A stretch of 64,000 bases of DNA from Acidobacteriota bacterium (GTDB lineage: Bacteria > Acidobacteriota > Terriglobia > Terriglobales > Acidobacteriaceae): positions 1-64,000 of the forward strand of contig JANYDG010000021.1 in NCBI GenBank assembly GCA_025359885.1, read 5' to 3'. Below are positions 1-64,000 of the stretch, piece after piece. Each line of letters starts with the position of its first letter. Positions within the stretch are counted from its first letter, which is position 1. The notes below the pieces were generated by a model. That model ran no database searches. It saw only the letters and a list, made by a program, of their open reading frames with translations, and was not told where the DNA came from. The position numbers and the translations under genes were made by a program.

Positions 1-1092
1 CAAATATTTCCAGTCTATCCCTTGACCCGCCGTTCATGGACCGGCTGCAGAGCTCCAACGAATTTACAGAGTCTGACTTTTGATCATACATTTTCAGAGA
101 GTCGGTCGAATCTGCTGGCTAGGACGATTTTGGCGGAGCAGGCGGCCAAGGATGACCTCATGGCCGGGTATACGGCTGAGCGCGATATGGGCACAGAGGG
201 CGCGGGGTCGGCGGATACCGCGGTGCGGAAGGCGATTGATACGGGGCTAATTCCGGGGCCGCGGATGCGGATGAGCGGGAATGCGATCAGCATTCTGGGC
301 GGACATGAGGATGCGATCGCGTACAACCCGGCTTCGCATGTGCCGTCGAATGCGGATTATGCGAATAATTCTGCGGAGCTGGTGACGGTGATTCGCGAGC
401 AGCTGAAGGAGGGGGCTGACTTCATCAAGATTTACGAGACCGGCAAAGACCGGATGCGGGACGGGAAGTTTACGACGCCGTATCAGTACACCGAGGAGGA
501 GTTGGCTGGCGCGGTGAAGGAGGCGGCGCGGCAAGGGACGCGGGTGGGAGTGCACTGCACGGGGGAGCCGGGGGCGCTGTATGCGGCGGAGGCCGGGGTG
601 GCTTCGATAGACCATGCGGATCAGCTAAGCGAAGAGACGATGCGGCTGATGAAGGAAAAGCAGATTTACGCGGTACCGACGTTTGCGATTGTGGAGTATT
701 TTGGCAAGCATGCTGACCCGTCGGTGGGGGACTGGGACGACTCGATGCAGAGGTTTCACGTGGCGGAGTTCAAGAAGCAACTGGCGGCGGGAGTGCCGAT
801 GGCGGTGGGGTCGGATGTGGGGCCGTTTCCGCATGGCACGCAGGCGCGGGAGCTGGAGCTGATGGTGGAATATGGGATGACTCCGGCCGATGTGCTCAGG
901 GCGGACCTGATCAATGGGGCGCGGCTGCTGGGGTGGGAAGGGCAAATTGGGGAGCTGAAGGCGGGGTTTCTTGCGGATGTGATTGCGGTGGAGGGTGATC
1001 CGTTGAGGGATATTTCGGCGGTGAAGCGGGTTGGTTTTGTGATGAAGGATGGGGCGGTTTTCAAGGGCAAGGGGTCAGGGGTAAGGGAATAG
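1..1092 (+). CDS. Amidohydrolase (imidazolonepropionase/prolidase-like), 5'-truncated by window edge
   Basis: Metal-dependent hydrolase of the amidohydrolase superfamily; the substrate cannot be told from sequence, and acidobacterial relatives are usually exported. The frame is open to base 1, and a TTG at 22 is only the first start-like codon, so the true start lies outside the window. Visible core motifs are a FIKIYETG strand carrying the bridging Lys, HCTGEPG and SIDHADQL with metal-binding His residues, and GSDVGPFPHG with the catalytic Asp. The C-terminal beta-sandwich (GELKAGFLADVIAVEGDP) is intact. The N-terminal HxH metal motif and any signal peptide are missing, which fits truncation by the edge rather than decay. 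The next gene, also hydrolytic, begins about 50 bases downstream on the same strand. Confidence 0.85.
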   Translation, partial: QIFPVYPLTRRSWTGCRAPTNLQSLTFDHTFSESRSNLLARTILAEQAAKDDLMAGYTAERDMGTEGAGSADTAVRKAIDTGLIPGPRMRMSGNAISILGGHEDAIAYNPASHVPSNADYANNSAELVTVIREQLKEGADFIKIYETGKDRMRDGKFTTPYQYTEEELAGAVKEAARQGTRVGVHCTGEPGALYAAEAGVASIDHADQLSEETMRLMKEKQIYAVPTFAIVEYFGKHADPSVGDWDDSMQRFHVAEFKKQLAAGVPMAVGSDVGPFPHGTQARELELMVEYGMTPADVLRADLINGARLLGWEGQIGELKAGFLADVIAVEGDPLRDISAVKRVGFVMKDGAVFKGKGSGVRE

Positions 1093-1141
1093 GGACGAGG
1101 GAGTAGGGAATAGCTGGCGGTGAGTGGTGAGTGAGGCTCTG

Positions 1142-2203
1142 ATGCGCATTTGGATGGTTTGGTTGGTGATGGCGATGGGAATGAATTCTGCTTGGGGGCA
1201 GGCTCCGGCGGCTGCTTCGCACAAGTGGGCGGTGGTTTTGCATGGCGGGGCAGGGGTGATTGAGCGGTCTTCGATGTCTCCGGAGGCGGAGAAGCAGTAT
1301 CGGGCGGGCTTGCAGGCGGCGCTGGATGCAGCGGCGGGCGTGCTCGGTAGAGGCGGGTCGTCTTTGGATGCGGTGCAGGCGGCGATTCAGCTGCTGGAGG
1401 ATAATCCGCTGTTCAATGCGGGCCGCGGGGCGGTGTTTGCTGCGGATGGAACGAATCAGATGGATGCGGCGGTGATGGATGGGCGAACGCTGGCTGCGGG
1501 GGCGGTGGCCGACGTTCAGCGGACGCGGCATCCGATTGCGCTGGCGCGGGCCGTGATGGAGAAGTCGCCGCATGTGTTTCTGGTGGGTGCTGGGGCGGAT
1601 GCATTCGCGGCGGACCAGCATCTGGAGCAGATGCCGCCGAGCTGGTTCTTTACGGAGCGTCGCTGGCAGCAACTGGTGGACGAGTTGAAGAAGCAGGGGC
1701 AGCCGATCCCGGCGCGGCCGGCGGGTGTGCCAGCGGCACCGGGAGCGCCGATCGCGTTCTTTGAGACGCCGGACGCGCACAAATTTGGGACCGTGGGGGT
1801 GGTGGCGCTGGACGGGGCCGGCAATGTGGCGGCGGGCACTTCGACAGGCGGGACAACGGGGAAGCGCTGGAACCGGGTCGGAGACACGCCGGTAATTGGG
1901 GCGGGAACGTACGCTTCGAACCAGTCATGCGCGGTTTCGGCGACGGGGGTGGGGGAGTTTTTCATTCGCCTGACGGTGGCGCGGACGATTTGCGCGCTGG
2001 TGGAGTACAAGGGGATTCGGCTTCAGGCGGCGGTGGACGAGGTTGTGCAGAAGCAGCTGGTGGGGCTGCATGGGGATGGCGGGGTGATTGCGCTCGCTCC
2101 GGACGGGCAGTTGGCGTGGAGCTTTAATACACCGGGGATGTTTCGGGCGCGGCTGGCGGAAGGCGGGAAGGCTTCGGTGGGCATTTATCGGGATGAGCCG
2201 TAG
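1142..2203 (+). CDS. Isoaspartyl peptidase/L-asparaginase (Ntn-hydrolase family 2)
   Basis: Plant-type asparaginase / beta-aspartyl peptidase that would cleave isoaspartyl dipeptides or asparagine. Family proenzymes self-cleave before a catalytic Thr to give alpha and beta subunits. The Thr is visible in HKFGTVGVVALD. Other family motifs are VLHGGAG at the start of the mature protein, NPLFNAGRGAVF, and the glycine-rich STGGTTGKRWNRVGD substrate loop. I prefer the ATG at 1142, because it gives a clean signal peptide ending near SAWGQ and hence a periplasmic enzyme. A GTG at 1124 would add six residues. Length (353 aa) is normal for the family. It may be co-transcribed with the amidohydrolase upstream. 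Confidence 0.9.
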   Translation: MRIWMVWLVMAMGMNSAWGQAPAAASHKWAVVLHGGAGVIERSSMSPEAEKQYRAGLQAALDAAAGVLGRGGSSLDAVQAAIQLLEDNPLFNAGRGAVFAADGTNQMDAAVMDGRTLAAGAVADVQRTRHPIALARAVMEKSPHVFLVGAGADAFAADQHLEQMPPSWFFTERRWQQLVDELKKQGQPIPARPAGVPAAPGAPIAFFETPDAHKFGTVGVVALDGAGNVAAGTSTGGTTGKRWNRVGDTPVIGAGTYASNQSCAVSATGVGEFFIRLTVARTICALVEYKGIRLQAAVDEVVQKQLVGLHGDGGVIALAPDGQLAWSFNTPGMFRARLAEGGKASVGIYRDEP

Positions 2204-2207
2204 GGAG

Positions 2208-2227
2208 TTCCGGAATCCTGTCCGGAA
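2208..2227 (+). terminator. Small hairpin after the isoaspartyl peptidase gene
   Basis: TTCCGGA and TCCGGAA form a perfect 7-bp stem with a 6-base loop five bases after the stop codon. No T-run follows, so it is at best a weak terminator or an RNA-stabilising hairpin. Confidence 0.25.
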
Positions 2228-2304
2228 ATGAACAGTTGAATCCGTGAGCGGACATGTGCCGGTCCGGCTGGTTCTGCAAGTTATTGATTCTAAATTGGAT
2301 TATT

Positions 2305-2320
2305 TGGCCCCAGGAGTGCA
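2305..2320 (+). promoter_or_regulatory. Candidate sigma-54 promoter (-24/-12) of the efflux operon
   Basis: TGGCCCC, four bases, then GTGCA places GG and GC exactly 10 bases apart, as in the sigma-54 consensus TGGCACG-N4-TTGCA (9 of 12 positions match). Transcription would start near 2331, only about 5 bases before the ATG at 2336, so the message would be nearly leaderless. That agrees with the lack of a well-spaced ribosome binding site there. The same operon ends with an NtrC-type activator, which makes a sigma-54 promoter plausible, but one hand-found match is weak evidence. Confidence 0.35.
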
Positions 2321-2335
2321 ACTACTGGTGCCGTG

Positions 2336-3595
2336 ATGGATATTTCTCGACCTGACATCAAGAAGAAGAAGCGACGCCAGCAGATCCTTGTGGCGGCGGT
2401 GGCGCTGGTGGTAGTGGCGGCGGCTGTGTGGTTTGTGGTGCGGCTAAAGCCAGCTGCGCCGGGGGTGGATCGCGCGACGATTTACTCGGACACGGTGAAG
2501 CGGGGGCCGATGCTGCGACAGGTGCGGGGGCCAGGGACGTTGGTGCCTCGGGAGGACAAGATCCGGCTGATTCCGGCGGAGACGGAGGCGACGGTGGTGC
2601 GGATTCTGGTGCTGCCGGGAGCGAAGGTGGAGCCGCAGTCTCTCATCATGGAGCTGGCCGACCCGAAGGTGCAGCAGGAGTTGCTTGACGCCCAGTTGCA
2701 GTTAAAGGGCGCGGCGGCGGAGCTGACCAACACGCGGGCCAGGCTCCAGAGCGATTTGATGACGCAGAAGGCGGCCGCTTCGACGGTGAGCGCGGACGAT
2801 ACGCAGGCTCGCTTGCAGGCGCAGACCGACAAGTCGCTGTATGACCTGGGAGTGATCAGTGGGCTGACGTATTCGGCTTCCAAGGGCAAATCGGACGATT
2901 TGAAGACGCGCAATGACCTGGAGAGGCAGCGGTTGACGTTGAATGAGAAGGCCATTGAGACGCAGATTGCGGTGCAGCAGGCGAAGGTGGAGCAGGCGCA
3001 GGCGCTGCTAGGCCTGAAGCAGAAGCAGTTGGACGCGTTGAGTGTGCGGGCGGGCATTAGCGGCGTGTTGGTGGATTTGCCGCACCAGGTGGGCGAGCAT
3101 GTGGCTCCGGGAACGACGCTGGCAAAGGTGGTGCAGCCAGACCAGTTGAAGGCGAGTTTGAAGATTGCCGAGACGCAGGCGAGGGATATTCAGATTGGGC
3201 AGCCGGCTGAGGTGGACACGCATAACGGCGTGGTGGCGGGCCGGGTGATGCGGATTGATCCGGCAGTCCAGAATGGAACGGTCACGGTGGACGTGGAGCT
3301 GGCCGGGGCGCTGCCGCAGGGTGCGCGGCCTGACCTGAGCGTGGACGGGACGATTGACCTTGACCGGATGACGGATGTGCTGTTTGTGGGGCGGCCGGCA
3401 TTTGGGAATGAGAACAGTACGATCAGCCTGTTCAGAGTGAGCGCGGATGGGAAGACAGCGGCACGGGTGCCGGTGAAGGTGGGTCGCGCTTCGGTGAATA
3501 GCATTCAGGTGATGGATGGGCTGCAGGCCGGAGATACCGTCATTTTGAGCGATATGAGCCGATGGGATGCTACGGACAAGATACGCCTCGAATAA
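2336..3595 (+). CDS. HlyD/MacA-type periplasmic adaptor (membrane fusion protein)
   Basis: Adaptor that would link an inner-membrane ABC transporter to TolC. A Lys/Arg-rich cytoplasmic tip is followed by one membrane segment (about residues 20-38). A lipoyl-like half follows, then a long coiled-coil hairpin (about 115-230, rich in Gln, Ala and Leu), the second lipoyl half (SGVLVDLPHQVGEHVAPGT) and beta-barrel/MP domains. The length of about 419 aa fits the family. I chose ATG 2336 over the adjoining GTG 2333. It opens a run of genes with short gaps that supplies every part of a tripartite pump: ATPase, permeases, second ATPase, TolC. It is the only adaptor for two permeases. Confidence 0.9.
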   Translation: MDISRPDIKKKKRRQQILVAAVALVVVAAAVWFVVRLKPAAPGVDRATIYSDTVKRGPMLRQVRGPGTLVPREDKIRLIPAETEATVVRILVLPGAKVEPQSLIMELADPKVQQELLDAQLQLKGAAAELTNTRARLQSDLMTQKAAASTVSADDTQARLQAQTDKSLYDLGVISGLTYSASKGKSDDLKTRNDLERQRLTLNEKAIETQIAVQQAKVEQAQALLGLKQKQLDALSVRAGISGVLVDLPHQVGEHVAPGTTLAKVVQPDQLKASLKIAETQARDIQIGQPAEVDTHNGVVAGRVMRIDPAVQNGTVTVDVELAGALPQGARPDLSVDGTIDLDRMTDVLFVGRPAFGNENSTISLFRVSADGKTAARVPVKVGRASVNSIQVMDGLQAGDTVILSDMSRWDATDKIRLE

Positions 3596-3639
3596 GTCAA
3601 TGAAGCACGATAAGAAAACAGAATGATGAGGAGAACAAA

Positions 3640-4350
3640 GTGAGCCAGAACATCATTGAAATTGAGCAACTGACAAAGGTGTTTTACACCGATGAGATTG
3701 AGACGCACGCGCTGTCGGGCGTTCATTTGACGATTGGCCGCGGGGAGTATGTGGCGATGAGCGGTCCTTCGGGCTGTGGCAAGTCAACACTGTTGTCGAT
3801 TGTCGGGCTGCTGGATACGCCGACAGCGGGGCGCTACATGTTGAATGGGAAAGAGGTCGCGAATCTGAATTTTGCAGATAGGTCGCGGATTCGCAACCAG
3901 GAGATCGGGTTTATCTTTCAGAGCTTCAATCTGATTGGCGATCTAACGGTGGCCGAGAATGTTGAATTACCGCTTACTTACCGCAGTGGGATGCCTGCGA
4001 CTGAGCGCAAGAAGAAGGTACAAGAGGCGCTGGAGCGGGTGAATATGGCGCACCGGATGCGGCACTATCCGGCGCAGCTCTCGGGCGGCCAACAGCAGCG
4101 GGTGGCAGTGGCGCGCGCGCTGGCTGGGTCGCCGTCGATTCTGCTGGCGGACGAGCCAACGGGCAACCTCGACTCAAAGAACGGCGAGGCAGTGATGAAG
4201 CTCTTGCAGGAGCTGCATGCGGAGGGATCGACGATCTGCATGGTGACCCATGATCCGCGATTCGCAGCACATGCTGAGCGGCAGATTCACCTGTTTGACG
4301 GCAAGGTAGTGGCCGAGGGTGAGATGACGCAGTTACTGGCTGAAGTCTAG
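3640..4350 (+). CDS. ABC transporter ATP-binding protein (MacB/LolD type), copy 1
   Basis: Cytoplasmic nucleotide-binding subunit that would power the ADOP permeases encoded next. Walker A is GPSGCGKST (residues 42-50), the Q-loop lies in IGFIFQSFNL, the signature is LSGGQQQRVA, Walker B is ILLADEP, then the D-loop TGNLDS and the H-loop VTHD. All catalytic positions are intact, and 236 aa is the normal length for the lipoprotein/MacB-type group. The start is GTG 3640, preceded by GAGGAG at good spacing. Forty-five bases separate it from the adaptor gene and about 40 from the permease. Confidence 0.93.
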   Translation: MSQNIIEIEQLTKVFYTDEIETHALSGVHLTIGRGEYVAMSGPSGCGKSTLLSIVGLLDTPTAGRYMLNGKEVANLNFADRSRIRNQEIGFIFQSFNLIGDLTVAENVELPLTYRSGMPATERKKKVQEALERVNMAHRMRHYPAQLSGGQQQRVAVARALAGSPSILLADEPTGNLDSKNGEAVMKLLQELHAEGSTICMVTHDPRFAAHAERQIHLFDGKVVAEGEMTQLLAEV

Positions 4351-4389
4351 GGGTTTCCAAAGCGCCGGAGTTACCGAGGGGTTGAAATT

Positions 4390-6951
4390 ATGACAGGCAC
4401 ATTGCTCCAGGACATTCGCTATTCTCTGCGCCAATTATCCAAGTCGCCGGGGTTCACGCTCACAGCGGTGATGACTCTGGCACTCGGAATCGGGGCGAAC
4501 GCGGCGATCTTTACGCTGGTGCAGGGTATTCTGCTGAGGTCGCTGCCAGTCAAGGATCCGGGTCAACTATATCGGGTGGGAGATCAGGACGACTGCTGCG
4601 TCAATGGCGGTTACATGAATGAAAACGGCGATTTTGATCTCTTTTCGTATGACTTGTATCTGCATCTGAGAAGCTCTGCGCCTGAGTTTGAGCAGTTGGC
4701 GGGAATGCAGAGTGGGCAGAACAGTTACAGTGTGCGGCGAGGCAATGCTATCTCAAAGTCTTTGCGCGCTGAATATGTCACAGGGAATTACTTTGAGACG
4801 CTGGGTATCGGGCCGTTCATGGGCAGGATGCTCACAGAGAACGACGATGCAGCTGCGGCCACGCCCGTGGTGGTGCTTAGTTATGAGGCATGGCAGTCGG
4901 AGTTTTCAGGGGATGGAACGATGATAGGCTCGACGGTAACGATCAACGGGCAGGCCTTGACGGTAGCGGGGATTACGCCGCGCGGCTTTTTTGGTGATCG
5001 GATTTCCGACCGTCCGCCTGCTCTGTGGATGCCAATCCAGACTGAACCGCTGATTGCAGGACCGGGGACGATCTTGCATCATCAGGATTCAAACTGGCTT
5101 TATCTGTTAGGACGGGCCAAGCCGGGAACGAACATCCTGGCGCTGCAATCGAAGCTATCGATTGCGCTGCGGCAGTGGCTGGCGACGCGCCCGATGTATA
5201 CCGACAATGGCGGATCAGCGGAGCTGCCCAAGCAGCATGTGGTGATTGTGCCGGGTGGTGGAGGCATTCAAAATCTGCAGCAGGAAACGGGGACTGGCCT
5301 GCGGATGCTGATGGGTCTGTCGGCGGTGGTGCTGCTGATTGCGTGCGCGAATATTGCCAACCTTCTGTTAGCGAGGGGTACGGCGCGGCGGTCAGAGATT
5401 TCGATTCGAATGGCCCTTGGCGCGGGGCGTGGACGACTTATTCGGCAGATTATTACGGAAAGCATCCTGCTGAGTTGTATTGGAGGGGTTGCGAGCCTGG
5501 CGGTGGCCTATGCCGGTTCGCACATGATTTTGTCGCTGGCTTTTCCGGACGCGCGCAGTATGCCGATTGACGGTAGCCCTTCGCTGCCGGTGCTGGGGTT
5601 TGCGTTCCTGGTTTCGCTGGTCACTGGCGTGTTGTTTGGGATCGCGCCCGCATGGCTTACGTCTCATGCGCAACCGGCCGAGGCCCTGCGCGGCAGTGGC
5701 GGCTCAGGGCGATCTGCGCGGGACCGGTCTTCGCTGCCGCAGAAGGTACTGGTGGTGGTGCAGGTGGTGTTGTCACTGGCGCTGCTGGTGAGCGCTTCTC
5801 TGATGAGCAAGTCATTGGCAAACCTGGAACATATGGATTTTGGCATTGCGTCGAGCAACCGCTATGTGGTGCATGTGGACCCGGCGGGAGCGGGATACAC
5901 GATGGAGAAGTTGCCGTCGCTTTACCACGAGTTGGAGTCGCGCTTTGCGGCAATGCCCGGTGTGAGCGGTGTAGGCATGGCTCTCTATTCGCCGCTGGAA
6001 GGGAATAACTGGGGCGAGTGTGTGATCCCACAGGGATATCCGGCACCTGGGCCGAACTCTCATTGTAATTCGACGTGGGATCGGGTGAATGCGCATTACC
6101 TGGCGACGATCGGTGTACCGATGGTCCGGGGGCGTGAGTTTACAGAGCAGGATACTCCCACTTCGCTGCCGGTGGCGATGGTGAATGAGACGTTTGTGAA
6201 ACGCTTCTTTCCGCAGGGAGACCCGGTGGGAAAGCATTTTGGTATCGACCTGCCGCAGTATTCAAGTTCATTTGAAATTGTGGGCGTCTTCAAGGATTTC
6301 AAGATAAACAACCCGCGCGAGGCGACGAGGCCCGTGTTCATGCGGCCATTGACGCAGTATCTGACGGCCTACAAGGAGCCTCCGATCATCGGGGGCGAGG
6401 TGCAGTCGATGTTTGTTAACTCACTGATTCTTCGATTCAATGGGCCGCAGCAGGATGTGGAGTCCTTGATTCGGAGGACGCTGGCGGAGGTCAACCCGAA
6501 CCTGACGGTGCAGGATCTCCGTTCGCTGGATGCGCAGGTGGCTGGGAACTTCAATCAGGATCGGCTGATTGCCCGGCTAACGACGTTGTTTGGGATTCTC
6601 GCGCTGGTGGTTGCTTCAGTTGGATTGTATGGCGTGACGTCGTATTTTGTAGCGCGGCGAACAAGCGAGATTGGCATTCGCATGGCACTCGGAGCTACGC
6701 GAAATCAGGTTTTGCAACTGATAGCGCGCGGAGTGGTGGTGCAGTTAGGGCTGGGACTGCTTTTTGGGGTACCGGCGGCGATGCTGACTGGGCACTTCAT
6801 TGTGAGCCAGTTGTACGGGGTGAGTGCGTACGACCCGGTTTCACTTTTCAGTGCAGCTGCAGTACTGGCTTTTTGTGCGTTGGTGGCGGGGATGATTCCG
6901 GCGCGACGTGCAGCTTCAATCGAACCGATGCAGGCGCTGCGGACGGAATAA
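4390..6951 (+). CDS. ADOP-family ABC permease (MacB/FtsX-like), copy 1
   Basis: Inner-membrane permease of the duplicated type common in Acidobacteria. It opens with the ADOP N-terminal motif (DIRYSLRQLSKSPGFT), then TM1 (TLALGIGANAAIF) and a large periplasmic MacB core domain. A three-helix FtsX block follows (around residues 310-430). A second core and a second FtsX block end with IGIRMALGATRNQV and IPARRAASIEPMQAL. Unlike E. coli MacB it has no fused ATPase, so it needs the flanking ATPase genes. MacB-like pumps export macrolides, peptides or lipids by a mechanotransmission cycle; the cargo here cannot be predicted. Confidence 0.9.
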   Translation: MTGTLLQDIRYSLRQLSKSPGFTLTAVMTLALGIGANAAIFTLVQGILLRSLPVKDPGQLYRVGDQDDCCVNGGYMNENGDFDLFSYDLYLHLRSSAPEFEQLAGMQSGQNSYSVRRGNAISKSLRAEYVTGNYFETLGIGPFMGRMLTENDDAAAATPVVVLSYEAWQSEFSGDGTMIGSTVTINGQALTVAGITPRGFFGDRISDRPPALWMPIQTEPLIAGPGTILHHQDSNWLYLLGRAKPGTNILALQSKLSIALRQWLATRPMYTDNGGSAELPKQHVVIVPGGGGIQNLQQETGTGLRMLMGLSAVVLLIACANIANLLLARGTARRSEISIRMALGAGRGRLIRQIITESILLSCIGGVASLAVAYAGSHMILSLAFPDARSMPIDGSPSLPVLGFAFLVSLVTGVLFGIAPAWLTSHAQPAEALRGSGGSGRSARDRSSLPQKVLVVVQVVLSLALLVSASLMSKSLANLEHMDFGIASSNRYVVHVDPAGAGYTMEKLPSLYHELESRFAAMPGVSGVGMALYSPLEGNNWGECVIPQGYPAPGPNSHCNSTWDRVNAHYLATIGVPMVRGREFTEQDTPTSLPVAMVNETFVKRFFPQGDPVGKHFGIDLPQYSSSFEIVGVFKDFKINNPREATRPVFMRPLTQYLTAYKEPPIIGGEVQSMFVNSLILRFNGPQQDVESLIRRTLAEVNPNLTVQDLRSLDAQVAGNFNQDRLIARLTTLFGILALVVASVGLYGVTSYFVARRTSEIGIRMALGATRNQVLQLIARGVVVQLGLGLLFGVPAAMLTGHFIVSQLYGVSAYDPVSLFSAAAVLAFCALVAGMIPARRAASIEPMQALRTE

Positions 6952-6964
6952 GGGGAGGTTACGG

Positions 6965-9490
6965 ATGCACACACTCATACAGGATGCACGGTACGCGTTG
7001 CGGCAACTGATGCGCGCGCCAGGGTTTGCGATTACGGTGATTGTGACGCTGGCGCTGGGCATTGGGGCTAACTCGGCGATATTTACGATCTTTGACCAGG
7101 TAATGCTGCGAAAGCTGCCGGTGGAGAAGCCGAAGGAGTTAGTGCGTTTTGAGTGGACGGGTGCTTACTCAGGATCGGCGAGCAGCTTTGGCGGGGATAC
7201 TGGCAACTATTTTTCGTGGCCAATGTACAAGGATCTGCGCGACCGCAACACGGTGTTTGCGGGTATTCTGGCTGCGGACCGTTCGAGTGTTGGTATTTCC
7301 TGGCATGACCAGGCAGAGAACAAGGATGCAGAGCTTGTCAGTGGTAACTATTTTGATGTGCTTGGGCTGAAGGCTTCACTGGGAAGACTGATGATGCCCG
7401 CGGATGATACGGCGAAGGACGCGAATCCAGTGGCAGTGTTGAGCTATGACTACTGGAAGACGCGCTTCACCGCTGCGCCGGATGTTGCGGGAAAAACTCT
7501 GCTGATCAACGGACATCCATTCACGATTCTGGGGGTAGCACCAGAGGGGTTCCACAGCGCGATTGGGGGGTATACGCCGGGGGTGTTTCTCCCGGTAAGC
7601 ATGAGTGATATTGCGATGCCGTGGACGGCCCCGCGCAACGATCTGACGAATCACCAGTCGATATGGCTGACGCTGGTGGCGCGGCTGAAGCCTGGCATTA
7701 CACCGCAGCAGGCAGAGACGGCGCTGGGACCGCTCTGGTATGCGCTGCGGGCGCAGGAACTGACTGGGTACAAGGAGGTTTCAGCGCGGTACAAAGACAA
7801 GTTTCTCAACCACACACACCTCTCGGTGAAGGACGACTCGACTGGATTTAATCCGGAGCGACAAGACCTGAGCATGCCGCTGCTGGTACTGATGTGCATG
7901 GTGGGCGTGCTGGCGGCTATGTGCGCGGTGAATGTGGCGACGCTGCTGCTGCTGCGAGCTGCGGGGCGGGTGCGGGAGATATCAATGCGCTATGCGCTTG
8001 GCGCGGCGCGGTCGCGGATTGTTTCGCAACTGCTGGTCGAGGGTGCCGTGCTCGGGGCCATCGGCGCGATTGCCGGAGTTGCGCTCTCGCCCGTGATAGC
8101 GCACTCACTGGTACGCATCATCAGCAATGTCAGCGACCAGGACCAGACGCCTTATACAACTGCCGTAGACCTGCGGATACTGGGATTCACGTTGCTCCTT
8201 TCGGTGGTGGTTACGCTGATCTTCAGTGTCGCGCCTGCCCTGCAATTCATACGACCGAGGCTGGCTGAGGCATTACGGCAGAGCAGCGGAACAGCTTCGA
8301 AGCGCTCGCAGCTCTTTCGCAAGATCGCGGTTGGCTTCCAGATCGCGTTGACGGTGTTGTTGCTGGGTGGAGCGGGCCTGTTTTTGAGGACGCTCGAGAA
8401 TCTGCGCCGCCAGGGTTTGGGCTTTCAGACGGCGCATGTGTTGAGCTGGCAAGTTGACCCGACGCTGGCAGGGTATACGGATGACCGCACGGCCCAGGTA
8501 GAGATGAATGTGCTGGATGAAGTGCGGTCAATTCCCGGAGTGCTGCAGGCTGCGGGTACGACGGACCCGGAGATTGCGGGCAATCAAAACGGTTCAAACT
8601 TTACGGTGCAGGGGCATGTGGCACCTGAAGAAGAGGACATGAATTTTGAGGTTCCGAACATCACGACCGAATACTTTAGGACGCTGCGGCAACCATTGCT
8701 GGCGGGGCGGGAATTTACGGCTGCCGATGTCAAGAGTGCACCTCGGGTGGCGGTGGTGAGCCTGGCGTTTGCCATGCGCTTTTACGGGTCGCCGCAGAAT
8801 GCGCTGGCACGGCTCATTGCCGAGGGTGGTGGGAACAACGTGAAGCTGGACACGACCATTGTGGGCGTTGTGGGTGATGTGAAGCATCAGAACTTGCGCG
8901 AGGCGCCGCGGGGGACGATCTACCGGCCTTACCTGCAGCAGACACTTCCCGGAGGAATGGAGCTTTACGCGTTAACCAACCAGTCTTCGGGGGCGGTGGA
9001 GAGCATGATTCGCCAGCGGATTCATCGGTTGGATCCAAAGCTGGTGGTGTACCAGATGCGCACGCTCGAGGAGCAGATGGATATTAGCCTGGCCAATGAA
9101 CGCGCGCTCGCATTTCTGGCGGTGAGTTTTTCGCTGCTGGCGCTGCTGATGACGGCCGTTGGGTTGTATGGGGTGCTGGCCTATGCGACGGCCCAGCGGA
9201 CGCGGGAGATTGGCGTGCGCATGGCGCTCGGTGCGCAGCGGAGCGCTGTGGTGATGCTGGTGTTGCGGGAGATGGCGCTGACGGCCGTCATTGGTGTGGC
9301 GGTGGCGCTGCCGGCGGCGTTTGGGATTTCGCGGCTACTGACCAGCCAGCTCTATGGGGTCGTGCCGGGAGACCCACTTACGCTTGGGATGTGTGTGGCG
9401 GTGACTGCGGTGATGGTGGTGTTGGCTGCAGCGATTCCAGCACGTCGAGCGGCATCGGTTGACCCAATGCTTGCACTGCGTTCTGAGTAA
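6965..9490 (+). CDS. ADOP-family ABC permease (MacB/FtsX-like), copy 2
   Basis: Second duplicated permease with the same architecture: ADOP N-terminal motif (LIQDARYALRQLMRAPGF), TM1, periplasmic core, FtsX block, core, FtsX block, and a terminal IPARRAASVDPMLALRSE. The ATG at 6965 follows a GGGGAGG ribosome site in the 13-base gap after copy 1, so the two are surely co-translated. The in-frame extension back to 6908 overlaps copy 1 and is not needed. The two copies align through the conserved blocks but differ widely in the periplasmic cores, so they are old paralogues and could form a heteromeric permease. Confidence 0.9.
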   Translation: MHTLIQDARYALRQLMRAPGFAITVIVTLALGIGANSAIFTIFDQVMLRKLPVEKPKELVRFEWTGAYSGSASSFGGDTGNYFSWPMYKDLRDRNTVFAGILAADRSSVGISWHDQAENKDAELVSGNYFDVLGLKASLGRLMMPADDTAKDANPVAVLSYDYWKTRFTAAPDVAGKTLLINGHPFTILGVAPEGFHSAIGGYTPGVFLPVSMSDIAMPWTAPRNDLTNHQSIWLTLVARLKPGITPQQAETALGPLWYALRAQELTGYKEVSARYKDKFLNHTHLSVKDDSTGFNPERQDLSMPLLVLMCMVGVLAAMCAVNVATLLLLRAAGRVREISMRYALGAARSRIVSQLLVEGAVLGAIGAIAGVALSPVIAHSLVRIISNVSDQDQTPYTTAVDLRILGFTLLLSVVVTLIFSVAPALQFIRPRLAEALRQSSGTASKRSQLFRKIAVGFQIALTVLLLGGAGLFLRTLENLRRQGLGFQTAHVLSWQVDPTLAGYTDDRTAQVEMNVLDEVRSIPGVLQAAGTTDPEIAGNQNGSNFTVQGHVAPEEEDMNFEVPNITTEYFRTLRQPLLAGREFTAADVKSAPRVAVVSLAFAMRFYGSPQNALARLIAEGGGNNVKLDTTIVGVVGDVKHQNLREAPRGTIYRPYLQQTLPGGMELYALTNQSSGAVESMIRQRIHRLDPKLVVYQMRTLEEQMDISLANERALAFLAVSFSLLALLMTAVGLYGVLAYATAQRTREIGVRMALGAQRSAVVMLVLREMALTAVIGVAVALPAAFGISRLLTSQLYGVVPGDPLTLGMCVAVTAVMVVLAAAIPARRAASVDPMLALRSE

Positions 9491-9524
9491 TACGTCAGTA
9501 ACGGGAATGGAGTCTTGCGCAATC

Positions 9525-10223
9525 ATGATTGAACTGACAAATGTTGAGCGAAGTTATAGGACAGGACCAACTGAAACATGGGTTCTGCGGCAGGTGAATC
9601 TTACCATTCGGCCGGGCGAGTTTGTCACGGTGACGGGGCCCTCTGGCGCGGGAAAGTCTTCCCTCTTGAATGTGCTGGCGATGCTTGATGACCAGTGGAA
9701 GGGCGACTTTCTGTTTGAGGGTGAAGCAGTGCAGGGGATGACTCGCAAGCAGCGTGCCGACCTGGCGCGCAGGCGCATTGGCATGGTCTTTCAAAGCTAT
9801 CATCTGCTGGATGATCTGACCGTGGCCGAGAACATCGACCTGCCGCTGTCGTACAAGGATATTCCACGCAAAGAGAGGCAGGCGCTGGTGGCAGATACGC
9901 TGGATCGATTCAACATCGTAGGCAAGAAGGACTTGTATCCCAGCCAGTTATCGGGCGGCCAGCAGCAGTTAGTGGGGATTGCGCGAGCGGTGATTCACCG
10001 GCCGAGCCTGCTGCTCGCGGATGAGCCGACGGGAAACCTGCATTCCGAGCAGGCCAAGGAGATTATGGATTTGTTTTGCAAGCTGAACCAGGAGGGCGCG
10101 ACGATTGTGCAGGTGACGCATTCAAAGGAAAACGCACAATTCGGCAGCCGAATCCTGGAGTTACGCGATGGTTGGGTTTATTCGGATACCTCTGCAAAGA
10201 GGACTGCAGGAGTGCAATCTTGA
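9525..10223 (+). CDS. ABC transporter ATP-binding protein (MacB/LolD type), copy 2
   Basis: Second nucleotide-binding subunit of the operon. It shows Walker A GPSGAGKSS, the Q-loop in IGMVFQSYHL, a signature LSGGQQQLVGIARA with Leu in place of the usual Arg, Walker B LLLADEP, TGNLHS and VTHS. The usual Asp of the D-loop NLDS is His here, and the H-loop reads HS rather than HD, both different from copy 1. I start at ATG 9525, where the family homology begins (MIELTNVERSY); ATG 9507 would add six residues. The stop overlaps the TTG start of tolC by three bases, which implies translational coupling. Confidence 0.88.
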   Translation: MIELTNVERSYRTGPTETWVLRQVNLTIRPGEFVTVTGPSGAGKSSLLNVLAMLDDQWKGDFLFEGEAVQGMTRKQRADLARRRIGMVFQSYHLLDDLTVAENIDLPLSYKDIPRKERQALVADTLDRFNIVGKKDLYPSQLSGGQQQLVGIARAVIHRPSLLLADEPTGNLHSEQAKEIMDLFCKLNQEGATIVQVTHSKENAQFGSRILELRDGWVYSDTSAKRTAGVQS

Positions 10224-12172
10224 GTGATTCAAGGAAGTTCAATTCGTTGATCCAAGTCAAGTCAGGCTTTGCCCGGCTAACCGCTGGACTCTGCTGCCTG
10301 AGCATGATGGCGCAGCCGATGAAGATGGCAGCGCAGAGTGATGCTCCCAACGCACCGTTGCCGCAGAAGACTCCTGCGTTGCGGCTGGACATTCCGCACT
10401 CGTGGAACCCTGTGAGCGCGTATCGTGCGTCGTTGGTGGCCGAGCCAGACCTGGCCAACTCCAGCCGCATCGATGCTCTGATTCAGGATGGAGTGCTGCA
10501 GCTTTCATTGAAGGATGCGTTAGCTCTTGCGCTTGAAAACAACCTGGATCTGGCAATTGCCCGGTATAACATGCCGATAGCGCAGGCGGACATCCTGCGG
10601 ACGCAGGCAGGCGGTTCGTTTCGCGGTGTGAATACGGGCGTGGTGCAGAATACGCCGGGTGGAGGTGCGGGCGGCTTTGGTTCGGGCGCGGCGGGTGCGG
10701 GCGCTGGTGGAACCTCAGGCGGGGCGGGTGGCGCTGGCGCTGGTGCTTCGGGGCTGGTGCAGTCAACACTGGGTACAGGCACCAACGTTTCATCCTATGA
10801 TCCGACCATCAGCACTAACTTTAACGTGGAGCATGCGGCGGCACCACTGTCTAACCTGCAGACTTATGGAGTGCAGGTACTCAAGAATAACTCGACCAAT
10901 GGAAACATCATTTATGCGCAGGCGTTTCCAACCGGGACATCGTTTCAGGCGATTCTGGACAACAACCGCACAACGACCAACTCACCGAACAGCTTTCTGA
11001 ATCCCACATTGAACACCTACTACCGGTTCGCCTTCCAGCAGGAGTTACTGGCGGGGTTTGGTCTTGGGCCGAATCTTCGCTTTTTGCGGATTGCCCGGAA
11101 TAACCAGAAGATTTCTGATGCAGCGTTCAAGTTACAGGTGCTCACGACGGTTACGCAGATTGCAAACATTTATTGGGACCTGGTGGCGGCTTACGAGGAT
11201 GAGCAGGTGAAGGATCGTTCGCTCAAGTTTGCGCAACAGACGCTGGACAGCGGACGCAAGCAGTTGGATTTGCAGGCGATTCCCGCGATGGATGTGATGA
11301 AGGATGAGGCGGAGGTTGCCAATCGGGAGCAGGATCTGACGATTGCCAAGACAACGCTGCAGTTTCAAGAGTTACTGATCAAAAATGCGTTGACGAAGAA
11401 TCTGGACGACCCGATTCTGGAAGCGATGCCGGTAAGGCCGACGGATCACAGCAGCATGGGAGAAGCGCCGACTGCGGCACTCACGGCGGACATGATTGCG
11501 CAGGCGCTGCGGGACCGATTGGAACTCGGAGAGACGACGATTGATCTCGAGAATCGTCGCATCAGCCGAGAAGCTGCGAGAAATGCGTTGCTGCCAGAGG
11601 TGGCGTTCAGCGGGTTCTACGCAGGGTCGGGATTGGCGGGTCCGAAGGTGCCGGGGTCAACGGTGAATTCACTGGTACCGACAGGGCTGGGCGGTGCGAT
11701 TGAGAATGCGCTGAATAATTCTGCGCCGGACTATTATGTAGGGATTTCGGTGAACATTCCGTTGCGTAACCGGATTGCGAAGAGCGACCAGTACCGCTCA
11801 GAACTTGAGGCACGCCAGTCAGAGCTGCATATGCAGCAGTTGAAAAAGCAGATTCGCATTGAGGTCAGGAATGCGCAGTATGCGCTGGAGCAGAGCGAGG
11901 CGCGCGTGGAATCTGCGCGCAAGGGCAGGGATCTTGCTCAGAAGACGTTTGACATCACGGCGAAGGAGCAGGAGCTGGGAGCTGGGTCGAACCTGCAGAC
12001 CCTGACTGCGCGGCGTGACCTGGCGGCAGCGGAGTCAGCGCTGGTGGCGGCAATGACGGCGTACCAGAAGGCACGAATTGAACTGGATCGCTCGGTGGGG
12101 TCTACGCTGGAGGCGAACGGGATTTCAATTGACTCAGCGAAGACGGGCACAGCAGCTGGGAGTGGACAGTAG
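10220..12172 (+). CDS. TolC-family outer-membrane efflux protein
   Basis: Outer-membrane channel of the pump, with two outer membrane efflux protein domains. Residues about 95-120 carry the first TolC helix motif (LSLKDALALALENNLDLAIARYN). The second repeat contains RISREAARNALLPEV, and a coiled-coil end includes FDITAKEQELGAGS and LTARRDLAAAESALVAA. I chose the TTG at 10220, which overlaps the upstream stop and follows an AGGAG, because it gives a signal peptide (LTAGLCCLSMMAQPMKMAAQ). An alternative frame start at 10076 lies wholly inside the ATPase gene. A Gly/Ala-rich insert of about 33 residues (10654-10755) interrupts the region after the first helix; see findings. Confidence 0.9.
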   Translation: MSDSRKFNSLIQVKSGFARLTAGLCCLSMMAQPMKMAAQSDAPNAPLPQKTPALRLDIPHSWNPVSAYRASLVAEPDLANSSRIDALIQDGVLQLSLKDALALALENNLDLAIARYNMPIAQADILRTQAGGSFRGVNTGVVQNTPGGGAGGFGSGAAGAGAGGTSGGAGGAGAGASGLVQSTLGTGTNVSSYDPTISTNFNVEHAAAPLSNLQTYGVQVLKNNSTNGNIIYAQAFPTGTSFQAILDNNRTTTNSPNSFLNPTLNTYYRFAFQQELLAGFGLGPNLRFLRIARNNQKISDAAFKLQVLTTVTQIANIYWDLVAAYEDEQVKDRSLKFAQQTLDSGRKQLDLQAIPAMDVMKDEAEVANREQDLTIAKTTLQFQELLIKNALTKNLDDPILEAMPVRPTDHSSMGEAPTAALTADMIAQALRDRLELGETTIDLENRRISREAARNALLPEVAFSGFYAGSGLAGPKVPGSTVNSLVPTGLGGAIENALNNSAPDYYVGISVNIPLRNRIAKSDQYRSELEARQSELHMQQLKKQIRIEVRNAQYALEQSEARVESARKGRDLAQKTFDITAKEQELGAGSNLQTLTARRDLAAAESALVAAMTAYQKARIELDRSVGSTLEANGISIDSAKTGTAAGSGQ

Positions 12173-12199
12173 TCGCGGTGCGCTGCAAGACTGGCTGGA

Positions 12200-13591
12200 A
12201 TGATGAAGACCAATGACAAGTCGAGTGCGGTTGCTGAGAAGCCTTACAAGCTGCTGATTGCCGATGACCAGCCGCAAATCCTCGAAGCGCTGCGTCTGCT
12301 GCTGAAGCCGGAAGGCTATCAACTGGAGATGGTACGCACGCCTGCGCTGGTGCTGGATGCGCTCACGCATGACAGCTTTGACGGAGTCCTGATTGACCTG
12401 AATTACTCGCGCGACACGACCTCAGGGCAAGAGGGAATGGAGTTGGTGGCACGCATCAAGGAGATGGATACCCAGTTGCCGGTCATTGTGATGACGGCCT
12501 GGGGCAACATCGATTTGGCGGTCGAAGCGATGCGGCGAGGCGCCAGTGATTTCATTCAAAAGCCGTGGGAAAATCCGCGCCTGCTGAGCATTTTGCGGAC
12601 TCAGATGGAGTTGCATCGAAGCCAGCGGCGGACGCAATGGCTGGAGGCGGAGAACCGCATTTTGAGAGCGCCCGGTGCGCCGGATTTTATTGCTTCGGCT
12701 CCCTCGATGCGGATGGTTTTGGAGACGATGTCGCGGGTGGGGCCGTCGGACGCAAACGTATTGATTACCGGTGAGCACGGGACGGGCAAGGAAGTTGTGG
12801 CGCAGTTGCTGCATCGGCTTTCAGGCCGTGCGGCGCGCACACTGGTCGCGGTCAATACGGGGGCACTGCCTGAGGGGACGTTTGAAAGCGAGCTTTTTGG
12901 GCATGTGAAAGGTGCTTTCACCGATGCGCGGACCGATCGCATTGGGCGCTTTGAGCTGGCCAGCGGCGGCACGCTTTTTCTGGATGAGATTGCCAATATC
13001 CCGATTCGGCAGCAGGCCAAGATTTTGCGGGTTCTGGAAACGGGTGAGTTGGAGCGCGTGGGGTCTTCGCGGACGCAGAAGGTCGATGTGAGGATACTTT
13101 CGGCCACGAATGCCAATCTGCGCCAGGATTGCGCGGATGGGCGGTTTCGCGAGGATTTGCTCTTTCGACTGAATACGGTGGAGATTTGCTTGCCGCCGTT
13201 ACGAGATCGTCGCGAGGATATCCCCGCCCTGGCTGGGCATTTTCTGGCACGACACGCAACACGGTATCGGCGCGCGATTCAGGGGCTCGAGCCCTCGGCA
13301 CTGCAACTGATGCTGACGTATAGCTGGCCAGGAAATGTACGCGAGCTGGACCACACCATTGAGCGAGCAGTCTTGATGGCGCGCGGGGAGCGGATTGAGG
13401 CGGCTGACCTGGCGTTGCATGCGCCGCGCGTCATGGCTGGCACGATGGACGATTTGAGCCTGGAGGCGGTGGAAGCGATTCTGATTCGCAAGGCGCTGGC
13501 GCGGGTGGGTGGGAACGTGAGCCAGGCCGCAGATGCCCTTGGATTGAGCCGTGGAGCGCTTTATCGGCGCATCGAAAAATATGGGCTCTAA
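12200..13591 (+). CDS. NtrC-family sigma-54-dependent response regulator
   Basis: Phosphorylation-controlled activator. The receiver domain (about residues 17-135) has an acidic pair in IADDQ, phospho-acceptor D66 in GVLIDLNY, the MTA Thr and the KPW Lys. The AAA+ domain (about 163-395) has Walker A GEHGTGKE, Walker B GGTLFLDEI and the R-finger region FREDLLFRLN. The sigma-54 contact loop reads GAFTDA, not GAFTGA. A Fis-type helix-turn-helix closes the protein (ALGLSRGALYRRIEKYGL). It lies 27 bases after tolC and overlaps the kinase gene, so it probably controls this efflux operon. Confidence 0.92.
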   Translation: MMKTNDKSSAVAEKPYKLLIADDQPQILEALRLLLKPEGYQLEMVRTPALVLDALTHDSFDGVLIDLNYSRDTTSGQEGMELVARIKEMDTQLPVIVMTAWGNIDLAVEAMRRGASDFIQKPWENPRLLSILRTQMELHRSQRRTQWLEAENRILRAPGAPDFIASAPSMRMVLETMSRVGPSDANVLITGEHGTGKEVVAQLLHRLSGRAARTLVAVNTGALPEGTFESELFGHVKGAFTDARTDRIGRFELASGGTLFLDEIANIPIRQQAKILRVLETGELERVGSSRTQKVDVRILSATNANLRQDCADGRFREDLLFRLNTVEICLPPLRDRREDIPALAGHFLARHATRYRRAIQGLEPSALQLMLTYSWPGNVRELDHTIERAVLMARGERIEAADLALHAPRVMAGTMDDLSLEAVEAILIRKALARVGGNVSQAADALGLSRGALYRRIEKYGL

Positions 13592-15059
13592 GCCGACAGC
13601 ATCCGGAGTTTCAAAAGGCGCGCCGCGCAACCGGCTGCCGCTCCAAAGGACGCGGCAGAGGCTGAGTTTTGAGCGTCGCCTGCGGCTGTGGCTTTACCTT
13701 ATGGGCTTGCCGGCGGTGCTGCTCATTGCGATTGAGTTGCGGCAACTGCATCTTGATTTAGCAATTCAGCTGATTGTGCTTCCAATGGCAATTGGCACCT
13801 GGCTGTTGATCGTCTCCCTGCTACAGGAGCAGATCTTTCGCCCATTGCAGACGCTGGCGAATGTGGTGGCAGCGTTGCGCGAAGATGACTATTCCTTCAG
13901 AGCCCGGGGAGGGAGGCGCAATGACGCCATGGGTGATCTTGCCCTTGAAATCAATGCGCTGGCCGGAATGTTGCAGGTGCAGCGTGTGGGTGCCATGGAA
14001 GCAATGGCGCTGGTGGAACGGGTGATGAAGTCGATGCAATCGCCGGTCCTTGCCTTCGATCCGGATGGCCGGTTAAAGCTGCTGAATGCGGCGGCCGAAC
14101 GGGCCTTTAGTCTGAAAAAGCAAACGACAGCAGAGCGGACGCACGGAAAGTCGGAGAGCGGAAAGAATGATCTCGACCGGCTGTTGCGCGCCGAGGACAA
14201 CGATTTGCTGTCATTGAGCAACGCTCAGGAGCCGGCACGGTGGGTGGTCAAGCGGACAGGTTTTCGTCTGCGAGGGGTACCGCATACACTCTTCGTGCTG
14301 TCGGATGTGAGTGCAGCTTTGCGCGAAGAGGAACGGCTTGCCTGGGAGCGCTTGATTCGCGTGCTGGGCCACGAGATCAACAACTCACTGACGCCCATCA
14401 AATCGATTGCGGGCAGCCTGCGCAGCCGACTCGACGCGACAGGGGATACGACGGAGGAGGCCGAGGATTTTGCCCGCGGTCTGGAGGTAATTGAGGACCG
14501 CGCCGAAAGCCTGAATCGCTTTTTGCAGGCTTACCGGGAGTTGGCCGGGTTGCCTGCACCGCGGCTTGAATCCATCCGACTGGCTGGCCTTGTGAAGCGC
14601 GTCGCCAAACTGGAGACGCGTGTGGTCGTGGCGGTAGCCGAGGCAGAAGATGTAGTGGTGCTGGCAGATGCGGATCAACTGGCGCAAGCTTTGATCAACC
14701 TGGTGCGGAATGCAGCGGAAGCATCGATGAGCGCGGATGCGGGGCTGCTTTCTCTGGGAGGCCAAACACCGTCGGTTGAAATTGGGTGGGAGACCGGGCC
14801 TGGCGAAGTTCAGATCAATATTACGGACAATGGGCCGGGTCTGACGAATGCTGGCAACCTGTTTGTGCCGTTCTATACGACCAAGCCAAACGGAACGGGG
14901 ATTGGTCTTGTGCTGGCTCAGCAGATTGCCTTGGCACATGCTGGGTCTGTTCAACTGGCCAATCGGAGCGAGGCTCATGCCGATTCTTACCGGGCCGTTC
15001 ACGGATGTGTGGCGAGCCTGCGTCTGCCGTTACATCCGATTGCCAGTGAGGCACTGTGA
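13581..15059 (+). CDS. Sensor histidine kinase (NtrB/NtrY-like), partner of the upstream regulator
   Basis: Membrane-anchored kinase. Two closely spaced TM helices (about residues 36-80) leave almost no periplasmic loop, so the signal is probably sensed in the membrane or cytoplasm. A HAMP-like linker and a PAS-like region (SPVLAFDPDGRLKLLNAAAE) follow. The H-box is GHEINNSLTPIKS (His near residue 265); N-box NLVRNAAEA, G1 ITDNGPGL and G2 NGTGIGLVLA are intact. The ATG at 13581 overlaps the end of the regulator gene by 11 bases; a GTG at 13551 would lengthen it by ten residues. Overlap and order make a cognate two-component pair nearly certain. Confidence 0.9.
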   Translation: MGSKPTASGVSKGAPRNRLPLQRTRQRLSFERRLRLWLYLMGLPAVLLIAIELRQLHLDLAIQLIVLPMAIGTWLLIVSLLQEQIFRPLQTLANVVAALREDDYSFRARGGRRNDAMGDLALEINALAGMLQVQRVGAMEAMALVERVMKSMQSPVLAFDPDGRLKLLNAAAERAFSLKKQTTAERTHGKSESGKNDLDRLLRAEDNDLLSLSNAQEPARWVVKRTGFRLRGVPHTLFVLSDVSAALREEERLAWERLIRVLGHEINNSLTPIKSIAGSLRSRLDATGDTTEEAEDFARGLEVIEDRAESLNRFLQAYRELAGLPAPRLESIRLAGLVKRVAKLETRVVVAVAEAEDVVVLADADQLAQALINLVRNAAEASMSADAGLLSLGGQTPSVEIGWETGPGEVQINITDNGPGLTNAGNLFVPFYTTKPNGTGIGLVLAQQIALAHAGSVQLANRSEAHADSYRAVHGCVASLRLPLHPIASEAL

Positions 15060-15161
15060 ACGCGGCTTTCTGCGCAGTTTTCAATTCTGCACCGGTCTGC
15101 GCACAAGGAAACAGTTCAACTTGATTTGAGGTGCGACAATCACCCGTCAGAGGAGGCCTGT

Positions 15162-15704
15162 GTGTCGCAAAGCTACGAGCCGTTAGAGAGTTCCGAGAAA
15201 GTTCAGGCCCACCTGCAGGAGCACATCGACCTGATTGCGCGCCATGAGCAGGAGTTTCTGGCGCAGCGTACCCAGTCAGAAAAGCTGGGGGACAGGATGG
15301 CATCGTTCATCGGCAGCCTCACGTATGTGAGTCTGCATGTCGTGATTTTCGTCTTATGGGTGGGTTGGAACTGGCTGCCGTCTTTGCGCATTTACCGTTT
15401 CGATCCCGCGCCATTTCCCTTTCTGGCAGTACTGCTTGCGTTTGAGGCGATTCTTGTGGCGAGCTTCATCCTGATGCGGCAATCGCGAATCAGCCGCAGG
15501 TCAGAGGAGCGGGATCAACTGATGCTGCAGATGCTGCTGCTCTCTGAGCGCGAACTTACAGCGCTCCTGGGGATGGAGCGGCAGATGGCTCATCGAATGG
15601 GATTGCACGGGATTGCTGCTGACCAGGAGATCACGCAACTGAGCCAACAAACTTCAATTGATGAGTTGGCTCAGGGGCTGAAGGAAACTTTACCGTCCGA
15701 ATGA
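15162..15704 (+). CDS. DUF1003 family membrane protein
   Basis: Small inner-membrane protein of unknown function. The DUF1003 core is recognisable: a soluble N-terminal helix, DRMASFIGSLTYVSLHVVIFVLW as TM1, a W-N-rich linker, then FLAVLLAFEAILVASFILM as TM2 followed by the typical MRQSRISRRSEERDQL basic/acidic stretch. The GTG at 15162 is preceded by AGGAGG at 15151-15156, a strong site that decides this start over an upstream frame extension. It follows the two-component genes by about 100 bases. Its role in that system is unknown. Confidence 0.85.
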   Translation: MSQSYEPLESSEKVQAHLQEHIDLIARHEQEFLAQRTQSEKLGDRMASFIGSLTYVSLHVVIFVLWVGWNWLPSLRIYRFDPAPFPFLAVLLAFEAILVASFILMRQSRISRRSEERDQLMLQMLLLSERELTALLGMERQMAHRMGLHGIAADQEITQLSQQTSIDELAQGLKETLPSE

Positions 15705-15944
15705 CATACGCGATTTGGATCACGCGGTCGGCGAATGATCTCGCGGCGAACCTTTGACTATGTGAAACCCAGGTATTCGCAATGTTGCAGGACGGTCCAC
15801 ATTCTCTCAAAAAAATCCCACCAACTGAGTGGACCTGGATTCTTCCTGCAAAATTGGATGTTGGGTCTTGTAAAGTCTTGTTGGGTCTTGTCGGGCTGGT
15901 AGCCACCATGGCCCTTGAGGTCTCTTGGTAAACCGTTCATTCTA

Positions 15945-16019
15945 TGGAGCGGGAGACCGGGATCGAACCGGCGACATTCAGCTTGGGAAGCTGACGTTCT
16001 GCCACTGAACTACTCCCGC
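15945..16019 (-). tRNA. tRNA-Gly (anticodon CCC)
   Basis: The reverse complement folds as a complete 75-base tRNA with encoded CCA. The acceptor stem is GCGGGAG/CTCCCGC, the D-arm contains AGTTCAGTGGCAGAAC, and the anticodon stem is TCAGC/GCTGA with loop TTCCCAA (anticodon CCC). The T-arm is CCGGTTCGATCCCGG with the invariant TTCGA. It stands alone on the minus strand. Confidence 0.95.
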
Positions 16020-16234
16020 AACTTGTATTGGGAATTCGCCACGAAGTCCCTGGATCCTCAACGACCGGTTCGCATTTTTATTGAATCGAACGGCTCTCAA
16101 ACAGCATACACCTGCAGGTACCAGAGAATCTCGAAAATGCAATGGCATGCTGCCGGCGCTTGGGTTGTTGCACCTGTCTTGCGGCCTGACCGTCCAACAC
16201 TCGCCCGTCTGCAACTCAGGATTTGCCGCCTTTG

Positions 16235-16249
16235 ATAACCTGAGGTTAT
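16235..16249. promoter_or_regulatory. Perfect 15-base palindrome before the TPR-CRTAC1 genes
   Basis: ATAACCT-G-AGGTTAT is a perfect palindrome (7-bp arms around one base) ending 9 bases before the ATG at 16259. Its size and place suit an operator; it also overlaps where a ribosome binding site should be, and no clear one is seen. The cognate regulator is unknown. Confidence 0.35.
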
Positions 16250-16258
16250 GGTGTCGGC

Positions 16259-17575
16259 ATGTCCTTTTTGCGCGTTCGAAGACTCTCAGGCGTCGGCGCA
16301 GTTCTAGCAGCACTGCTATGCGCAGGATGCCCGTTATTGGCTCATCCTCAAAATCAGGATGGTTTCCGGACGCTCTTGAAGCAGGGCTTTCAACTGCATC
16401 AGGAGTCGCGATTTGCCGAAGCGATCCCGGCTCTGTTGAGGGCACACAAGCTGGAGCCACTCGACTACTTTGCAAATCTGCTGCTGGGGATCGATTTGCT
16501 GCGGACGGGTCGCGCTGCCGAGGCAGTCCCTTACCTGCAAAGCGCGGCCCGAGCGAAGACTACCGAAGAGATTCCCGAGGAGTATCTCGGTGAGGCTGAG
16601 GCTGGGTTGAAAGCCTATGCGCTGGCAGCAGAAGCCTTACAGCAGGCGATCACGCGCGGGCATAGTTCCGAGGAATCGCTGGAAGCCTGGGCTGGCTTTG
16701 CGCTGGAGCGCTTTCATCAGATTGGGCAGGATTTGCGAGCCTCCGAGGCGGGTCTTGAAGTAGCGCATCGCTTGCAAAAGGCATCCGCAACTTCTGAGCA
16801 GGAAACAAGGAATGGAACTCGCTGTGCGATGAAGATTCCCGTGATGGAACGGCAGTTGGCGGCGAAGCAGGACTCATTGGATGCAGCGGCGGCTTACGGA
16901 CTTTCAGTCTGCTATGCCGTGGAAGCAGGTGCGGCGGCGGCGCGGTTTCAAGCTGGGTCAGTTAATCCAGAGGATCAGGCCGCGCTTCATCGGCTGCGAG
17001 GCGATATTCAATTGCGACTGCGTGGCGATGCTGCTGCGGCCGAAGTGGAATACAGACTTGGGCTTGCGACCCGCCCGCGCGACCCGGGCCTGCTTGAACG
17101 CCTTGCAGAGGCGCAGCTTGCAGCGGGTGAAATGGAGGCTGCCGGGCAATCGGCGCAGGCTGCTCTGGCCGCGGACGCTCATCGGCGAGGTGCCTTGCAG
17201 ACCCTTGCCACCTTGGCGATGAACAGCCGGGACTACGAGCAGGCAGTTCCGTGGCTGAGGAAGCTGGTGGAAGTGGCCCCTGGAGACCGGATTGTCGCGG
17301 TTGAATTGGGGCGGGCGCTGGCTCAAACGGGAGCATCGGCGGAGGCCCTGGGATGGCTGCAAGCGCCTTTAGATGCAGGCTTTCCCGACGAGAAGGGAGC
17401 GCTCCATGCTCTGCTTGCCCGGGTGCTTCGTGCGCAGGGCAGAGAATCAGACGCAATCAAGACGGAGGCAGAGGCACGGCGGCTTTCAGATGCCTACCAG
17501 GTACGGGGCGAATCAGAAGCAACGGAAAAAAAAGGTGGGCAATCGGATGTTCACGAGAAGCCAAATGCCCAGTAG
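16259..17575 (+). CDS. Exported tetratricopeptide-repeat protein
   Basis: TPR protein of 438 aa. An N-terminal signal sequence (about residues 1-29, hydrophobic VGAVLAALLCAGCPLLA) sends it to the periplasm or membrane. The cysteines are not a clean lipobox. TPR-like helix pairs are seen at about 40-110 (GFQLHQESRFAEAIPALLRA, LLRTGRAAEAVPYLQSA), and more are at 240-400 with repeated Ala/Leu spacing and GASAEALGWLQ. The gene overlaps the CRTAC1 gene by 29 bases. TPR proteins commonly lie beside CRTAC1 and TonB-receptor genes in Acidobacteria, so a joint surface or scaffold role is possible but unproven. Confidence 0.8.
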   Translation: MSFLRVRRLSGVGAVLAALLCAGCPLLAHPQNQDGFRTLLKQGFQLHQESRFAEAIPALLRAHKLEPLDYFANLLLGIDLLRTGRAAEAVPYLQSAARAKTTEEIPEEYLGEAEAGLKAYALAAEALQQAITRGHSSEESLEAWAGFALERFHQIGQDLRASEAGLEVAHRLQKASATSEQETRNGTRCAMKIPVMERQLAAKQDSLDAAAAYGLSVCYAVEAGAAAARFQAGSVNPEDQAALHRLRGDIQLRLRGDAAAAEVEYRLGLATRPRDPGLLERLAEAQLAAGEMEAAGQSAQAALAADAHRRGALQTLATLAMNSRDYEQAVPWLRKLVEVAPGDRIVAVELGRALAQTGASAEALGWLQAPLDAGFPDEKGALHALLARVLRAQGRESDAIKTEAEARRLSDAYQVRGESEATEKKGGQSDVHEKPNAQ

Positions 17576-19271
17576 CCGCGTTTCCAGAATGCATCGGCGA
17601 GCATTCTTGCGCGTGATTGCGGCCATGGGCGTTAGTGCCGCAACTGCTGGGAACCCTCTTCGCATGCGTGGGGAAGCGACAACTGAGCCGCGCTTCCGGA
17701 TGGTAAACGGAGCTGCGTCGGCGGGCCTTGATTTTGTGTTGCGCAATGGGGCTGCGGGGCGAAAGTACCAGGTTGAGACGCTACCCGGCGGGCTGGGAGT
17801 CATCGATTTTGATCGCGATGGATGGCCTGACTTGTTTTGCGTCAATGGCGCACCATTGCCAGGGATGATAAAAACGGGGTCTGATTACTGGAACCGACTC
17901 TATCGGAATAATCGCGATGGGACTTTCAGCGATGTTACAGCCAAAGCTGGGCTGGCTGGCGAGGGATTCGGCATGGGGGTGGCGGTCGCTGATTATGACA
18001 ACGATGGATTTGAGGATATATTCGTCGCCGGTGTGCACGGCAATCATCTTTACCGCAACAACGGCAAGGGCGCTTTTACGGATGTGACTGCTCAGGCGGG
18101 ACTTCGAGGCCCTGGATCGCTGGGCCGGCCGGCGTGGAGTGTCGCGGCGTGCTGGTTAGATTACGACAACGATGGGCTGCTCGATCTGTTTATTTCGAAC
18201 TACTGCGACTGGTCGCCTGGTTCTGACCCGGTCTGCGGAGGGTTGGATCAGGTGGCCCGGGCCTATTGTCATCCCGACAAATATCGGGCGCAGGTGATGC
18301 AGCTCTACCACAATAATGGCGATGGCACGTTTACCGAGGTCACCCACAAGGAGGGACTGCCAAATCTGCTTGGGAAAGGCATGGGCGTAGCACTCGCGGA
18401 TTGGGCGGGAGAAGGCCGGGCAGGCATATTTGTCGCAAACGACAACTCGCGAAACCTGCTGCTGCGCAACCGCGGCAAGGGATTGGAGGAGGTTGGCGTT
18501 GAGGCAGGTGTGGCCTATAACGGCGATGGACGCAATATTTCCGGCATGGGCGCGGATTTTGGCGACATCGACGGCGATGGCCTGCCAGACATTGTAATGA
18601 CCGGGTTGAAAAACGAGACCTATGGCGTGTTCCTGAACCGGGGCAAGGGGCTGTTTGACGACGGCAGCGCACAGACGGGGCTATTGAACTTGAGCCGACC
18701 CTGGAGCGGCTGGGGCTGCGGGCTGGTTGATCTGGATAATGACGGCTGGCTTGATCTCTTTGTCGCAGGAGGCGGACTGGACGTTCAGGACGCACAGACA
18801 AATCGAGTGTTTGCGAACAATGCGGGGCGATTTGTGGATGTTTCCAACGAAGTCGGAACCGGACTCGGGCAGGCTGCGTTGCACCGTGGAGTCGTTTTTG
18901 CCGATTTCAACCGGGATGGCCGCATCGACGCTGCGGTGAGCGCCATCAATGCACCGATCGAGTTGTGGTGGAATCGCGGACCAGAGCAGGGCCCGGCTCA
19001 TCACTGGCTTCAATTGCGACTGACTGGCAAGAGCAGCAATCGCTCCGCAATCGGAGCGGTGGTGCGCTGCAAAGTGGGCGAGCGGACCCAGGTGCGGACA
19101 GTTTCAAATTCAGTTGGTTACGCCTCATCGAGCGACCTCACCGTACATTTTGGCCTGTATACCTCTGTTCGAGCGTCGGTCCAGATTCAATGGCCATCTG
19201 GAAAATCGCAGGATTTGGGCGAAGTTGTGGCAGACCAGCGCCTCTTGATTACCGAGCCGGTTATCGCCTGA
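17547..19271 (+). CDS. CRTAC1-family FG-GAP/VCBS protein with ASPIC/UnbV domain, Tat-exported
   Basis: Secreted calcium-binding beta-propeller protein. A twin-arginine signal is visible (HRRAFLRV followed by a hydrophobic AAMGVSAATA). FG-GAP/VCBS repeats with Asp-rich calcium loops follow: DFDRDGWPDLF, DYDNDGFEDIF, DYDNDGLLDLF, DIDGDGLPDIV, DLDNDGWLDLF, DFNRDGRIDA. The C-terminal ASPIC/UnbV domain ends with VQIQWPSGKSQDLG. I took ATG 17547 after an AGGTGGG; ATG 17568 or 17589 would also keep the Tat signal. It overlaps the TPR gene, so the two are probably co-translated. Function is unknown; homologues are adhesive or matrix proteins. Confidence 0.85.
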   Translation: MFTRSQMPSSRVSRMHRRAFLRVIAAMGVSAATAGNPLRMRGEATTEPRFRMVNGAASAGLDFVLRNGAAGRKYQVETLPGGLGVIDFDRDGWPDLFCVNGAPLPGMIKTGSDYWNRLYRNNRDGTFSDVTAKAGLAGEGFGMGVAVADYDNDGFEDIFVAGVHGNHLYRNNGKGAFTDVTAQAGLRGPGSLGRPAWSVAACWLDYDNDGLLDLFISNYCDWSPGSDPVCGGLDQVARAYCHPDKYRAQVMQLYHNNGDGTFTEVTHKEGLPNLLGKGMGVALADWAGEGRAGIFVANDNSRNLLLRNRGKGLEEVGVEAGVAYNGDGRNISGMGADFGDIDGDGLPDIVMTGLKNETYGVFLNRGKGLFDDGSAQTGLLNLSRPWSGWGCGLVDLDNDGWLDLFVAGGGLDVQDAQTNRVFANNAGRFVDVSNEVGTGLGQAALHRGVVFADFNRDGRIDAAVSAINAPIELWWNRGPEQGPAHHWLQLRLTGKSSNRSAIGAVVRCKVGERTQVRTVSNSVGYASSSDLTVHFGLYTSVRASVQIQWPSGKSQDLGEVVADQRLLITEPVIA

Positions 19272-19342
19272 CTGCAAACCAATCATCCAATATGCAGCAT
19301 CGAAGCCAACGGATGAAATATTTGCAGAGCGCTAATGCATAA

Positions 19343-19458
19343 GAAATATCGCCATCCTGCATAGACAATGATTTCCGCCAGGATTATTAATAGGGGCTAG
19401 ATAATCCGGGGCGAGCATTCAGCCACTGGCTCGACCGGAAATCTGGAGGCGATATTTC
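19343..19458 (+). promoter_or_regulatory. 11-bp inverted repeat spanning the leader of the TonB-receptor gene
   Basis: GAAATATCGCC (19343-19353) and GGCGATATTTC (19448-19458) are perfect complements 94 bases apart. The right arm overlaps the Shine-Dalgarno GGAGG (19445-19449) of the gene starting at 19462. In the RNA the arms could pair and hide the ribosome site; in DNA they could be a split operator. Confidence 0.35.
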
Positions 19459-19461
19459 GTT

Positions 19462-22400
19462 ATGACAATTTCCCAAAAAGCTCAATCAGCAATGTGCAGA
19501 ACTGCGATCCTGGCATCCGTTGTGATGATGTTGGCAATGATGTTGAGTCCGGTGATGAACGCCCAAAGCTCAAACGCACAATTGAGCGGCCAGGTTACTG
19601 ACACTACAGGAGCCGCCGTCTCCGGTGCTGAAATTCGTGCGGTCAATCTTGCCACGAATGTCCCATATTCGGCTGTGGCCAACAGTTCTGGCATTTACGT
19701 CATTCCCGAAATGTTGCCAGGGACCTATTCGGTGACAGTGAACACGCCGGGGTTCGGCACGGAGAGGCGTTCGGGGCTGCACTTGAGCACAGGCGACCAT
19801 CTATCACAGAATTTTGCCTTGAAGCCAGGTGCGATTGAGACAACCGTGACAGTGACAAGCGCCTCGTCGCTTATTTCATCGGACGAGTCAAGCACCTCCG
19901 ATGTGCTCGATAACAAGATGATCACTGAGCTGCCGCAATTGAACCGGAATGCCCTTGATCTTACGTCGACAATTCCTTCGATTCAGGGGCAAGGGCCGCT
20001 GAGCGATCAGGTTTCGACGCTTGGTAACTCCGCATACCTCATCGCCAACACGGGTAACAGCTATTCGGTTTCGGGTGGACAAGTCAACGGTACAAGTATC
20101 ACCGTAGACGGAAACCAGGTGCAGGAGGCGGAGTTCAATGCTACTAACCGATCAATCCCGACGCCTGACTCGATAGGCGAGTTTCGTGTGGAGAGCGGAG
20201 TACTCACCGCCGACAAAGGGCGCTATGCCGGCGGCATCATTTCCATGGAAACCCAAAGCGGTACGAATACCTATCATGGCCGCGCGTTCTTCTACTTTCG
20301 CAATGAAACTCTGAACGGCAATGACTGGACAGATAACTCTTTGGGGAACCCCAGGCTGGCCTTTCATCAATATAACTACGGCGCCGCGTTTGGCGGGCCG
20401 GTGATGATACCGCATCTCTACAATGGCAAGGATCGGACCTTCTTCTATGCGGCCTGGGAAGGCGAAAGATACTCTCGCGGGCAATCAGTTGTGAGCAGCG
20501 TGCCCACGATTCTCAATCACGATGGAGACTTCTCTGAGACTGTCATCAACAACATCAATGGAGTTCCGGTCACTGCAACCATTTACGATCCCTTCAACGG
20601 AACAAGTGATTCAAATGCTGAGGATTGCACTGGCCCCCTTGCAGGTTCAACTCCATGCTGGATTCGGCCGAAATTTACAGGAAACAAGATCCCAGCTACT
20701 TATGGCTCAACGGTCAACTGCGGCAGCCTCACTTGTCCGGTCTCCGGGCAGAGCGGCCTTTTTCTTGATTACCTCGCCCTCTGGCCGCAGCCCAATCATA
20801 GCCCTTCTGCGAACAGTGACCATGCGAACAATCGCTATGACTCGATCAGTACCACAAGGCCAACCGATAAGGTATTTTTCCGGCTTGATGATGCGCTGCG
20901 TAGCAATCAACATCTCCAGGGCAGCGTCAGCCGTTCAATGATGACGAATAACATCCCTGCTCCCTTTGCGCATGCAGCAGAATCAGTGACCACCGACGAT
21001 GATTGGAGCGGCAGCCTTCTCTATACCTGGACTCCGACACCCAAGACGGTGATCAATGGGCACCTCGGTTTTGCAGTTTCAAAGCTCATCAGTAACGGCG
21101 TTTCAGGATTGGGCTCGGCCCCGGATCCCAAGGTGGATACCTCAAAATGGGCATTTGATCCGTTACTCAAGAACAACAGCGAAAAGTCAACCAACCAGAT
21201 TCCTCCAGCAATGACTGTGAGCGGCTATACACCCGTGGGCGGCGCAGAATTTGATTCCTTCATTACCCAATCTGACAATGGAAGCGTATCTATGACGCGG
21301 CTAATTGGCCGGCATACTCTCAAGTTGGGTTATGAGCAGTCATTCATTCGATTCACCGAGCAAGGCGGCGACAAGACAGGCGCGGCATGGGTAAATCCTG
21401 GAGGCGGATCAAACCAGTACTGGAACCAGAACGATGGCCTTTCGGGCAGCCCTCTTGCAGAGTTGATGATGGGCTCATCGAGCTTCTTCCAGTGGGGTAA
21501 CTGGAATATTACTCCATTCGGCTGGAATGAAGCGGCATATGTCATGGACGACTGGAAGGTGAATACAAAACTAACCGTGCAGATAGGCCTTCGCTGGGAC
21601 CACGATGGGGCTAAGCAAGGCCGTCATGTCCCGGGAAGCCTCGTTTACGATCTGAACGCAAAGAATGTACTGTCGGCAAACAGTGACTGGTCCTGGAACC
21701 AGGTGCTCGCCGCTGAACCTTCACTTGCGGGTATGCCCCAGCCCGCCTGGCTCTCCCAGGGAGCGACTGGGCGTGTAGCTCTCATTGGTACCAAGGAATA
21801 TCCGCAGAAGAACCTCTACACCACAAATATTGCAAACTTTGCACCCCGATTGGGAATCAATTGGCAGGTCAACGATAAGACAGTGCTTCATCTGAGTGCG
21901 GGCTCTGTGGACCAGGGATTGAATGGCCTGGCGACAGACTGGTTGAGCTTCTACTACAACTCGAACACATTCAATCAGGTGTCTACCCTGGATGGTCAGC
22001 ATTGGGTAAGCGAGTTCGGAAACGATCACGGTCTCGGAACTTTCCCGCTCCAGGCCAGTGGATCGAATCTGGGTTTTGTACCTCCACTTACGAATAACCA
22101 TGATTACTGGTATGCGAGTTACGGTGCAGCTGGAAATTTTGACCAAACTGGAACCACGATTGGCCACTTCGATACTCCTACGGATTACATGTGGGGAGCG
22201 AGTGTGCAGCGCCAATTGAGTAAGGACTGGGTGCTGACTGCCGAGTATCAAGGCATCAAGGGCGTGCACCTGCTAACCAATGTATGGAACTGGAGCTTGA
22301 ATAACACACCACTCGGCTTCTATCAATTGGGTACGCATTTGAACGATCAGGTACCTAATCCGTTTTACGGCCAGTCGCAGACATTTGCCAGTCAGCCAAC

Positions 22401-23283
22401 CGTGGCTTTAAGCCAACTGCTCGCGTTATCACCACAATATGCAGGTACGACCTCGACAACGCCGGGGCAGGCTACCTGGGGTAAGTCATTCTCAAACTTT
22501 GCAAACGTTCAAATTCAGACGCGAAATTTCCACGGTTTAGCGCTGCTGGCTTCCTACGCAGTACGCAAAACTCTGAGTAATACCGCCAGCACTGATGTTC
22601 ACCAGTTTGGAGCGACCGCTGGCAGATTGCAGAATCCTCACAATCTAATGGAGGGCTATGGGGTTGCTTTGTATGAGCTGCCCCAGACCGTGAAACTCAA
22701 CTATAACTACGATCTTCCGTTTGGTCGGCATCGGCAGTTCATGAATCAGCCAAATGGCGTTGGGGGCTATCTACTTGAAGCCCTGGCGGGTGGATGGGCG
22801 CTGGCTGGTATCAGTACGTGGGACGTAAAAGGAACTCCTGTCCTGCTCCCGACCGTAGATGGCGGCAATACAGCACCTGGTGCGGCCCTTCGCTGGTCAT
22901 TCGCAAATCATAGTTACAAGCACGGCACTAACTATGGCAACGCATTGGTGGTGAATGGCCAGTTTGTCAACGGTGGCGCCACAAAGGTTTTGAATGCGAA
23001 CGCTTTCAAGCGAACTGCTGACTACTCCCTGAGCAACGCTCCAGTCATGTTTGCCGACCTGCGCAATCCAGGTGACTTTTATACGGATGCGAGTATTCTG
23101 AAGAAGTTCTACCTCTCTTCGAATGAGTCGCGTTACTTTGAAGTACGCATCGAGGCGCAGAACATTCTCAATCACCCGAATTTCGGCAGCATCATTGCCG
23201 ACCCCGACTCGCCGACCTTCGGCGGAATCAACGGAAAGACTGGACAGAGAGTGATGCAGATCGGCGGTCGCTTCTTCTTCTAG
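19462..23283 (+). CDS. TonB-dependent receptor, Oar-like, with carboxypeptidase-regulatory N-terminal domain
   Basis: Outer-membrane receptor of 1273 aa. After a signal peptide (to about residue 34, ending MNAQSSNA) comes a Cna-B/CarboxypepD_reg-like domain (residues 38-115: LSGQVTDTTGAAVSGAEIRAVNL). A plug region follows (about 120-260, with VDGNQVQEAEF), then a long barrel ending in IGGRFFF, a typical aromatic C-terminus for BAM insertion. This Oar-like subtype is expanded in Acidobacteria and usually takes up plant or microbial polymers or their fragments. Its neighbours, a GH36 enzyme and sugar-oxidising enzymes, suggest a galactoside or related oligosaccharide. GGAGG lies 12 bases before the ATG. 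No SusD-like gene is present. Confidence 0.9.
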   Translation: MTISQKAQSAMCRTAILASVVMMLAMMLSPVMNAQSSNAQLSGQVTDTTGAAVSGAEIRAVNLATNVPYSAVANSSGIYVIPEMLPGTYSVTVNTPGFGTERRSGLHLSTGDHLSQNFALKPGAIETTVTVTSASSLISSDESSTSDVLDNKMITELPQLNRNALDLTSTIPSIQGQGPLSDQVSTLGNSAYLIANTGNSYSVSGGQVNGTSITVDGNQVQEAEFNATNRSIPTPDSIGEFRVESGVLTADKGRYAGGIISMETQSGTNTYHGRAFFYFRNETLNGNDWTDNSLGNPRLAFHQYNYGAAFGGPVMIPHLYNGKDRTFFYAAWEGERYSRGQSVVSSVPTILNHDGDFSETVINNINGVPVTATIYDPFNGTSDSNAEDCTGPLAGSTPCWIRPKFTGNKIPATYGSTVNCGSLTCPVSGQSGLFLDYLALWPQPNHSPSANSDHANNRYDSISTTRPTDKVFFRLDDALRSNQHLQGSVSRSMMTNNIPAPFAHAAESVTTDDDWSGSLLYTWTPTPKTVINGHLGFAVSKLISNGVSGLGSAPDPKVDTSKWAFDPLLKNNSEKSTNQIPPAMTVSGYTPVGGAEFDSFITQSDNGSVSMTRLIGRHTLKLGYEQSFIRFTEQGGDKTGAAWVNPGGGSNQYWNQNDGLSGSPLAELMMGSSSFFQWGNWNITPFGWNEAAYVMDDWKVNTKLTVQIGLRWDHDGAKQGRHVPGSLVYDLNAKNVLSANSDWSWNQVLAAEPSLAGMPQPAWLSQGATGRVALIGTKEYPQKNLYTTNIANFAPRLGINWQVNDKTVLHLSAGSVDQGLNGLATDWLSFYYNSNTFNQVSTLDGQHWVSEFGNDHGLGTFPLQASGSNLGFVPPLTNNHDYWYASYGAAGNFDQTGTTIGHFDTPTDYMWGASVQRQLSKDWVLTAEYQGIKGVHLLTNVWNWSLNNTPLGFYQLGTHLNDQVPNPFYGQSQTFASQPTVALSQLLALSPQYAGTTSTTPGQATWGKSFSNFANVQIQTRNFHGLALLASYAVRKTLSNTASTDVHQFGATAGRLQNPHNLMEGYGVALYELPQTVKLNYNYDLPFGRHRQFMNQPNGVGGYLLEALAGGWALAGISTWDVKGTPVLLPTVDGGNTAPGAALRWSFANHSYKHGTNYGNALVVNGQFVNGGATKVLNANAFKRTADYSLSNAPVMFADLRNPGDFYTDASILKKFYLSSNESRYFEVRIEAQNILNHPNFGSIIADPDSPTFGGINGKTGQRVMQIGGRFFF

Positions 23284-23298
23284 TGGAAAGAAATGTGG

Positions 23299-23327
23299 AT
23301 GAGACGCAGGCCCATGTTGCGTCTCAT
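23299..23327 (+). terminator. Hairpin after the TonB-receptor gene
   Basis: ATGAGACGCA and TGCGTCTCAT form a perfect 10-bp stem with a 9-base loop, 15 bases past the stop codon. No T-run follows, so it may stabilise the 3' end or terminate weakly, separating the receptor from the GH36 gene. Confidence 0.4.
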
Positions 23328-23474
23328 TCGCAATTCCGCTGCGGATTCCTGAGCGCAAAGGACCTTTGCCTTGGCAGCAGGAGACTTAGGTTCTCCTCTC
23401 AGTGAGCTTTTGCTTCAATGGCAGGACTTCAATAACACGAGAGGTTAACGGCCATCCCGAAATTCGGCAGGGGA

Positions 23475-25751
23475 ATGGCAAAAGGCAGGCAAATGACCTG
23501 GACGCTTCGACGACCCAAACGAATCATCATGGTGTTATGTGCGGCATTGCTTGGCTCTGAACTGGTTGGTAGCGCTCAGGTTAACAAGCAATCCACCGAA
23601 GCTTGGATTTCCACCTTGAATGTGCGCCTTCACATGCATGCAGGATTGCATGCACCAAAGTTAGTTAGCCTCAGCAGGCAACGGTCAAGTCCAGACTCCT
23701 GGATGAACACGCTGAGCGAAACGTTGCCGGCTAGCGTGGATGTGAAGGGGTTAGAAACACCGATTGTCTGGCAATGGAGTCCTGCTGCCAGCAGTTCAGA
23801 CGCCCACCATGTGAGCTTTGTTTATGAGTGCGCACAACCGCACCTGAGACTGCATTGGATGTGGGAGGCTCGTGCAAAGTTTGGCCCTGTTGAACATCGC
23901 ATCGTTGTTGAGAACCTGAGTAATCAGGAGCTGTGGCTGCCCATGTTGAACTCGCTCAGCATGGCATGGAGGCTGAAAGCTGGTGCGGAACTCAAGAACT
24001 TCTATGTTGAGAAGGGCGCAGATTCGCCTTCCGCAGAGGGCACTCACCTTGAAACCATTGCGGATGGATATCAATGGATTGGACGGTCTTCTACTTATGC
24101 GCGACCTATCAAAGGAGAGGCACGCGAGATTATTCCGGCGGAGTTCGTCTACGGTACAAATGGCTCACAGGCAGGGTGGTTTGCGGGCATCGAATTCAGC
24201 GGCAGGACGCGCATATCACTCTCGCGCCGAAAAGACTCACTTGCGAGTGATCTGGGCCTTAATCCTGAGCCGGGGCCATTCCGTACACGGCTCGTTGCAG
24301 GCGGAAAGTTTGAGACGCCGACTGCGTTTCTGGGCTTGTTTCAGGGTGGGCCAGACGGCGCTGGCAACCAGTTACGTCCATGGGTCCGGGAGGTTTTGAA
24401 TAACCCTTCAGCCTGGAAAGATGCGCACTATCCGCTCCTCGTCAATAACAGTTGGGGCAGCGGAATGCAGGTTGATGAGGCCCTCTCGATGCGCATGATT
24501 ACAGAATCAAAAGAGCTGGGCCTGGAGATGTTTCACATGGATGCCGGATGGTTTCGCGGGGTAGGTGACTGGTTCTCTGATCCAAAGAAATTTCCGCATG
24601 GGCTCACCGCGATCGCCGATGAAGCGCACAGACAGGGGTTGCGCTTTGGTATCTGGGTAGATTGGACACAGGCGGCGTTAGACACTGCGCCAGGTGCATT
24701 GAATGTGCGAGATCCAAAGGTTCGCGACTGGCTTGTGACGGACCTTCCGGCAGACTGGAAGCCGGAGGAATTCAAAGGTCAGACCATTGATCTCGGTGTA
24801 TCTGCAGCAAAGGATTATGCAGCCAAAGAGGTGAAACGCATTGTCGAAGACAATCATCTCGACATGCTGGAGCATGATGGGTATCTGGTGGCACAAGGGT
24901 GCACACGCGGAGACCATCCTCATGCTCCACCGAACATGAGTTCGCTCAAGGTCACCCATGACTCTGGGTTCGATTTTGTAGTCGCATCGAACTCAACTGA
25001 CGTGAGCTATCATGCGGTTCTCGCCTACTACGACATCTATGCTCAACTGCGCCGCGAGCATCCAGGCCTGCTGTTGGAGATATGCAACGATGGGGGCCGC
25101 ATGGTTGACTTTGGATCGGCCGCCCATGGCGATTACTTCTCTATTACGGATACTTATGATCCGTTGTCCAATCGTCGGGCATTCTATGACACCAGCTATG
25201 TCTTGCCAGCTGCAATGCTTGAGAGTTATGTCGAGAAATGGCCGGTTGCAAATCTTGATAACTTCCGGTATATGTTGCGCAGTGGCATGATGGGTTGGAC
25301 CACAATCATGCTCGACACCACAGCCTGGTCGTCCCAGCAGCATGCAGCCGCGAAACAGGCATTTGCTCTCTATAAGGAGAAACTGCGTCCCCTTATCCGA
25401 GACGCGCATCTCTACCATGTTTCCAATCGTCCCGATGGAGTGCAATGGGATGGAGTCGAGTATTGGGATACGGCGCGGAAAGACGGGATGGTATTTGCCT
25501 TTCGAGGGTCGACAAAAGACGAGATCGAACATCACTTTCTGCTCGCAGGCCTAAAGGAAGCAGCTCTCTACTCCTTTCACTTTGAAGATGGAACAACCCC
25601 TGACGGAACGATTATCGGAAGGGAATTGATGACGACGGGACTCACAGTTCATCTGGCGCAGCCTCTGAGTTCAGAACTGGTGTTTCTGCAGGAATTGCAG
25701 TCGAATGGTTCAGCAGCCAGGCGCATCAGAGAGCCTGGTCGGAAGAGGTAG
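23475..25751 (+). CDS. Exported GH36-like glycoside hydrolase (alpha-galactosidase family)
   Basis: Probable retaining alpha-galactosidase or related enzyme acting outside the cytoplasm. The signal sequence lies at about residues 18-36 (IIMVLCAALLGSELVGSAQ). An N-terminal beta-sandwich reaches about residue 310. The GH36 TIM barrel shows PLLVNNSWGS, LGLEMFHMDAGWF, FPHGLTAIADEAHRQGLRFG and CNDGGRMVDFG. The nucleophile Asp should be the D of LEHDGYL (near residue 467), and the acid/base is in SITDTYD. The canonical K-x-D of GH36 is replaced by E-H-D, so the specificity may differ. ATG 23493 or 23529 are alternative starts. The SDR gene follows by four bases. Confidence 0.8.
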   Translation: MAKGRQMTWTLRRPKRIIMVLCAALLGSELVGSAQVNKQSTEAWISTLNVRLHMHAGLHAPKLVSLSRQRSSPDSWMNTLSETLPASVDVKGLETPIVWQWSPAASSSDAHHVSFVYECAQPHLRLHWMWEARAKFGPVEHRIVVENLSNQELWLPMLNSLSMAWRLKAGAELKNFYVEKGADSPSAEGTHLETIADGYQWIGRSSTYARPIKGEAREIIPAEFVYGTNGSQAGWFAGIEFSGRTRISLSRRKDSLASDLGLNPEPGPFRTRLVAGGKFETPTAFLGLFQGGPDGAGNQLRPWVREVLNNPSAWKDAHYPLLVNNSWGSGMQVDEALSMRMITESKELGLEMFHMDAGWFRGVGDWFSDPKKFPHGLTAIADEAHRQGLRFGIWVDWTQAALDTAPGALNVRDPKVRDWLVTDLPADWKPEEFKGQTIDLGVSAAKDYAAKEVKRIVEDNHLDMLEHDGYLVAQGCTRGDHPHAPPNMSSLKVTHDSGFDFVVASNSTDVSYHAVLAYYDIYAQLRREHPGLLLEICNDGGRMVDFGSAAHGDYFSITDTYDPLSNRRAFYDTSYVLPAAMLESYVEKWPVANLDNFRYMLRSGMMGWTTIMLDTTAWSSQQHAAAKQAFALYKEKLRPLIRDAHLYHVSNRPDGVQWDGVEYWDTARKDGMVFAFRGSTKDEIEHHFLLAGLKEAALYSFHFEDGTTPDGTIIGRELMTTGLTVHLAQPLSSELVFLQELQSNGSAARRIREPGRKR

Positions 25752-25755
25752 ATCA

Positions 25756-26553
25756 ATGCCCGGTGTGCTCCCAGAATTGACACGAGAATTTGCTGGAAAG
25801 GTGGCCGTTGTCACTGGCGCAGCTCGAGGAATTGGCCGGGCAATCGCGGAGGACTTGCACGCGCGCGGTGCACGCCTCATCCTGGTTGATCGCAACGCGT
25901 TGGGTGTCTCAGAGACTGCGGAGACGATGCGCCAAACGGATGGACCCGTCGTTGATGCTGTCGCTACCGACCTTGCTGATCCTGATCAAATCAAGGAACT
26001 CGCTCTTACGATTCAAAGGCTGAGCATCGGTGTGGATGTGCTGATTAACAATGCTGCAATCGAGTTAGACCTGCCTCTCAGCGAAGTTACCGCCGCAGTG
26101 TTTGACCAGGTGATTGCCGTCAACCTGCGAGCACCGCTTCTGGTAAGTCAGGCTCTGACTCCGCTCTTTCCCAAGACGGGTGGCTCAATCGTCAACATCA
26201 GCTCCATCCATGCCAGCCATGCTTTTGAAAATTCAATTCCGTACGCATGCTCAAAGGCCGGCCTGGTTGCGCTGACCCGGAACCTGGCCCTGGAGTTGGC
26301 TTCCAGGAACATTCGCGTCAACGCGGTATGCCCCGGCTACATTGACACGCCCATGTGGGATGAGTGGCTACGCTCTGCCAGTGATCCGCTGGCGCTGGCA
26401 GAGCAAACTGCTGCGCTGCACCCACTGAGGCGTCGAGGTAAGCCGGGCGATGTTGCATCGGCAGTCGCCTACCTGGCCGGCCCTCAGGCGGCGTGGGTGA
26501 CTGGTACTCATCTGGTGGTTGATGGGGGTCTCACCATCCGCGCGCATCCGTGA
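25756..26553 (+). CDS. Short-chain dehydrogenase/reductase (SDR)
   Basis: NAD(P)-dependent oxidoreductase of the classical SDR family, 265 aa. The cofactor motif is TGAARGIG, followed by an acidic LVDRN that favours NAD. The structural motif is NNAA, and the catalytic triad is Ser in NISSIHA, Tyr and Lys in YACSKAG. The C-terminus VTGTHLVVDGG is typical. ATG 25756 follows GGAAGAGG, and the gene starts four bases after the GH36 stop, so they are co-transcribed. Likely substrates are a sugar or sugar acid released by the GH36 enzyme, by analogy with galactose, fucose or 2-keto-3-deoxy acid dehydrogenases; the exact substrate cannot be assigned. Confidence 0.88.
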   Translation: MPGVLPELTREFAGKVAVVTGAARGIGRAIAEDLHARGARLILVDRNALGVSETAETMRQTDGPVVDAVATDLADPDQIKELALTIQRLSIGVDVLINNAAIELDLPLSEVTAAVFDQVIAVNLRAPLLVSQALTPLFPKTGGSIVNISSIHASHAFENSIPYACSKAGLVALTRNLALELASRNIRVNAVCPGYIDTPMWDEWLRSASDPLALAEQTAALHPLRRRGKPGDVASAVAYLAGPQAAWVTGTHLVVDGGLTIRAHP

Positions 26554-26784
26554 GTGAAAGCCGCCTTTCGGCAGTTCGCGCCCATCCGCAGGCCCGAGGA
26601 AAAGCAGAGTGACTTGGTCCCGTCGTGCCGATGGTTCTGCATCCGAATTTCAATAGAATCCGCCAATTTTCGAAGAATGATGTCGTTTTTCCGGTATTCG
26701 AAGTTGAGACCTGCGGCATATGATAGGTTTCGCTGCCAAGGCCCATTCTTTTGAAGCGGCTGGCATTGCCGGAGATCAGTGCGC
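26554..26784 (+). other. Gap before the PocR-AraC regulator gene
   Basis: About 230 bases without a supportable gene. It probably carries the promoter of the regulator. GGAG at 26771-26774 is the ribosome site. No clear operator repeat was seen. Confidence 0.4.
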
Positions 26785-28737
26785 ATGAAGAAGCAAAAAG
26801 CGGCTCTAGGCGGGACCCTCAAGCAGGAGTTCAAAAAAGACCTTGAGTTGTTCGAGTACTTTCTTGTCCTGATCAACAACTCCAGCCCAATTCGAAACGT
26901 AGAACTGATGTGGGCAGATGATCTGGAGCTTTTTGATCCGGGCGAAAGGCCGCGCGTGAATACCTGCGATGCCCTGGTGCAGATTGCACAGATGACTCAG
27001 CAAACCGGGGGAGGGGAAGTCGCAGGACGTACGTCGCCCAGCCCAAGTACCCTTTTTTGTGATCTGGTGCACGGCTTCGGTAGCCATGAGGAGCAAACGT
27101 GCGGGCGAAGTGACAGGCCTGCCAAGGAACGCTGCCGTACCTCTGGATGCAGCCAGGTGTATCCCTGTCACGTCGGGCTGACGGACATTGCAGTTCCAGT
27201 GATCTGTGAGGATAAATATCTGGGTACACTGTTCAGCGGGCAGGTGTTGTCCAAGCCGCCATCGCCGGAGGGATTTGCCCTGGTAAACGCGGCTCTCGTC
27301 GGGCAGCCCCATATTGATATGGCTCGACTCGAAGAGGCTTACTATCGCGTACCTGTTGTAACCACCGCACAGCTGGCCGAGATGGTGCGCATGCTCGAAG
27401 TGTTCGCGCGCTACCTGGCCAACGCCTGGAGGCGGCTCGAGATCATGAGCGAATTCCAGCGCGTACGGGAGCGTGAACTCGCCCTTGACCGCCGCCAGCT
27501 TGCTGAAATGATGCTTGCCGGGCAGATGAGCAATGGTCCAGAGAACAATGTTGAAGCGATGCATGCGCTGGCAAACAGCGTCGGCCTGGAGCGGCTGCCC
27601 GATCGTGTGTTGATCTTGCGGCTGCAAACTGCAATGCAGAGTTCACAGGTGCTTGTTGCCCCACGGCGTGAGGCCAAGCGTGCGGCGGCCATTGGCAACC
27701 ATCTTGCGCTGGCGCGAGTTGCGCACATCGTCGAAGACCGTTGCCAGAATTGGCCGAACACGCTGGCGACGGTGATTACTCCAGGAGAGATTTGCATTTT
27801 TACCACCCAAAAGTCGCGCACCCATGGCCATGAGCGGATGTTGCTTGACGAGATGGCCCAGGCACTTTTGCGCACTGCGCGCAGTCAGGGGCTCGCGATG
27901 GCGCGAGTCGGCATCAGCAGCACCCATGCGCAGTCCACCGAGCTGTTACGTGCGTACCATGAGGCGTCGTCTGCTCTGGATTCGGGTCATTCGACCATCA
28001 ACTGGTTTGAAGCGCTGCCCGGGCGGCAGCAGCAGCCTGCGCAAAATCTGGGCAAGGTGATAAAGGCTCTTCAGTTGGCAGATATAGCGGTCGTGAATGC
28101 TGCCGTGCAGGAGTTTCTGGCAGCCGCAGCGCCGGCCGCTGCGACAATCGCACAACTTCAGCAGGCGCGCGGATTGCTGACCTGGGCCTGTGAGCACCTC
28201 GCGCGCGAAATGGCATCGCTAGGGTCAGACGGTGTCCTGGTCACGCTGGCCAAGGATCGGGCGGTGCAGATCATCGTGGGGTCGCCCAATTCCTTTTCCA
28301 TGGCGGAAGCATTCCGCAGTTTTGTCGAACAGTTACGCGTTCAACTTGTGCAACTCTTCAGCCAGCGCGATGAAAAAATCGTGATTGAGACGCAGCGGTT
28401 GGTGCGCGAAATGGGCCCGGAAAAGGTGACGATACAGGATATTGCCCACGATTTGAAACTCTCCGCCGGGCACCTGGGCCGTGTCTATAGCCGCACCAGC
28501 GGGCACACGCTTGAGGAATATCTGATTCGACAGCGGCTGGAGATGGCACGGCGCTTACTGCTTGACCCGCGACTGCATGTCTCTGAAGTGGCTGACCGAT
28601 GTGGCTTTTGCAATCCGGCATACTTCGCTTCTGTCTTCAAAAAATACATGCACTGCACACCCCGCGCCTATGCCAGCGAGCCTCAGCGCTGGAGCGGTTT
28701 TGAGCATTCGGCTCTTGAACTGGAGAGAGCCGGCTAG
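26785..28737 (+). CDS. AraC-family transcriptional regulator with PocR sensory domain
   Basis: Ligand-responsive activator of about 650 aa. The N-terminal PocR-type domain (about residues 35-215) carries the conserved cysteine pattern CRTSGCSQVYPCHVGLTDIAVPV and the EDKYLGTLFSGQVL strand. The middle (about 215-530) resembles the helical/cyclase-like region of large AraC regulators. The C-terminal HTH has two motifs, TIQDIAHDLKLSAGHLGRVY and VADRCGFCNPAYFASVFKKY. ATG 26785 is 10 bases from a GGAG; GTG 26779 is possible. Known PocR domains bind small organic ligands such as 1,2-propanediol. Its place between the GH36-SDR genes and the dehydrogenase suggests it controls this sugar locus. Confidence 0.88.
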   Translation: MKKQKAALGGTLKQEFKKDLELFEYFLVLINNSSPIRNVELMWADDLELFDPGERPRVNTCDALVQIAQMTQQTGGGEVAGRTSPSPSTLFCDLVHGFGSHEEQTCGRSDRPAKERCRTSGCSQVYPCHVGLTDIAVPVICEDKYLGTLFSGQVLSKPPSPEGFALVNAALVGQPHIDMARLEEAYYRVPVVTTAQLAEMVRMLEVFARYLANAWRRLEIMSEFQRVRERELALDRRQLAEMMLAGQMSNGPENNVEAMHALANSVGLERLPDRVLILRLQTAMQSSQVLVAPRREAKRAAAIGNHLALARVAHIVEDRCQNWPNTLATVITPGEICIFTTQKSRTHGHERMLLDEMAQALLRTARSQGLAMARVGISSTHAQSTELLRAYHEASSALDSGHSTINWFEALPGRQQQPAQNLGKVIKALQLADIAVVNAAVQEFLAAAAPAAATIAQLQQARGLLTWACEHLAREMASLGSDGVLVTLAKDRAVQIIVGSPNSFSMAEAFRSFVEQLRVQLVQLFSQRDEKIVIETQRLVREMGPEKVTIQDIAHDLKLSAGHLGRVYSRTSGHTLEEYLIRQRLEMARRLLLDPRLHVSEVADRCGFCNPAYFASVFKKYMHCTPRAYASEPQRWSGFEHSALELERAG

Positions 28738-28782
28738 TCGCAAGGGCAGTTGAATATCTGCGAGATTCAAGGAGATTAAGCG

Positions 28783-29784
28783 ATGCGTGCACTGGTCTAT
28801 ACGGCTCCACATCAAGTGGCGATGGAGGATCGTCCGCGCCCGGTGGCAGCGGTCGGCGAGAGTGAGATTTTCGTCAAGGTGGCCGGTATTTGCGGTTCGG
28901 ATATTTCTGGATTTCTCGGGCATAGCCGTCGCCGGATAGCTCCACTCGTCTTGGGACATGAATTCGTCGGACGTCGATCCGGCCATGGCGATGATGGGCA
29001 GCGAGTCGTCGTCAATCCGCTCATCAGTTGCGGGCGCTGCACCGCCTGCCTCACGGGTGCGCAGAATCTCTGTTCAAGTTGGCGCCTGCTCGGCATGGAT
29101 ACCACCGCGGGATGCTACGCCGAGTCAGTCGTGGTGCCCGATGCTCAGGTCTACGATATCCCCGATGATTTGCCAGACACCCGCGCTGTGCTTGCCGAGC
29201 CGCTGGCCAACATTGTTCATCTCTTCCGCCTCGCAGCTCCCCAACCGTTCTTCCGCATGGGCATTGTTGGTGGGGGCACAATGGGCGCTCTGGCGCTGCT
29301 GACGGCCCTGCGCCTGGGCGTGCGACAGGTACTCGTGCAGGATGTGAGTGAACAGCGACTCGCTGTGGTTCGTTCAATGGGCGCGACGCTGGCCGTCAAT
29401 GCAGCCACCGATCAAGGACGCGCAAACGCGAGAGACTTCGCTGGCTATGGACTCGACCTCGTCCTCGATGCGAGCGGTTCCGAATCTGCCCGTCAGGCCG
29501 CCTTTGATCTGTGTCGGCCCGGAGGGCAGATTGTCCTGCTGGGTATGGCCAAAGAGCGAAGTGAGATTGACTTCGTGACCAGCATTCGCAAGGAGCATCG
29601 CGTTGTGATGTCGTTTGCCTATACGCCAGTCGATTTCGAACGATCCCTCGGACTGCTCAAGGCCGGAGAAATTGACCTGACTCCCTGGACCGTCGAAATG
29701 CCCCTTGAAGAGGGTCAACGGGCATTTGACACGATGACCACTTCGCCCGGTGACACGCTCAAAATGCTGCTCCGGGTAAGTTAA
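28783..29784 (+). CDS. Zinc-dependent medium-chain alcohol/polyol dehydrogenase
   Basis: NAD(P)-linked oxidation of a secondary alcohol, probably a sugar, polyol or sugar acid. The catalytic zinc ligands are in GICGSDI and LGHEFVG. The four structural-zinc cysteines are in ISCGRCTACLTGAQNLC. The Rossmann motif is GIVGGGTMGALAL, followed by an acidic residue in VQDVSE that suggests NAD. At 333 aa it is slightly shorter than threonine or sorbitol dehydrogenases because of a shortened region around GRRSGHGDD. It starts 45 bases after the regulator gene, preceded by AAGGAG, and converges with the dehydratase gene. This fits a sugar-acid degradation pathway. Confidence 0.88.
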   Translation: MRALVYTAPHQVAMEDRPRPVAAVGESEIFVKVAGICGSDISGFLGHSRRRIAPLVLGHEFVGRRSGHGDDGQRVVVNPLISCGRCTACLTGAQNLCSSWRLLGMDTTAGCYAESVVVPDAQVYDIPDDLPDTRAVLAEPLANIVHLFRLAAPQPFFRMGIVGGGTMGALALLTALRLGVRQVLVQDVSEQRLAVVRSMGATLAVNAATDQGRANARDFAGYGLDLVLDASGSESARQAAFDLCRPGGQIVLLGMAKERSEIDFVTSIRKEHRVVMSFAYTPVDFERSLGLLKAGEIDLTPWTVEMPLEEGQRAFDTMTTSPGDTLKMLLRVS

Positions 29785-29894
29785 AGCATTTTCAGGAATG
29801 GTACAAAGGGAGGCCGCACCGCTGACTGGATTTCTCATCAGGAAAAATCCATCCTTGCGAAAGCGAGAGACTTCACAGAATTCCTGAAAATGCT
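29785..29894. repeat. 110-bp element bounded by a 15-bp perfect inverted repeat
   Basis: AGCATTTTCAGGAAT (29785-29799) and ATTCCTGAAAATGCT (29880-29894) are perfect complements and fill exactly the gap between the convergent dehydrogenase and dehydratase genes. An inner GGATTT/AAATCC pair is also present. It could be a mobile MITE/REP-like unit or a long terminator hairpin. Confidence 0.55.
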
Positions 29895-31028
29895 CTAGGC
29901 ATTGAACCGGTAGCGATCAATCGTCTCCATATTCAGCGTAACTCCGAGCCCAGGTGAATTGGGCACGCGGACCATGCCATCTGCCTCAACTGGGAAATGT
30001 TCGTTCGTCGTGTGCCAGCGCAGGGGCGAGTGGCTCAAAGAGAATTCCAGAGGCTCGACATTGGGCTGAACAGCCAGAAAGTGCAGGTTGGCCGCGATCT
30101 CGATATTGGTCTTGTAGCCATGCGTGATGACGCGCTTCCCCCGCGCGTAGGCCGCAGCCGCGATTTTCTGAATGCCGGTAAAGCCGCCGACCTGGGAAAT
30201 ATCCGGCTGGCAGATGCTTGCTCCGCCCGCATCCATCATTTCGATGAATTCGCGCACATGGGTCAGGCCCAGGTCGCCGACACCTGTCGCCAAACCATGC
30301 TTGCTCATCTCAAGATGGCCCTCGACATCGTCAAGAGGCAGCGGCGCCTCAAGAAACCAGATGCCGACTTCGCGGTAGATGGGAAAAAGCCGCAGGCCTT
30401 CAGAGGCCGTGCGGTACGAGAGCGCGGCATCGACGATGAGGCGGGCATCAGGGCCAGCCTGTTCGCGCGCCGCTGAGAGCAAGCGCCCGGTCAGCGCGAT
30501 GTCGTCGAGCCACCAGGGGTCGGCCGCAAATTTGAAGTTGCGCAGATTCCTCGCCTGCCCCGCCGCGACCTGCGCCCGCACTTCCTCGGGAGTCTGCGCC
30601 ATCGGATAGATGGTGCCGTATGCAGGCAAGCGGTCGCGCCTGGCGCCGCCAAGCAACTCGTGGACAGGCTTGCCTTCGATCTTTCCGCGCAGGTCCCACA
30701 GCGCCAGATCGACGCCACCAATCGCGTGCATGGCCAGGCCTCGGCGACCTACATAATCGGTCGAGTCATACATGCGGTGCCACAGCTCCACCGGATCAGC
30801 CGGGTCTGCACCGACCAGCACAGCAGAGAGCGACCGCGCATGATTGTGCGCCGAGGGTCCACGCACAATAGCTTGAATGGCGGGCGCCATCGACTCAGTC
30901 TCGCCAATCCCGGTAAGACCGCTGTCGGTATGGACGACCAGGACGCAGTCGTCATACGAGCCGTCGAACAGCTCGATCAACGGGTCTTCGGCGCGCAGGT
31001 GTATGGCTTCAACGGATGTGATCTTCAT
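29895..31028 (-). CDS. Enolase-superfamily sugar-acid dehydratase/cycloisomerase (mandelate racemase subgroup)
   Basis: Mg-dependent enzyme that abstracts the alpha-proton of a carboxylate, usually an aldonate or aldarate dehydratase. The N-terminal capping domain runs to about residue 125. The barrel holds NFKFAADPWW (KxF-type base position), metal ligands in LIVDAALSY, WFLEAPLP and ATGVGDLG (Asp where Glu is usual), PDISQVGGFTG, and the catalytic His in VITHGYKTNIE. ATG 31028 is preceded by AGAGGAAA; the longer frame to 31073 adds nothing conserved. The subgroup is unresolved (galactonate, fuconate, rhamnonate or similar). With the dehydrogenases nearby it suggests non-phosphorylative sugar oxidation. 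Confidence 0.85.
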   Translation of the reverse strand: MKITSVEAIHLRAEDPLIELFDGSYDDCVLVVHTDSGLTGIGETESMAPAIQAIVRGPSAHNHARSLSAVLVGADPADPVELWHRMYDSTDYVGRRGLAMHAIGGVDLALWDLRGKIEGKPVHELLGGARRDRLPAYGTIYPMAQTPEEVRAQVAAGQARNLRNFKFAADPWWLDDIALTGRLLSAAREQAGPDARLIVDAALSYRTASEGLRLFPIYREVGIWFLEAPLPLDDVEGHLEMSKHGLATGVGDLGLTHVREFIEMMDAGGASICQPDISQVGGFTGIQKIAAAAYARGKRVITHGYKTNIEIAANLHFLAVQPNVEPLEFSLSHSPLRWHTTNEHFPVEADGMVRVPNSPGLGVTLNMETIDRYRFNA

Positions 31029-31211
31029 GCAAAAATTTCCTCTCGTCCGCCCGATGATAATGCTGCGCAACATCTACCCGAAAGGCACAAACAGTCATAG
31101 CGAAAGAATGAACCGCAAAACGCGATTGAACGAGGCTTATCGCCATTGCTCATGCTTCCGGTGGACAGTATGCTCCCTGTAGGCAAACATGCGGTCGCGA
31201 GGGCCCATTGC

Positions 31212-31667
31212 ATGAACCAGAAAACTATCTCACGCAAACTACCCCTGTGGCTGTTGTGGTCGATCTTGACCATCGTGCTGTGGGGTGCCTGGGGTTTCGT
31301 ATCAAAGGTGGCCTCGAACGGCGTTGATGTCTACGTGAATCAGCTGCTGTACACCGTGGGACTGATTCCGCTCATGGTGTTTGTTGCGTGGACGGTGCGG
31401 AAGCACAGCCCCCGCGAGGATGCCGCTACCCGGCGCAAGGGCATCTTCTGGGCCTTCCTCACCGGCATTCTCGGCGGACTGGGAAATCTCGCCTTCTTTC
31501 AAGCGCTCGTCAAGGGCGGGGAAGCATCCATTGTTGCGCCAGTAACCGCGCTGTTCCCCATGGTGACCGTGCTGCTTGCAGTTCTGTTTTTGAAGGAGCG
31601 CCTGGGTCGCACGCAGTGGATAGGGCTTGCGCTGGCCTTCGTGGCAATTTATCTGTTGAGTGCTTGA
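31212..31667 (+). CDS. Half-size EamA/DMT transporter, first of a pair
   Basis: Inner-membrane protein of 151 aa with about five TM helices and one EamA domain: WLLWSILTIVLWGAWGFVSK, YTVGLIPLMVFVAWTV, FLTGILGGLGNLAFFQALVKGG, then EASIVAPVTALFPMVTVLLAVLFLKERLG and a last helix. Typical DMT exporters have two such domains in one chain of about 300 aa. This has one, and the next gene, 28 bases on, encodes the other, so a heterodimer is likely. ATG 31212 lies downstream of a weaker in-frame extension. The substrate is unknown; metabolite, sugar-acid or amino-acid export is typical. It is divergent from the dehydratase gene. Confidence 0.82.
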   Translation: MNQKTISRKLPLWLLWSILTIVLWGAWGFVSKVASNGVDVYVNQLLYTVGLIPLMVFVAWTVRKHSPREDAATRRKGIFWAFLTGILGGLGNLAFFQALVKGGEASIVAPVTALFPMVTVLLAVLFLKERLGRTQWIGLALAFVAIYLLSA

Positions 31668-31695
31668 GCCTGAACTGGTTACGGAGAATCTGGAA

Positions 31696-32145
31696 ATGCA
31701 TATCTGGCTTGGATTCGCGATGCTTGCCCTGGCCTTCTGGGGCGTGACGGGCGTTACACAAAAGCTCTCGACAAACTCCATCTCCAGCGAACGCTCGTTT
31801 CTGTGGTTCTGCTGGGCGATGGTGGCGCTTTCGGCGGCCGTGCTGGTTGTCGCGCGACCTCACTGGGGCCTGGGCACAGTCGTTGTACTTGCCTCAATTG
31901 CCGGCGGGGCTCTGAATGGTCTGGGGGCCTGGACCAGCTTTCGCGCCCTCGAATCCGGCGGCAAAGCATCGATCGTCATCTCGCTTATTTCGCTCTATCC
32001 GCTGCTCACCGTGGGGCTGGCCGTCGTACTACTCGGCGAGCGCTTGACATGGATGCAGATGGCCGGAGCGGTTGTGGCGATTACCGCAGCGATTCTGTTA
32101 TCGATTGAGCCACCTGCCCCAACCAAAACCCAGTCCCAGGCATAG
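31696..32145 (+). CDS. Half-size EamA/DMT transporter, second of a pair
   Basis: Partner of the preceding gene, 149 aa, again one EamA domain with about five TM helices: LGFAMLALAFWGVTGVTQK, FLWFCWAMVALSAAVLVV, GGALNGLGAWTSFRALESGG, KASIVISLISLYPLLTVGLAVVLLGERL, and AGAVVAITAAILLS. The LFP/LYP...KER/GER signature appears once in each gene. ATG 31696 follows GGAG at 31682-31685. A GTG at 31660 would overlap the first gene by eight bases. The pair could be a natural two-gene transporter or one gene split by a stop; both halves have their own start signals, which favours two genes. Confidence 0.82.
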   Translation: MHIWLGFAMLALAFWGVTGVTQKLSTNSISSERSFLWFCWAMVALSAAVLVVARPHWGLGTVVVLASIAGGALNGLGAWTSFRALESGGKASIVISLISLYPLLTVGLAVVLLGERLTWMQMAGAVVAITAAILLSIEPPAPTKTQSQA

Positions 32146-32162
32146 ACTGCATATTTCCGGCC

Positions 32163-33167
32163 TCACGATTCATCCCCAGGATAAATCTGTCCGCTTGCGT
32201 CGATTCCCCCGACGGATTTCAGCCCTTCAGCGGTTGCAAAGAGTACCGACGTCTCCAGGCTTTCACCCGGAGCGAGCCAGCGTGCCCTTTCAGCATCGAT
32301 CATCGCCTGGGTCTGAAATGGGTACCCCGTTGCAGGTTCGAGAACAGCCACGTTGAGATTGCGCCAGCCGCCGTGGCTCGCAAAGAGCCAGCAGCTTGAA
32401 AAGACTTCAGGATCAAAGCGCAATACGCTGGCCAGACCATTGGCGCGGTTGGTCATCGCACACCAGCCCGCTGCCATTTCTGTCCCATAAAAGAAATGCA
32501 CCGCTCGCGAAGCTGCATCAGGTACATTGCGCAAGTCGAGACGAGTCTCCCCCAGCTGTGCATGAGGCCACGGAAAGCTCAACGGCGCCTCGCCAAGCGT
32601 CCCTGGAAATCCCGGTTCGCGAACCGCCGTCATCGGCGGGAAATCAATCCGGTGCTGCGCAGAGACGGCAAAGGCAGGGTGCAGCTTCCACAGGAACGGA
32701 TACGCTTCCGAATTCTGATTGGTAAATCGATACTCAATCTCGAATCGACCGCTACCAGCCCTGAGACGAATCGTTCGCTCCACCAGGAAGCAGCTGATCG
32801 GCGTGGTGAATCGGAGGCGAACTCCAATGCTGTCGCTATCTTCAAACGGCTCAGCATGCCAGTTTCCTGTCCACAGCTCGCCATGATCAGGCAGAAACTC
32901 GCCCTGCAGCAGACCAGCCTCATCGTTCGGAAAAAGCTCATCCCAGCCGCCGCTCCACAAGTCGTCGTAATGGGCGTGAATCGTGTGCCTTGCTGGAGCG
33001 ATGCGCGGGTTATTCCACAGCAGAGGCGCGTCGAGCGGCTTATACGTGATCTGCCATATCTTCCCGCCCGCCTCCGGCAGGATGACCAGGTGAAGAAAGC
33101 GATTTTCAAGCACAAGAGCACGCAGTCCGTGCAGTGTCCATGCAGTCGAGAGTCGGAGTTCATTCAT
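32163..33167 (-). CDS. Aldose 1-epimerase-like (galactose-mutarotase fold) protein
   Basis: 334-aa protein with the beta-sandwich features of the mutarotase-like superfamily: LVILPEAGGKIWQITYK near the N-terminus, a DDLWSGGWDELFPND loop, then LWKLHPAFAV with a conserved His, and VAVLEPATGYP near the C-terminus with a likely catalytic Glu. No signal peptide is seen once ATG 33167 is used; the frame extending to 33263 looks non-coding. It may interconvert sugar anomers or bind a sugar ligand for the locus, but could belong to an uncharacterised subgroup. It converges with the second EamA gene across only 17 bases. Confidence 0.72.
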   Translation of the reverse strand: MNELRLSTAWTLHGLRALVLENRFLHLVILPEAGGKIWQITYKPLDAPLLWNNPRIAPARHTIHAHYDDLWSGGWDELFPNDEAGLLQGEFLPDHGELWTGNWHAEPFEDSDSIGVRLRFTTPISCFLVERTIRLRAGSGRFEIEYRFTNQNSEAYPFLWKLHPAFAVSAQHRIDFPPMTAVREPGFPGTLGEAPLSFPWPHAQLGETRLDLRNVPDAASRAVHFFYGTEMAAGWCAMTNRANGLASVLRFDPEVFSSCWLFASHGGWRNLNVAVLEPATGYPFQTQAMIDAERARWLAPGESLETSVLFATAEGLKSVGGIDASGQIYPGDES

Positions 33168-33422
33168 ACTGTTTGCTCGCCAGTCACGCTCCCAGAGTAG
33201 CGGCCAGAATGAAACTTTGCCGAGAAAGAATCGCCGGAATACGGTGCATTGATTCGATTTCACAGCATTGACCGGCAGAAGCTGTCTAACTTAGCTCCAG
33301 GTGCAGGACGGGCCTTTGGCTCTCCTCAGGTTCACATAGTTGCGCACCCGTCTGCAGAGGCAACCCGTCGCTTTCAGTGATTTGGTTGATTTACCGTCGT
33401 GAGTCGATTCCGGTCAGAAGAC
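33168..33422. other. Gap between the mutarotase-like gene and the T6SS operon end
   Basis: About 255 bases with no supportable gene. It should hold the promoter of the mutarotase-like gene and the 3' end of the T6SS operon, but no clear hairpin with T-run was found. Confidence 0.35.
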
Positions 33423-34778
33423 CTACTCGTCCAGCAGCACAATCAGGGTTAACTCAGGCGAGGGAATTTCACCAGGAACATACACCCCGATCTGTCGCGT
33501 CTGCACGATGTGTTCCCAGCAGGGGCCACTGCGGTTGATGGCGAAATACTGGCTCTCAACGCGCGCGGCAATCTGCGGCGGCGGCACTAACAGGTGATTC
33601 AACGGCAGGCCCGGCAAAGCTCGTTTAATGAGCTCAAGCACAAATCGCTGTGAGCAGGTTTTCACCAGCTTGGGTGCGCGGCTGATCAGGTCTGCTTCGC
33701 CAATTGGCGAACTGATCTCGAGAATCCAGCGCGCGGGTCCCAGGCAGCGCTCATCGCGCAGTTCGCCGTGATACAGAAAGCTCTCCACTGCCTTCAACGG
33801 AATCTTGATGGCCTTGGAGGGCATGACGATTTCCAGATGGCGGCGAATGTGGTCGTCGAGGGCGGCAAACTGTGCGCCCAACTCTTTGTGATCGTATGCA
33901 GGAAGCGAGCGCGGGTGCACATCGAGGCCAAAGGTGCAGAGAGCACCGGCAAGCCGCGACATTTCGCGGAACAACTCCTGCGGGTGGGCATGCTTTGACA
34001 GCAAAAAGTGCCGCAGGGAAGAGACATTTGAATTGAGCGCATGCAAAAACCAATACTGCGCTACATGCCGCGCCGACATGCCTGCCTGAAAGACCCCGTT
34101 GCGCTGCTGTTGCTCGTTCGTAAAGACAGTGCTCTTCTCGTCCAGAATCTCAATCAGCCGCCGCAGAATACCGGTCAGCACCGGGCTCGCGCTCAGGTTC
34201 AGGCACGGAGGAATGAACGTTGGGTCAGCTTCAAACCGCCCCGATCCGTCGCGCAACACGCGCACCAGGGCCAGGCTGGCGAACTTGTCAGTGACTTCAG
34301 CTTCACTCAGTAATTGCAGATTCTTGCGGCCCACGCGGATCTGCTTCTCGTCCCGGCCTGTATTCTGGTCGGGCATAGGCTGCTCTATGCCGTGAAAGCG
34401 CAGGGTAGGGGAGTTGTTATCGTCCACGCTCGTGTTGCGGCCGTCTGGCAGGTCAACGGGTACCGCCAGATGTAGCGTCAGGTGGTCGGCGACCGGCGAA
34501 AAAAGCGGCCGGAAGTCGCGCGGCTCAGGCGCTGCATCGGAGCCGGGCAGGTCAAAGGCCAGCCCATCCTCAAACAGCCCGCGCGCATGCGCCAGCGAAA
34601 GCGTTCCATTGCGCAGGGCGTCTGCATCAAACTGCAATCCGGCAAAGCCATTCGCATCGCGCCACAAGCTCGCCGTAACAAAGTTCAGCGAGTCTTCAAA
34701 GTAGCGGTTCTGCGCCTGAAAATGATGGGGCCCCAGGTACATGCCTTCTGACCACACGGGTTTTGTGAGTTGTTTCAT
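33423..34778 (-). CDS. tssK: Type VI secretion baseplate subunit TssK, copy A (operon-distal)
   Basis: TssK trimers link the T6SS baseplate wedges (TssE-F-G) to the membrane complex (TssL-M). The N-terminal shoulder motif is present (PVWSEGMYLGPHHFQAQNRYFED), the middle helical bundle includes RHVAQYWFLHALNSN, and the C-terminal head ends GVYVPGEIPSPELTLIVLLDE. The length of 451 aa is standard. It is the last gene of the minus-strand operon and starts 5 bases after the stop of an equally long tssK. The two align over their full length but differ at many positions, so they are long-diverged paralogues, not a recent duplication. Confidence 0.92.
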   Translation of the reverse strand: MKQLTKPVWSEGMYLGPHHFQAQNRYFEDSLNFVTASLWRDANGFAGLQFDADALRNGTLSLAHARGLFEDGLAFDLPGSDAAPEPRDFRPLFSPVADHLTLHLAVPVDLPDGRNTSVDDNNSPTLRFHGIEQPMPDQNTGRDEKQIRVGRKNLQLLSEAEVTDKFASLALVRVLRDGSGRFEADPTFIPPCLNLSASPVLTGILRRLIEILDEKSTVFTNEQQQRNGVFQAGMSARHVAQYWFLHALNSNVSSLRHFLLSKHAHPQELFREMSRLAGALCTFGLDVHPRSLPAYDHKELGAQFAALDDHIRRHLEIVMPSKAIKIPLKAVESFLYHGELRDERCLGPARWILEISSPIGEADLISRAPKLVKTCSQRFVLELIKRALPGLPLNHLLVPPPQIAARVESQYFAINRSGPCWEHIVQTRQIGVYVPGEIPSPELTLIVLLDE

Positions 34779-34783
34779 GTGCG

Positions 34784-36139
34784 TCAGCCCGCCTGCGGCA
34801 GCAGGATGATCAATTCCATCTGCGGATTGGAAAAATCGCCCGGTACATGGGCAGCGAGATTGCGGGCACGGGTGACCGTGTCCCAGGCTGCCCCGGCCTG
34901 ATTCATGCTGAAGTATTGATACTTCATCTTGATCGGAATAGCGCTCGGCGGCGTCGGTACATGCGTCAGTTGAATGCCCGGCAACGCGCTGCTGATGAGT
35001 TGTTCAATATGCGACGCCGAGCACACTTTGACCAACTGTGGCACCCTGCGAATAATCGAATCCTCACTCGAATCCGCATTGAATGCCAGATACATCCGCG
35101 TGTTGCTGAGATACTTGTCCTTGTCAATTGCGGTCGCATAGATCGTGTTATTCACATGCTTCAGCGGCAGCGAAACAACGTTTGTCGGCACCACAGTCTC
35201 GAGCAGCAGACGCAGCTTTTCGTCCAGATCGGTGAAAACCTTGCTGAGGTTGAGGTGGTCATAGAGAGGTAGGTCCCTGGGCCGGATCGTGGTCGAAAAT
35301 GTGGTGAGCGACGAGCCCAGCGCAGTGAGCGCTGAGAAGAGTTCTTCCGGGTGACAGCGCTGCCCCTGCAATAGATGGCTCAGCACTGGAATATTCGAAT
35401 TCACCGTGTAGAGCAGCCAGAAATTAGCAATGTCGGCGGCAGTAAAGTCGGCCAGGCTCTGGTTCTTCTGGCGGCGTCCGCCGGAGAGCTGCGTGCTCTT
35501 CGCCGACAGGATTTCAAGCAGCCCGTTGATAATCCCGAGCAGGTATTCACTGGCCCGGACCTCAAGCAGCGGCGGCACAAAACGCGTGTTCAATCGAAAT
35601 GCCCCTGCCTCGGTGCGTTCAATATTGGCCACACGCAGCGCCGAACAGCCTTCGCGGCTTTCATTGGCAGCCAGCAGGCGCAGATTCTTGCGCGCAATCT
35701 GAATTGGCTTTTCGCCCGTCCCTGTGTTGTCATCGCGTACCGACGTGATCTCGGCCATATAACGCGCCCCACCTACCCGGCCTAGTCCCGTTACATTCAG
35801 ACCCTTGAGCTTGTAGTCGGGCACCGTGAGGTAAATATCGAGGTCGCGCATTCCCGGGTCAAAGAACTCAGCCAGCGCCTTCGATGGGGGCGGCTGGTCA
35901 GGCCCTGGAATATCAAACAGCAATCCATCCGGAAAGATACCCGACGCCCGCGAAATCGCCAATTGCCCGTCCGTCAGCAACTCCTGATCGAGCACAATTT
36001 CGTTGAAGCCCCAGGCACAGAACTTGAGCGCCTGCAGACGGAAATTGAGGCTGTCTTCGAGAAATCGATCCTGAAGCTGCAAATGCTGCGGCGTCAGAAA
36101 AGTGCCCTTGGACCAGAGAACGGGTTGAAGTTGTTTCAT
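34784..36139 (-). CDS. tssK: Type VI secretion baseplate subunit TssK, copy B (operon-proximal)
   Basis: Second TssK of identical length (451 aa). N-terminal PVLWSKGTFLTPQHLQLQDRFLEDSLNF matches the family pattern, ADIANFWLLYTVNSN matches the helical bundle, and the C-terminus is AAHVPGDFSNPQMELIILLPQ. It is followed directly by copy A and preceded by vgrG with an 83-base gap. All T6SS-specific landmarks are intact in both copies, so neither looks like a pseudogene. A mixed TssK trimer or two alternative connectors are possible. Confidence 0.92.
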   Translation of the reverse strand: MKQLQPVLWSKGTFLTPQHLQLQDRFLEDSLNFRLQALKFCAWGFNEIVLDQELLTDGQLAISRASGIFPDGLLFDIPGPDQPPPSKALAEFFDPGMRDLDIYLTVPDYKLKGLNVTGLGRVGGARYMAEITSVRDDNTGTGEKPIQIARKNLRLLAANESREGCSALRVANIERTEAGAFRLNTRFVPPLLEVRASEYLLGIINGLLEILSAKSTQLSGGRRQKNQSLADFTAADIANFWLLYTVNSNIPVLSHLLQGQRCHPEELFSALTALGSSLTTFSTTIRPRDLPLYDHLNLSKVFTDLDEKLRLLLETVVPTNVVSLPLKHVNNTIYATAIDKDKYLSNTRMYLAFNADSSEDSIIRRVPQLVKVCSASHIEQLISSALPGIQLTHVPTPPSAIPIKMKYQYFSMNQAGAAWDTVTRARNLAAHVPGDFSNPQMELIILLPQAG

Positions 36140-36222
36140 CTGTGACGACCGGAATTAAAGATAGCATCTCACGTTAGCGATTCGATTGGGGAGAGAGCAA
36201 AGGCAGAGGACCGCCGGGATGA

Positions 36223-38280
36223 TTACATCTTGGTACCCTTGCTGCCATCATCCGCCTCGTCAGGGTCTTTGGGGCTCTTGGGATCCGTCGGGCTTGAACC
36301 CGGGCCTGAGCCGGCCGCGCCACCGCTGTTGATCATCACCATCGTTCCGAAGATAGAAACACCCGATGGGCCAATGTCAATGAAGTTACCGCCGACCTTC
36401 AGTGAAATCTGCATGCCAGCCTCAAGGATCATCTTCATGCCTGCCTTCAGATGGATCGTGTCACCTGCCTCGTGGGCAAAGGTGGTGCCAGATTTTTCAT
36501 ACAGATTTTCGCCAACCTGCAACGACAGCGTCTGGCCGACTTTTTGGTTGAGATTGCCTTTCACCTCCAGGTGTGAATCGCCAAAAACCTCATCCATCCG
36601 ATTGCTCACCACCTGGGTATGCTGGTCGTTCCCAACGCTCTCGATCTGGTCATTGATGATCTTCAGATGGCGGTCATTGCCGATCCACTCGCGAGAATCA
36701 TTTTTGACCCGCGTATCGTAGTCAAACTCGGCGTGCAAAAAAACCTGTTCGGCACCCTTTTTGTCCTCAAAACGCAGCTCATTGAAGTTGTCAGCCCCGG
36801 CACCCGGCGAACTGCGGCTCAGAATCGTATTGCGAGTCTGGTTATCTGGCAAGGTATAGGGCGGGGTTTGGGTGCCGTTATACACGCGGCCAATCACGAT
36901 TGGTCGGTCCGGGTCGCCCTCAAGAAAGCTGATAATCACCTCTTGCCCAACCCTCGGAATCACCATCGATCCCCATCCCTGGCCGGCTCGCTCCTGCGAA
37001 ACCCGCATCCAGCAAGAGCAGGCCGCCTTGCGATCCCACGGAAAAAGCACCTTGATCCGCCCAAAGCTGTCGACCCAGATTTCCTCACCTTCTCCACCCC
37101 CGCCCGCGTCCGTATCGCCTCCGGCCGAATCCTGACTCTTGCCGACCACGGTTGCTGTCTGCGTTCCCTGGACGAAAGGCTTCGGAGACAGGCGGACCGG
37201 GCGAAAGGGAACCGACACCGGAATGCATGTGAAGTGGTTCGCATAGTGGTCTGCGGCGCCTTGTCCTGTCGTGTAATTACCGGCCACTGTCGCTTCGTGC
37301 TGCACTTCAGTCAACACGTATTCTCCGTTCATCGTGTCATCCGGGTGGTCTGCAAGCGTGAACTTGTAGCCCGAGGTAAACGCGCGGCAAACTCCCCCGC
37401 CATGCGCGATCAGATGACCTGCTTCTTCCTCCTGCATGCGCAGCTTCGCAAACGCCGTTCCATCATCCCGGGTTTGAAAGTCACCCGGATAATCGAATAT
37501 TTCGAAGCTTGAGTTATCTCCAATGGAAATAATCGTCGGCTCACTTGCCAGCAGGCTGGTTGACGGAGTCTTGAAGTTATAGTCGGTCAGCGTGTATTTG
37601 CCGGTCCGCAACTCCTGTTCCTCTGACCATGAGTTCACCACATCGTCTTCATCAAGGCCGCCAGCCGCCAGATTAAAGCCAGCTCTCGGAAAGGCGGGGC
37701 AGGCCTCGTGTGCACTTGAGGCGTCAGCAATCACCATCGTGTGCTTGCCATCTTCATGCTGAAAAAAATAGAAAATTCCGAATTGCTCCATCAATCGTGA
37801 AATGAAGTTGAAGTCTGTCTCCCGATATTGCACGCAGTACTCTATCGGCGAATAAGTCGCAGTCAGACTTAGCTTGAAATCCGTAACACCACGGTCCTCG
37901 AAAACCTGCTGAATAATGTCCGAAACTGACTTGTTATGGAATATCTTGCAATCCGCATAGCGGGTCAGCTTCCACGTCCACGGCACCACTTCCATCTTGT
38001 AGTACATGAACGTGGTGTCAGCCCCACTCGCCATGAAGCGGCTCACAATGCCATTGAAATAGCGCTTCGTGTCATCCGATTGAGTGATCGCAATCGTCAC
38101 ACTCTTGCCGATAATGTCAGCAAAGGCTATAGGCCCCTGCTCGGTAAGCAGATCCAGCTGAAAACGGAACAGCCGCGAGATTGCTTCATGACCACTGAAT
38201 CCGGCAAGAAGGAGCTTATCCTCGCCGAGCGGCGTTTCCACAGAGATGAGCCGACCTTGCTGTGTGTGCTGATCTGGCAT
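36223..38280 (-). CDS. vgrG: Type VI secretion spike protein VgrG (TssI)
   Basis: Spike protein carried on the Hcp tube tip. It shows the gp27-like domain (residues about 1-360: SGHEAISRLFRFQLDL, YCVQYRETDFNFISRLMEQFGIFYFF), the gp5 OB-fold (EIWVDSFGRIKVLFPWDR, WGSMVIPRVGQEVIISFLEGDPDRPIVIGRVYNG), and a beta-helix needle (NDQHTQVVSNRM to MKMILEAGMQ). The chain ends with a Gly/Ser/Pro/Asp-rich tail (about 40 aa after MVMINSGG) but no effector domain, so cargo must come from other genes or the PAAR-like tip. ATG 38280 follows AGGAAAGG; the in-frame extension to 38355 looks spurious. Confidence 0.95.
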   Translation of the reverse strand: MPDQHTQQGRLISVETPLGEDKLLLAGFSGHEAISRLFRFQLDLLTEQGPIAFADIIGKSVTIAITQSDDTKRYFNGIVSRFMASGADTTFMYYKMEVVPWTWKLTRYADCKIFHNKSVSDIIQQVFEDRGVTDFKLSLTATYSPIEYCVQYRETDFNFISRLMEQFGIFYFFQHEDGKHTMVIADASSAHEACPAFPRAGFNLAAGGLDEDDVVNSWSEEQELRTGKYTLTDYNFKTPSTSLLASEPTIISIGDNSSFEIFDYPGDFQTRDDGTAFAKLRMQEEEAGHLIAHGGGVCRAFTSGYKFTLADHPDDTMNGEYVLTEVQHEATVAGNYTTGQGAADHYANHFTCIPVSVPFRPVRLSPKPFVQGTQTATVVGKSQDSAGGDTDAGGGGEGEEIWVDSFGRIKVLFPWDRKAACSCWMRVSQERAGQGWGSMVIPRVGQEVIISFLEGDPDRPIVIGRVYNGTQTPPYTLPDNQTRNTILSRSSPGAGADNFNELRFEDKKGAEQVFLHAEFDYDTRVKNDSREWIGNDRHLKIINDQIESVGNDQHTQVVSNRMDEVFGDSHLEVKGNLNQKVGQTLSLQVGENLYEKSGTTFAHEAGDTIHLKAGMKMILEAGMQISLKVGGNFIDIGPSGVSIFGTMVMINSGGAAGSGPGSSPTDPKSPKDPDEADDGSKGTKM

Positions 38281-38314
38281 TTTCTGACCTTTCCTTCGCC
38301 TTGCTGCAACCGTG

Positions 38315-39112
38315 TCAGCGGGGAGTTTTGACTTTGTTCTCTTTTGGCTTGGCAACAGGATGATAGAACCAAATCGTTCCGCTCACCTCTATCTTGAGAC
38401 TAGACCCATCAGCAAGCTTGCGTTGCCCTGCCTTGTAATCGAGTTGATTTCTCTTGATCACTTCAGAAAGCCTGTTCTCTTCGCGATCCATAACGTGCTG
38501 CTCAACAATCGTCAGGGAACCATCCGCATTCTTGGCAATCAAGATAGCAGAGTGCTGTGGACCCCGGATCATCTCGTACGGCCCTCGATCGCTCCGGTCA
38601 GGAGTATAGGTCGTTTTGAAGTTGCGGAACTGGATCATGTCACCGGGGCGGATCTTGTCCTGATCCGGCTCAAGATCACCCCATTTGTAGTCCTGGTCGC
38701 GACGACCGGTAACCCTTTCAAAGTCGTTGGCGCTCTTTGCTCCAAGATTCTTGAGAACCGTGTCCAGCAAATCGAAGCATTCCTTGCGACCAACTGAAGG
38801 CCTGCCGACCATCTCTTCGCTGGCCTGCGTTACATAGATTGAGAGGTTCAAATTTGCCTGCTGCTTTTCCTTCTCAATGTCTGCCGGAGTCTTCGGGTCG
38901 CCATCGCCAACCTTGTCTGAGAGTTCAATCGGCGTGAGATGTCTGCCTGCGCTCGAGTCTGGCGAAGGAATCGAACGAGGATTGGTTCCCGCGTCTGTGC
39001 CAGCTGGCCTGGGGTTCCGGGACGCACCTGGCCCGCCCCCGCCGCGTGGTGCGTCGGGGTGGGCCAATTCGCCGAGACCGTTGATCCAGGGTAAAGTTGC
39101 CGGGTCGCCCAA
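38315..39112 (-). CDS. Putative T6SS cargo/effector with NlpC/P60- or CHAP-like cysteine peptidase region
   Basis: 265-aa protein between clpV and vgrG in the T6SS operon. Residues 1-60 are Pro/Gly-rich and disordered-looking. The folded part (about 95-250) has the order expected of a papain-fold amidase: GRKECFDLLD with the only Cys (C112) at a helix start, KIRPGDMIQFRN, PQHSAILIAKN with H187, and TIVEQHV as a possible third position. Such enzymes often cut peptidoglycan peptides. There is no signal peptide. The start is TTG 39112, since a stop lies just upstream in frame. No immunity gene fits in the flanking 34- and 49-base gaps. The family call is inference. Confidence 0.6.
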   Translation of the reverse strand: MGDPATLPWINGLGELAHPDAPRGGGGPGASRNPRPAGTDAGTNPRSIPSPDSSAGRHLTPIELSDKVGDGDPKTPADIEKEKQQANLNLSIYVTQASEEMVGRPSVGRKECFDLLDTVLKNLGAKSANDFERVTGRRDQDYKWGDLEPDQDKIRPGDMIQFRNFKTTYTPDRSDRGPYEMIRGPQHSAILIAKNADGSLTIVEQHVMDREENRLSEVIKRNQLDYKAGQRKLADGSSLKIEVSGTIWFYHPVAKPKENKVKTPR

Positions 39113-39161
39113 TCGCTCAACTCACCTTTCCTTGCTGCCCAACCTTGCCGTTGACTTCCAC

Positions 39162-41813
39162 CTAAGCGTAGACAAACTCCCCACTTTCCCCGATCGTCAC
39201 CTGGATGGCGCTCAGCTTTTCGCCCTCTGCCATGCCGCCAAGAATCGTCCGTGAAATATCCGGCAGCAGGGAATTGGTAAGGATGTTATCCACATTGCGC
39301 GCCCCACTCTCGACCTCAGTGCATCGGCTGGCCACTTCTGTCAGGAACGCATCGTCATAGCTCAGCTTGATCTTGTGATTCTCAAGCAAGCGCCGCTGAA
39401 TCTTGCCCAGCTTGAGCCGGATAATCTGCTTGAGTGCCTCATCGCGCACAGGGTAATAGGGAATCACCACCATACGACCCAGGAACGCAGGCTTGAATAT
39501 CTTGTTCAGCTCCGGCTTAAGCGTTTCCACCAGTGCCCGCGGACTCGGTGCAGTTTCCGGGTCCGCTACCAGCTTCATCAACTGGTCCGTGCAGGCGTTG
39601 GTGGTGAGGATGATGATGTTGTTCTTGAAATTGATCGAACGCCCCTCACCATCTTCCATATTGCCCTTGTCAAAGACCTGGAAGAACAGCTCCAGCACAT
39701 CAGGATGCGCCTTCTCCACTTCGTCGAGCAGCACCACAGAGTAGGGCCGCCGGCGGACTGCCTCAGTCAGCACGCCACCCTCGCCATAGCCCACATACCC
39801 CGGAGGCGAGCCCTTCAGCGTCGATACCGTATGCGGCTCCTGGAACTCGGACATGTTGATCGTAATCAGGTTATGTTCGCCGCCGTACAGCAGGTCAGAG
39901 AGTGCCAGCGCCGTCTCCGTTTTGCCCACGCCCGACGGGCCTACTAGCATGAATACGCCCACCGGCTTGTTTGGATCGTCGAGCGATGCCCGCGAAGTCT
40001 GCACCCGCTGCGCAATAATCTCCATCGCGTGCGCCTGCCCAATCACCCGCTTGCCCAGGTGATCCTGCAAGGCGAGAATGGTCGAGATCTCGTCTTTCAG
40101 CATCTTGCCCGCCGGGATTCCAGTCCACGCCGAGAGCACTTCGCCAACGATCTGCGCATCCACGCAAACCCGAATCAATCCCGTCTCCCCTTGCAGCGCA
40201 GAAAGCTCCGCTTCAAGGGCCTGCAATTCCGTCTTCGCGGCGTCGCCAGCCGCCACATCGGTTTCAGTCTTCGGCTCTGTGCCAGCTGCGGCCTTCTCTA
40301 ACTGGTCACGCAGCGCACGAATCTTCACCACCAGCGCGCGCTCCTTGTCCCAACGCTCCGTAAGCGCCTTCAGCGTTTCCTGAGCCTTGTTTGCCTGCGT
40401 ATCGATCGCAGCCAGCGTCTCCTGGTGGTCCGCGCCGACAATCTCTTCACGCTCGAGAATGCGTTTCTGCACCGCCAGCGCGTCGATCTCGCGGGTCACG
40501 TCTTCAATCGCCGGAGGAGTCGCGTTCTGCCCCAGCGAAAGCCGCGCGCACGCCGTATCCAGAATGCTCACCGCTTTGTCAGGCAACTGCCGCCCTGCCA
40601 GAAACCGATGCGAAAGGCGAACGCTTGCATAGACCGCTTCGTCGAGAATGCGCACGTTGTGGTGCTTTTCAAGCGATGCCACCAGGCCGCGCATCATCAC
40701 CATGCACTGCTGTTCGCTCGGCTCTTCTACCTTGACCACCTGAAAGCGCCGCGCCAGGGCTGCATCTTTTTCGAAATACTTCTTGTACTCCGACCACGTC
40801 GTCGCTGCGATCGTTCGCAATTCACCGCGCGCAAGCGCCGGCTTCAGCAGGTTGGCAGCGTCGTTCTGACCCGCCTGGCCGCCCGCGCCGATCATCGTGT
40901 GCGCTTCGTCAATGAAAAGAATAATCGGCGTCGCCGAAGCCTTCACTTCTTCAATGAGCCCCTTCAATCGATTCTCAAATTCACCCTTGACGCCAGCTCC
41001 AGCCTGCAACAGCGCCAGGTCAAGCGTGCGCACATGGACGTTCTTGAGCGGCGGCGGCACATCACCCTGCACCACCCGCAGCGCAAAGCCCTCAACAACC
41101 GCCGTCTTGCCCACGCCAGCCTCACCCGTCAGAATGGGGTTATTCTGACGCCGTCGCGTGAGAATATCGATGACCTGGCGAATCTCCGCATCGCGCCCCA
41201 GCACCGGATCAATCTTGCCGCGCTTGGCATTGCCCGTCAGATCCACCGTGTACGAGTCAAGATTGGGCGTCTTTCCACCCATCGGCTTGGCCTCACCAAC
41301 CGCGCCCGGCGCGCTCACCGGCGCCGCTGCCGAGGTTGTCTCGCTCGACATTGCCACAATGCCCATCAGGTCCTTGCGCAGGGCGTCGGCGTTGATCTTC
41401 TGGAATTCCTTGCTGATCTCGCGCATCATCCGCGAAAGGTCTTCATCCGAGGCCAGCGCCAGGATCGTGAAGCCCGTCCGCACCTGCCCGGCATTGAAGT
41501 CAATCGAACCCACCGTCCACCCAGTCGTCAGCATCTTCAGCACCGTCGGGCTGATCGCTGGCGTTCGCGCGTTGCCTGACTTGAGCTTGTCCATGCTGCG
41601 CGAAAGCTCCGCAGTCAGACGCGACTTGTCCACCTCAAAGTGTTTGAGAATAGCCGCAAAGTCCCCCGACGCCACGTCCAGCAGCTTCGTCAGATAGTGC
41701 TCAATCTCGATGTCATAATGGGTGCGTGACAGGCAAAGTCCCGCGGCTCCCTCAAGGGCGGCCCGCGAAGGGTCGTTCAATTTGGCAATCAGTGCTTTCA
41801 GGTTCAGTCCCAT
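39162..41813 (-). CDS. clpV: T6SS sheath-disassembly AAA+ ATPase ClpV (TssH)
   Basis: Hexameric unfoldase that extracts TssB-TssC from the contracted sheath. The N domain (about residues 1-155, [28 protein letters not shown]) is followed by AAA1 (Walker [10 protein letters not shown], Walker [12 protein letters not shown]) and a coiled-coil middle domain (about 430-540). AAA2 has Walker [10 protein letters not shown] and Walker [14 protein letters not shown], then the C-terminal small domain. At 883 aa it is full length, and it lacks Clp-protease docking features. It lies 10 bases after tssG in the operon. Confidence 0.95.
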
Positions 41814-41823
41814 GCATTCCCCT

Positions 41824-42876
41824 TTACAGAGTCAGAATTGTATCGTCCGGGTCGATGCCCAGCGGAGTTGTCTTTGCCCAGGATGTCCAGCCCAGTCGGG
41901 CGGGATGACTTGAGTCGGGGTCGAGTTCAACGCCCGGCACTGAATTGCGGTCAAGCACCAGTTGCACTTCGTACTCAAGGCACTGGTTGGTGAAAAAACG
42001 AGTGATGGATTGAAGCGCCGCATAGGCATCGCCTTCCGGCAGGAAATCGTTGTACCGCTCCATCGTCATCGGCCCCACCCGGATGCGCACCCGCGCCTGC
42101 CGGTCCCACACTGCATCACCGACCAGCGCGCCTAAACCGACCTGCTGCGATGCTGATTCTTCGTCGGCCATCTGGCATTGCGTGGTCGCGTCAATGCCGT
42201 ACCAGCCTCCCGTAAACTGCTGAATCTCGACCGGCACCTCAAAGTAATCCCCCAGAATCTGCTCAAGTGCCACCGCCGACCGCGACTGCATCCCGACCAG
42301 ACCCACGTAGTGCAGCAGCGCCTCGTCTTCAATTTCCTGCCGGTCGCGCAGCCCCGCAGTTCCCAGCCCAACCAGATCAAGCAGATAGTTCGTAAACAGG
42401 TCGCGGTTGCCCGCTGAATACGTCACCGGAAAACGCGACTTTTGCCAGGCCCGGTAAAAAAGTGAAATCGCACGATGGTTGAAGATGTCAAGAAATGCAG
42501 AAATGCTGTGATCCTTCGCCCGCGCCCGCTCCAGAATCAGTTCAGTGTAGGCATACGGCAGCAGCCCTGAGGGGCCCGTCAACCCCATGAAGTTGACCGT
42601 CATCTCTGCCTGGGCATCGTCAGGAACAACCAGCTTTTGAATCTCGCTCGCCGGGAAGCCCAGGCGCTGATGAGTGCTAAAACGGATCGCTTCCAATTCC
42701 GGACTGTGAAATCCACCCACCGGACGCATCTCCGTCCGCAATCGCTGTAGCAGGGTCACGGCCTGGAAAAACCCGAACGAAGGGGCATTCTCCGCCATCT
42801 CCTGCCCCAACGGCGTCTCAGAAAAACGCGGCATTGTTTCTAAAGCAGAGCCTTCCGGCCCGATCTCGGTTGCCAT
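41824..42876 (-). CDS. tssG: Type VI secretion baseplate subunit TssG
   Basis: Wedge component that binds TssF, TssE and TssK. Recognisable family features are FGFFQAVTLLQRLRTE near the start, FMGLTGPSGLLPYAYTELI, DIFNHRAISLFYRAWQK and the C-terminal LGWTSWAKT. The length is 350 aa. ATG 42876 is supported by AGGAGGG about 12 bases upstream and overlaps the end of tssF by 37 bases, which implies coupled translation of the two partners. ATG 42834 would remove the overlap but has less support. Confidence 0.93.
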   Translation of the reverse strand: MATEIGPEGSALETMPRFSETPLGQEMAENAPSFGFFQAVTLLQRLRTEMRPVGGFHSPELEAIRFSTHQRLGFPASEIQKLVVPDDAQAEMTVNFMGLTGPSGLLPYAYTELILERARAKDHSISAFLDIFNHRAISLFYRAWQKSRFPVTYSAGNRDLFTNYLLDLVGLGTAGLRDRQEIEDEALLHYVGLVGMQSRSAVALEQILGDYFEVPVEIQQFTGGWYGIDATTQCQMADEESASQQVGLGALVGDAVWDRQARVRIRVGPMTMERYNDFLPEGDAYAALQSITRFFTNQCLEYEVQLVLDRNSVPGVELDPDSSHPARLGWTSWAKTTPLGIDPDDTILTL

Positions 42877-44681
42877 TCGTGCAGTCCCTCCTTTCGCTGC
42901 GGAGTCGTGACGCTCAACTGCGTAAAGCTGTTAATCGAGGCGCTCATCCCAAAGAACCGCTCCAGCACGCTGGCAAACAAAAATGCTCCGCCTCCGGTGA
43001 ACTGATCCTCATCCAACTCCATCTCGATCCGCAAGCCACGCGCAAAGCTCACACCCTGCTCAGAGATAAGCCTCGTAAAGTGCGGCTTGCTGCGAATCTT
43101 CCGGATGCTCTGGATCACATTCTGCGAGTAAGCCGTGCGACCCACATCGTACAAGCGCAATATCTCCTGCAGCGCCGTCTCCCCTTCATCCACTAGCGAA
43201 AGATAGTTCAGCGATAAATGCGAAACGAGTCGCCAAAGCGTACTCTTGCCGAGCGCCGGGCGAATCGGCTGCGTCGGCTTGCGCAGCGCCACAATGCGCC
43301 GCATCGCCGCCACGCCCTCCATCTCAAAGTCACTGTCCTGGTTCCCAAAGGGCAACCGTGAGGGCAGGTCGCGATTGGTGCACGTTGTCCGAACCGAGAG
43401 ACTCGTCGCCTCAGGATCAACCGTTGCCGTCGAAAGATCGACCAGCGAGAGCGAAATGTCCGTCCCGTCATCGTTCGGCCGATTCGACGGCCGTCGCCGC
43501 GCCAGCCAAAAGCACGGACGATCCTCCTTGCGCGCAGAGTGCCGTAAAGAATAGAAAGGCTCATAGCTCGTGATCCGCTGGTTGTTTGAATTGATGGCGG
43601 CCACTTCGTCCACTGAAAAAACTTCCATTGAATACGGCCTGCGAACGTCCGGGATCAGCGGGTATTCGTACTTTCTCTGGTTCAGTTGAATCGGCTCCGC
43701 CACCTGCGTAAACAGATTCACCACCGGCGTGCAGCCCAATCGGAAGGTCTTCTTCGATAGTTCCAGCTCCAGCCGCTGCACCCGCCCGTCCCCCTCAATA
43801 TCAGAAAGCAGGAAGATTACCTCCACCGCGTCCTTGAACCCCGCAGCTGCTAGACTTTGCAGTCCGGAAAGTTCAATGAAATGAAACTTCTCCGGGAATG
43901 CAAAATATTCCATCAGCAGGCGATGACCCGCAAAGGAAGACGCAGGGTAGGGAACCAGGCCCTCATCCGTACCAAAGCCCACCGCATTCAATGCCGATGC
44001 AGGCAATGTCACCGGAGCCAGCCGCGATCCAGCCGTCAGGTCGCGCACCAGGATGCGGTTGAGACGGCTAAAGAGCAGCTCATACAAAATATTCACCAGG
44101 CCGCTGTCGCCATCCAGGTAAAAACGAAGCCTGTCCAGCTTCAACCCCGCAAAATTTACGTCCTTGGCACAGCGCAACTCCAGCCGCACCGCCCATGCCG
44201 AGTCCAGCGTCTTCACCGCAGGCTGCAGCCGGCTCGGAGCGCTCAACTGTGCTGCCCCCACCGTCAGCGGCCAAAGCGTTGTCTCATAGCAGGTACGAAA
44301 CGTGCACGGAACCCCACCCACAGGCTTCGAATACAGCGGTGAATTCCGCTCGATCTTCATCCCACTGGTCAGCTTGCCCTTATCCGGGTCCAATTGAAAT
44401 TCCACCACCGTCATCGACGGAATGGGCCGCACCAGTTGCGGATAGACCACCGTAAGAAGCGCCTCGGTAATCTCAGGAAACTCGTCGTCCATCTTCAGAT
44501 GAACGCGTGCCGCCAGAAACGCAAATGCCTCCAGCAGCCGCTCCACATGCGGGTCTTCGCATTTCGTCGGCTCCAGCACCAGCCGCGAAGCTACCTTCGG
44601 ATGCTTCTCTGCAAACAGTGCTGCCGACTTCCGCAGATAGTCCAGCTCGCGCTCGTAATAGAGCAGCAGATCATCGCGCAT
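42840..44681 (-). CDS. tssF: Type VI secretion baseplate subunit TssF
   Basis: Largest wedge protein of the baseplate. The diagnostic N-terminus is present (LLLYYERELDYLRKSAALFAEKHPKVASRL with an acidic/aromatic pattern), as is VERLLEAFAFLAARVHLKMDDEFPEI. The C-terminal section carries GFARGLRIE-like and FLFASVLERFFGMSASINSFTQL motifs. With the ATG at 44681 it is 613 aa, normal for the family, and overlaps the tssE stop region by 11 bases. The frame running back to 44711 adds an unlikely ten residues. Confidence 0.94.
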   Translation of the reverse strand: MRDDLLLYYERELDYLRKSAALFAEKHPKVASRLVLEPTKCEDPHVERLLEAFAFLAARVHLKMDDEFPEITEALLTVVYPQLVRPIPSMTVVEFQLDPDKGKLTSGMKIERNSPLYSKPVGGVPCTFRTCYETTLWPLTVGAAQLSAPSRLQPAVKTLDSAWAVRLELRCAKDVNFAGLKLDRLRFYLDGDSGLVNILYELLFSRLNRILVRDLTAGSRLAPVTLPASALNAVGFGTDEGLVPYPASSFAGHRLLMEYFAFPEKFHFIELSGLQSLAAAGFKDAVEVIFLLSDIEGDGRVQRLELELSKKTFRLGCTPVVNLFTQVAEPIQLNQRKYEYPLIPDVRRPYSMEVFSVDEVAAINSNNQRITSYEPFYSLRHSARKEDRPCFWLARRRPSNRPNDDGTDISLSLVDLSTATVDPEATSLSVRTTCTNRDLPSRLPFGNQDSDFEMEGVAAMRRIVALRKPTQPIRPALGKSTLWRLVSHLSLNYLSLVDEGETALQEILRLYDVGRTAYSQNVIQSIRKIRSKPHFTRLISEQGVSFARGLRIEMELDEDQFTGGGAFLFASVLERFFGMSASINSFTQLSVTTPQRKEGLHEWQPRSGRKALL

Positions 44682-45171
44682 CGTCGCCTCCCGAGAGGCG
44701 GCAGTTGCCACTCTTCAACTCAATCACTGTGTCAAACGAGATCGGCTCCGGCACCGGGTCCATGCGCAGCATCGCTTCAATCCGCAGGCGCACGTCCTTC
44801 TTGCCAGCGTCCGGCGTCTCCACCATCACCAGGCGCACATTCATCAGCCGCGGCTCAAAAAGCTTGATCGTGTCCAGAATCTGCCGAACCAGCTTGTTGC
44901 GATCTGCCGAGGCCGCCATGGCCAGCGTTGACACGTCGGCCAGGCCGTAAACGTAGCCCGAACGATTGACTTCCTTGAGCCCTTCATCCGGCATCTCACA
45001 GATACGACGAGAATTCAGCAGCCACTCCAGGTCCCGGCGCACCGAACTCTTCAGCACACGAACAGACTGTGACCGGCTCGGAGCGTTCTCAATCTGAGTC
45101 TGAGGTTCCAGATCGATCAGCCGATCCAGCACCGATACAGTGATGGTGGTTTCGCCAAGGCTCCTGGCCAT
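44671..45171 (-). CDS. tssE: Type VI secretion baseplate subunit TssE (gp25-like)
   Basis: Lysozyme-like gp25 homologue that starts sheath polymerisation. The conserved core is visible: SVRRDLEWLLNSRR, LADVSTLA, and the C-terminal FEPRLMNVRLVMVE and RLRIEAMLRMDPVPEPISFDTVIE. Its 166 aa are typical. It lies between tssA (3 bases away) and tssF (overlapping), an order seen in many T6SS operons. Confidence 0.93.
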   Translation of the reverse strand: MARSLGETTITVSVLDRLIDLEPQTQIENAPSRSQSVRVLKSSVRRDLEWLLNSRRICEMPDEGLKEVNRSGYVYGLADVSTLAMAASADRNKLVRQILDTIKLFEPRLMNVRLVMVETPDAGKKDVRLRIEAMLRMDPVPEPISFDTVIELKSGNCRLSGGDDAR

Positions 45172-45174
45172 CGC

Positions 45175-46989
45175 TTACCCCGCTCTCAATGCCTGGACCG
45201 GGTCAAGGCGACAGATCCGTTCAAACAGCTTCTGCTTGTCGCTGGAGCTACCCTGAATCTTTTTGCTGTAGCGCATCAACTTGAGCAGGTCGCTGGCCAC
45301 AAGTTCCGGGTCTTCCCAGGCATCCAGCTTGTGCGTCTCCATCATCGCTGTAATGTCTTCCAGCAGCGGCTGGGCAATCGCATCTTTCCCCGCCGTCATC
45401 GCGAGTTCGACCATCTGCATCGTGCGCCTAAACCGGTTGCGCCCCGACCGTTGCCGGCCAATCTCAGCCCGCATCAGGCCAAACGCCTTCTCTTCCTGCC
45501 CCGCAGCCAGCGCACCCTTGGCCAGCACAAACGCGTCGGCAGACTGCGCCAGCCACGAGGGCGTCCCAGTCACAACCTCTGCCAGTTCCGGGGCCTCAAC
45601 CCCGTCTGCAGTTGCCAATGGCGCCGGCGCAGCACCTAATCCCTGTAACCATGCCCGTGTTTCGGCGTTGGCCATCGGTGTATCGTCTAGCAGGGTCGCA
45701 TCCAGCAACTCGGGCAAATCATTCAGCAGCGCCCGCAACTCCGATTGAATCGCCGTCGCGATAGGCAAATATCCGCTGCCCAGCGCAGTGCAAGCCGCCA
45801 CTGAAAGTCGCTGCAGATCGAGCCATGCCCGGCTGCTCGGCAACGTCAAGGCCTGTTCGCCAGCCTCAAGCAGCTCGGCCCACTTGCTGGCCAGCGCTAA
45901 TCGCTTGATCTGCTGCCTCAGTTCGGTCGAAGGCGCTTCGAGCAAGCTGCTGTCACCCAGGCCCCCGGCACGCAACTCGCCCCAGCGCAGCCCGCGCAGC
46001 ATCAGGTACGGCGCCGGGCTTAGAGGCTCACGCTTGCGCAGAAATGCCGCAGCCGCCGCAATGCTCGCAATCGCCTGCCGCCGGTCTGCCGGTTCGGCCA
46101 CCATCATCATGCCCGTCCCCACGCCGCTGACGGGCGCAGTCGCCTCCCCGCCCTCCTCGCTGGGTGGGGCTTCTTCACCAGCCTCCACAGCAGCTGTCTC
46201 ATCCACCGGGTCCGGTTCCTTCTCCCGCTTCTTTTCGAGAAACCCGTGGACCGTATGACGGACCTCGGTAATTCCTGTCTTCAGCTTGCCAAATGCGGGC
46301 GATTCATCGCCAAAATTCTCGTCGCAAAACTTCTCCAGCTCGATCAAAGCAGCCAGGCTTGCGTCCAGGTCCTTTTCGGCCTGCGCGTAAAACGACTTGG
46401 GCGTCTCTGCAAGAGCCTTGTCAAAGACCTCAGCCGCAATCTTGCCCTCTTCAATTGCCTTGGAACGCGTCTTGCGGTCCTTGTCCGTCTTCGGCTGGTC
46501 TTCGTACCCAACCACCCGCGAATCCTTGTACACAAACCACGAGTACCCGGCCGTGACCAGCGGCGTCGAGCGAAGAGGGAAGTCAAGCATCGATCCAACC
46601 CACGAGAGCGGCTTCGCACGCAACTCCACGTCGCCATCCTCCACCATCGGATACACCGTGTCCCAGTACTGGGTCAATAATTGAAGGCAAAGCGTCAATC
46701 CCTGCCGCAAGCCGCCAAACTTCTCAGTCTGCAGCAATCCTTCGGTCAGCCATGCGGCCAGTTGCAGGTCCTTTGAAACCGTCGCCAGCATCTCCTGCGC
46801 AAGCTTGACTACCAGCGGAAAATTGGCCGTCTTCCGCTCTGTCTGCCAGTCTCCTTGCGATAGGTCATCATCCTGACGCCGGGCTTCCTTGATCTTGTCG
46901 TAAACCAGCAGCTTGTTGTCATAGCGCAAGTCAATGCCGCTCGGATTTTCACCCGATATTGGTGCCAGAATGTCGTCGCGAAGAGGCAT
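45175..46989 (-). CDS. tssA: Type VI secretion assembly protein TssA
   Basis: Cap/initiator that primes tube and sheath growth. The N-terminal ImpA domain is clear (PISGENPSGIDLRYD, QGDWQTERKTANFPLVVKLAQEML, YWDTVYPMVEDGDVELR). A Pro/Glu/Ala-rich linker is at about residues 260-300. The C-terminal half carries DLQRLSVAACTALGSGY and EKAFGLMRAEIGRQRSGRNRFRR, close to the VasJ-type C-terminus. At 604 aa it is a long form. It follows tagJ with a 70-base gap. Confidence 0.92.
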   Translation of the reverse strand: MPLRDDILAPISGENPSGIDLRYDNKLLVYDKIKEARRQDDDLSQGDWQTERKTANFPLVVKLAQEMLATVSKDLQLAAWLTEGLLQTEKFGGLRQGLTLCLQLLTQYWDTVYPMVEDGDVELRAKPLSWVGSMLDFPLRSTPLVTAGYSWFVYKDSRVVGYEDQPKTDKDRKTRSKAIEEGKIAAEVFDKALAETPKSFYAQAEKDLDASLAALIELEKFCDENFGDESPAFGKLKTGITEVRHTVHGFLEKKREKEPDPVDETAAVEAGEEAPPSEEGGEATAPVSGVGTGMMMVAEPADRRQAIASIAAAAAFLRKREPLSPAPYLMLRGLRWGELRAGGLGDSSLLEAPSTELRQQIKRLALASKWAELLEAGEQALTLPSSRAWLDLQRLSVAACTALGSGYLPIATAIQSELRALLNDLPELLDATLLDDTPMANAETRAWLQGLGAAPAPLATADGVEAPELAEVVTGTPSWLAQSADAFVLAKGALAAGQEEKAFGLMRAEIGRQRSGRNRFRRTMQMVELAMTAGKDAIAQPLLEDITAMMETHKLDAWEDPELVASDLLKLMRYSKKIQGSSSDKQKLFERICRLDPVQALRAG

Positions 46990-47059
46990 TTTCAGAGAGA
47001 CCCTTGTCTATCAACCAGGTTCAGGTTGGTTCAGAAGTTTTGCTGATAAATCCGATTCA

Positions 47060-47776
47060 CTACTCTGAGGCAGTATGGTCGAACTCCAAAGAACGTACCT
47101 CGAGAAACGGCACTTCCTCGCCGTCCACAAGCAGAATCTTCTGGCCCGAGGGATACTCCGTGCCTTCGTCGTCTGCGGACCAATCCGTGACCCGACCCAA
47201 CCAGACTTGTGAGTCTGGATTCTTCCATGAAAATGGATAAATCGCGGGGATCAGTACCTCGCCGAGGTCCATTCCCTTGAAAGACGGCGCAGTCTGCACC
47301 AGCGCGGGAACCCAAAGCGTGTCCCTCAACCTCTGGGGAGGACGCATTTCGAGCGAGGCAACATGCTCAAACGGAAGCCATACATACGACCCAGCCGCGA
47401 AAATCTCAAGGCGTGCGCCTAAATCCGGGTCCGCATCACGCACCTGCTTGAAGGGCTTCCCGTTCAGCGTGCCTGTGGCCGATGCCGCCGCGCCAGTCGC
47501 CGGGAACATCTGCTTTTCAAACAACTCATGCCGCGTCTTCTCCGCATGCAAGGCAGCATAGTAGACGATCGCTCCGGTTTCCGAGTCCACGCCCCCGCCA
47601 GAGAGTACGGCGAGCTGTTTTTCAGCCCGCCCGTACTCGCCCGCAAAGCAGAGTAGCTCAAACAGGAAAGTGCGTTGTGCCTTATCCGATGGCCGTTCAC
47701 GCAAATGTGCCGTGAGCCACTGGATCGCTTCCCGCACCTTGCCTGCCGAAAATAGCTCCTTGGCAGTTATTGGCAC
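47060..47776 (-). CDS. tagJ: Type VI secretion accessory protein TagJ (ImpE family)
   Basis: TagJ-like protein that in some systems binds the TssB N-terminus and helps ClpV recruitment. The N-terminal TPR-like part (ELFSAGKVREAIQWLTAHLRERPSDKAQRTFLFELLCFAGEYGRAEKQL) is followed by the ImpE core, with WLPFEHVASLEMRPPQRLRDTLW and KILLVDGEEVPFLEVRSLEF at the end. The start is GTG 47776, preceded by GGGGACAAA. At 238 aa it is slightly short of the usual 270. It lies between hcp and tssA. Confidence 0.88.
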   Translation of the reverse strand: MPITAKELFSAGKVREAIQWLTAHLRERPSDKAQRTFLFELLCFAGEYGRAEKQLAVLSGGGVDSETGAIVYYAALHAEKTRHELFEKQMFPATGAAASATGTLNGKPFKQVRDADPDLGARLEIFAAGSYVWLPFEHVASLEMRPPQRLRDTLWVPALVQTAPSFKGMDLGEVLIPAIYPFSWKNPDSQVWLGRVTDWSADDEGTEYPSGQKILLVDGEEVPFLEVRSLEFDHTASE

Positions 47777-47798
47777 TTTGTCCCCGTTTGCTTGCCGG

Positions 47799-48278
47799 TT
47801 ACCAGGGTTTGAGCTTCAATACGTCAAAGCCCTTGTCAATGAATCCCTTCAGGCTGCCTTCTTCTTCAGGATTGTAGCTGACCTTGATCTTGCTGAAAGC
47901 AAAGCTGATCGACTCCATCGGGTTCTCGCTCGAACCGGAATGTTGAATCGAAGTAATCAGCACATCCTCCATGTGGATCTTGTAGTAATCCTCCTGGTTA
48001 TCGCCCATCGGCTTGTCATAGACGACGTCAACCTTCTTGATGTAGTTACCGGTAACGCAATCATCAAAAAGCAGTGGCGAAACCTTGTCCACTACCTTCA
48101 TGATGCTGACGTCGCCGATGTTGGCACGTCCTGAACGGGCTTCGCCGCCCGACGAGCCAGCACCAATAACTGCCGTCATGCTGGCGCCGAAGCTAAAGGA
48201 AAGGATGTCGATTGCGTCCTTCTTGCTGGTGCTGGGACCAGGACGGCCATCGATGATGAGATATGCATTGACTGCCAT
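47799..48278 (-). CDS. hcp: Type VI secretion tube protein Hcp (TssD)
   Basis: Ring-forming tube protein. The sequence follows the family from AYLIIDGRPGPSTSKKDAIDILSFSFGA through ANIGDVSIMKVVDKVSPLLFDDCVTGNYIKKVDVVYD to SIQHSGSSENPMESISFAFSKIKVSYNP. The length of about 159 aa is usual, with no fused effector extension. ATG 48278 is preceded by AGGAGA at good spacing; a TTG at 48284 is less likely. It lies 22 bases before tagJ and 95 bases after tssC, which could allow separate, higher expression, although no promoter was identified. Confidence 0.95.
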   Translation of the reverse strand: MAVNAYLIIDGRPGPSTSKKDAIDILSFSFGASMTAVIGAGSSGGEARSGRANIGDVSIMKVVDKVSPLLFDDCVTGNYIKKVDVVYDKPMGDNQEDYYKIHMEDVLITSIQHSGSSENPMESISFAFSKIKVSYNPEEEGSLKGFIDKGFDVLKLKPW

Positions 48279-48373
48279 GTTCAATCTCCTTCAGAAATTC
48301 CTTGGTGAATACCTTGCGATTGGGGGAACGCAGGGTCAATCGGCCCCGTGCCCAGACGTAAACAGGTGACGAG

Positions 48374-49861
48374 TTACTTCGCCGCCGCTGGAAGTTCCGC
48401 CACCAGCCGCAGAGAAACAGTGAGTTCATCCAACTGGAAGTGAGGCCGCAGGAAAGCTACCGCACGATAGCATCCCGGCTTGCCAGGTACTTCCGTGACG
48501 TCGATGCGCGCCTCGCGCAAAGGACGCTCCGCCTTGGTTGCCGGAGAAGCCGAATCATCCGGAGTTACATACTTCGTAATCCAGCGATTCAGGAAACGAT
48601 CCGCCTCTTCACGTGACATGAAGCTGCCAATCTTGTCCCGCATCATCGCCTTCAAATAGTGCGCAAACCGCGAAACCGCCATGATGTACGGCAGTTGCGT
48701 GGAAAGCCGCGCATTCGCATTCGCCGAATCCGTGTCATATACCTTCGGCTTCTGGCAACTCTGCACGCTGAAGAATGCTGCGTAGTCTGTGCCCTTGCAA
48801 TGCACCAGCGGCACAAATCCCAGGTCGGCAAGCTCTTTCTCGCGCCGATCCGTAATCGGTACTTCGGTTGGGCACTTGAGCGCAACGTCGCCTTCATCAG
48901 TGGCAAAGGTGTGCGCTGGCAAGCCTTCCACCAACCCTCCGCCTTCCACACCTCGCATTGCTACGCACATGCCATACAGCGAGAACGACTGTGTCATCTT
49001 CGAGCCCAGCGAGTAGGCCGCATTCATCCAAAGATACTTGGAATGATCCGTACCATCGACGTGCTCTTCATACACAAACTCGTCAATTGGCTTGGTCTCT
49101 GCGCCGTAGGGCAATCGGCCCAGGGTGCGCGGTAAGGTAAGTGCCACGTACCGGGAATCCTCTGACTGCCGGAAAGACTTCCACTTCGCGTATTCCGTGC
49201 TGTCAAAGATTTTCGCCAGATCACGCGGCGCATCCAGTTGCGTATAGCCTTCCAGATTGAACAGGTCAGCCCCGGCAGCGCTCACAAACGGTGCGTGAGC
49301 CTGCGCCGCAACATGCGAAATGCCTTCCAGCAACGCCATGTCTTCCGGATGCTTGCCAAACTCGTAGTCCCCAATCAACGCGCCAAACGGAGCGCCGCCA
49401 AAAACGCCATACTCCTCTTCGTATATCTTCTTGAAGAGCGCGCTCTGGTCAAATTCAGGAGCCTTCTCGATGTCGCGCAGCAGTTCTTTCTTGTTCACGT
49501 TCAGCACGCGAATCTTCAGCCCGACACCGGTCTCACTGTTGTCCATCAGATACTTCAGTCCGCGCCACGAGCCTTCCAGCTTCTGGAACTGCGGATGGTG
49601 CAGTATCTCGTTCAATTGCAGCGAAAGCAGGTGATCAATCTGCGCGATTCGCGCATTGATCATCATTTCCGCATCCTTGGCAATCGTCATTGAGCCGTCA
49701 AGTACCTGGGCGACAAACTCCTTTACCAGGTTTTTGCCGCGCTCCTTCGAGGCCGACTCAACGCCAAACCGCCCCTGTTCGACGATCTGGTCAAGCAGGC
49801 TGGTTTCCTGGGTTTCAACGGACGCTGCAGCGCCCTGCGGAGATACAACTGCATCAGCCAT
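48374..49861 (-). CDS. tssC: Type VI secretion sheath large subunit TssC (VipB)
   Basis: Large contractile-sheath subunit, 495 aa. Landmarks are LDQIVEQGRFG near the start, LEGSWRGLKYL, IYEEEYGVFGGAPFGALIGDYEF, SAAGADLFNLEGYTQLDAPRDLAKIF, FRQSEDSRYVALTLPRTLGRLPYG and the C-terminal PGCYRAVAFLRPHFQLDELTVSLRLVAELP. ATG 49861 follows GGAGG at ideal spacing and overlaps the end of tssB by 8 bases. The frame extending to 49876 is less likely. Confidence 0.96.
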   Translation of the reverse strand: MADAVVSPQGAAASVETQETSLLDQIVEQGRFGVESASKERGKNLVKEFVAQVLDGSMTIAKDAEMMINARIAQIDHLLSLQLNEILHHPQFQKLEGSWRGLKYLMDNSETGVGLKIRVLNVNKKELLRDIEKAPEFDQSALFKKIYEEEYGVFGGAPFGALIGDYEFGKHPEDMALLEGISHVAAQAHAPFVSAAGADLFNLEGYTQLDAPRDLAKIFDSTEYAKWKSFRQSEDSRYVALTLPRTLGRLPYGAETKPIDEFVYEEHVDGTDHSKYLWMNAAYSLGSKMTQSFSLYGMCVAMRGVEGGGLVEGLPAHTFATDEGDVALKCPTEVPITDRREKELADLGFVPLVHCKGTDYAAFFSVQSCQKPKVYDTDSANANARLSTQLPYIMAVSRFAHYLKAMMRDKIGSFMSREEADRFLNRWITKYVTPDDSASPATKAERPLREARIDVTEVPGKPGCYRAVAFLRPHFQLDELTVSLRLVAELPAAAK

Positions 49862-50378
49862 TGGAACCTCCATCACCGGCGCCGATTTCGCCCTTCAGCT
49901 TGTCCAGCTTTTCCGTGTTACCAACAGCTTCCAGCAGCAACTCTTCCAGCTTGTCGTTGCCCTGCAGTGAGCCACGCAGGTCAGAGAGGCGCGTGCGCAG
50001 ATCCAGCAGTTCCTTCAGCGGCTTGACTTGCCTGGCCACGTTCGCTGGCTCAAAATCGTCCATCTTGCGGAACTTCAAATCGATCTTCAGATTTGCCGCG
50101 TCCGGATCATCGCTCAGCTTGTTCTCAACCGCAAACGCCAGGTGGGGCTTCATCCCCTCCAGCACTGTGTCAAAGTTGTCAGGATTCACCTCGACAAACT
50201 TCCGCTCTTTCAACTTGGGCAAGGGCTGTTCAGGGTTGCCGGTAAAGTCTCCCAGCACCCCAACCACAAAAGGAAGCTCTTTGATCTCGATCGCACCACC
50301 GACTTCAACGTCATAGGTGATCTGCACCCGGGGTGGACGCACCCGGTCAAGTTTATGCTGCGCACTTTGTCTCGCCAT
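49854..50378 (-). CDS. tssB: Type VI secretion sheath small subunit TssB (VipA)
   Basis: Small sheath subunit that forms the TssB-TssC cogwheel. Conserved blocks are RPPRVQITYDVEVGGAIE, ELPFVVGVLGDFTG, RKFVEVNPDNFDTVLEGMKPHLAF, and FRKMDDFEPANVARQVKPLKELLDLRTRL. At 174 aa it is standard. ATG 50378 follows AGGAAGG; the 13 residues encoded further upstream are not conserved. It is the first gene of the 17-kb T6SS operon, so its promoter should lie in the 363-base gap shared with the divergent methyltransferase gene. Confidence 0.95.
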   Translation of the reverse strand: MARQSAQHKLDRVRPPRVQITYDVEVGGAIEIKELPFVVGVLGDFTGNPEQPLPKLKERKFVEVNPDNFDTVLEGMKPHLAFAVENKLSDDPDAANLKIDLKFRKMDDFEPANVARQVKPLKELLDLRTRLSDLRGSLQGNDKLEELLLEAVGNTEKLDKLKGEIGAGDGGSNG

Positions 50379-50741
50379 ACTACCTTCCTCAAACTGATTG
50401 TGACGGTTGGTCGTCAAACGTTTCGTTGAATACTTCAGGAATTTTGCGGGGACAGCTTGTTACAGACGTGGAGTGCAACACGGACCAGGCATCAAATGAG
50501 GCAAATGCAACTGCAAAGCACAAATGCACGAAAAACGGACCCTTCACGCCAGAGGAGGCGAAGATTTCACGCGCTACTGTTGATACCACACGCCCCGAGG
50601 CAGGTCAAGGCAAAATCTTGCCAATACTCCAGGACCACAGAATCTCACTTTAGGATGCCAGTTATCCCGCGCCGTCCCAGTTATCCTCGGCAAATATCCA
50701 GGGTGTGCGCAGTCCCCCGAGGGTGCTAATGTAAGGGCCTT
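50379..50741. promoter_or_regulatory. Divergent promoter region between tssB and the methyltransferase gene
   Basis: 363 bases without a supportable gene separate two divergent transcription units. The T6SS operon promoter must be here or further in. No confident -35/-10 pair, sigma-54 element or operator repeat was recognised by eye. Confidence 0.45.
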
Positions 50742-52211
50742 ATGCTGACGCCACTTTCCCAAGCTGATTCCCAGAGGCTCATCGCCCTCTTCAAAGAGGT
50801 GGGCTACACCGAAACCAACCTCCGCAGCTACCTGGGCTCTGCTGAGTTGCCCTCCAGCCAATTGCGCAACCAGGCACGGCTTCTGGATCACACCCGGGAA
50901 GCAACCCCGCTCAACGCCCTCCTGCGCTGGTTCTGGCTCCATATCCCCCAGGCAGAGGCAGCCAGCGCCCCCCTCTTTGAAAATTGGTTGCTCCCCTTGT
51001 TGGTGCAGTGCGGGCTGCTGCGCCGCGACGGTGATAACCTCGCTCCCCTCGCCATGCTGCTCCCCTATGACAGCTTTCTCGTTGCCTCCGACCATCCCGT
51101 GGCAATTGAGCGGCAGGAGTCCGAGATGGTGCTGTGGCCCAACCCCACCAGCAAATTCCTCTCCCGCTTCGCCGTCCGTCGGCCCTCTCGCGCCACCCTT
51201 GACCTGGGTACAGGCAGCGGCATCCTTTCTCTCGGTGCTGCGCGTCATAGTGAACTGGTCGTGGCCACCGATCTAAACCCCCGCGCCGTCGCCTTCACCA
51301 AGTTCAACGCCAGCCTCAACGGGGTCAACTGCATCGAGGCCCTGGTCGGCGATTGCTTTGCCCCCGTCGCCGGTCGCCGCTTCGATCTCATCCTTTCCAA
51401 CCCGCCCTTCTTCATCACCCCTGAAACCGGGTACATGTTCTGCGAAAACTCCATGGAGCTCGACCAGCTCTGCCGCCGCCTTGTCAAGGAAGCCCCCGCC
51501 CATCTCGAAGAAGGCGGTTACATGCAGATGCTCTGCGAGTGGGCCCAGATCGAGGGGCAACCCTGGGAAGATCGGATCGCTGAATGGCTTGAAGGCACCG
51601 GCTGCGATGCCTGGGTGATGAAAGGGCTTACCCAGAACCCGACCGAGTACGCCCAGCACCGCATCCGCGAAACTGCCCAGGATTCAAGCCATGACGCCGA
51701 GTTATACCAGGGCTACATGTCCTACTACCGCAAGCGCGGTGTGCAGGCTATCCACGACGGCCTCATCGTCATGCGCCGCCGCAGTGCCCCCAACTGGGTC
51801 CGCATTGAAGAGGTGCCCAAAACCCCCACCGGTGATCTCGGCGAACTCGTCCTCTCAACCTTTGCCGCAATGGACCTGGTTCGCGCCATGGAGAACGATG
51901 AAGAACTCCTCCACGCCCGGCCCAGGCTCTCGCCCCATGTGCGGCTCGAACAAATCTGCGATCAGGTTGACGGCCACTGGCATGCCCAATCTCTCACCCT
52001 GCGCCTGACCAGCGGTTTTCCTTTTCACATGAACATCCAGCCGCTCGTTGCAGATTTCCTCGCCACCTGTGACGGCAGTCTTACCGCTGAAGACGCCATT
52101 CACGGCTTTGCCGCGCTCGCCCAGGCGCCCATCGAAACCGTGCGCCGCGAATGCCTCGCCATGCTGCGTAAACTCATCGAACGCGGCTTTATTCTCGCAA
52201 ATCCAGCCTGA
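50742..52211 (+). CDS. Class I SAM-dependent methyltransferase with N-terminal winged-helix-like extension
   Basis: 489-aa methyltransferase. Residues 1-140 form a helical extension (LIALFKEVGYTETNLRSYLG, LLRWFWLHIPQAEAASAPLFENWLLPLLVQCGLL). The catalytic domain (about 145-290) has motif I DLGTGSGIL, an acidic residue in VATDLNPRAV, and motif IV NPPFF, the signature of N-methylation of Gln, adenine or guanine by HemK/RlmG-type enzymes. A further C-terminal domain (about 350-485) has HTH-like character (LTAEDAIHGFAALAQAPIETVRRECLAML). The target is likely an RNA or protein. It stands inside the T6SS region but no family link to secretion is known. Confidence 0.8.
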   Translation: MLTPLSQADSQRLIALFKEVGYTETNLRSYLGSAELPSSQLRNQARLLDHTREATPLNALLRWFWLHIPQAEAASAPLFENWLLPLLVQCGLLRRDGDNLAPLAMLLPYDSFLVASDHPVAIERQESEMVLWPNPTSKFLSRFAVRRPSRATLDLGTGSGILSLGAARHSELVVATDLNPRAVAFTKFNASLNGVNCIEALVGDCFAPVAGRRFDLILSNPPFFITPETGYMFCENSMELDQLCRRLVKEAPAHLEEGGYMQMLCEWAQIEGQPWEDRIAEWLEGTGCDAWVMKGLTQNPTEYAQHRIRETAQDSSHDAELYQGYMSYYRKRGVQAIHDGLIVMRRRSAPNWVRIEEVPKTPTGDLGELVLSTFAAMDLVRAMENDEELLHARPRLSPHVRLEQICDQVDGHWHAQSLTLRLTSGFPFHMNIQPLVADFLATCDGSLTAEDAIHGFAALAQAPIETVRRECLAMLRKLIERGFILANPA

Positions 52212-52360
52212 AACATCTCACCACCTGCACGATCAGCGGCAGCCCCTCACTCACCAAATCTGACCGCAGAATTCCAGCGATGTGACAAACTGAATTGGAT
52301 GATTGAACCACGTTTCGAGGAGTCAACCACAACTCCAGTTCCTCGCCAGAGGGCCACCCT

Positions 52361-52642
52361 ATGCCCAAATTGACCGGAAACCTGCGCGTCAAAACAATTC
52401 CCGGCAACGCCGGTGCACGGCCCTGTTATGAAGTGGTCTTCGTTCCTTACGCCGGGCGACTCGCTACCAGACCAGCCATCGCCAACAACCACGACGAGCT
52501 GGTCTCCCTCCTGATGGATCTCAAATTCAGTGAAGACGACGCCATGCGGTGGGCAGGCAAGGTACGCTCTGAGGGCCTGGTGCTCATCGCCAGCGTCGAG
52601 CGCACAGATTCGCTTCTACGCGAGCGCGGGCTGCTGGCCTGA
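52361..52642 (+). CDS. Small conserved-looking hypothetical protein
   Basis: 93-aa soluble protein that I do not recognise. It shows a beta-strand-rich start (NLRVKTIPGNAGARPCYEVVFVPYAGRLATRPA) and a helical, acidic end (DELVSLLMDLKFSEDDAMRWAGKVRSEG), and no signal peptide or membrane segment. It starts 150 bases after the methyltransferase gene on the same strand; AGGGCCACCCT before the ATG offers only a poor ribosome site. Codon use resembles its neighbours. It converges with the repeat-protein gene over 18 bases. Confidence 0.6.
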   Translation: MPKLTGNLRVKTIPGNAGARPCYEVVFVPYAGRLATRPAIANNHDELVSLLMDLKFSEDDAMRWAGKVRSEGLVLIASVERTDSLLRERGLLA

Positions 52643-52660
52643 CAGCGGCCTCAAAGCTGG

Positions 52661-54211
52661 TTACTTCCCCTTCAGCGCAAAAATAACTACCAGTAAAATC
52701 ACGACCAGCAGAAATGTGTTCACGATCAGCAGAATCGGAACCATCTCCTCCAGCTTTGATTTAGGCGCTGGCGGCGGCGACAGCACCGGCGGCGCAGGTG
52801 CAATGGGCAACTTGGGCGCAGTAAATACCGGGGCAGCCGGAACCGCATGAGGCACCGGAGCCGCAACTGCCACCTGGGGCACGGCAGGCACCGCCACCGC
52901 TGGTAAAGTCATAGCCGGGCCTGCCGGCGCCGTAGCCGGAACAGCCGCAGCCTGACCAGCCGCAGCCGCCGGACCACCCACCTTCGTCTTCCCCGTCTGC
53001 CCGGTAATAATCCGCGTAAATTCCCCAGGCTCTTCAGAAAATGCGGCAGGCGCAACCGGGCGCGGTGCCTCCGCTACTGGCGGTGGCGCAGCCGGCGTGC
53101 TCAACTTTTGCGTGTCTGAGAGCCGTTGGATCAGCCGCGTCACGCTGCCTTCCTCCGGGCCCGCCTGCATCGGTGGCAAAGCCTGTGCAGACGACGACTG
53201 CGTCGGTTGAGGAGAATAAAACGCAGGCGATTCCGTCCGGGCAGGCCTGCCTGGTTCCGGCGAGTAAGACGCTCCCCCGGAGAGCGAATTCAGAATCCCC
53301 GTCGCGCTCGTCGAATTTGTCGAATTTGTCGAATTTGTTGAATTTGTCGGGTCCGATCTGTCCGACGCCCCCGAGAAACCCGCCGGTCCGGCAGATTCGC
53401 GCACCGGCGGCTCCTGCGGCCACTTGAAGTCATCCTTGAACGTCGCCGCTGCTGCAACCGGCGTCTGTGGCGGATAGCTCTGCGCTGGCGGTGTCGGCGG
53501 CGTATAAGTCTGCACCACCGGTTTCGCTGCCGCTGCCCCGCCACCGGCCAAGGGAGCGTTGAAAAACTGCGTAAAGCTGCCTTCCTTCGCAGCCGAATCG
53601 GAAACTCCCGGTGTCGAAAAGCCCTTCAACTTCGGCGCGGCTGAGGTTGCCGCCGCAGCAGGCACGGCTGCTTCAGGCATGCCCTGTGGTTTCGCGCTTT
53701 GAACTGGAGTTGCTGGCCACTCATGTGCAACTTCAGAAGCGAAATTCGCAGGCTTTGCGGCAGCTGGACCAAGACCCACACCAGCGCCTGCACTCCCACC
53801 TGGAGCCAAAAAGATGCTGGTAAACTCCCCGGGCGTTGCTCCGCTTTCCGATCTCGGACTACCGCCAATTCCCGAGGTCGCCGGTGCTGATGGCCCGCTC
53901 GAATACGGGGCAGGGGGCATCGGCGCCGCAACCGGTTTCATCTCCGGCGACATAAACAGGCTCGTAAACTCCCCCGGCGTCCCCGCCGAAGCCGGCGCTG
54001 CGCTTACCGCAGGCTTCGGCGCTTCAGCCCGAGATGCTTCGCGCTGGCCAGCCGGAGCGCCCAGCAAGTCCGCCAATGGGTCAGGCTTGGCAGCCGCTTC
54101 GCTCCCAAATGCCCGCAAAAACATTCCCGTTGCGCTCAGGGAATCCGCCTGCTCATCGTGCTCATCCTGGCCCATGGGAGCCGCCCCAGGGTTGCCGTCG
54201 TTACTCTTCAT
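52661..54211 (-). CDS. Tail-anchored Pro/Ala-rich protein with repeated PGEFT motifs, T6SS-linked, function unknown
   Basis: 516-aa low-complexity protein. A short motif recurs along a disordered Pro/Ala/Ser chain: TPGEFTSLFMSP, TPGEFTSIFLAPG, KEGSFTQFFNAP and EPGEFTRIITGQ, with a related GSVTRLIQRL. The N-terminus has a similar amphipathic piece (SATGMFLRAFG, DPLADLLGAP). The only membrane segment is the last 27 residues (MVPILLIVNTFLLVVILLVVIF then ALKGK), so it is tail-anchored with nearly all of the chain in the cytoplasm. It is divergent from tssL-tssM. The motifs look like short linear docking sites. No known T6SS component matches, so a role in the membrane complex is inference. Confidence 0.75.
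   Translation of the reverse strand: MKSNDGNPGAAPMGQDEHDEQADSLSATGMFLRAFGSEAAAKPDPLADLLGAPAGQREASRAEAPKPAVSAAPASAGTPGEFTSLFMSPEMKPVAAPMPPAPYSSGPSAPATSGIGGSPRSESGATPGEFTSIFLAPGGSAGAGVGLGPAAAKPANFASEVAHEWPATPVQSAKPQGMPEAAVPAAAATSAAPKLKGFSTPGVSDSAAKEGSFTQFFNAPLAGGGAAAAKPVVQTYTPPTPPAQSYPPQTPVAAAATFKDDFKWPQEPPVRESAGPAGFSGASDRSDPTNSTNSTNSTNSTSATGILNSLSGGASYSPEPGRPARTESPAFYSPQPTQSSSAQALPPMQAGPEEGSVTRLIQRLSDTQKLSTPAAPPPVAEAPRPVAPAAFSEEPGEFTRIITGQTGKTKVGGPAAAAGQAAAVPATAPAGPAMTLPAVAVPAVPQVAVAAPVPHAVPAAPVFTAPKLPIAPAPPVLSPPPAPKSKLEEMVPILLIVNTFLLVVILLVVIFALKGK
53311..53346. repeat. 9-bp tandem repeat (4 units) inside the PGEFT-repeat gene
   Basis: Three perfect copies of TCGAATTTG and one TTGAATTTG run head to tail and encode Asn-Ser-Thr four times on the minus strand. 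Changes in copy number would keep the reading frame. Confidence 0.85.
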
Positions 54212-54656
54212 GCGAAGCGGGTCCTTTCCGTTTCAAAAGCATCACTCTCTGCGCAGCTTACATCCGCCAGATTCCGCCGTAAAGGGCGAGGAGGCAGCCC
54301 TGCATCTGCGCTGGGAGATTCGCCCATCCGCAGTTTTCAAACTTCCTGTTGCTTGAGGAATTATGGCACTTTCCCCGTTCCTCTGATTTTCTTATCCCCC
54401 ACACTTGCAGTTGAGGTATGCTCATCATGTTTTTCATACCGTTCACGCAGCAGGATTTCAGCTCCATTGCAAGCCAGCCTTGCGAATGACTCTGCCCAGG
54501 CTGCACAGGCATTCGCGTTGCATTTGGCTCCAATCCACGCCCGGCATCGCCCGGCAAGTTGTATCAAGCCCGGTTTTTATCAAGTCTGGTTTTTATCAAG
54601 TCCGGTTCTATGCAAGTCTGGTTCTACCAAGTCCTGTCCAATGGGGTCCTATTCCA
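54212..54656. promoter_or_regulatory. Divergent intergenic region before tssL
   Basis: 445 bases between the tail-anchored protein gene (-) and tssL (+). An open frame runs through it into tssL from 54405, but the sequence shows no conserved coding features, so I treat it as leader. Its last 95 bases hold the 16-base tandem repeats listed separately. Promoters for both genes should be here. Confidence 0.5.
54563..54640 (+). repeat. Five imperfect 16-base tandem repeats just upstream of tssL
   Basis: Units at 54563, 54579, 54595, 54610 and 54626 (16, 16, 15, 16 and 15 bases) follow the pattern ATCAAGTCTGGTTTTT, with the core CAAG(T/C)C(T/C)GGTT. The array ends 16 bases before the tssL ATG. 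Confidence 0.75.
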
Positions 54657-55388
54657 ATGAGTGATACCGCACCGCGCACCCACAGCCTGGCATCCTGCTA
54701 CGAAAATGCATACACCATCATCCTCCGGCTCGCCGCCGTCCAGCAGCAGGCCGTGCCCAACGCGCAGGCCTTCCGTTCCAGCATCCGCGCCGCCCTCAAG
54801 ACCGCCATGGAGCAGGCCAAGGCCCTCGGCTACTCCAGCGAAATCAACCAGCTCGCCTTTTTCGCCCTCGTAGCCCTGCTCGACGAAAGCGTCCTCAAGC
54901 TGCAAAGCCCTGCTTTTGCAGAATGGGCCCAGCGGCCACTCCAGGAAGAAATCTTCGCCCATAATCGCGCCGGCGAAGTCTTCTTTGAGCATCTGCGTAC
55001 CCTGCTCTCCCGCCAGGATTCCCACGAGACAGCCGACGGCCTCGAAGTCTACAGCCTCTGCATGCTCCTCGGATTCAAAGGGCAGTACGCCCTCAGCTCC
55101 GCGGGTACAGACTATTTCCTCGGCCAATCCGGCAGCTCCACGAGCGCCCGCCCCAACAGCGAAATTCAAGCCCTCATCCGACAGGCTCGTGAAAAAATCA
55201 CGCGCATTCGCGGCCAGGAGATATTTCTCCGCTCCGGTGCGCCCGCACCCGCAGTCAAGCAGACCGCCCTCATTGACCGCTGGAGCCGCAACCTCGGCAT
55301 CGCCGCCATTTGCCTCTTCGCCCTCTCGATTCTGGCCTTCATCGGCTTCTGGATTGCCCTGAACTCTGGCCTTTCCCAGATCGGTTAG
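54657..55388 (+). CDS. tssL: Type VI secretion membrane-complex protein TssL (DotU/IcmH)
   Basis: Inner-membrane protein with a large cytoplasmic domain that contacts TssK and TssM. It has DotU features (INQLAFFALVALLDESVLKL, FFEHLRTLLSRQD, YSLCMLLGFKGQYAL) and a single C-terminal TM helix (IAAICLFALSILAFIGFWIAL). It ends there, so it lacks the peptidoglycan-binding OmpA extension of evolved TssL. ATG 54657 gives 243 aa. The in-frame open region further upstream reads through tandem repeats and looks non-coding. tssM starts 26 bases after it. Confidence 0.92.
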   Translation: MSDTAPRTHSLASCYENAYTIILRLAAVQQQAVPNAQAFRSSIRAALKTAMEQAKALGYSSEINQLAFFALVALLDESVLKLQSPAFAEWAQRPLQEEIFAHNRAGEVFFEHLRTLLSRQDSHETADGLEVYSLCMLLGFKGQYALSSAGTDYFLGQSGSSTSARPNSEIQALIRQAREKITRIRGQEIFLRSGAPAPAVKQTALIDRWSRNLGIAAICLFALSILAFIGFWIALNSGLSQIG

Positions 55389-55414
55389 CCACTCACCTAC
55401 CCCGGGGGACTTCC

Positions 55415-58400
55415 TTGCTCATCTATCTATTAGTCGTTGCTGTAGTTCTCGTTGCCGCTCTGCTGGCCTTTGGCCTTGGAGCTCTGCTTCCTATCTCGGG
55501 AACTGCCTACTGGCTCTTCGTCGTCATCGTTCTCGTCGTCGGCCTCGCTGCAGCTGTCACCATCCTCATCCTCCACCTCCGCAAGAAAAAGGCAGAGGCA
55601 GCCCTCGGCCCTGTCAGCGGCGACACCAGCGAGCTGGACCTCCTGCTCAATGACGCCAACCGCAAGCTCAAAACATCCCAGCAGGGCGCTAAAGCCCTCG
55701 ATTCCTTCCCACTCATCTACATCCTCGGTGACGCCGGTACGGCGAAAACCACCCAGGTCCTCCGCTCCGGCCTCGATCCTGAACTCCTCGGCGGCACGGC
55801 TCCCCGCGATGGAGAGGTCACCCCGACCCCACTCGTCAATCTCTGGTTCACCCGCCAGGCCACAATCCTCGAGCTCGGCGAGGCCGTTCGCCAGAGCGGC
55901 CGCCTCCTCACCCGCCTCGTTGAACGCACCCGAGCCAAAGCCATGCGTTCCGCCTTCGGCTCCGGGGCCGCCTCGCGCGTCGCCGTCGTATCGATCAGCG
56001 CCGAACAGTTGCTTGTCGCCGATGCCGGTGCTTCGTCGCTCGCATCCGCGCGAGCCACCGGCGCTCAGCTTCGCGAGATCAGCCGCCTCCTCGGCACACC
56101 GCTCCCCGTCTACGTCCTCATCACCAAGCTCGATCGAGTACCCCACTTCGCTGAATACGTCCGAAACCTTTCAAATGATGAGGCCAGCCAGATCCTCGGC
56201 ATGACCCTGCCCAAATCAGAGGCATCTGCCGGCGTCTACGCCGACCAGGCCACCCGCGAACTCTCCGCCGTCCTTGATGCCCTCAGCTATTCACTCGGCG
56301 AATTTCGCGTCGAGATGCTCTCCCGCGAAACCGAGCCCGCCAGCGCTCCCGGCGTCTACGAGTTCCCCCGCGAATTCGGCAAGCTCCGCAAAAATCTCAA
56401 CCAGTTTCTCGTCGAACTCTGCAAGCCCAGCCACCTCAGCGTCAATCCCTACCTGCGCGGCTTCTACTTCACCGGCATCCGCGCCCAGGTCGTCGAGCGC
56501 CTCTCTGCCCCTGCAGCACAGGCAGCGGAACCACAAATCTCCAGCGACGCCGGTGCCACCCAGTACCTAAATATCTCCATTGGTAAAGGGGCCGCAGCCA
56601 ATCGACCCTCTGCCCAGCCCACCATGGTCAGCGCTCGCGTTCCCCAGTGGACTTTCCTGCCCCGCCTCTTCCCCCAGGTCATCCTCGGCGACAAGAGCGC
56701 GCAATCCGCCACCCAGCAGACTGCCCCGGCCCGCCTCTTCCGCCGCATTCTTTTTGCCTCGGTGGGCTTGATCTTTCTCATCTATACCGTGCTGCTCTTC
56801 GTGTCTTATCTCAACAACGCCTCGCTCGAGCGCAGCATCGTAGACGCCGCCCACGCTCTGCCCATCACCGGCGGCTCTAACCCAACACCCAGTACCGCCG
56901 ACCTCCAGTCCCTCGACCAGCTTCGCCAGACCATCGTCCAGATCGACAGCTATGAAAAGGGCCACCCGCCCCTCAGCTATCGCTGGGGCCTCTATCAGGG
57001 AGAGAAGCTCTCCGCCCGGGCCCGCCGCGTCTACTATGGCCGCTTCCGCCCCATCTTCCTCGCCCCGGCCCAGGCCAACTTCATCACCTACCTCAAGAGC
57101 CTGCCCGACGCCCCCGCTCCCGGCACCGATTACAGCTTCTTCACCGCTGGCTACAACCCGCTCAAGTCCTATCTCATCACCGCCGGCAACCACGACAAGA
57201 GCGTCTCCGCCTTCCTCACCCCCGTCTTTCTCCAATATTGGATCAACGCCCGCTCGGTTGACGCAGTTCAGCAGGATCTGGCCCGTAAGCAGATTGACTT
57301 CTACGCCAACGACCTCGTCCGCCAGGACCCGTATTCCATCCAGGCCGACAGCGGCGTCGTCCAGCACGCACGTGGGTACTTGAATAGCTTTGGTGGCGGA
57401 CCCCGCGTCTACCAGGCCATGCTCTCTGACGCAGACAAGAAAAACCCCGGCATCGACTTCAACATCCTCTACCCCGGCTCGGAACGCTACGTCGTCGACC
57501 ATCGCCACGTCAGCGGAGCCTACTCCCGCACCGGCTTTGCCTTCATGAAAGACGCCATCCTGCATGCCGAGCGCTACTTTGCCGGCGAAAGCTGGGTACT
57601 CGGAGACCAGGCCGCAAATTCGCTCGACCTAAACAAGATCAAGGCCGATCTCGCCACCACCTATCCCAACGACTTCATCGCCCAATGGCGCGACTTCCTC
57701 GCCAGGGCCAGCATCGTTGGCTGCGGCTCCATGCACGAGGCTCCAGACCATTTGAACTCCCTCGCCGGCTCCGGTTCACCCCTCCTTGAACTGCTCTATA
57801 CCGTCGCCCACAACACCACCGTCGATGACCTCCAGATCAAAGCAGCCTTCGAATCCTCGCAGAAAATGGTCAACCCCGAGGCCGTCGGCGTCTTCATTGG
57901 CCCCGGCAACCAGAGCTACGTCGGCAAATTGCTCGATATCGCAGCCGCAATCAGTCTCGTTGCAGCCAATCCAAATCCCGACCCCGCCGCTGGCCTCGCC
58001 GTTTCGACAGCCGCCGTCAACGCCCGTACAGCTCTTCAGGTCACGGCTCAGACCTTTCCCGCAGACGCCGTCCACACCGACCGCACCCGCGTCCTCGAAC
58101 TTCTCAATGAGCCCATCACCTGCGCCGACGGCCTCGCAAACGCCATCGGCTCAGCTCCCGCCAACGGAGCAGGCGCAAAAATCTGCAGCGCCATCCGGCC
58201 CTTGCTCGCCAAATTCCCATTCAACCCCGGCTCCACCACTGAAGCCACCATCCCCGAAGTGAATGCCGCATTTGCGCCTGAATCCGGCGCCCTCTGGTCC
58301 GCGTACAACACCGCGCTCAAACCCTTGATGCCCCTGCAAGGCTCAACCTACGTCGCCACCGCGCCCAAAATCAACCCGGCCTTCGTGCAGTTCTTCAATC

Positions 58401-58840
58401 GAGCTGCACAGATTTCCAACAAGCTCTACGCTCCCGGTGCGCAAAACCCCTACTTCGCCTTTAACCTGCGTTTCATCACCGCCAACGGCGTCTCCAACCC
58501 TGCCATCGTCATGGACGGCCAGCGCGTCTCAAACGGCGCAAACGCCCAGCAGTTCAAATGGTCCGGCCCCGACGCCCACCAGGCCTCACTCGTCTATGAC
58601 GGCGGCGAAGTGCCATTCCAGGGCACCTGGTCCGTCTTCAACCTCTTCAAACTCGCCCAGCGCAGCAAGAGTTCCGACGGCACCCGTCTCGACTTCCCGC
58701 TTGTCACCTCGATCGCCGGACACACCATCGCCGGCGGTAGCGGCCGTGGCGTCAGCTACGACCTCACCGGCCCAGGCGCTGACCTGCTCAACCCCGGCTA
58801 CTTCGCCGGCCTCAACTGCACAGCAAATGTCATGAAATAG
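55415..58840 (+). CDS. tssM: Type VI secretion membrane-complex protein TssM (IcmF)
   Basis: 1141-aa inner-membrane anchor spanning to the periplasm. Two N-terminal TM helices (about residues 1-50) precede the cytoplasmic NTPase-like domain with Walker A GDAGTAKTT and VYVLITKLDRVPHFAEYV. A third TM (about 440-465, ILFASVGLIFLIYTVLLFV) leads to the long periplasmic region. That includes the IcmF-related ERYFAGESWVLGDQ block and a C-terminal beta domain. TTG 55415 follows GGGGGA and opens exactly at TM1. The open frame back to 55310 overlaps tssL and is unlikely. The periplasmic part would normally meet TssJ, which I did not find. Confidence 0.93.
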   Translation: MLIYLLVVAVVLVAALLAFGLGALLPISGTAYWLFVVIVLVVGLAAAVTILILHLRKKKAEAALGPVSGDTSELDLLLNDANRKLKTSQQGAKALDSFPLIYILGDAGTAKTTQVLRSGLDPELLGGTAPRDGEVTPTPLVNLWFTRQATILELGEAVRQSGRLLTRLVERTRAKAMRSAFGSGAASRVAVVSISAEQLLVADAGASSLASARATGAQLREISRLLGTPLPVYVLITKLDRVPHFAEYVRNLSNDEASQILGMTLPKSEASAGVYADQATRELSAVLDALSYSLGEFRVEMLSRETEPASAPGVYEFPREFGKLRKNLNQFLVELCKPSHLSVNPYLRGFYFTGIRAQVVERLSAPAAQAAEPQISSDAGATQYLNISIGKGAAANRPSAQPTMVSARVPQWTFLPRLFPQVILGDKSAQSATQQTAPARLFRRILFASVGLIFLIYTVLLFVSYLNNASLERSIVDAAHALPITGGSNPTPSTADLQSLDQLRQTIVQIDSYEKGHPPLSYRWGLYQGEKLSARARRVYYGRFRPIFLAPAQANFITYLKSLPDAPAPGTDYSFFTAGYNPLKSYLITAGNHDKSVSAFLTPVFLQYWINARSVDAVQQDLARKQIDFYANDLVRQDPYSIQADSGVVQHARGYLNSFGGGPRVYQAMLSDADKKNPGIDFNILYPGSERYVVDHRHVSGAYSRTGFAFMKDAILHAERYFAGESWVLGDQAANSLDLNKIKADLATTYPNDFIAQWRDFLARASIVGCGSMHEAPDHLNSLAGSGSPLLELLYTVAHNTTVDDLQIKAAFESSQKMVNPEAVGVFIGPGNQSYVGKLLDIAAAISLVAANPNPDPAAGLAVSTAAVNARTALQVTAQTFPADAVHTDRTRVLELLNEPITCADGLANAIGSAPANGAGAKICSAIRPLLAKFPFNPGSTTEATIPEVNAAFAPESGALWSAYNTALKPLMPLQGSTYVATAPKINPAFVQFFNRAAQISNKLYAPGAQNPYFAFNLRFITANGVSNPAIVMDGQRVSNGANAQQFKWSGPDAHQASLVYDGGEVPFQGTWSVFNLFKLAQRSKSSDGTRLDFPLVTSIAGHTIAGGSGRGVSYDLTGPGADLLNPGYFAGLNCTANVMK

Positions 58841-58860
58841 CGAAAAGCTTCCACGCAAAA

Positions 58861-58884
58861 AGGCCGGAGAATCATCTCCGGCCT
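58861..58884. terminator. Bidirectional intrinsic terminator between tssM and the PP2C gene
   Basis: AGGCCGGAGA and TCTCCGGCCT form a perfect 10-bp GC-rich stem with loop ATCA. Read on the minus strand it is followed by TTTTTGCG, a classic terminator for the phosphatase gene. On the plus strand it lies 21 bases past the tssM stop but lacks a strong T-run. Confidence 0.75.
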
Positions 58885-59045
58885 CTGGCATTTGGCATTT
58901 CCAAAAGACGATGATCGAGCCTGTACAGGCGGCGGAGGTGGCCACCGCAATCAGCGCCCAGGGTCTCAAAGCCAGCGAAAATCCAAGGGCTCAAAGCCTG
59001 ATCGACAGCTGTGAGGCGGTCAAACACTTCCAGAAAAATTGACGC

Positions 59046-59861
59046 TCAATCTACTTTTGAAAAACCAATCTCAGCAGATGTCAGTGCAGGCCCCTCGGCC
59101 TTCTCATAAACCCGCAGCAGGATGCACGTAATATTGTCCGCACCCCCTCGCGATTTCGCCAGGTCGATCAGATTCTGGCAAACCCACGGCAGGTCTGTCG
59201 CCCCACTGGCCGTCGCCGCAATCTCATCCGACTGCACATACCGCGTCAACCCATCCGAAGCAAGCAGGAAAAGATCGTCCAGCTGAAGACCAACCGCAAA
59301 CAGGTCTGCCTCTACGTTTTCAATCACACCAATGGCGCGCGTAATCACCGATTGCAGGTTTGAGGCTGCCGCCATCTCCGGCGTAAAGCTTCCGCTGCGC
59401 AACTGCTCTTCCAGAAATGAGTGGTCCAGCGTCACCTGCGTGCAAACGCCGTTCCGAATCAGGTATCCCCGGCTATCGCCCACATTGCCCAGCACAATTC
59501 GAGCGCCATCCAGGCACGCACATACCAGCGTCGTACCCATCCCGCGCAAATCAGGGTTCTCTTCAGCCATCTGGCATACCTGCCGATTCGCGTGAAGTAT
59601 CGCCTGAGCCAGCCGTTTATCCACCGGCAGAGTCGCCCCAGCCGCCGCCGCTTCCAGACCCTGCGCTTCATAGGATTCGATCAGCACCCGCACTGCTGTA
59701 CCGCTGGCCACCTCGCCCGCCGCGCTCCCTCCCATGCCGTCACAGACGACATAGAGGTGCGCCTCGGCATCATAGCCAAAGCTGTCTTCGTTATTGCCGC
59801 GTCGGCAGCCAATATCAGTGGCTGCTGCAAAGTCGAGGGAGAAGGCGGTTGTCTGGGTCAT
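59046..59861 (-). CDS. PP2C-family Ser/Thr protein phosphatase (PppA-like), T6SS-associated
   Basis: Metal-dependent phosphatase of 271 aa. All PP2C motifs are intact: RRGNNEDSF, YVVCDGMGGSAAGEVAS, GMGTTLV, LGNVGDSRGYLIRNG, LLASDGLTRYV and GGADNITCILLRVY. In several T6SSs a PppA phosphatase reverses phosphorylation of the FHA protein by the kinase PpkA and so shuts secretion off. Its place between tssM and the PAAR-like gene supports that role. No kinase or FHA gene is visible in the window. It converges with tssM over a terminator hairpin. Confidence 0.9.
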   Translation of the reverse strand: MTQTTAFSLDFAAATDIGCRRGNNEDSFGYDAEAHLYVVCDGMGGSAAGEVASGTAVRVLIESYEAQGLEAAAAGATLPVDKRLAQAILHANRQVCQMAEENPDLRGMGTTLVCACLDGARIVLGNVGDSRGYLIRNGVCTQVTLDHSFLEEQLRSGSFTPEMAAASNLQSVITRAIGVIENVEADLFAVGLQLDDLFLLASDGLTRYVQSDEIAATASGATDLPWVCQNLIDLAKSRGGADNITCILLRVYEKAEGPALTSAEIGFSKVD

Positions 59862-59997
59862 GAAAACTGCCTCGTAAGCACACCGAAGCCACGCGAGGAA
59901 GTTATATCATTTCGCCGCGAAAATCGACCAAAATCGTTATCACCCCAAAACCAGCCCAAAATCCCTCCGCCTTCCCGCCTCAACAGCCCAGGACCCA

Positions 59998-60387
59998 CTA
60001 TGGAATCTCCACCGTGACCTGACCCGCATTCGTAAACTGGATAATCCCCGCCCAGTTGCACATCAGCTGCGAAACATTGTCCAGGCTCGGTTGATTCCCC
60101 AGCAACACCGTCAACGCCCCCGGCACCCACGGCGAAGGAGTCACCGGAATACAAGGCATCGGAGTCAATACCCCCAGCGCCGCCGCCGTCGCCGCCGCCA
60201 CCATGGGGTTCGCAATCGACTGGCACATCCCAAAAGGCATGATATTCACCATCGGGATATGGTCCATGATGTTCGCGTCCGGCATTTGGTTCGTCATCAC
60301 CATGTTGACTGGCAGCACCACCAGCGAACTCGGCGCCATCCCAAAGCTGCACTGCATCATCGCCCCCATGCATACCTGTTGCGGCAT
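59998..60387 (-). CDS. DUF4280 PAAR-like spike-tip protein
   Basis: 129-aa protein of the DUF4280 family, related to PAAR tips that sharpen VgrG and carry effectors. Matching features are CMGAMMQCSFG at the start, SSLVVLPVN, ANIMDHIPMVNIMPFGMCQSIANPMVAAATAAALGVLTPMPCIP and a C-terminal domain-like end. Conserved Cys residues (C6, C13, C55 and C79) could bind a metal. No toxin domain is fused. ATG 60387 is preceded by AGGAGG. It is 136 bases downstream of the phosphatase start region and probably heads their transcript. Confidence 0.88.
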   Translation of the reverse strand: MPQQVCMGAMMQCSFGMAPSSLVVLPVNMVMTNQMPDANIMDHIPMVNIMPFGMCQSIANPMVAAATAAALGVLTPMPCIPVTPSPWVPGALTVLLGNQPSLDNVSQLMCNWAGIIQFTNAGQVTVEIP

Positions 60388-60838
60388 AACCTGCCTCCTG
60401 AAAACGCATTTCCGAGTCTACGCCCATTGTCCTCAACAGGAAAAGCACTTCCGTCGAACACCCGCCAGCAAAGGTCAATATGCCAGTTTCACATCCGACT
60501 TCAAGACAAATATTGTTTTGACTCCACTATAGAAGCGTGTTACTTTCATCCTTCTGGTTTGGGGGGTAGTTTCCAAACGGTAGAAGTCGATTCCAGAGTG
60601 ACGCTTCAGTCACCATCAATAGCATCGGGTTTCAACCGCGGCAGACTCACCTGTACCACTGAAACAAAGCTGTCCTTCACCTTAGTTCTCGTCCCCCAAT
60701 CCCACACTCTTTCCAGCAATTCACCGTGACTGCGTCCACCATCTACTGGGTTCGCCAGCCCGACTCGCCCATGCGTAGTCCGGCATTCATCACAAACTCT
60801 GGCTACGGGTTACTGGCCCCTCTGTTTGGAGAATTCGA
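60388..60838. other. Divergent intergenic region before the FG-GAP gene
   Basis: 450 bases between the PAAR-like gene (-) and the FG-GAP gene (+). Small open frames here look like chance. Promoters for both genes are expected; none was identified with confidence. Confidence 0.4.
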
Positions 60839-63800
60839 ATGATTCGCTCAAAGTCGTTTCGTCCGTCTGGAAGCGCTGCACTGGCTACCCTGCTATTCCT
60901 GGTAAGCACCACCGTTCTGCTGTGCGGCCTCTCCGCTCAATCGGCCACCCCCGTCGCCGCAGCATCCGCAGAGCAGGCTGCCTTGGCGCCGTTTCTCGTT
61001 GCGCCCTCCATCGCACTTGCAGACAATCCAACCAGCGTCGCAACGGCCGATCTTAACCACGACGGCAAGCTTGATCTCATCACAGCAAACTACGCCTCCG
61101 GTCGAGTCACCGTATTCCTCGGTCTAGGCAATGGCAGGTTCGCCCCCGGTGTCCACTACAGTGCCGGCACACATCCCAGCGCTCTCGCCGTCGCCGACCT
61201 CGACGGCAGCGGTCGTCTCGACGTCATCGTTGCCAGCGAATCCGAAGCGACGGTCAGCGTCTTTCCCGGTTCAGGCGATGGCAGGCTTCAGCCGCGCCAC
61301 AGCTTCGCCGTGGGCTTCAACCCCACCCTCCTCGCCACAGGTGATTTCAAAGGACGCGGCAAAATTGACCTCGCCGTCGCCAGCGCCAACCATCTCGCCG
61401 TCCTGCTCAACGATGGCAACGGTGGCCTGCTCAAGCCCCTCACGCTTTCCCTCCATACCGCCCCCGCGGCCATCGCAGTCGGTCATTTCACTCACGATGA
61501 CCGCGCCGACATCGCGCTCGCCAATGCCGATGGCACCGTCAGCATCCTCCTCGGCAAAGGCGATGGCGCCTTCCGCCAGGTTCCCGACGTTCGTGTCTCC
61601 TCCGGACCGCTCTCCTCCATCGCTGCAGCCGATCTCAAACGCGATGGAAAGACCGATCTCGTCGTTACCCAGGCGGCCAGCAAACTTGCATCCGTCCTCT
61701 CCGGCAATGGAGAAGGCGGCTTCACGCCCACCGCGCATTACCCGGTAGGCTCCAACCCCGTCGCGTCCGTCGTCGCAGATTTTGATGGGGATGGCGTAGT
61801 TGACCTCATCATCGTCAACCACGGCAGCAATACCTTCAGCGTCCTCGGTGGCAAAGGGGACGGTTCCTTCAAGGCTTCCGTTGACTTCGTCGTCGGCAAA
61901 GGACCCCTCGCCGCCGTCGATGGCGACTTTGACGGCGATGGTCGCATCGACCTCGCAGTCATCAACCACCTCGCCCGTACCATCAGCATTCCCCGCGGCA
62001 ACGGCGACGGCACCTTCACCGCCGCGCGTTCCTACGTCTCTGAACTCGGCCCTCGCACCATCGCCACCGGCGACCTCAACGGCGATGGCCGTCCCGACCT
62101 CGTCGTCACCAACACCTGCGGTACCGACGCCTCCTGCAAAAAAGCTGGCAGCCTCTCCATCTTCCTCGCTGAAGAAGCAGGCGGCTATCGCCTCGCTACC
62201 ACCTACCCGCTCGGAATCGGCCCCCACGCCGTCTCTCTCGTCGATGTCGATGGCGACAAGACCCTCGACATCGCCGTCCTCAATCGCGCCGACAAAACCG
62301 TCACGATTCTGCGCGGTATCGGCGAAGGCAGCTTCCAGCAGTCCCTCAGCTTCGCCGTACCCGATGCCCCCGTCGCGCTTGCCGTCGGCGATTTCACCAG
62401 CCACGGCAAATCAGACCTCGCCATCATCGGCGACTGCGGTGCAGAGAAGTGCTCCCAGCCCGGTTCGCTCACCATCATGCGCGGCATCGGCGACGGCAGC
62501 TTCCGACTCGATCGCTCCTACCCCGTTGGCTACTCACCAGTCTCAATCGCCGCCGGCCACCTTGTTTCAGATAAAAGCTTCAGCCTCGTCGTCGCCAACC
62601 GCTGCGGCAACGATGCTTCCTGCAAATCCAGCGGCACCGCATCAATTTTCCTGGGAACACCCAAAGGCGACTTCACCCCCGCCAAAGATGTGAACATCGG
62701 CCTCGCGCCTTCCTCCATTGCCCTCGGCAACACCAGCGGCCACGGCTCCGCTGACCTCGTCGTGGCGCGCGCCGGCGACAACTCCGTCGCCATCCTGCAT
62801 GGCAAAGGGGATGGCTCTTTCTCTGCGCCCACCGCTTACCCCGTCGGTAATCAGCCGCGCTCGATTGCCCTCGCCGATTTCGACGGGGACGGACTCGCCG
62901 ATGTAGCCGTCAGCAATTTCCAGGACGACACCGTCAGCGTTCTCTTCTCCCGCGGCGATGGAACCCTGCGCCCCGCCATCGCCCTTCCCGTAGGCAGCGG
63001 ACCTGAGTCGCTCGCCGTCCTCAGTAGCGGTACTCACGCCAGCCTCGTAACCGCCAACGGCAACAGCGGCACAGCCACTCCAGGCTCCGAAATCACCGTC
63101 CTCGCCAGCATTCGTCCTGAAGTCCTGCTCACTTCCACGACCACCCTCACCTCCTCCGCAGCTACCTCCGCCGTCGACTCCTCCATCACGTTGACCGCCA
63201 TCGTTGCGGGTGCGGGTAGCGTTCCCTCCGGTTCGGTAACCTTCAACAGCACCCCGGACGCAACCATCGATTGCAACGCCGGCGGCATCGATCATGTCAC
63301 CCTCGATGGCAATGGCAAAGCAATCTGCGTCACCAGGTCACTCCAGGCGCCCAGCCAGTCCGTCACAGCAGCCTACGGTGGAGACGTCAGCTTCAAAAGC
63401 AGTTCGTCTGCACCTGCACTCGTCCAGACTGTGACCCCCCTGGCAGCCTCTCTCGCACTGGCTCAGTCCGCAGCAACCACCACGGTCAATCAATCCGTTA
63501 CGTTCACCGCCACAGTATCAGCCAGCGCCGTCTCGCCACTCGCGCCCGCTGGGTCCGTAACCTTCAAGTTCAATGGCAATTCGATAGCGGATTGCCTCGC
63601 CTCACCTGTGGATGCCACCGGTAAGGCCACCTGCACCACAAGTTCGCTCGCCGCAAACAGCTACACAGTCAGTGCCGCATACGCGGGTGACAACAACTTC
63701 ACAGTAGCTGCGCCCACCACCGCTACCCATGTCGTCAGCATGCAAACCACCACGGTCACCGTCGCCGCCTTGCCGACGCCGTCAAATCTCAACCAGCCCG

Positions 63801-64000
63801 TGACCTTCACCGCGGCAGTGGCCGCCACCAGGGTGACGCCGATCGCGATTGGAGGCACTGTCGCCTTCTCCTTCAACGGCAACCCCATCGCCGGTTGCCC
63901 CAGTGCGGCCGTAAACGCGAGCGGCAAGGCCACCTGCACGGTCAGTTCGCTTCCCGCGAATACGTATTCGGTGAAGGCTACCTACAACGGAGACACCAAC
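60839..64000 (+). CDS. Large secreted FG-GAP/VCBS repeat protein with Ig-like domains, 3'-truncated by window edge
   Basis: The frame from ATG 60839 has no stop through the last base (1054 codons). A signal peptide (LATLLFLVSTTVLLCGLSAQS) is followed by at least ten FG-GAP/VCBS repeats with Asp-rich loops (DLNHDGKLDLI, DLDGSGRLDVI, DFDGDGVVDLI, DFDGDGRIDLA, DLNGDGRPDLV, DFDGDGLADVA). From about residue 760 come Ig-like (Big_3 type) domains repeating SVTF...G...YTV...AYAGDNNF. It is exported, probably a cell-surface adhesin or beta-propeller matrix protein. It flanks the T6SS but need not belong to it. Third codon positions are strongly C-rich. Confidence 0.88.
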   Translation, partial: MIRSKSFRPSGSAALATLLFLVSTTVLLCGLSAQSATPVAAASAEQAALAPFLVAPSIALADNPTSVATADLNHDGKLDLITANYASGRVTVFLGLGNGRFAPGVHYSAGTHPSALAVADLDGSGRLDVIVASESEATVSVFPGSGDGRLQPRHSFAVGFNPTLLATGDFKGRGKIDLAVASANHLAVLLNDGNGGLLKPLTLSLHTAPAAIAVGHFTHDDRADIALANADGTVSILLGKGDGAFRQVPDVRVSSGPLSSIAAADLKRDGKTDLVVTQAASKLASVLSGNGEGGFTPTAHYPVGSNPVASVVADFDGDGVVDLIIVNHGSNTFSVLGGKGDGSFKASVDFVVGKGPLAAVDGDFDGDGRIDLAVINHLARTISIPRGNGDGTFTAARSYVSELGPRTIATGDLNGDGRPDLVVTNTCGTDASCKKAGSLSIFLAEEAGGYRLATTYPLGIGPHAVSLVDVDGDKTLDIAVLNRADKTVTILRGIGEGSFQQSLSFAVPDAPVALAVGDFTSHGKSDLAIIGDCGAEKCSQPGSLTIMRGIGDGSFRLDRSYPVGYSPVSIAAGHLVSDKSFSLVVANRCGNDASCKSSGTASIFLGTPKGDFTPAKDVNIGLAPSSIALGNTSGHGSADLVVARAGDNSVAILHGKGDGSFSAPTAYPVGNQPRSIALADFDGDGLADVAVSNFQDDTVSVLFSRGDGTLRPAIALPVGSGPESLAVLSSGTHASLVTANGNSGTATPGSEITVLASIRPEVLLTSTTTLTSSAATSAVDSSITLTAIVAGAGSVPSGSVTFNSTPDATIDCNAGGIDHVTLDGNGKAICVTRSLQAPSQSVTAAYGGDVSFKSSSSAPALVQTVTPLAASLALAQSAATTTVNQSVTFTATVSASAVSPLAPAGSVTFKFNGNSIADCLASPVDATGKATCTTSSLAANSYTVSAAYAGDNNFTVAAPTTATHVVSMQTTTVTVAALPTPSNLNQPVTFTAAVAATRVTPIAIGGTVAFSFNGNPIAGCPSAAVNASGKATCTVSSLPANTYSVKATYNGDTN

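What the first reader, a model, noticed from the sequence alone, without database searches (positions are those of the whole stretch)
52661..54211. Unrecognised tail-anchored PGEFT-repeat protein divergent from tssL-tssM
At least four copies of a G-E/S-F-T-x-hydrophobic-F/I motif are spread along a disordered cytoplasmic chain that ends in one C-terminal TM helix. Repeated short motifs on a membrane tether look like docking sites for several copies of one partner. No known T6SS subunit has this design, and this system lacks visible TssJ and FHA proteins, so it may replace or add a scaffold function.
Basis: partly seen in the sequence, partly recalled or inferred. Interest (0 to 1): 0.72.

Follow-up and report, generated by a model that had tools for sequence, protein, structure and literature searches.

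The report
Tail-anchored repeat scaffold of T6SS
A long, floppy, membrane-tethered protein carrying several copies of one short motif is a so far unnamed, conserved companion of a soil-bacterial type VI secretion 'harpoon', and probably gathers the machine's parts at the membrane.

Summary
P0001 (52661-54211, minus strand, 516 aa) has five GxFT-type motifs, a related N-terminal motif and one C-terminal TM helix; 0 of 20,000 shuffles had even two motifs. No Pfam or NCBIfam model matches.
It belongs to an unnamed family. I collected 79 members (Acidobacteriota, Gemmatimonadota, one Myxococcales MAG) with 453 motif copies, consensus P-G-E-F-T-R-M-F, Thr kept in 354 of 356. Of 63 whose 3' end is in view, 60 end in a TM helix. 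All 60 members with a recognisable 5' neighbour are divergent from tssK1 (53) or tssL (7). In 299 Terriglobia genomes, arrays sit in 39 of 73 sheath-positive and 1 of 226 sheath-negative genomes; that one has tssK-tssL-tssM beside its array.
New: 54 of 79 carry an isolated protein-kinase N-lobe as head, with His at the catalytic Lys position; the window's clade lacks it. TssJ matched in 0 of 78 genomes, FHA not in the window's genome.
Most likely a multivalent membrane scaffold, an analogue of Fha/PpkA condensates. Partner binding is untested.

The parts
52661..54211 (-). GxFT-repeat, tail-anchored protein P0001 (516 aa)
   Evidence: orthologues in G001 and G010 and G648
54107..54136 (-). N-terminal motif SATGMFLRAF (residues 26-35), best-conserved block between four orthologues
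53954..53974 (-). motif 1 GEFTSLF (80-86)
53810..53830 (-). motif 2 GEFTSIF (128-134)
53561..53581 (-). motif 3 GSFTQFF (211-217)
53129..53149 (-). motif 4 GSVTRLI (355-361)
53006..53026 (-). motif 5 GEFTRII (396-402)
52676..52741 (-). C-terminal TM helix (about residues 491-512; AF2 helix 486-514), followed by two to four residues
   Evidence: hydropathy; AF2; conserved in orthologues
54405..55388 (+). tssL (DotU), divergent neighbour
   Evidence: PF09850 E 2e-37
55310..58840 (+). tssM (IcmF)
   Evidence: PF06761 E 1e-54
59046..59861 (-). PP2C-type Ser/Thr phosphatase
33423..34778 (-). tssK paralogue 1; its counterpart is the usual divergent neighbour of the GxFT gene elsewhere
34784..36139 (-). 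tssK paralogue 2
   Evidence: 36% identical to paralogue 1
50742..52211 (+). PrmC/HemK-like methyltransferase, in 13 other loci the co-directional gene behind the GxFT gene

Best explanation
P0001 is a member of a conserved, unnamed family of T6SS accessory proteins: (kinase N-lobe-like head, absent in this clade) - long disordered chain with 2 to 16 GxFTxhh motifs - single C-terminal TM anchor. The chain lies in the cytoplasm at the inner membrane and works as a multivalent scaffold ('stickers and spacers'): each motif makes the same weak contact, with a T6SS baseplate or membrane-complex protein (TssK1 or TssL are the best candidates) and/or with other motifs, so that tethered chains concentrate baseplate and TssL-TssM at the assembly site. 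It would do the job that Fha and PpkA condensates do in a proteobacterial T6SS. Shown here: motif, anchor, genetic linkage, co-occurrence, N-lobe head in relatives, no family-model match for FHA in this genome or for TssJ. Inferred: topology, binding, clustering, partner.
For: Linkage: 50 of 59 members found by a motif scan blind to T6SS lie in a fetched stretch that holds a T6SS gene; the other nine are in genomes with two or more TssK matches (9 of 9). Of 79 members, 60 have a recognised 5' neighbour and all 60 are divergent from tssK1 or tssL; 40 of these 60 come from the blind scan. Co-occurrence: Fisher p = 2e-27. Where the DNA pattern missed an array in sheath-positive genomes, 14 of 20 readable tssM loci hold a GxFT protein at that place, one more a member with a single GEYTRMM copy (L249), and one an N-lobe plus TM protein with other repeats (L270). 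Selection: motifs 78% identical, linkers 28%, between four orthologues; with the other positions fixed, Thr in 354 of 356 copies, F in 297 of 317, G in 297 of 311. Copy number varies from 2 to 16, as expected for multivalent binding rather than one fixed interface. Positions 2 and 5 vary together (E/D with R/K), also within single proteins (92/24 against 17/33). P0001 has no confidently folded part but the C-terminal helix (two-sequence alignment). Precedent: in Acidovorax citrulli, PpkA and Fha are reported to form condensates that recruit T6SS components, and PpkA without its TM segment formed no foci in cells (PMC12607579, passages read).
Against: No interaction, localisation or condensate was tested. 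The partner is a guess: in the window's clade the gene stays with tssL while tssK1 lies elsewhere in the cluster. Four of 20 readable array-negative loci lack the protein (G579, G472, G628, G480), the distant T6SS of G025 has none in 20 kb, and 57 of 60 sheath-positive genomes in the phylum-wide sample show no array by the DNA pattern, although three of those 57 (G209, G286, G389) do hold a member when read. So the protein is not part of every acidobacterial T6SS. Motif copies in one protein, and related proteins, are not independent observations.
Confidence: 0.6

Rival explanations
1. [quoted passage not shown] the reader is not an FHA protein.
For: Thr is almost never replaced, not even by Ser (354 T, 1 S, 1 A). 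A PP2C phosphatase lies beside tssM in the window and in several relatives, and a PknB-like kinase lies on the same contig (L241:9000-13121). The N-lobe head points to a kinase ancestry. A Ser/Thr kinase in a Candidatus Solibacter MAG with two tssK genes carries one GEFTRMF copy behind its kinase domain.
Against: No FHA match in the window's genome. In a Pfam tally of 73 neighbouring ORFs only three match the kinase family (only the 25 commonest families are printed). No phosphorylation data. A Thr can be kept for structural reasons.
Confidence: 0.25
2. Classical threonine-phosphorylation pathway: motif Thr are docking sites for an FHA-domain (Fha-type) protein.
For: Fha binds phospho-Thr14 of TssL in Agrobacterium (PMC3953482, abstract read).
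Against: PF00498 finds no FHA in G000 (94.8% complete) nor in G599, both with the GxFT protein. In the eight other genomes searched the FHA matches lie outside the T6SS stretches that I read; the nearest, in G631, is about 9 kb beyond the end of the stretch, so a link there is not excluded.
Confidence: 0.05
3. Replacement for TssJ: the protein completes the TssL-TssM membrane complex across the envelope.
For: TssJ (PF12790) matches in 0 of 78 genomes searched, 77 of them sheath-positive.
Against: Only two to four residues follow the TM helix, so there is no periplasmic part to reach the outer membrane; TssJ is just as absent from genomes in which I saw no GxFT protein at tssK-tssL (G579, G472, G628, G480).
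Confidence: 0.04
4. A drifting low-complexity protein, or an effector, that merely lies in the cluster.
For: Low-complexity, fast-evolving linkers.
Against: Motifs and tail are conserved against the linkers, motif and anchor recur across phyla, gene order is fixed, and a C-terminal TM anchor does not suit a secreted effector.
Confidence: 0.04

Closest known systems
PpkA, T6SS inner-membrane Ser/Thr kinase
   Same: Cytoplasmic kinase-related head and one TM segment; condensates that recruit T6SS components are reported for Acidovorax citrulli PpkA (PMC12607579, passages).
   Different: Here the head, when present, is an N-lobe only with His at the catalytic Lys position; the window's protein has no head; there is no periplasmic domain; it has GxFT repeats.
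Fha / TagH, FHA-domain T6SS scaffold
   Same: Proposed role: cytoplasmic assembly scaffold that gathers T6SS proteins.
   Different: No FHA domain; membrane-anchored; repeats. No FHA match in the window's genome.
TssN of Bacteroidota T6SS (TssNQOPR complex)
   Same: A lineage-specific membrane protein that binds the baseplate protein TssK (PMC10781749, passages).
   Different: There it is part of a complex that stands in for TssJ-TssL-TssM; here TssL and TssM are present. No sequence comparison was made.
FG-repeat nucleoporins (recalled, not tested)
   Same: Short aromatic motifs spaced along a disordered chain, multivalent weak binding.
   Different: No homology claimed.

Membership tests
GxFT-repeat T6SS accessory family (defined here) | At least two GxFTxhh motifs in a Pro/Ala-rich chain | tested here: met
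   for P0001; the 79 members were selected by this feature
GxFT-repeat T6SS accessory family (defined here) | One TM helix at the C-terminus | tested here: met
   for P0001; 60 of 79 members have a hydrophobic stretch in the last 45 residues; of the other 19, 16 are cut at the 3' side of the locus, L062 is broken by masked bases, and L099 and L119 carry an extension behind the helix
GxFT-repeat T6SS accessory family (defined here) | Gene divergent from tssK1 or tssL | tested here: met
   60 of 60 with a recognised 5' neighbour, window included; 19 of 79 had none in view
GxFT-repeat T6SS accessory family (defined here) | Kinase N-lobe-like head (common, not universal) | tested here: not met
   a model built from 38 heads (37 of them from these members or closely like them) finds it in 54 of 79 members, but not in P0001 nor in the other 11 members from genomes of the window's family
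Protein kinase superfamily (head domain of relatives) | N-lobe fold: five strands and helix C | tested here: met
Protein kinase superfamily (head domain of relatives) | Catalytic Lys in strand 3 and a C-lobe | tested here: not met
   H35 in 90% or more of 38 sequences at the place of the VAIK Lys (alignment; the kinase motif is recalled); no C-lobe, repeats follow
Fha / TagH | FHA domain | tested here: not met
   P0001: no Pfam family; genome G000: no PF00498 match
PpkA | Complete Ser/Thr kinase domain | tested here: not met
   P0001; heads of relatives; five full-length relatives against NCBIfam:
TssJ | SciN lipoprotein domain PF12790 | tested here: not met
Multivalent condensate scaffold | Forms clusters or droplets and recruits T6SS clients | not testable with these tools
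   needs microscopy and purified protein

The most novel reading that the evidence does not exclude
A T6SS type of Acidobacteriota, Gemmatimonadota and some Myxococcota is nucleated by a membrane-tethered condensate made of GxFT 'stickers', a TssJ-less and FHA-less route to assembly. The scaffold descends from a PpkA-like kinase that kept only its N-lobe and TM anchor and gained repeats; other proteins (a kinase in L061, a VWA-like protein in L132) join by carrying one GEFTRMF copy.
Probability: 0.35. Interest if true: 0.9.

Novelty: new variant of a known kind. Interest (0 to 1): 0.74.

Why it matters
It adds an unannotated, strongly linked component to a T6SS of abundant soil phyla, where no TssJ outer-membrane anchor is recognisable and, in this genome, no FHA protein. 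It gives a clear sequence handle (GxFTxhh copies, 2 to 16 per chain) on how a contractile weapon may be positioned and nucleated at a membrane, and on how a kinase may turn into a scaffold. A conserved motif with an almost invariant Thr makes phosphorylation, docking and phase-separation models directly testable by point mutation and by changing copy number.

Tried and rejected
Known domain in P0001: none in Pfam or NCBIfam. Missed start with an N-lobe upstream in the window: the frame is open for only seven codons upstream of the ATG (523 against 516 residues), so no. FHA docking: disfavoured for this genome. TssJ substitution: rejected as main reading. The DNA pattern in the phylum sample: 92 of 396 genomes matched, mostly single or scattered copies; beyond the window's genome two had close pairs (G311, G151), and both have a sheath match on the same contig. 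Single GEFTRMF copies in PAS/histidine kinases (L104, L135) and in non-acidobacterial contigs I take as chance. P0001 as query found only close relatives (3 of 41 genomes) and missed G005, which has a divergent member at the same place; BLAST-type searches under-count this family. Literature: PGEFT gave three unrelated papers (listing only), and GEFTRMF, GEFTRLF and PGEFTRM none. Searches for acidobacterial T6SS, tail-anchored or disordered T6SS scaffolds, condensates and pseudokinases in T6SS listed nothing that by title and abstract start describes this protein; I read passages in five papers (PMC10781749, PMC4793230, PMC12607579, PMC2660368, PMC6300606) and the abstract of PMC3953482. The library holds open-licence papers only.

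L128 and L255 were dropped as duplicates of L038 and L087; L249 (one copy) and L270 (other repeats) are not counted among the 79. In one search, 9 of 29 tssM loci of array-negative genomes ran off a contig before the place could be seen and were set aside; two fragmentary tssM matches were not fetched; of four array-positive regions fetched as controls, two (L273, L275) held the array and two (L274, L276), centred on the sheath gene, held neither tssM nor an array; likewise L238 to L240 around other sheath genes held no array in view. The head model was built from heads of the same members it was run on. In one search, six short edge ORFs of the 79 listed were left out. The array list for one search was counted by hand.

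Full report
What is in the window. The ORF at 52661-54211 (minus) encodes 516 residues. Five motif copies fit G-[E/S]-[F/V]-T-x-h-[F/I/L]; in 20,000 shuffles the motif appeared once in 10 and never twice. A C-terminal TM helix is the only strongly hydrophobic stretch, with two to four residues after it. An AlphaFold2 model on a two-sequence alignment has pLDDT below 50 in 427 of 516 residues; the confident element is the helix 486-514, with weak helices at 27-36 and 355-369, the N-terminal and fourth motifs. No Pfam or NCBIfam family matches. The gene stands divergent from tssL-tssM in a T6SS cluster with two tssK, vgrG, clpV, tssG, tssF, tssE, tssA, impE, hcp, tssC, tssB, tssL, tssM, a PP2C phosphatase and a DUF4280 PAAR-like protein.

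Close relatives. Of 41 related genomes, the BLAST-type search finds P0001 in three: the window's genome, G001 and G010. All three have the T6SS sheath, and the two relatives show the same gene order in the stretch fetched. G001's contig has the same length as Acidicapsa dinghuensis 4GSKX scaffold 7 and gives the same matches (L128), so the window's genus is probably Acidicapsa (inference). With a fourth orthologue from G648, motifs are 78% identical on average, the tail 71% and the rest 28%; the best-kept block is the N-terminal SATGMFLRAF.

The family. Sixty of these belong to one kind of gene: Pro/Ala-rich, repeated motifs, C-terminal TM. The other 20 are single copies elsewhere, four of them in Acidobacteria: a Ser/Thr kinase (L061), two PAS/histidine kinases (L104, L135) and a VWA-like protein (L132) (the last two kinds named from my reading of the sequence). 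With members from whole genomes I collected 79 proteins and 453 motif copies; the commonest residues are P-G-E-F-T-R-M-F-Q-A-P. With the other positions fixed, Thr is kept in 354 of 356. Copies per protein run from 2 to 16. Sixty have a hydrophobic C-terminus; of the other 19, 16 are cut at the 3' side. Positions 2 and 5 vary together, also inside single proteins that hold both kinds (92 acidic with R/K, 24 acidic with other, 17 other with R/K, 33 other with other); copies are not independent.

T6SS linkage. Of the 59 non-duplicate members from the scan, which did not look for T6SS, 50 have a T6SS gene in the fetched stretch and the other nine lie in genomes with two or more TssK matches. In all 79, a 5' neighbour could be named for 60 (40 of them from the scan), and every one is divergent: 53 tssK1, 7 tssL. 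On the 3' side, of 42 named neighbours 24 are a convergent tssK2, 13 a co-directional PrmC-like methyltransferase, 4 a convergent 93-aa ORF and 1 tssB. In 299 Terriglobia genomes, 73 have the sheath protein and 40 have at least three same-strand GEFTxhF matches; 39 of these 40 are among the 73 (Fisher p = 2e-27), and the fortieth, G557, carries tssK-tssL-tssM beside its array. Of the 34 sheath-positive genomes without such an array, 26 have tssM; of 29 tssM loci fetched, 20 show the place in question. There, 14 hold a GxFT protein with at least two motifs, one (L249) an N-lobe, TM and a single GEYTRMM, one (L270) an N-lobe, TM and other repeats, and four hold none. G005 of the same genus has a divergent member with SGGFTQLL/GPGSFTQLM repeats at that place. 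In the wider phylum sample, 60 of 396 genomes are sheath-positive, and the pattern shows clusters in only three of them: the window's genome, G311 and G151; at least three more of the 60 (G209, G286, G389) hold a member that the pattern misses. So the family is not part of every acidobacterial T6SS, at least not with this motif.

What is missing. TssJ (PF12790) matches in none of 78 genomes, 77 of them sheath-positive. An FHA domain is found in 8 of 10 genomes but not in the window's own, which is 94.8% complete, nor in G599.

How it most likely works. Shown: repeated conserved motifs, anchor, fixed place beside tssK1/tssL, co-occurrence, kinase-like head in relatives. Inferred: the chain is cytoplasmic and anchored in the inner membrane; the motifs are equal weak binding units; they gather baseplate and TssL-TssM. 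PpkA and Fha of Acidovorax citrulli are reported to form condensates that recruit T6SS components, and PpkA without its TM segment formed no foci in cells (PMC12607579, passages). The GxFT chain could be a counterpart where Fha is missing. The partner is open: tssK1 is the usual neighbour, but in the window's clade the gene stands by tssL and tssK1 lies elsewhere. A phospho-switch on the Thr is the main rival and compatible with a scaffold: a PP2C phosphatase sits beside tssM, and a PknB-like kinase lies about 9 kb further on the same contig.

Known or new. NCBIfam has no model for the six members tested; Pfam was tried on P0001 and on the heads. The motif is absent from the open-licence literature searched. 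It works like a known kind of thing, a T6SS assembly scaffold, but is not a member of Fha, PpkA or TssJ. I therefore call it a new variant of a known kind.

Noticed in passing
33423-34778 and 34784-36139: Two tssK paralogues, 36% identical; both kinds recur in GxFT-positive loci, one by tssL-tssM and one by tssBC. The E. coli wedge holds two TssK trimers (PMC6300606, passages), so the two paralogues might each form one trimer.
   Followed up: partly
50742-52211: PrmC/HemK-like methyltransferase; in 13 loci of other genomes it is the co-directional named gene behind the GxFT gene, so it may modify the chain or a T6SS protein.
   Followed up: partly
52361-52642: 93-aa ORF without Pfam or NCBIfam match, convergent with the GxFT gene in the window, G001, G010 and G648; also present in G472, where no GxFT protein was seen.
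   Followed up: no
38315-39112: ORF beside vgrG with a weak Pfam match to a cysteine-proteinase-fold domain (AIM3/BBC1_C, E 4e-7); possible T6SS effector.
   Followed up: no
L061:3-947: Ser/Thr kinase of a Candidatus Solibacter MAG, cut by the contig end, with one GEFTRMF copy behind the kinase domain, in a genome with two tssK.
   Followed up: partly
L132: VWA-like protein of a Bryobacteraceae MAG with one PEPGEFTRMF copy, in a genome with two tssK (domain named from my reading of the sequence).
   Followed up: no
L270:8017-9567: N-lobe-like plus TM protein at the same place in a more distant T6SS (G536), with other short repeats (TEFxxMF-like) in place of GxFT.
   Followed up: partly
L241:9000-13121 (beyond the window, same contig): Long PknB-like Ser/Thr kinase about 9 kb beyond the T6SS genes.
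   Followed up: no
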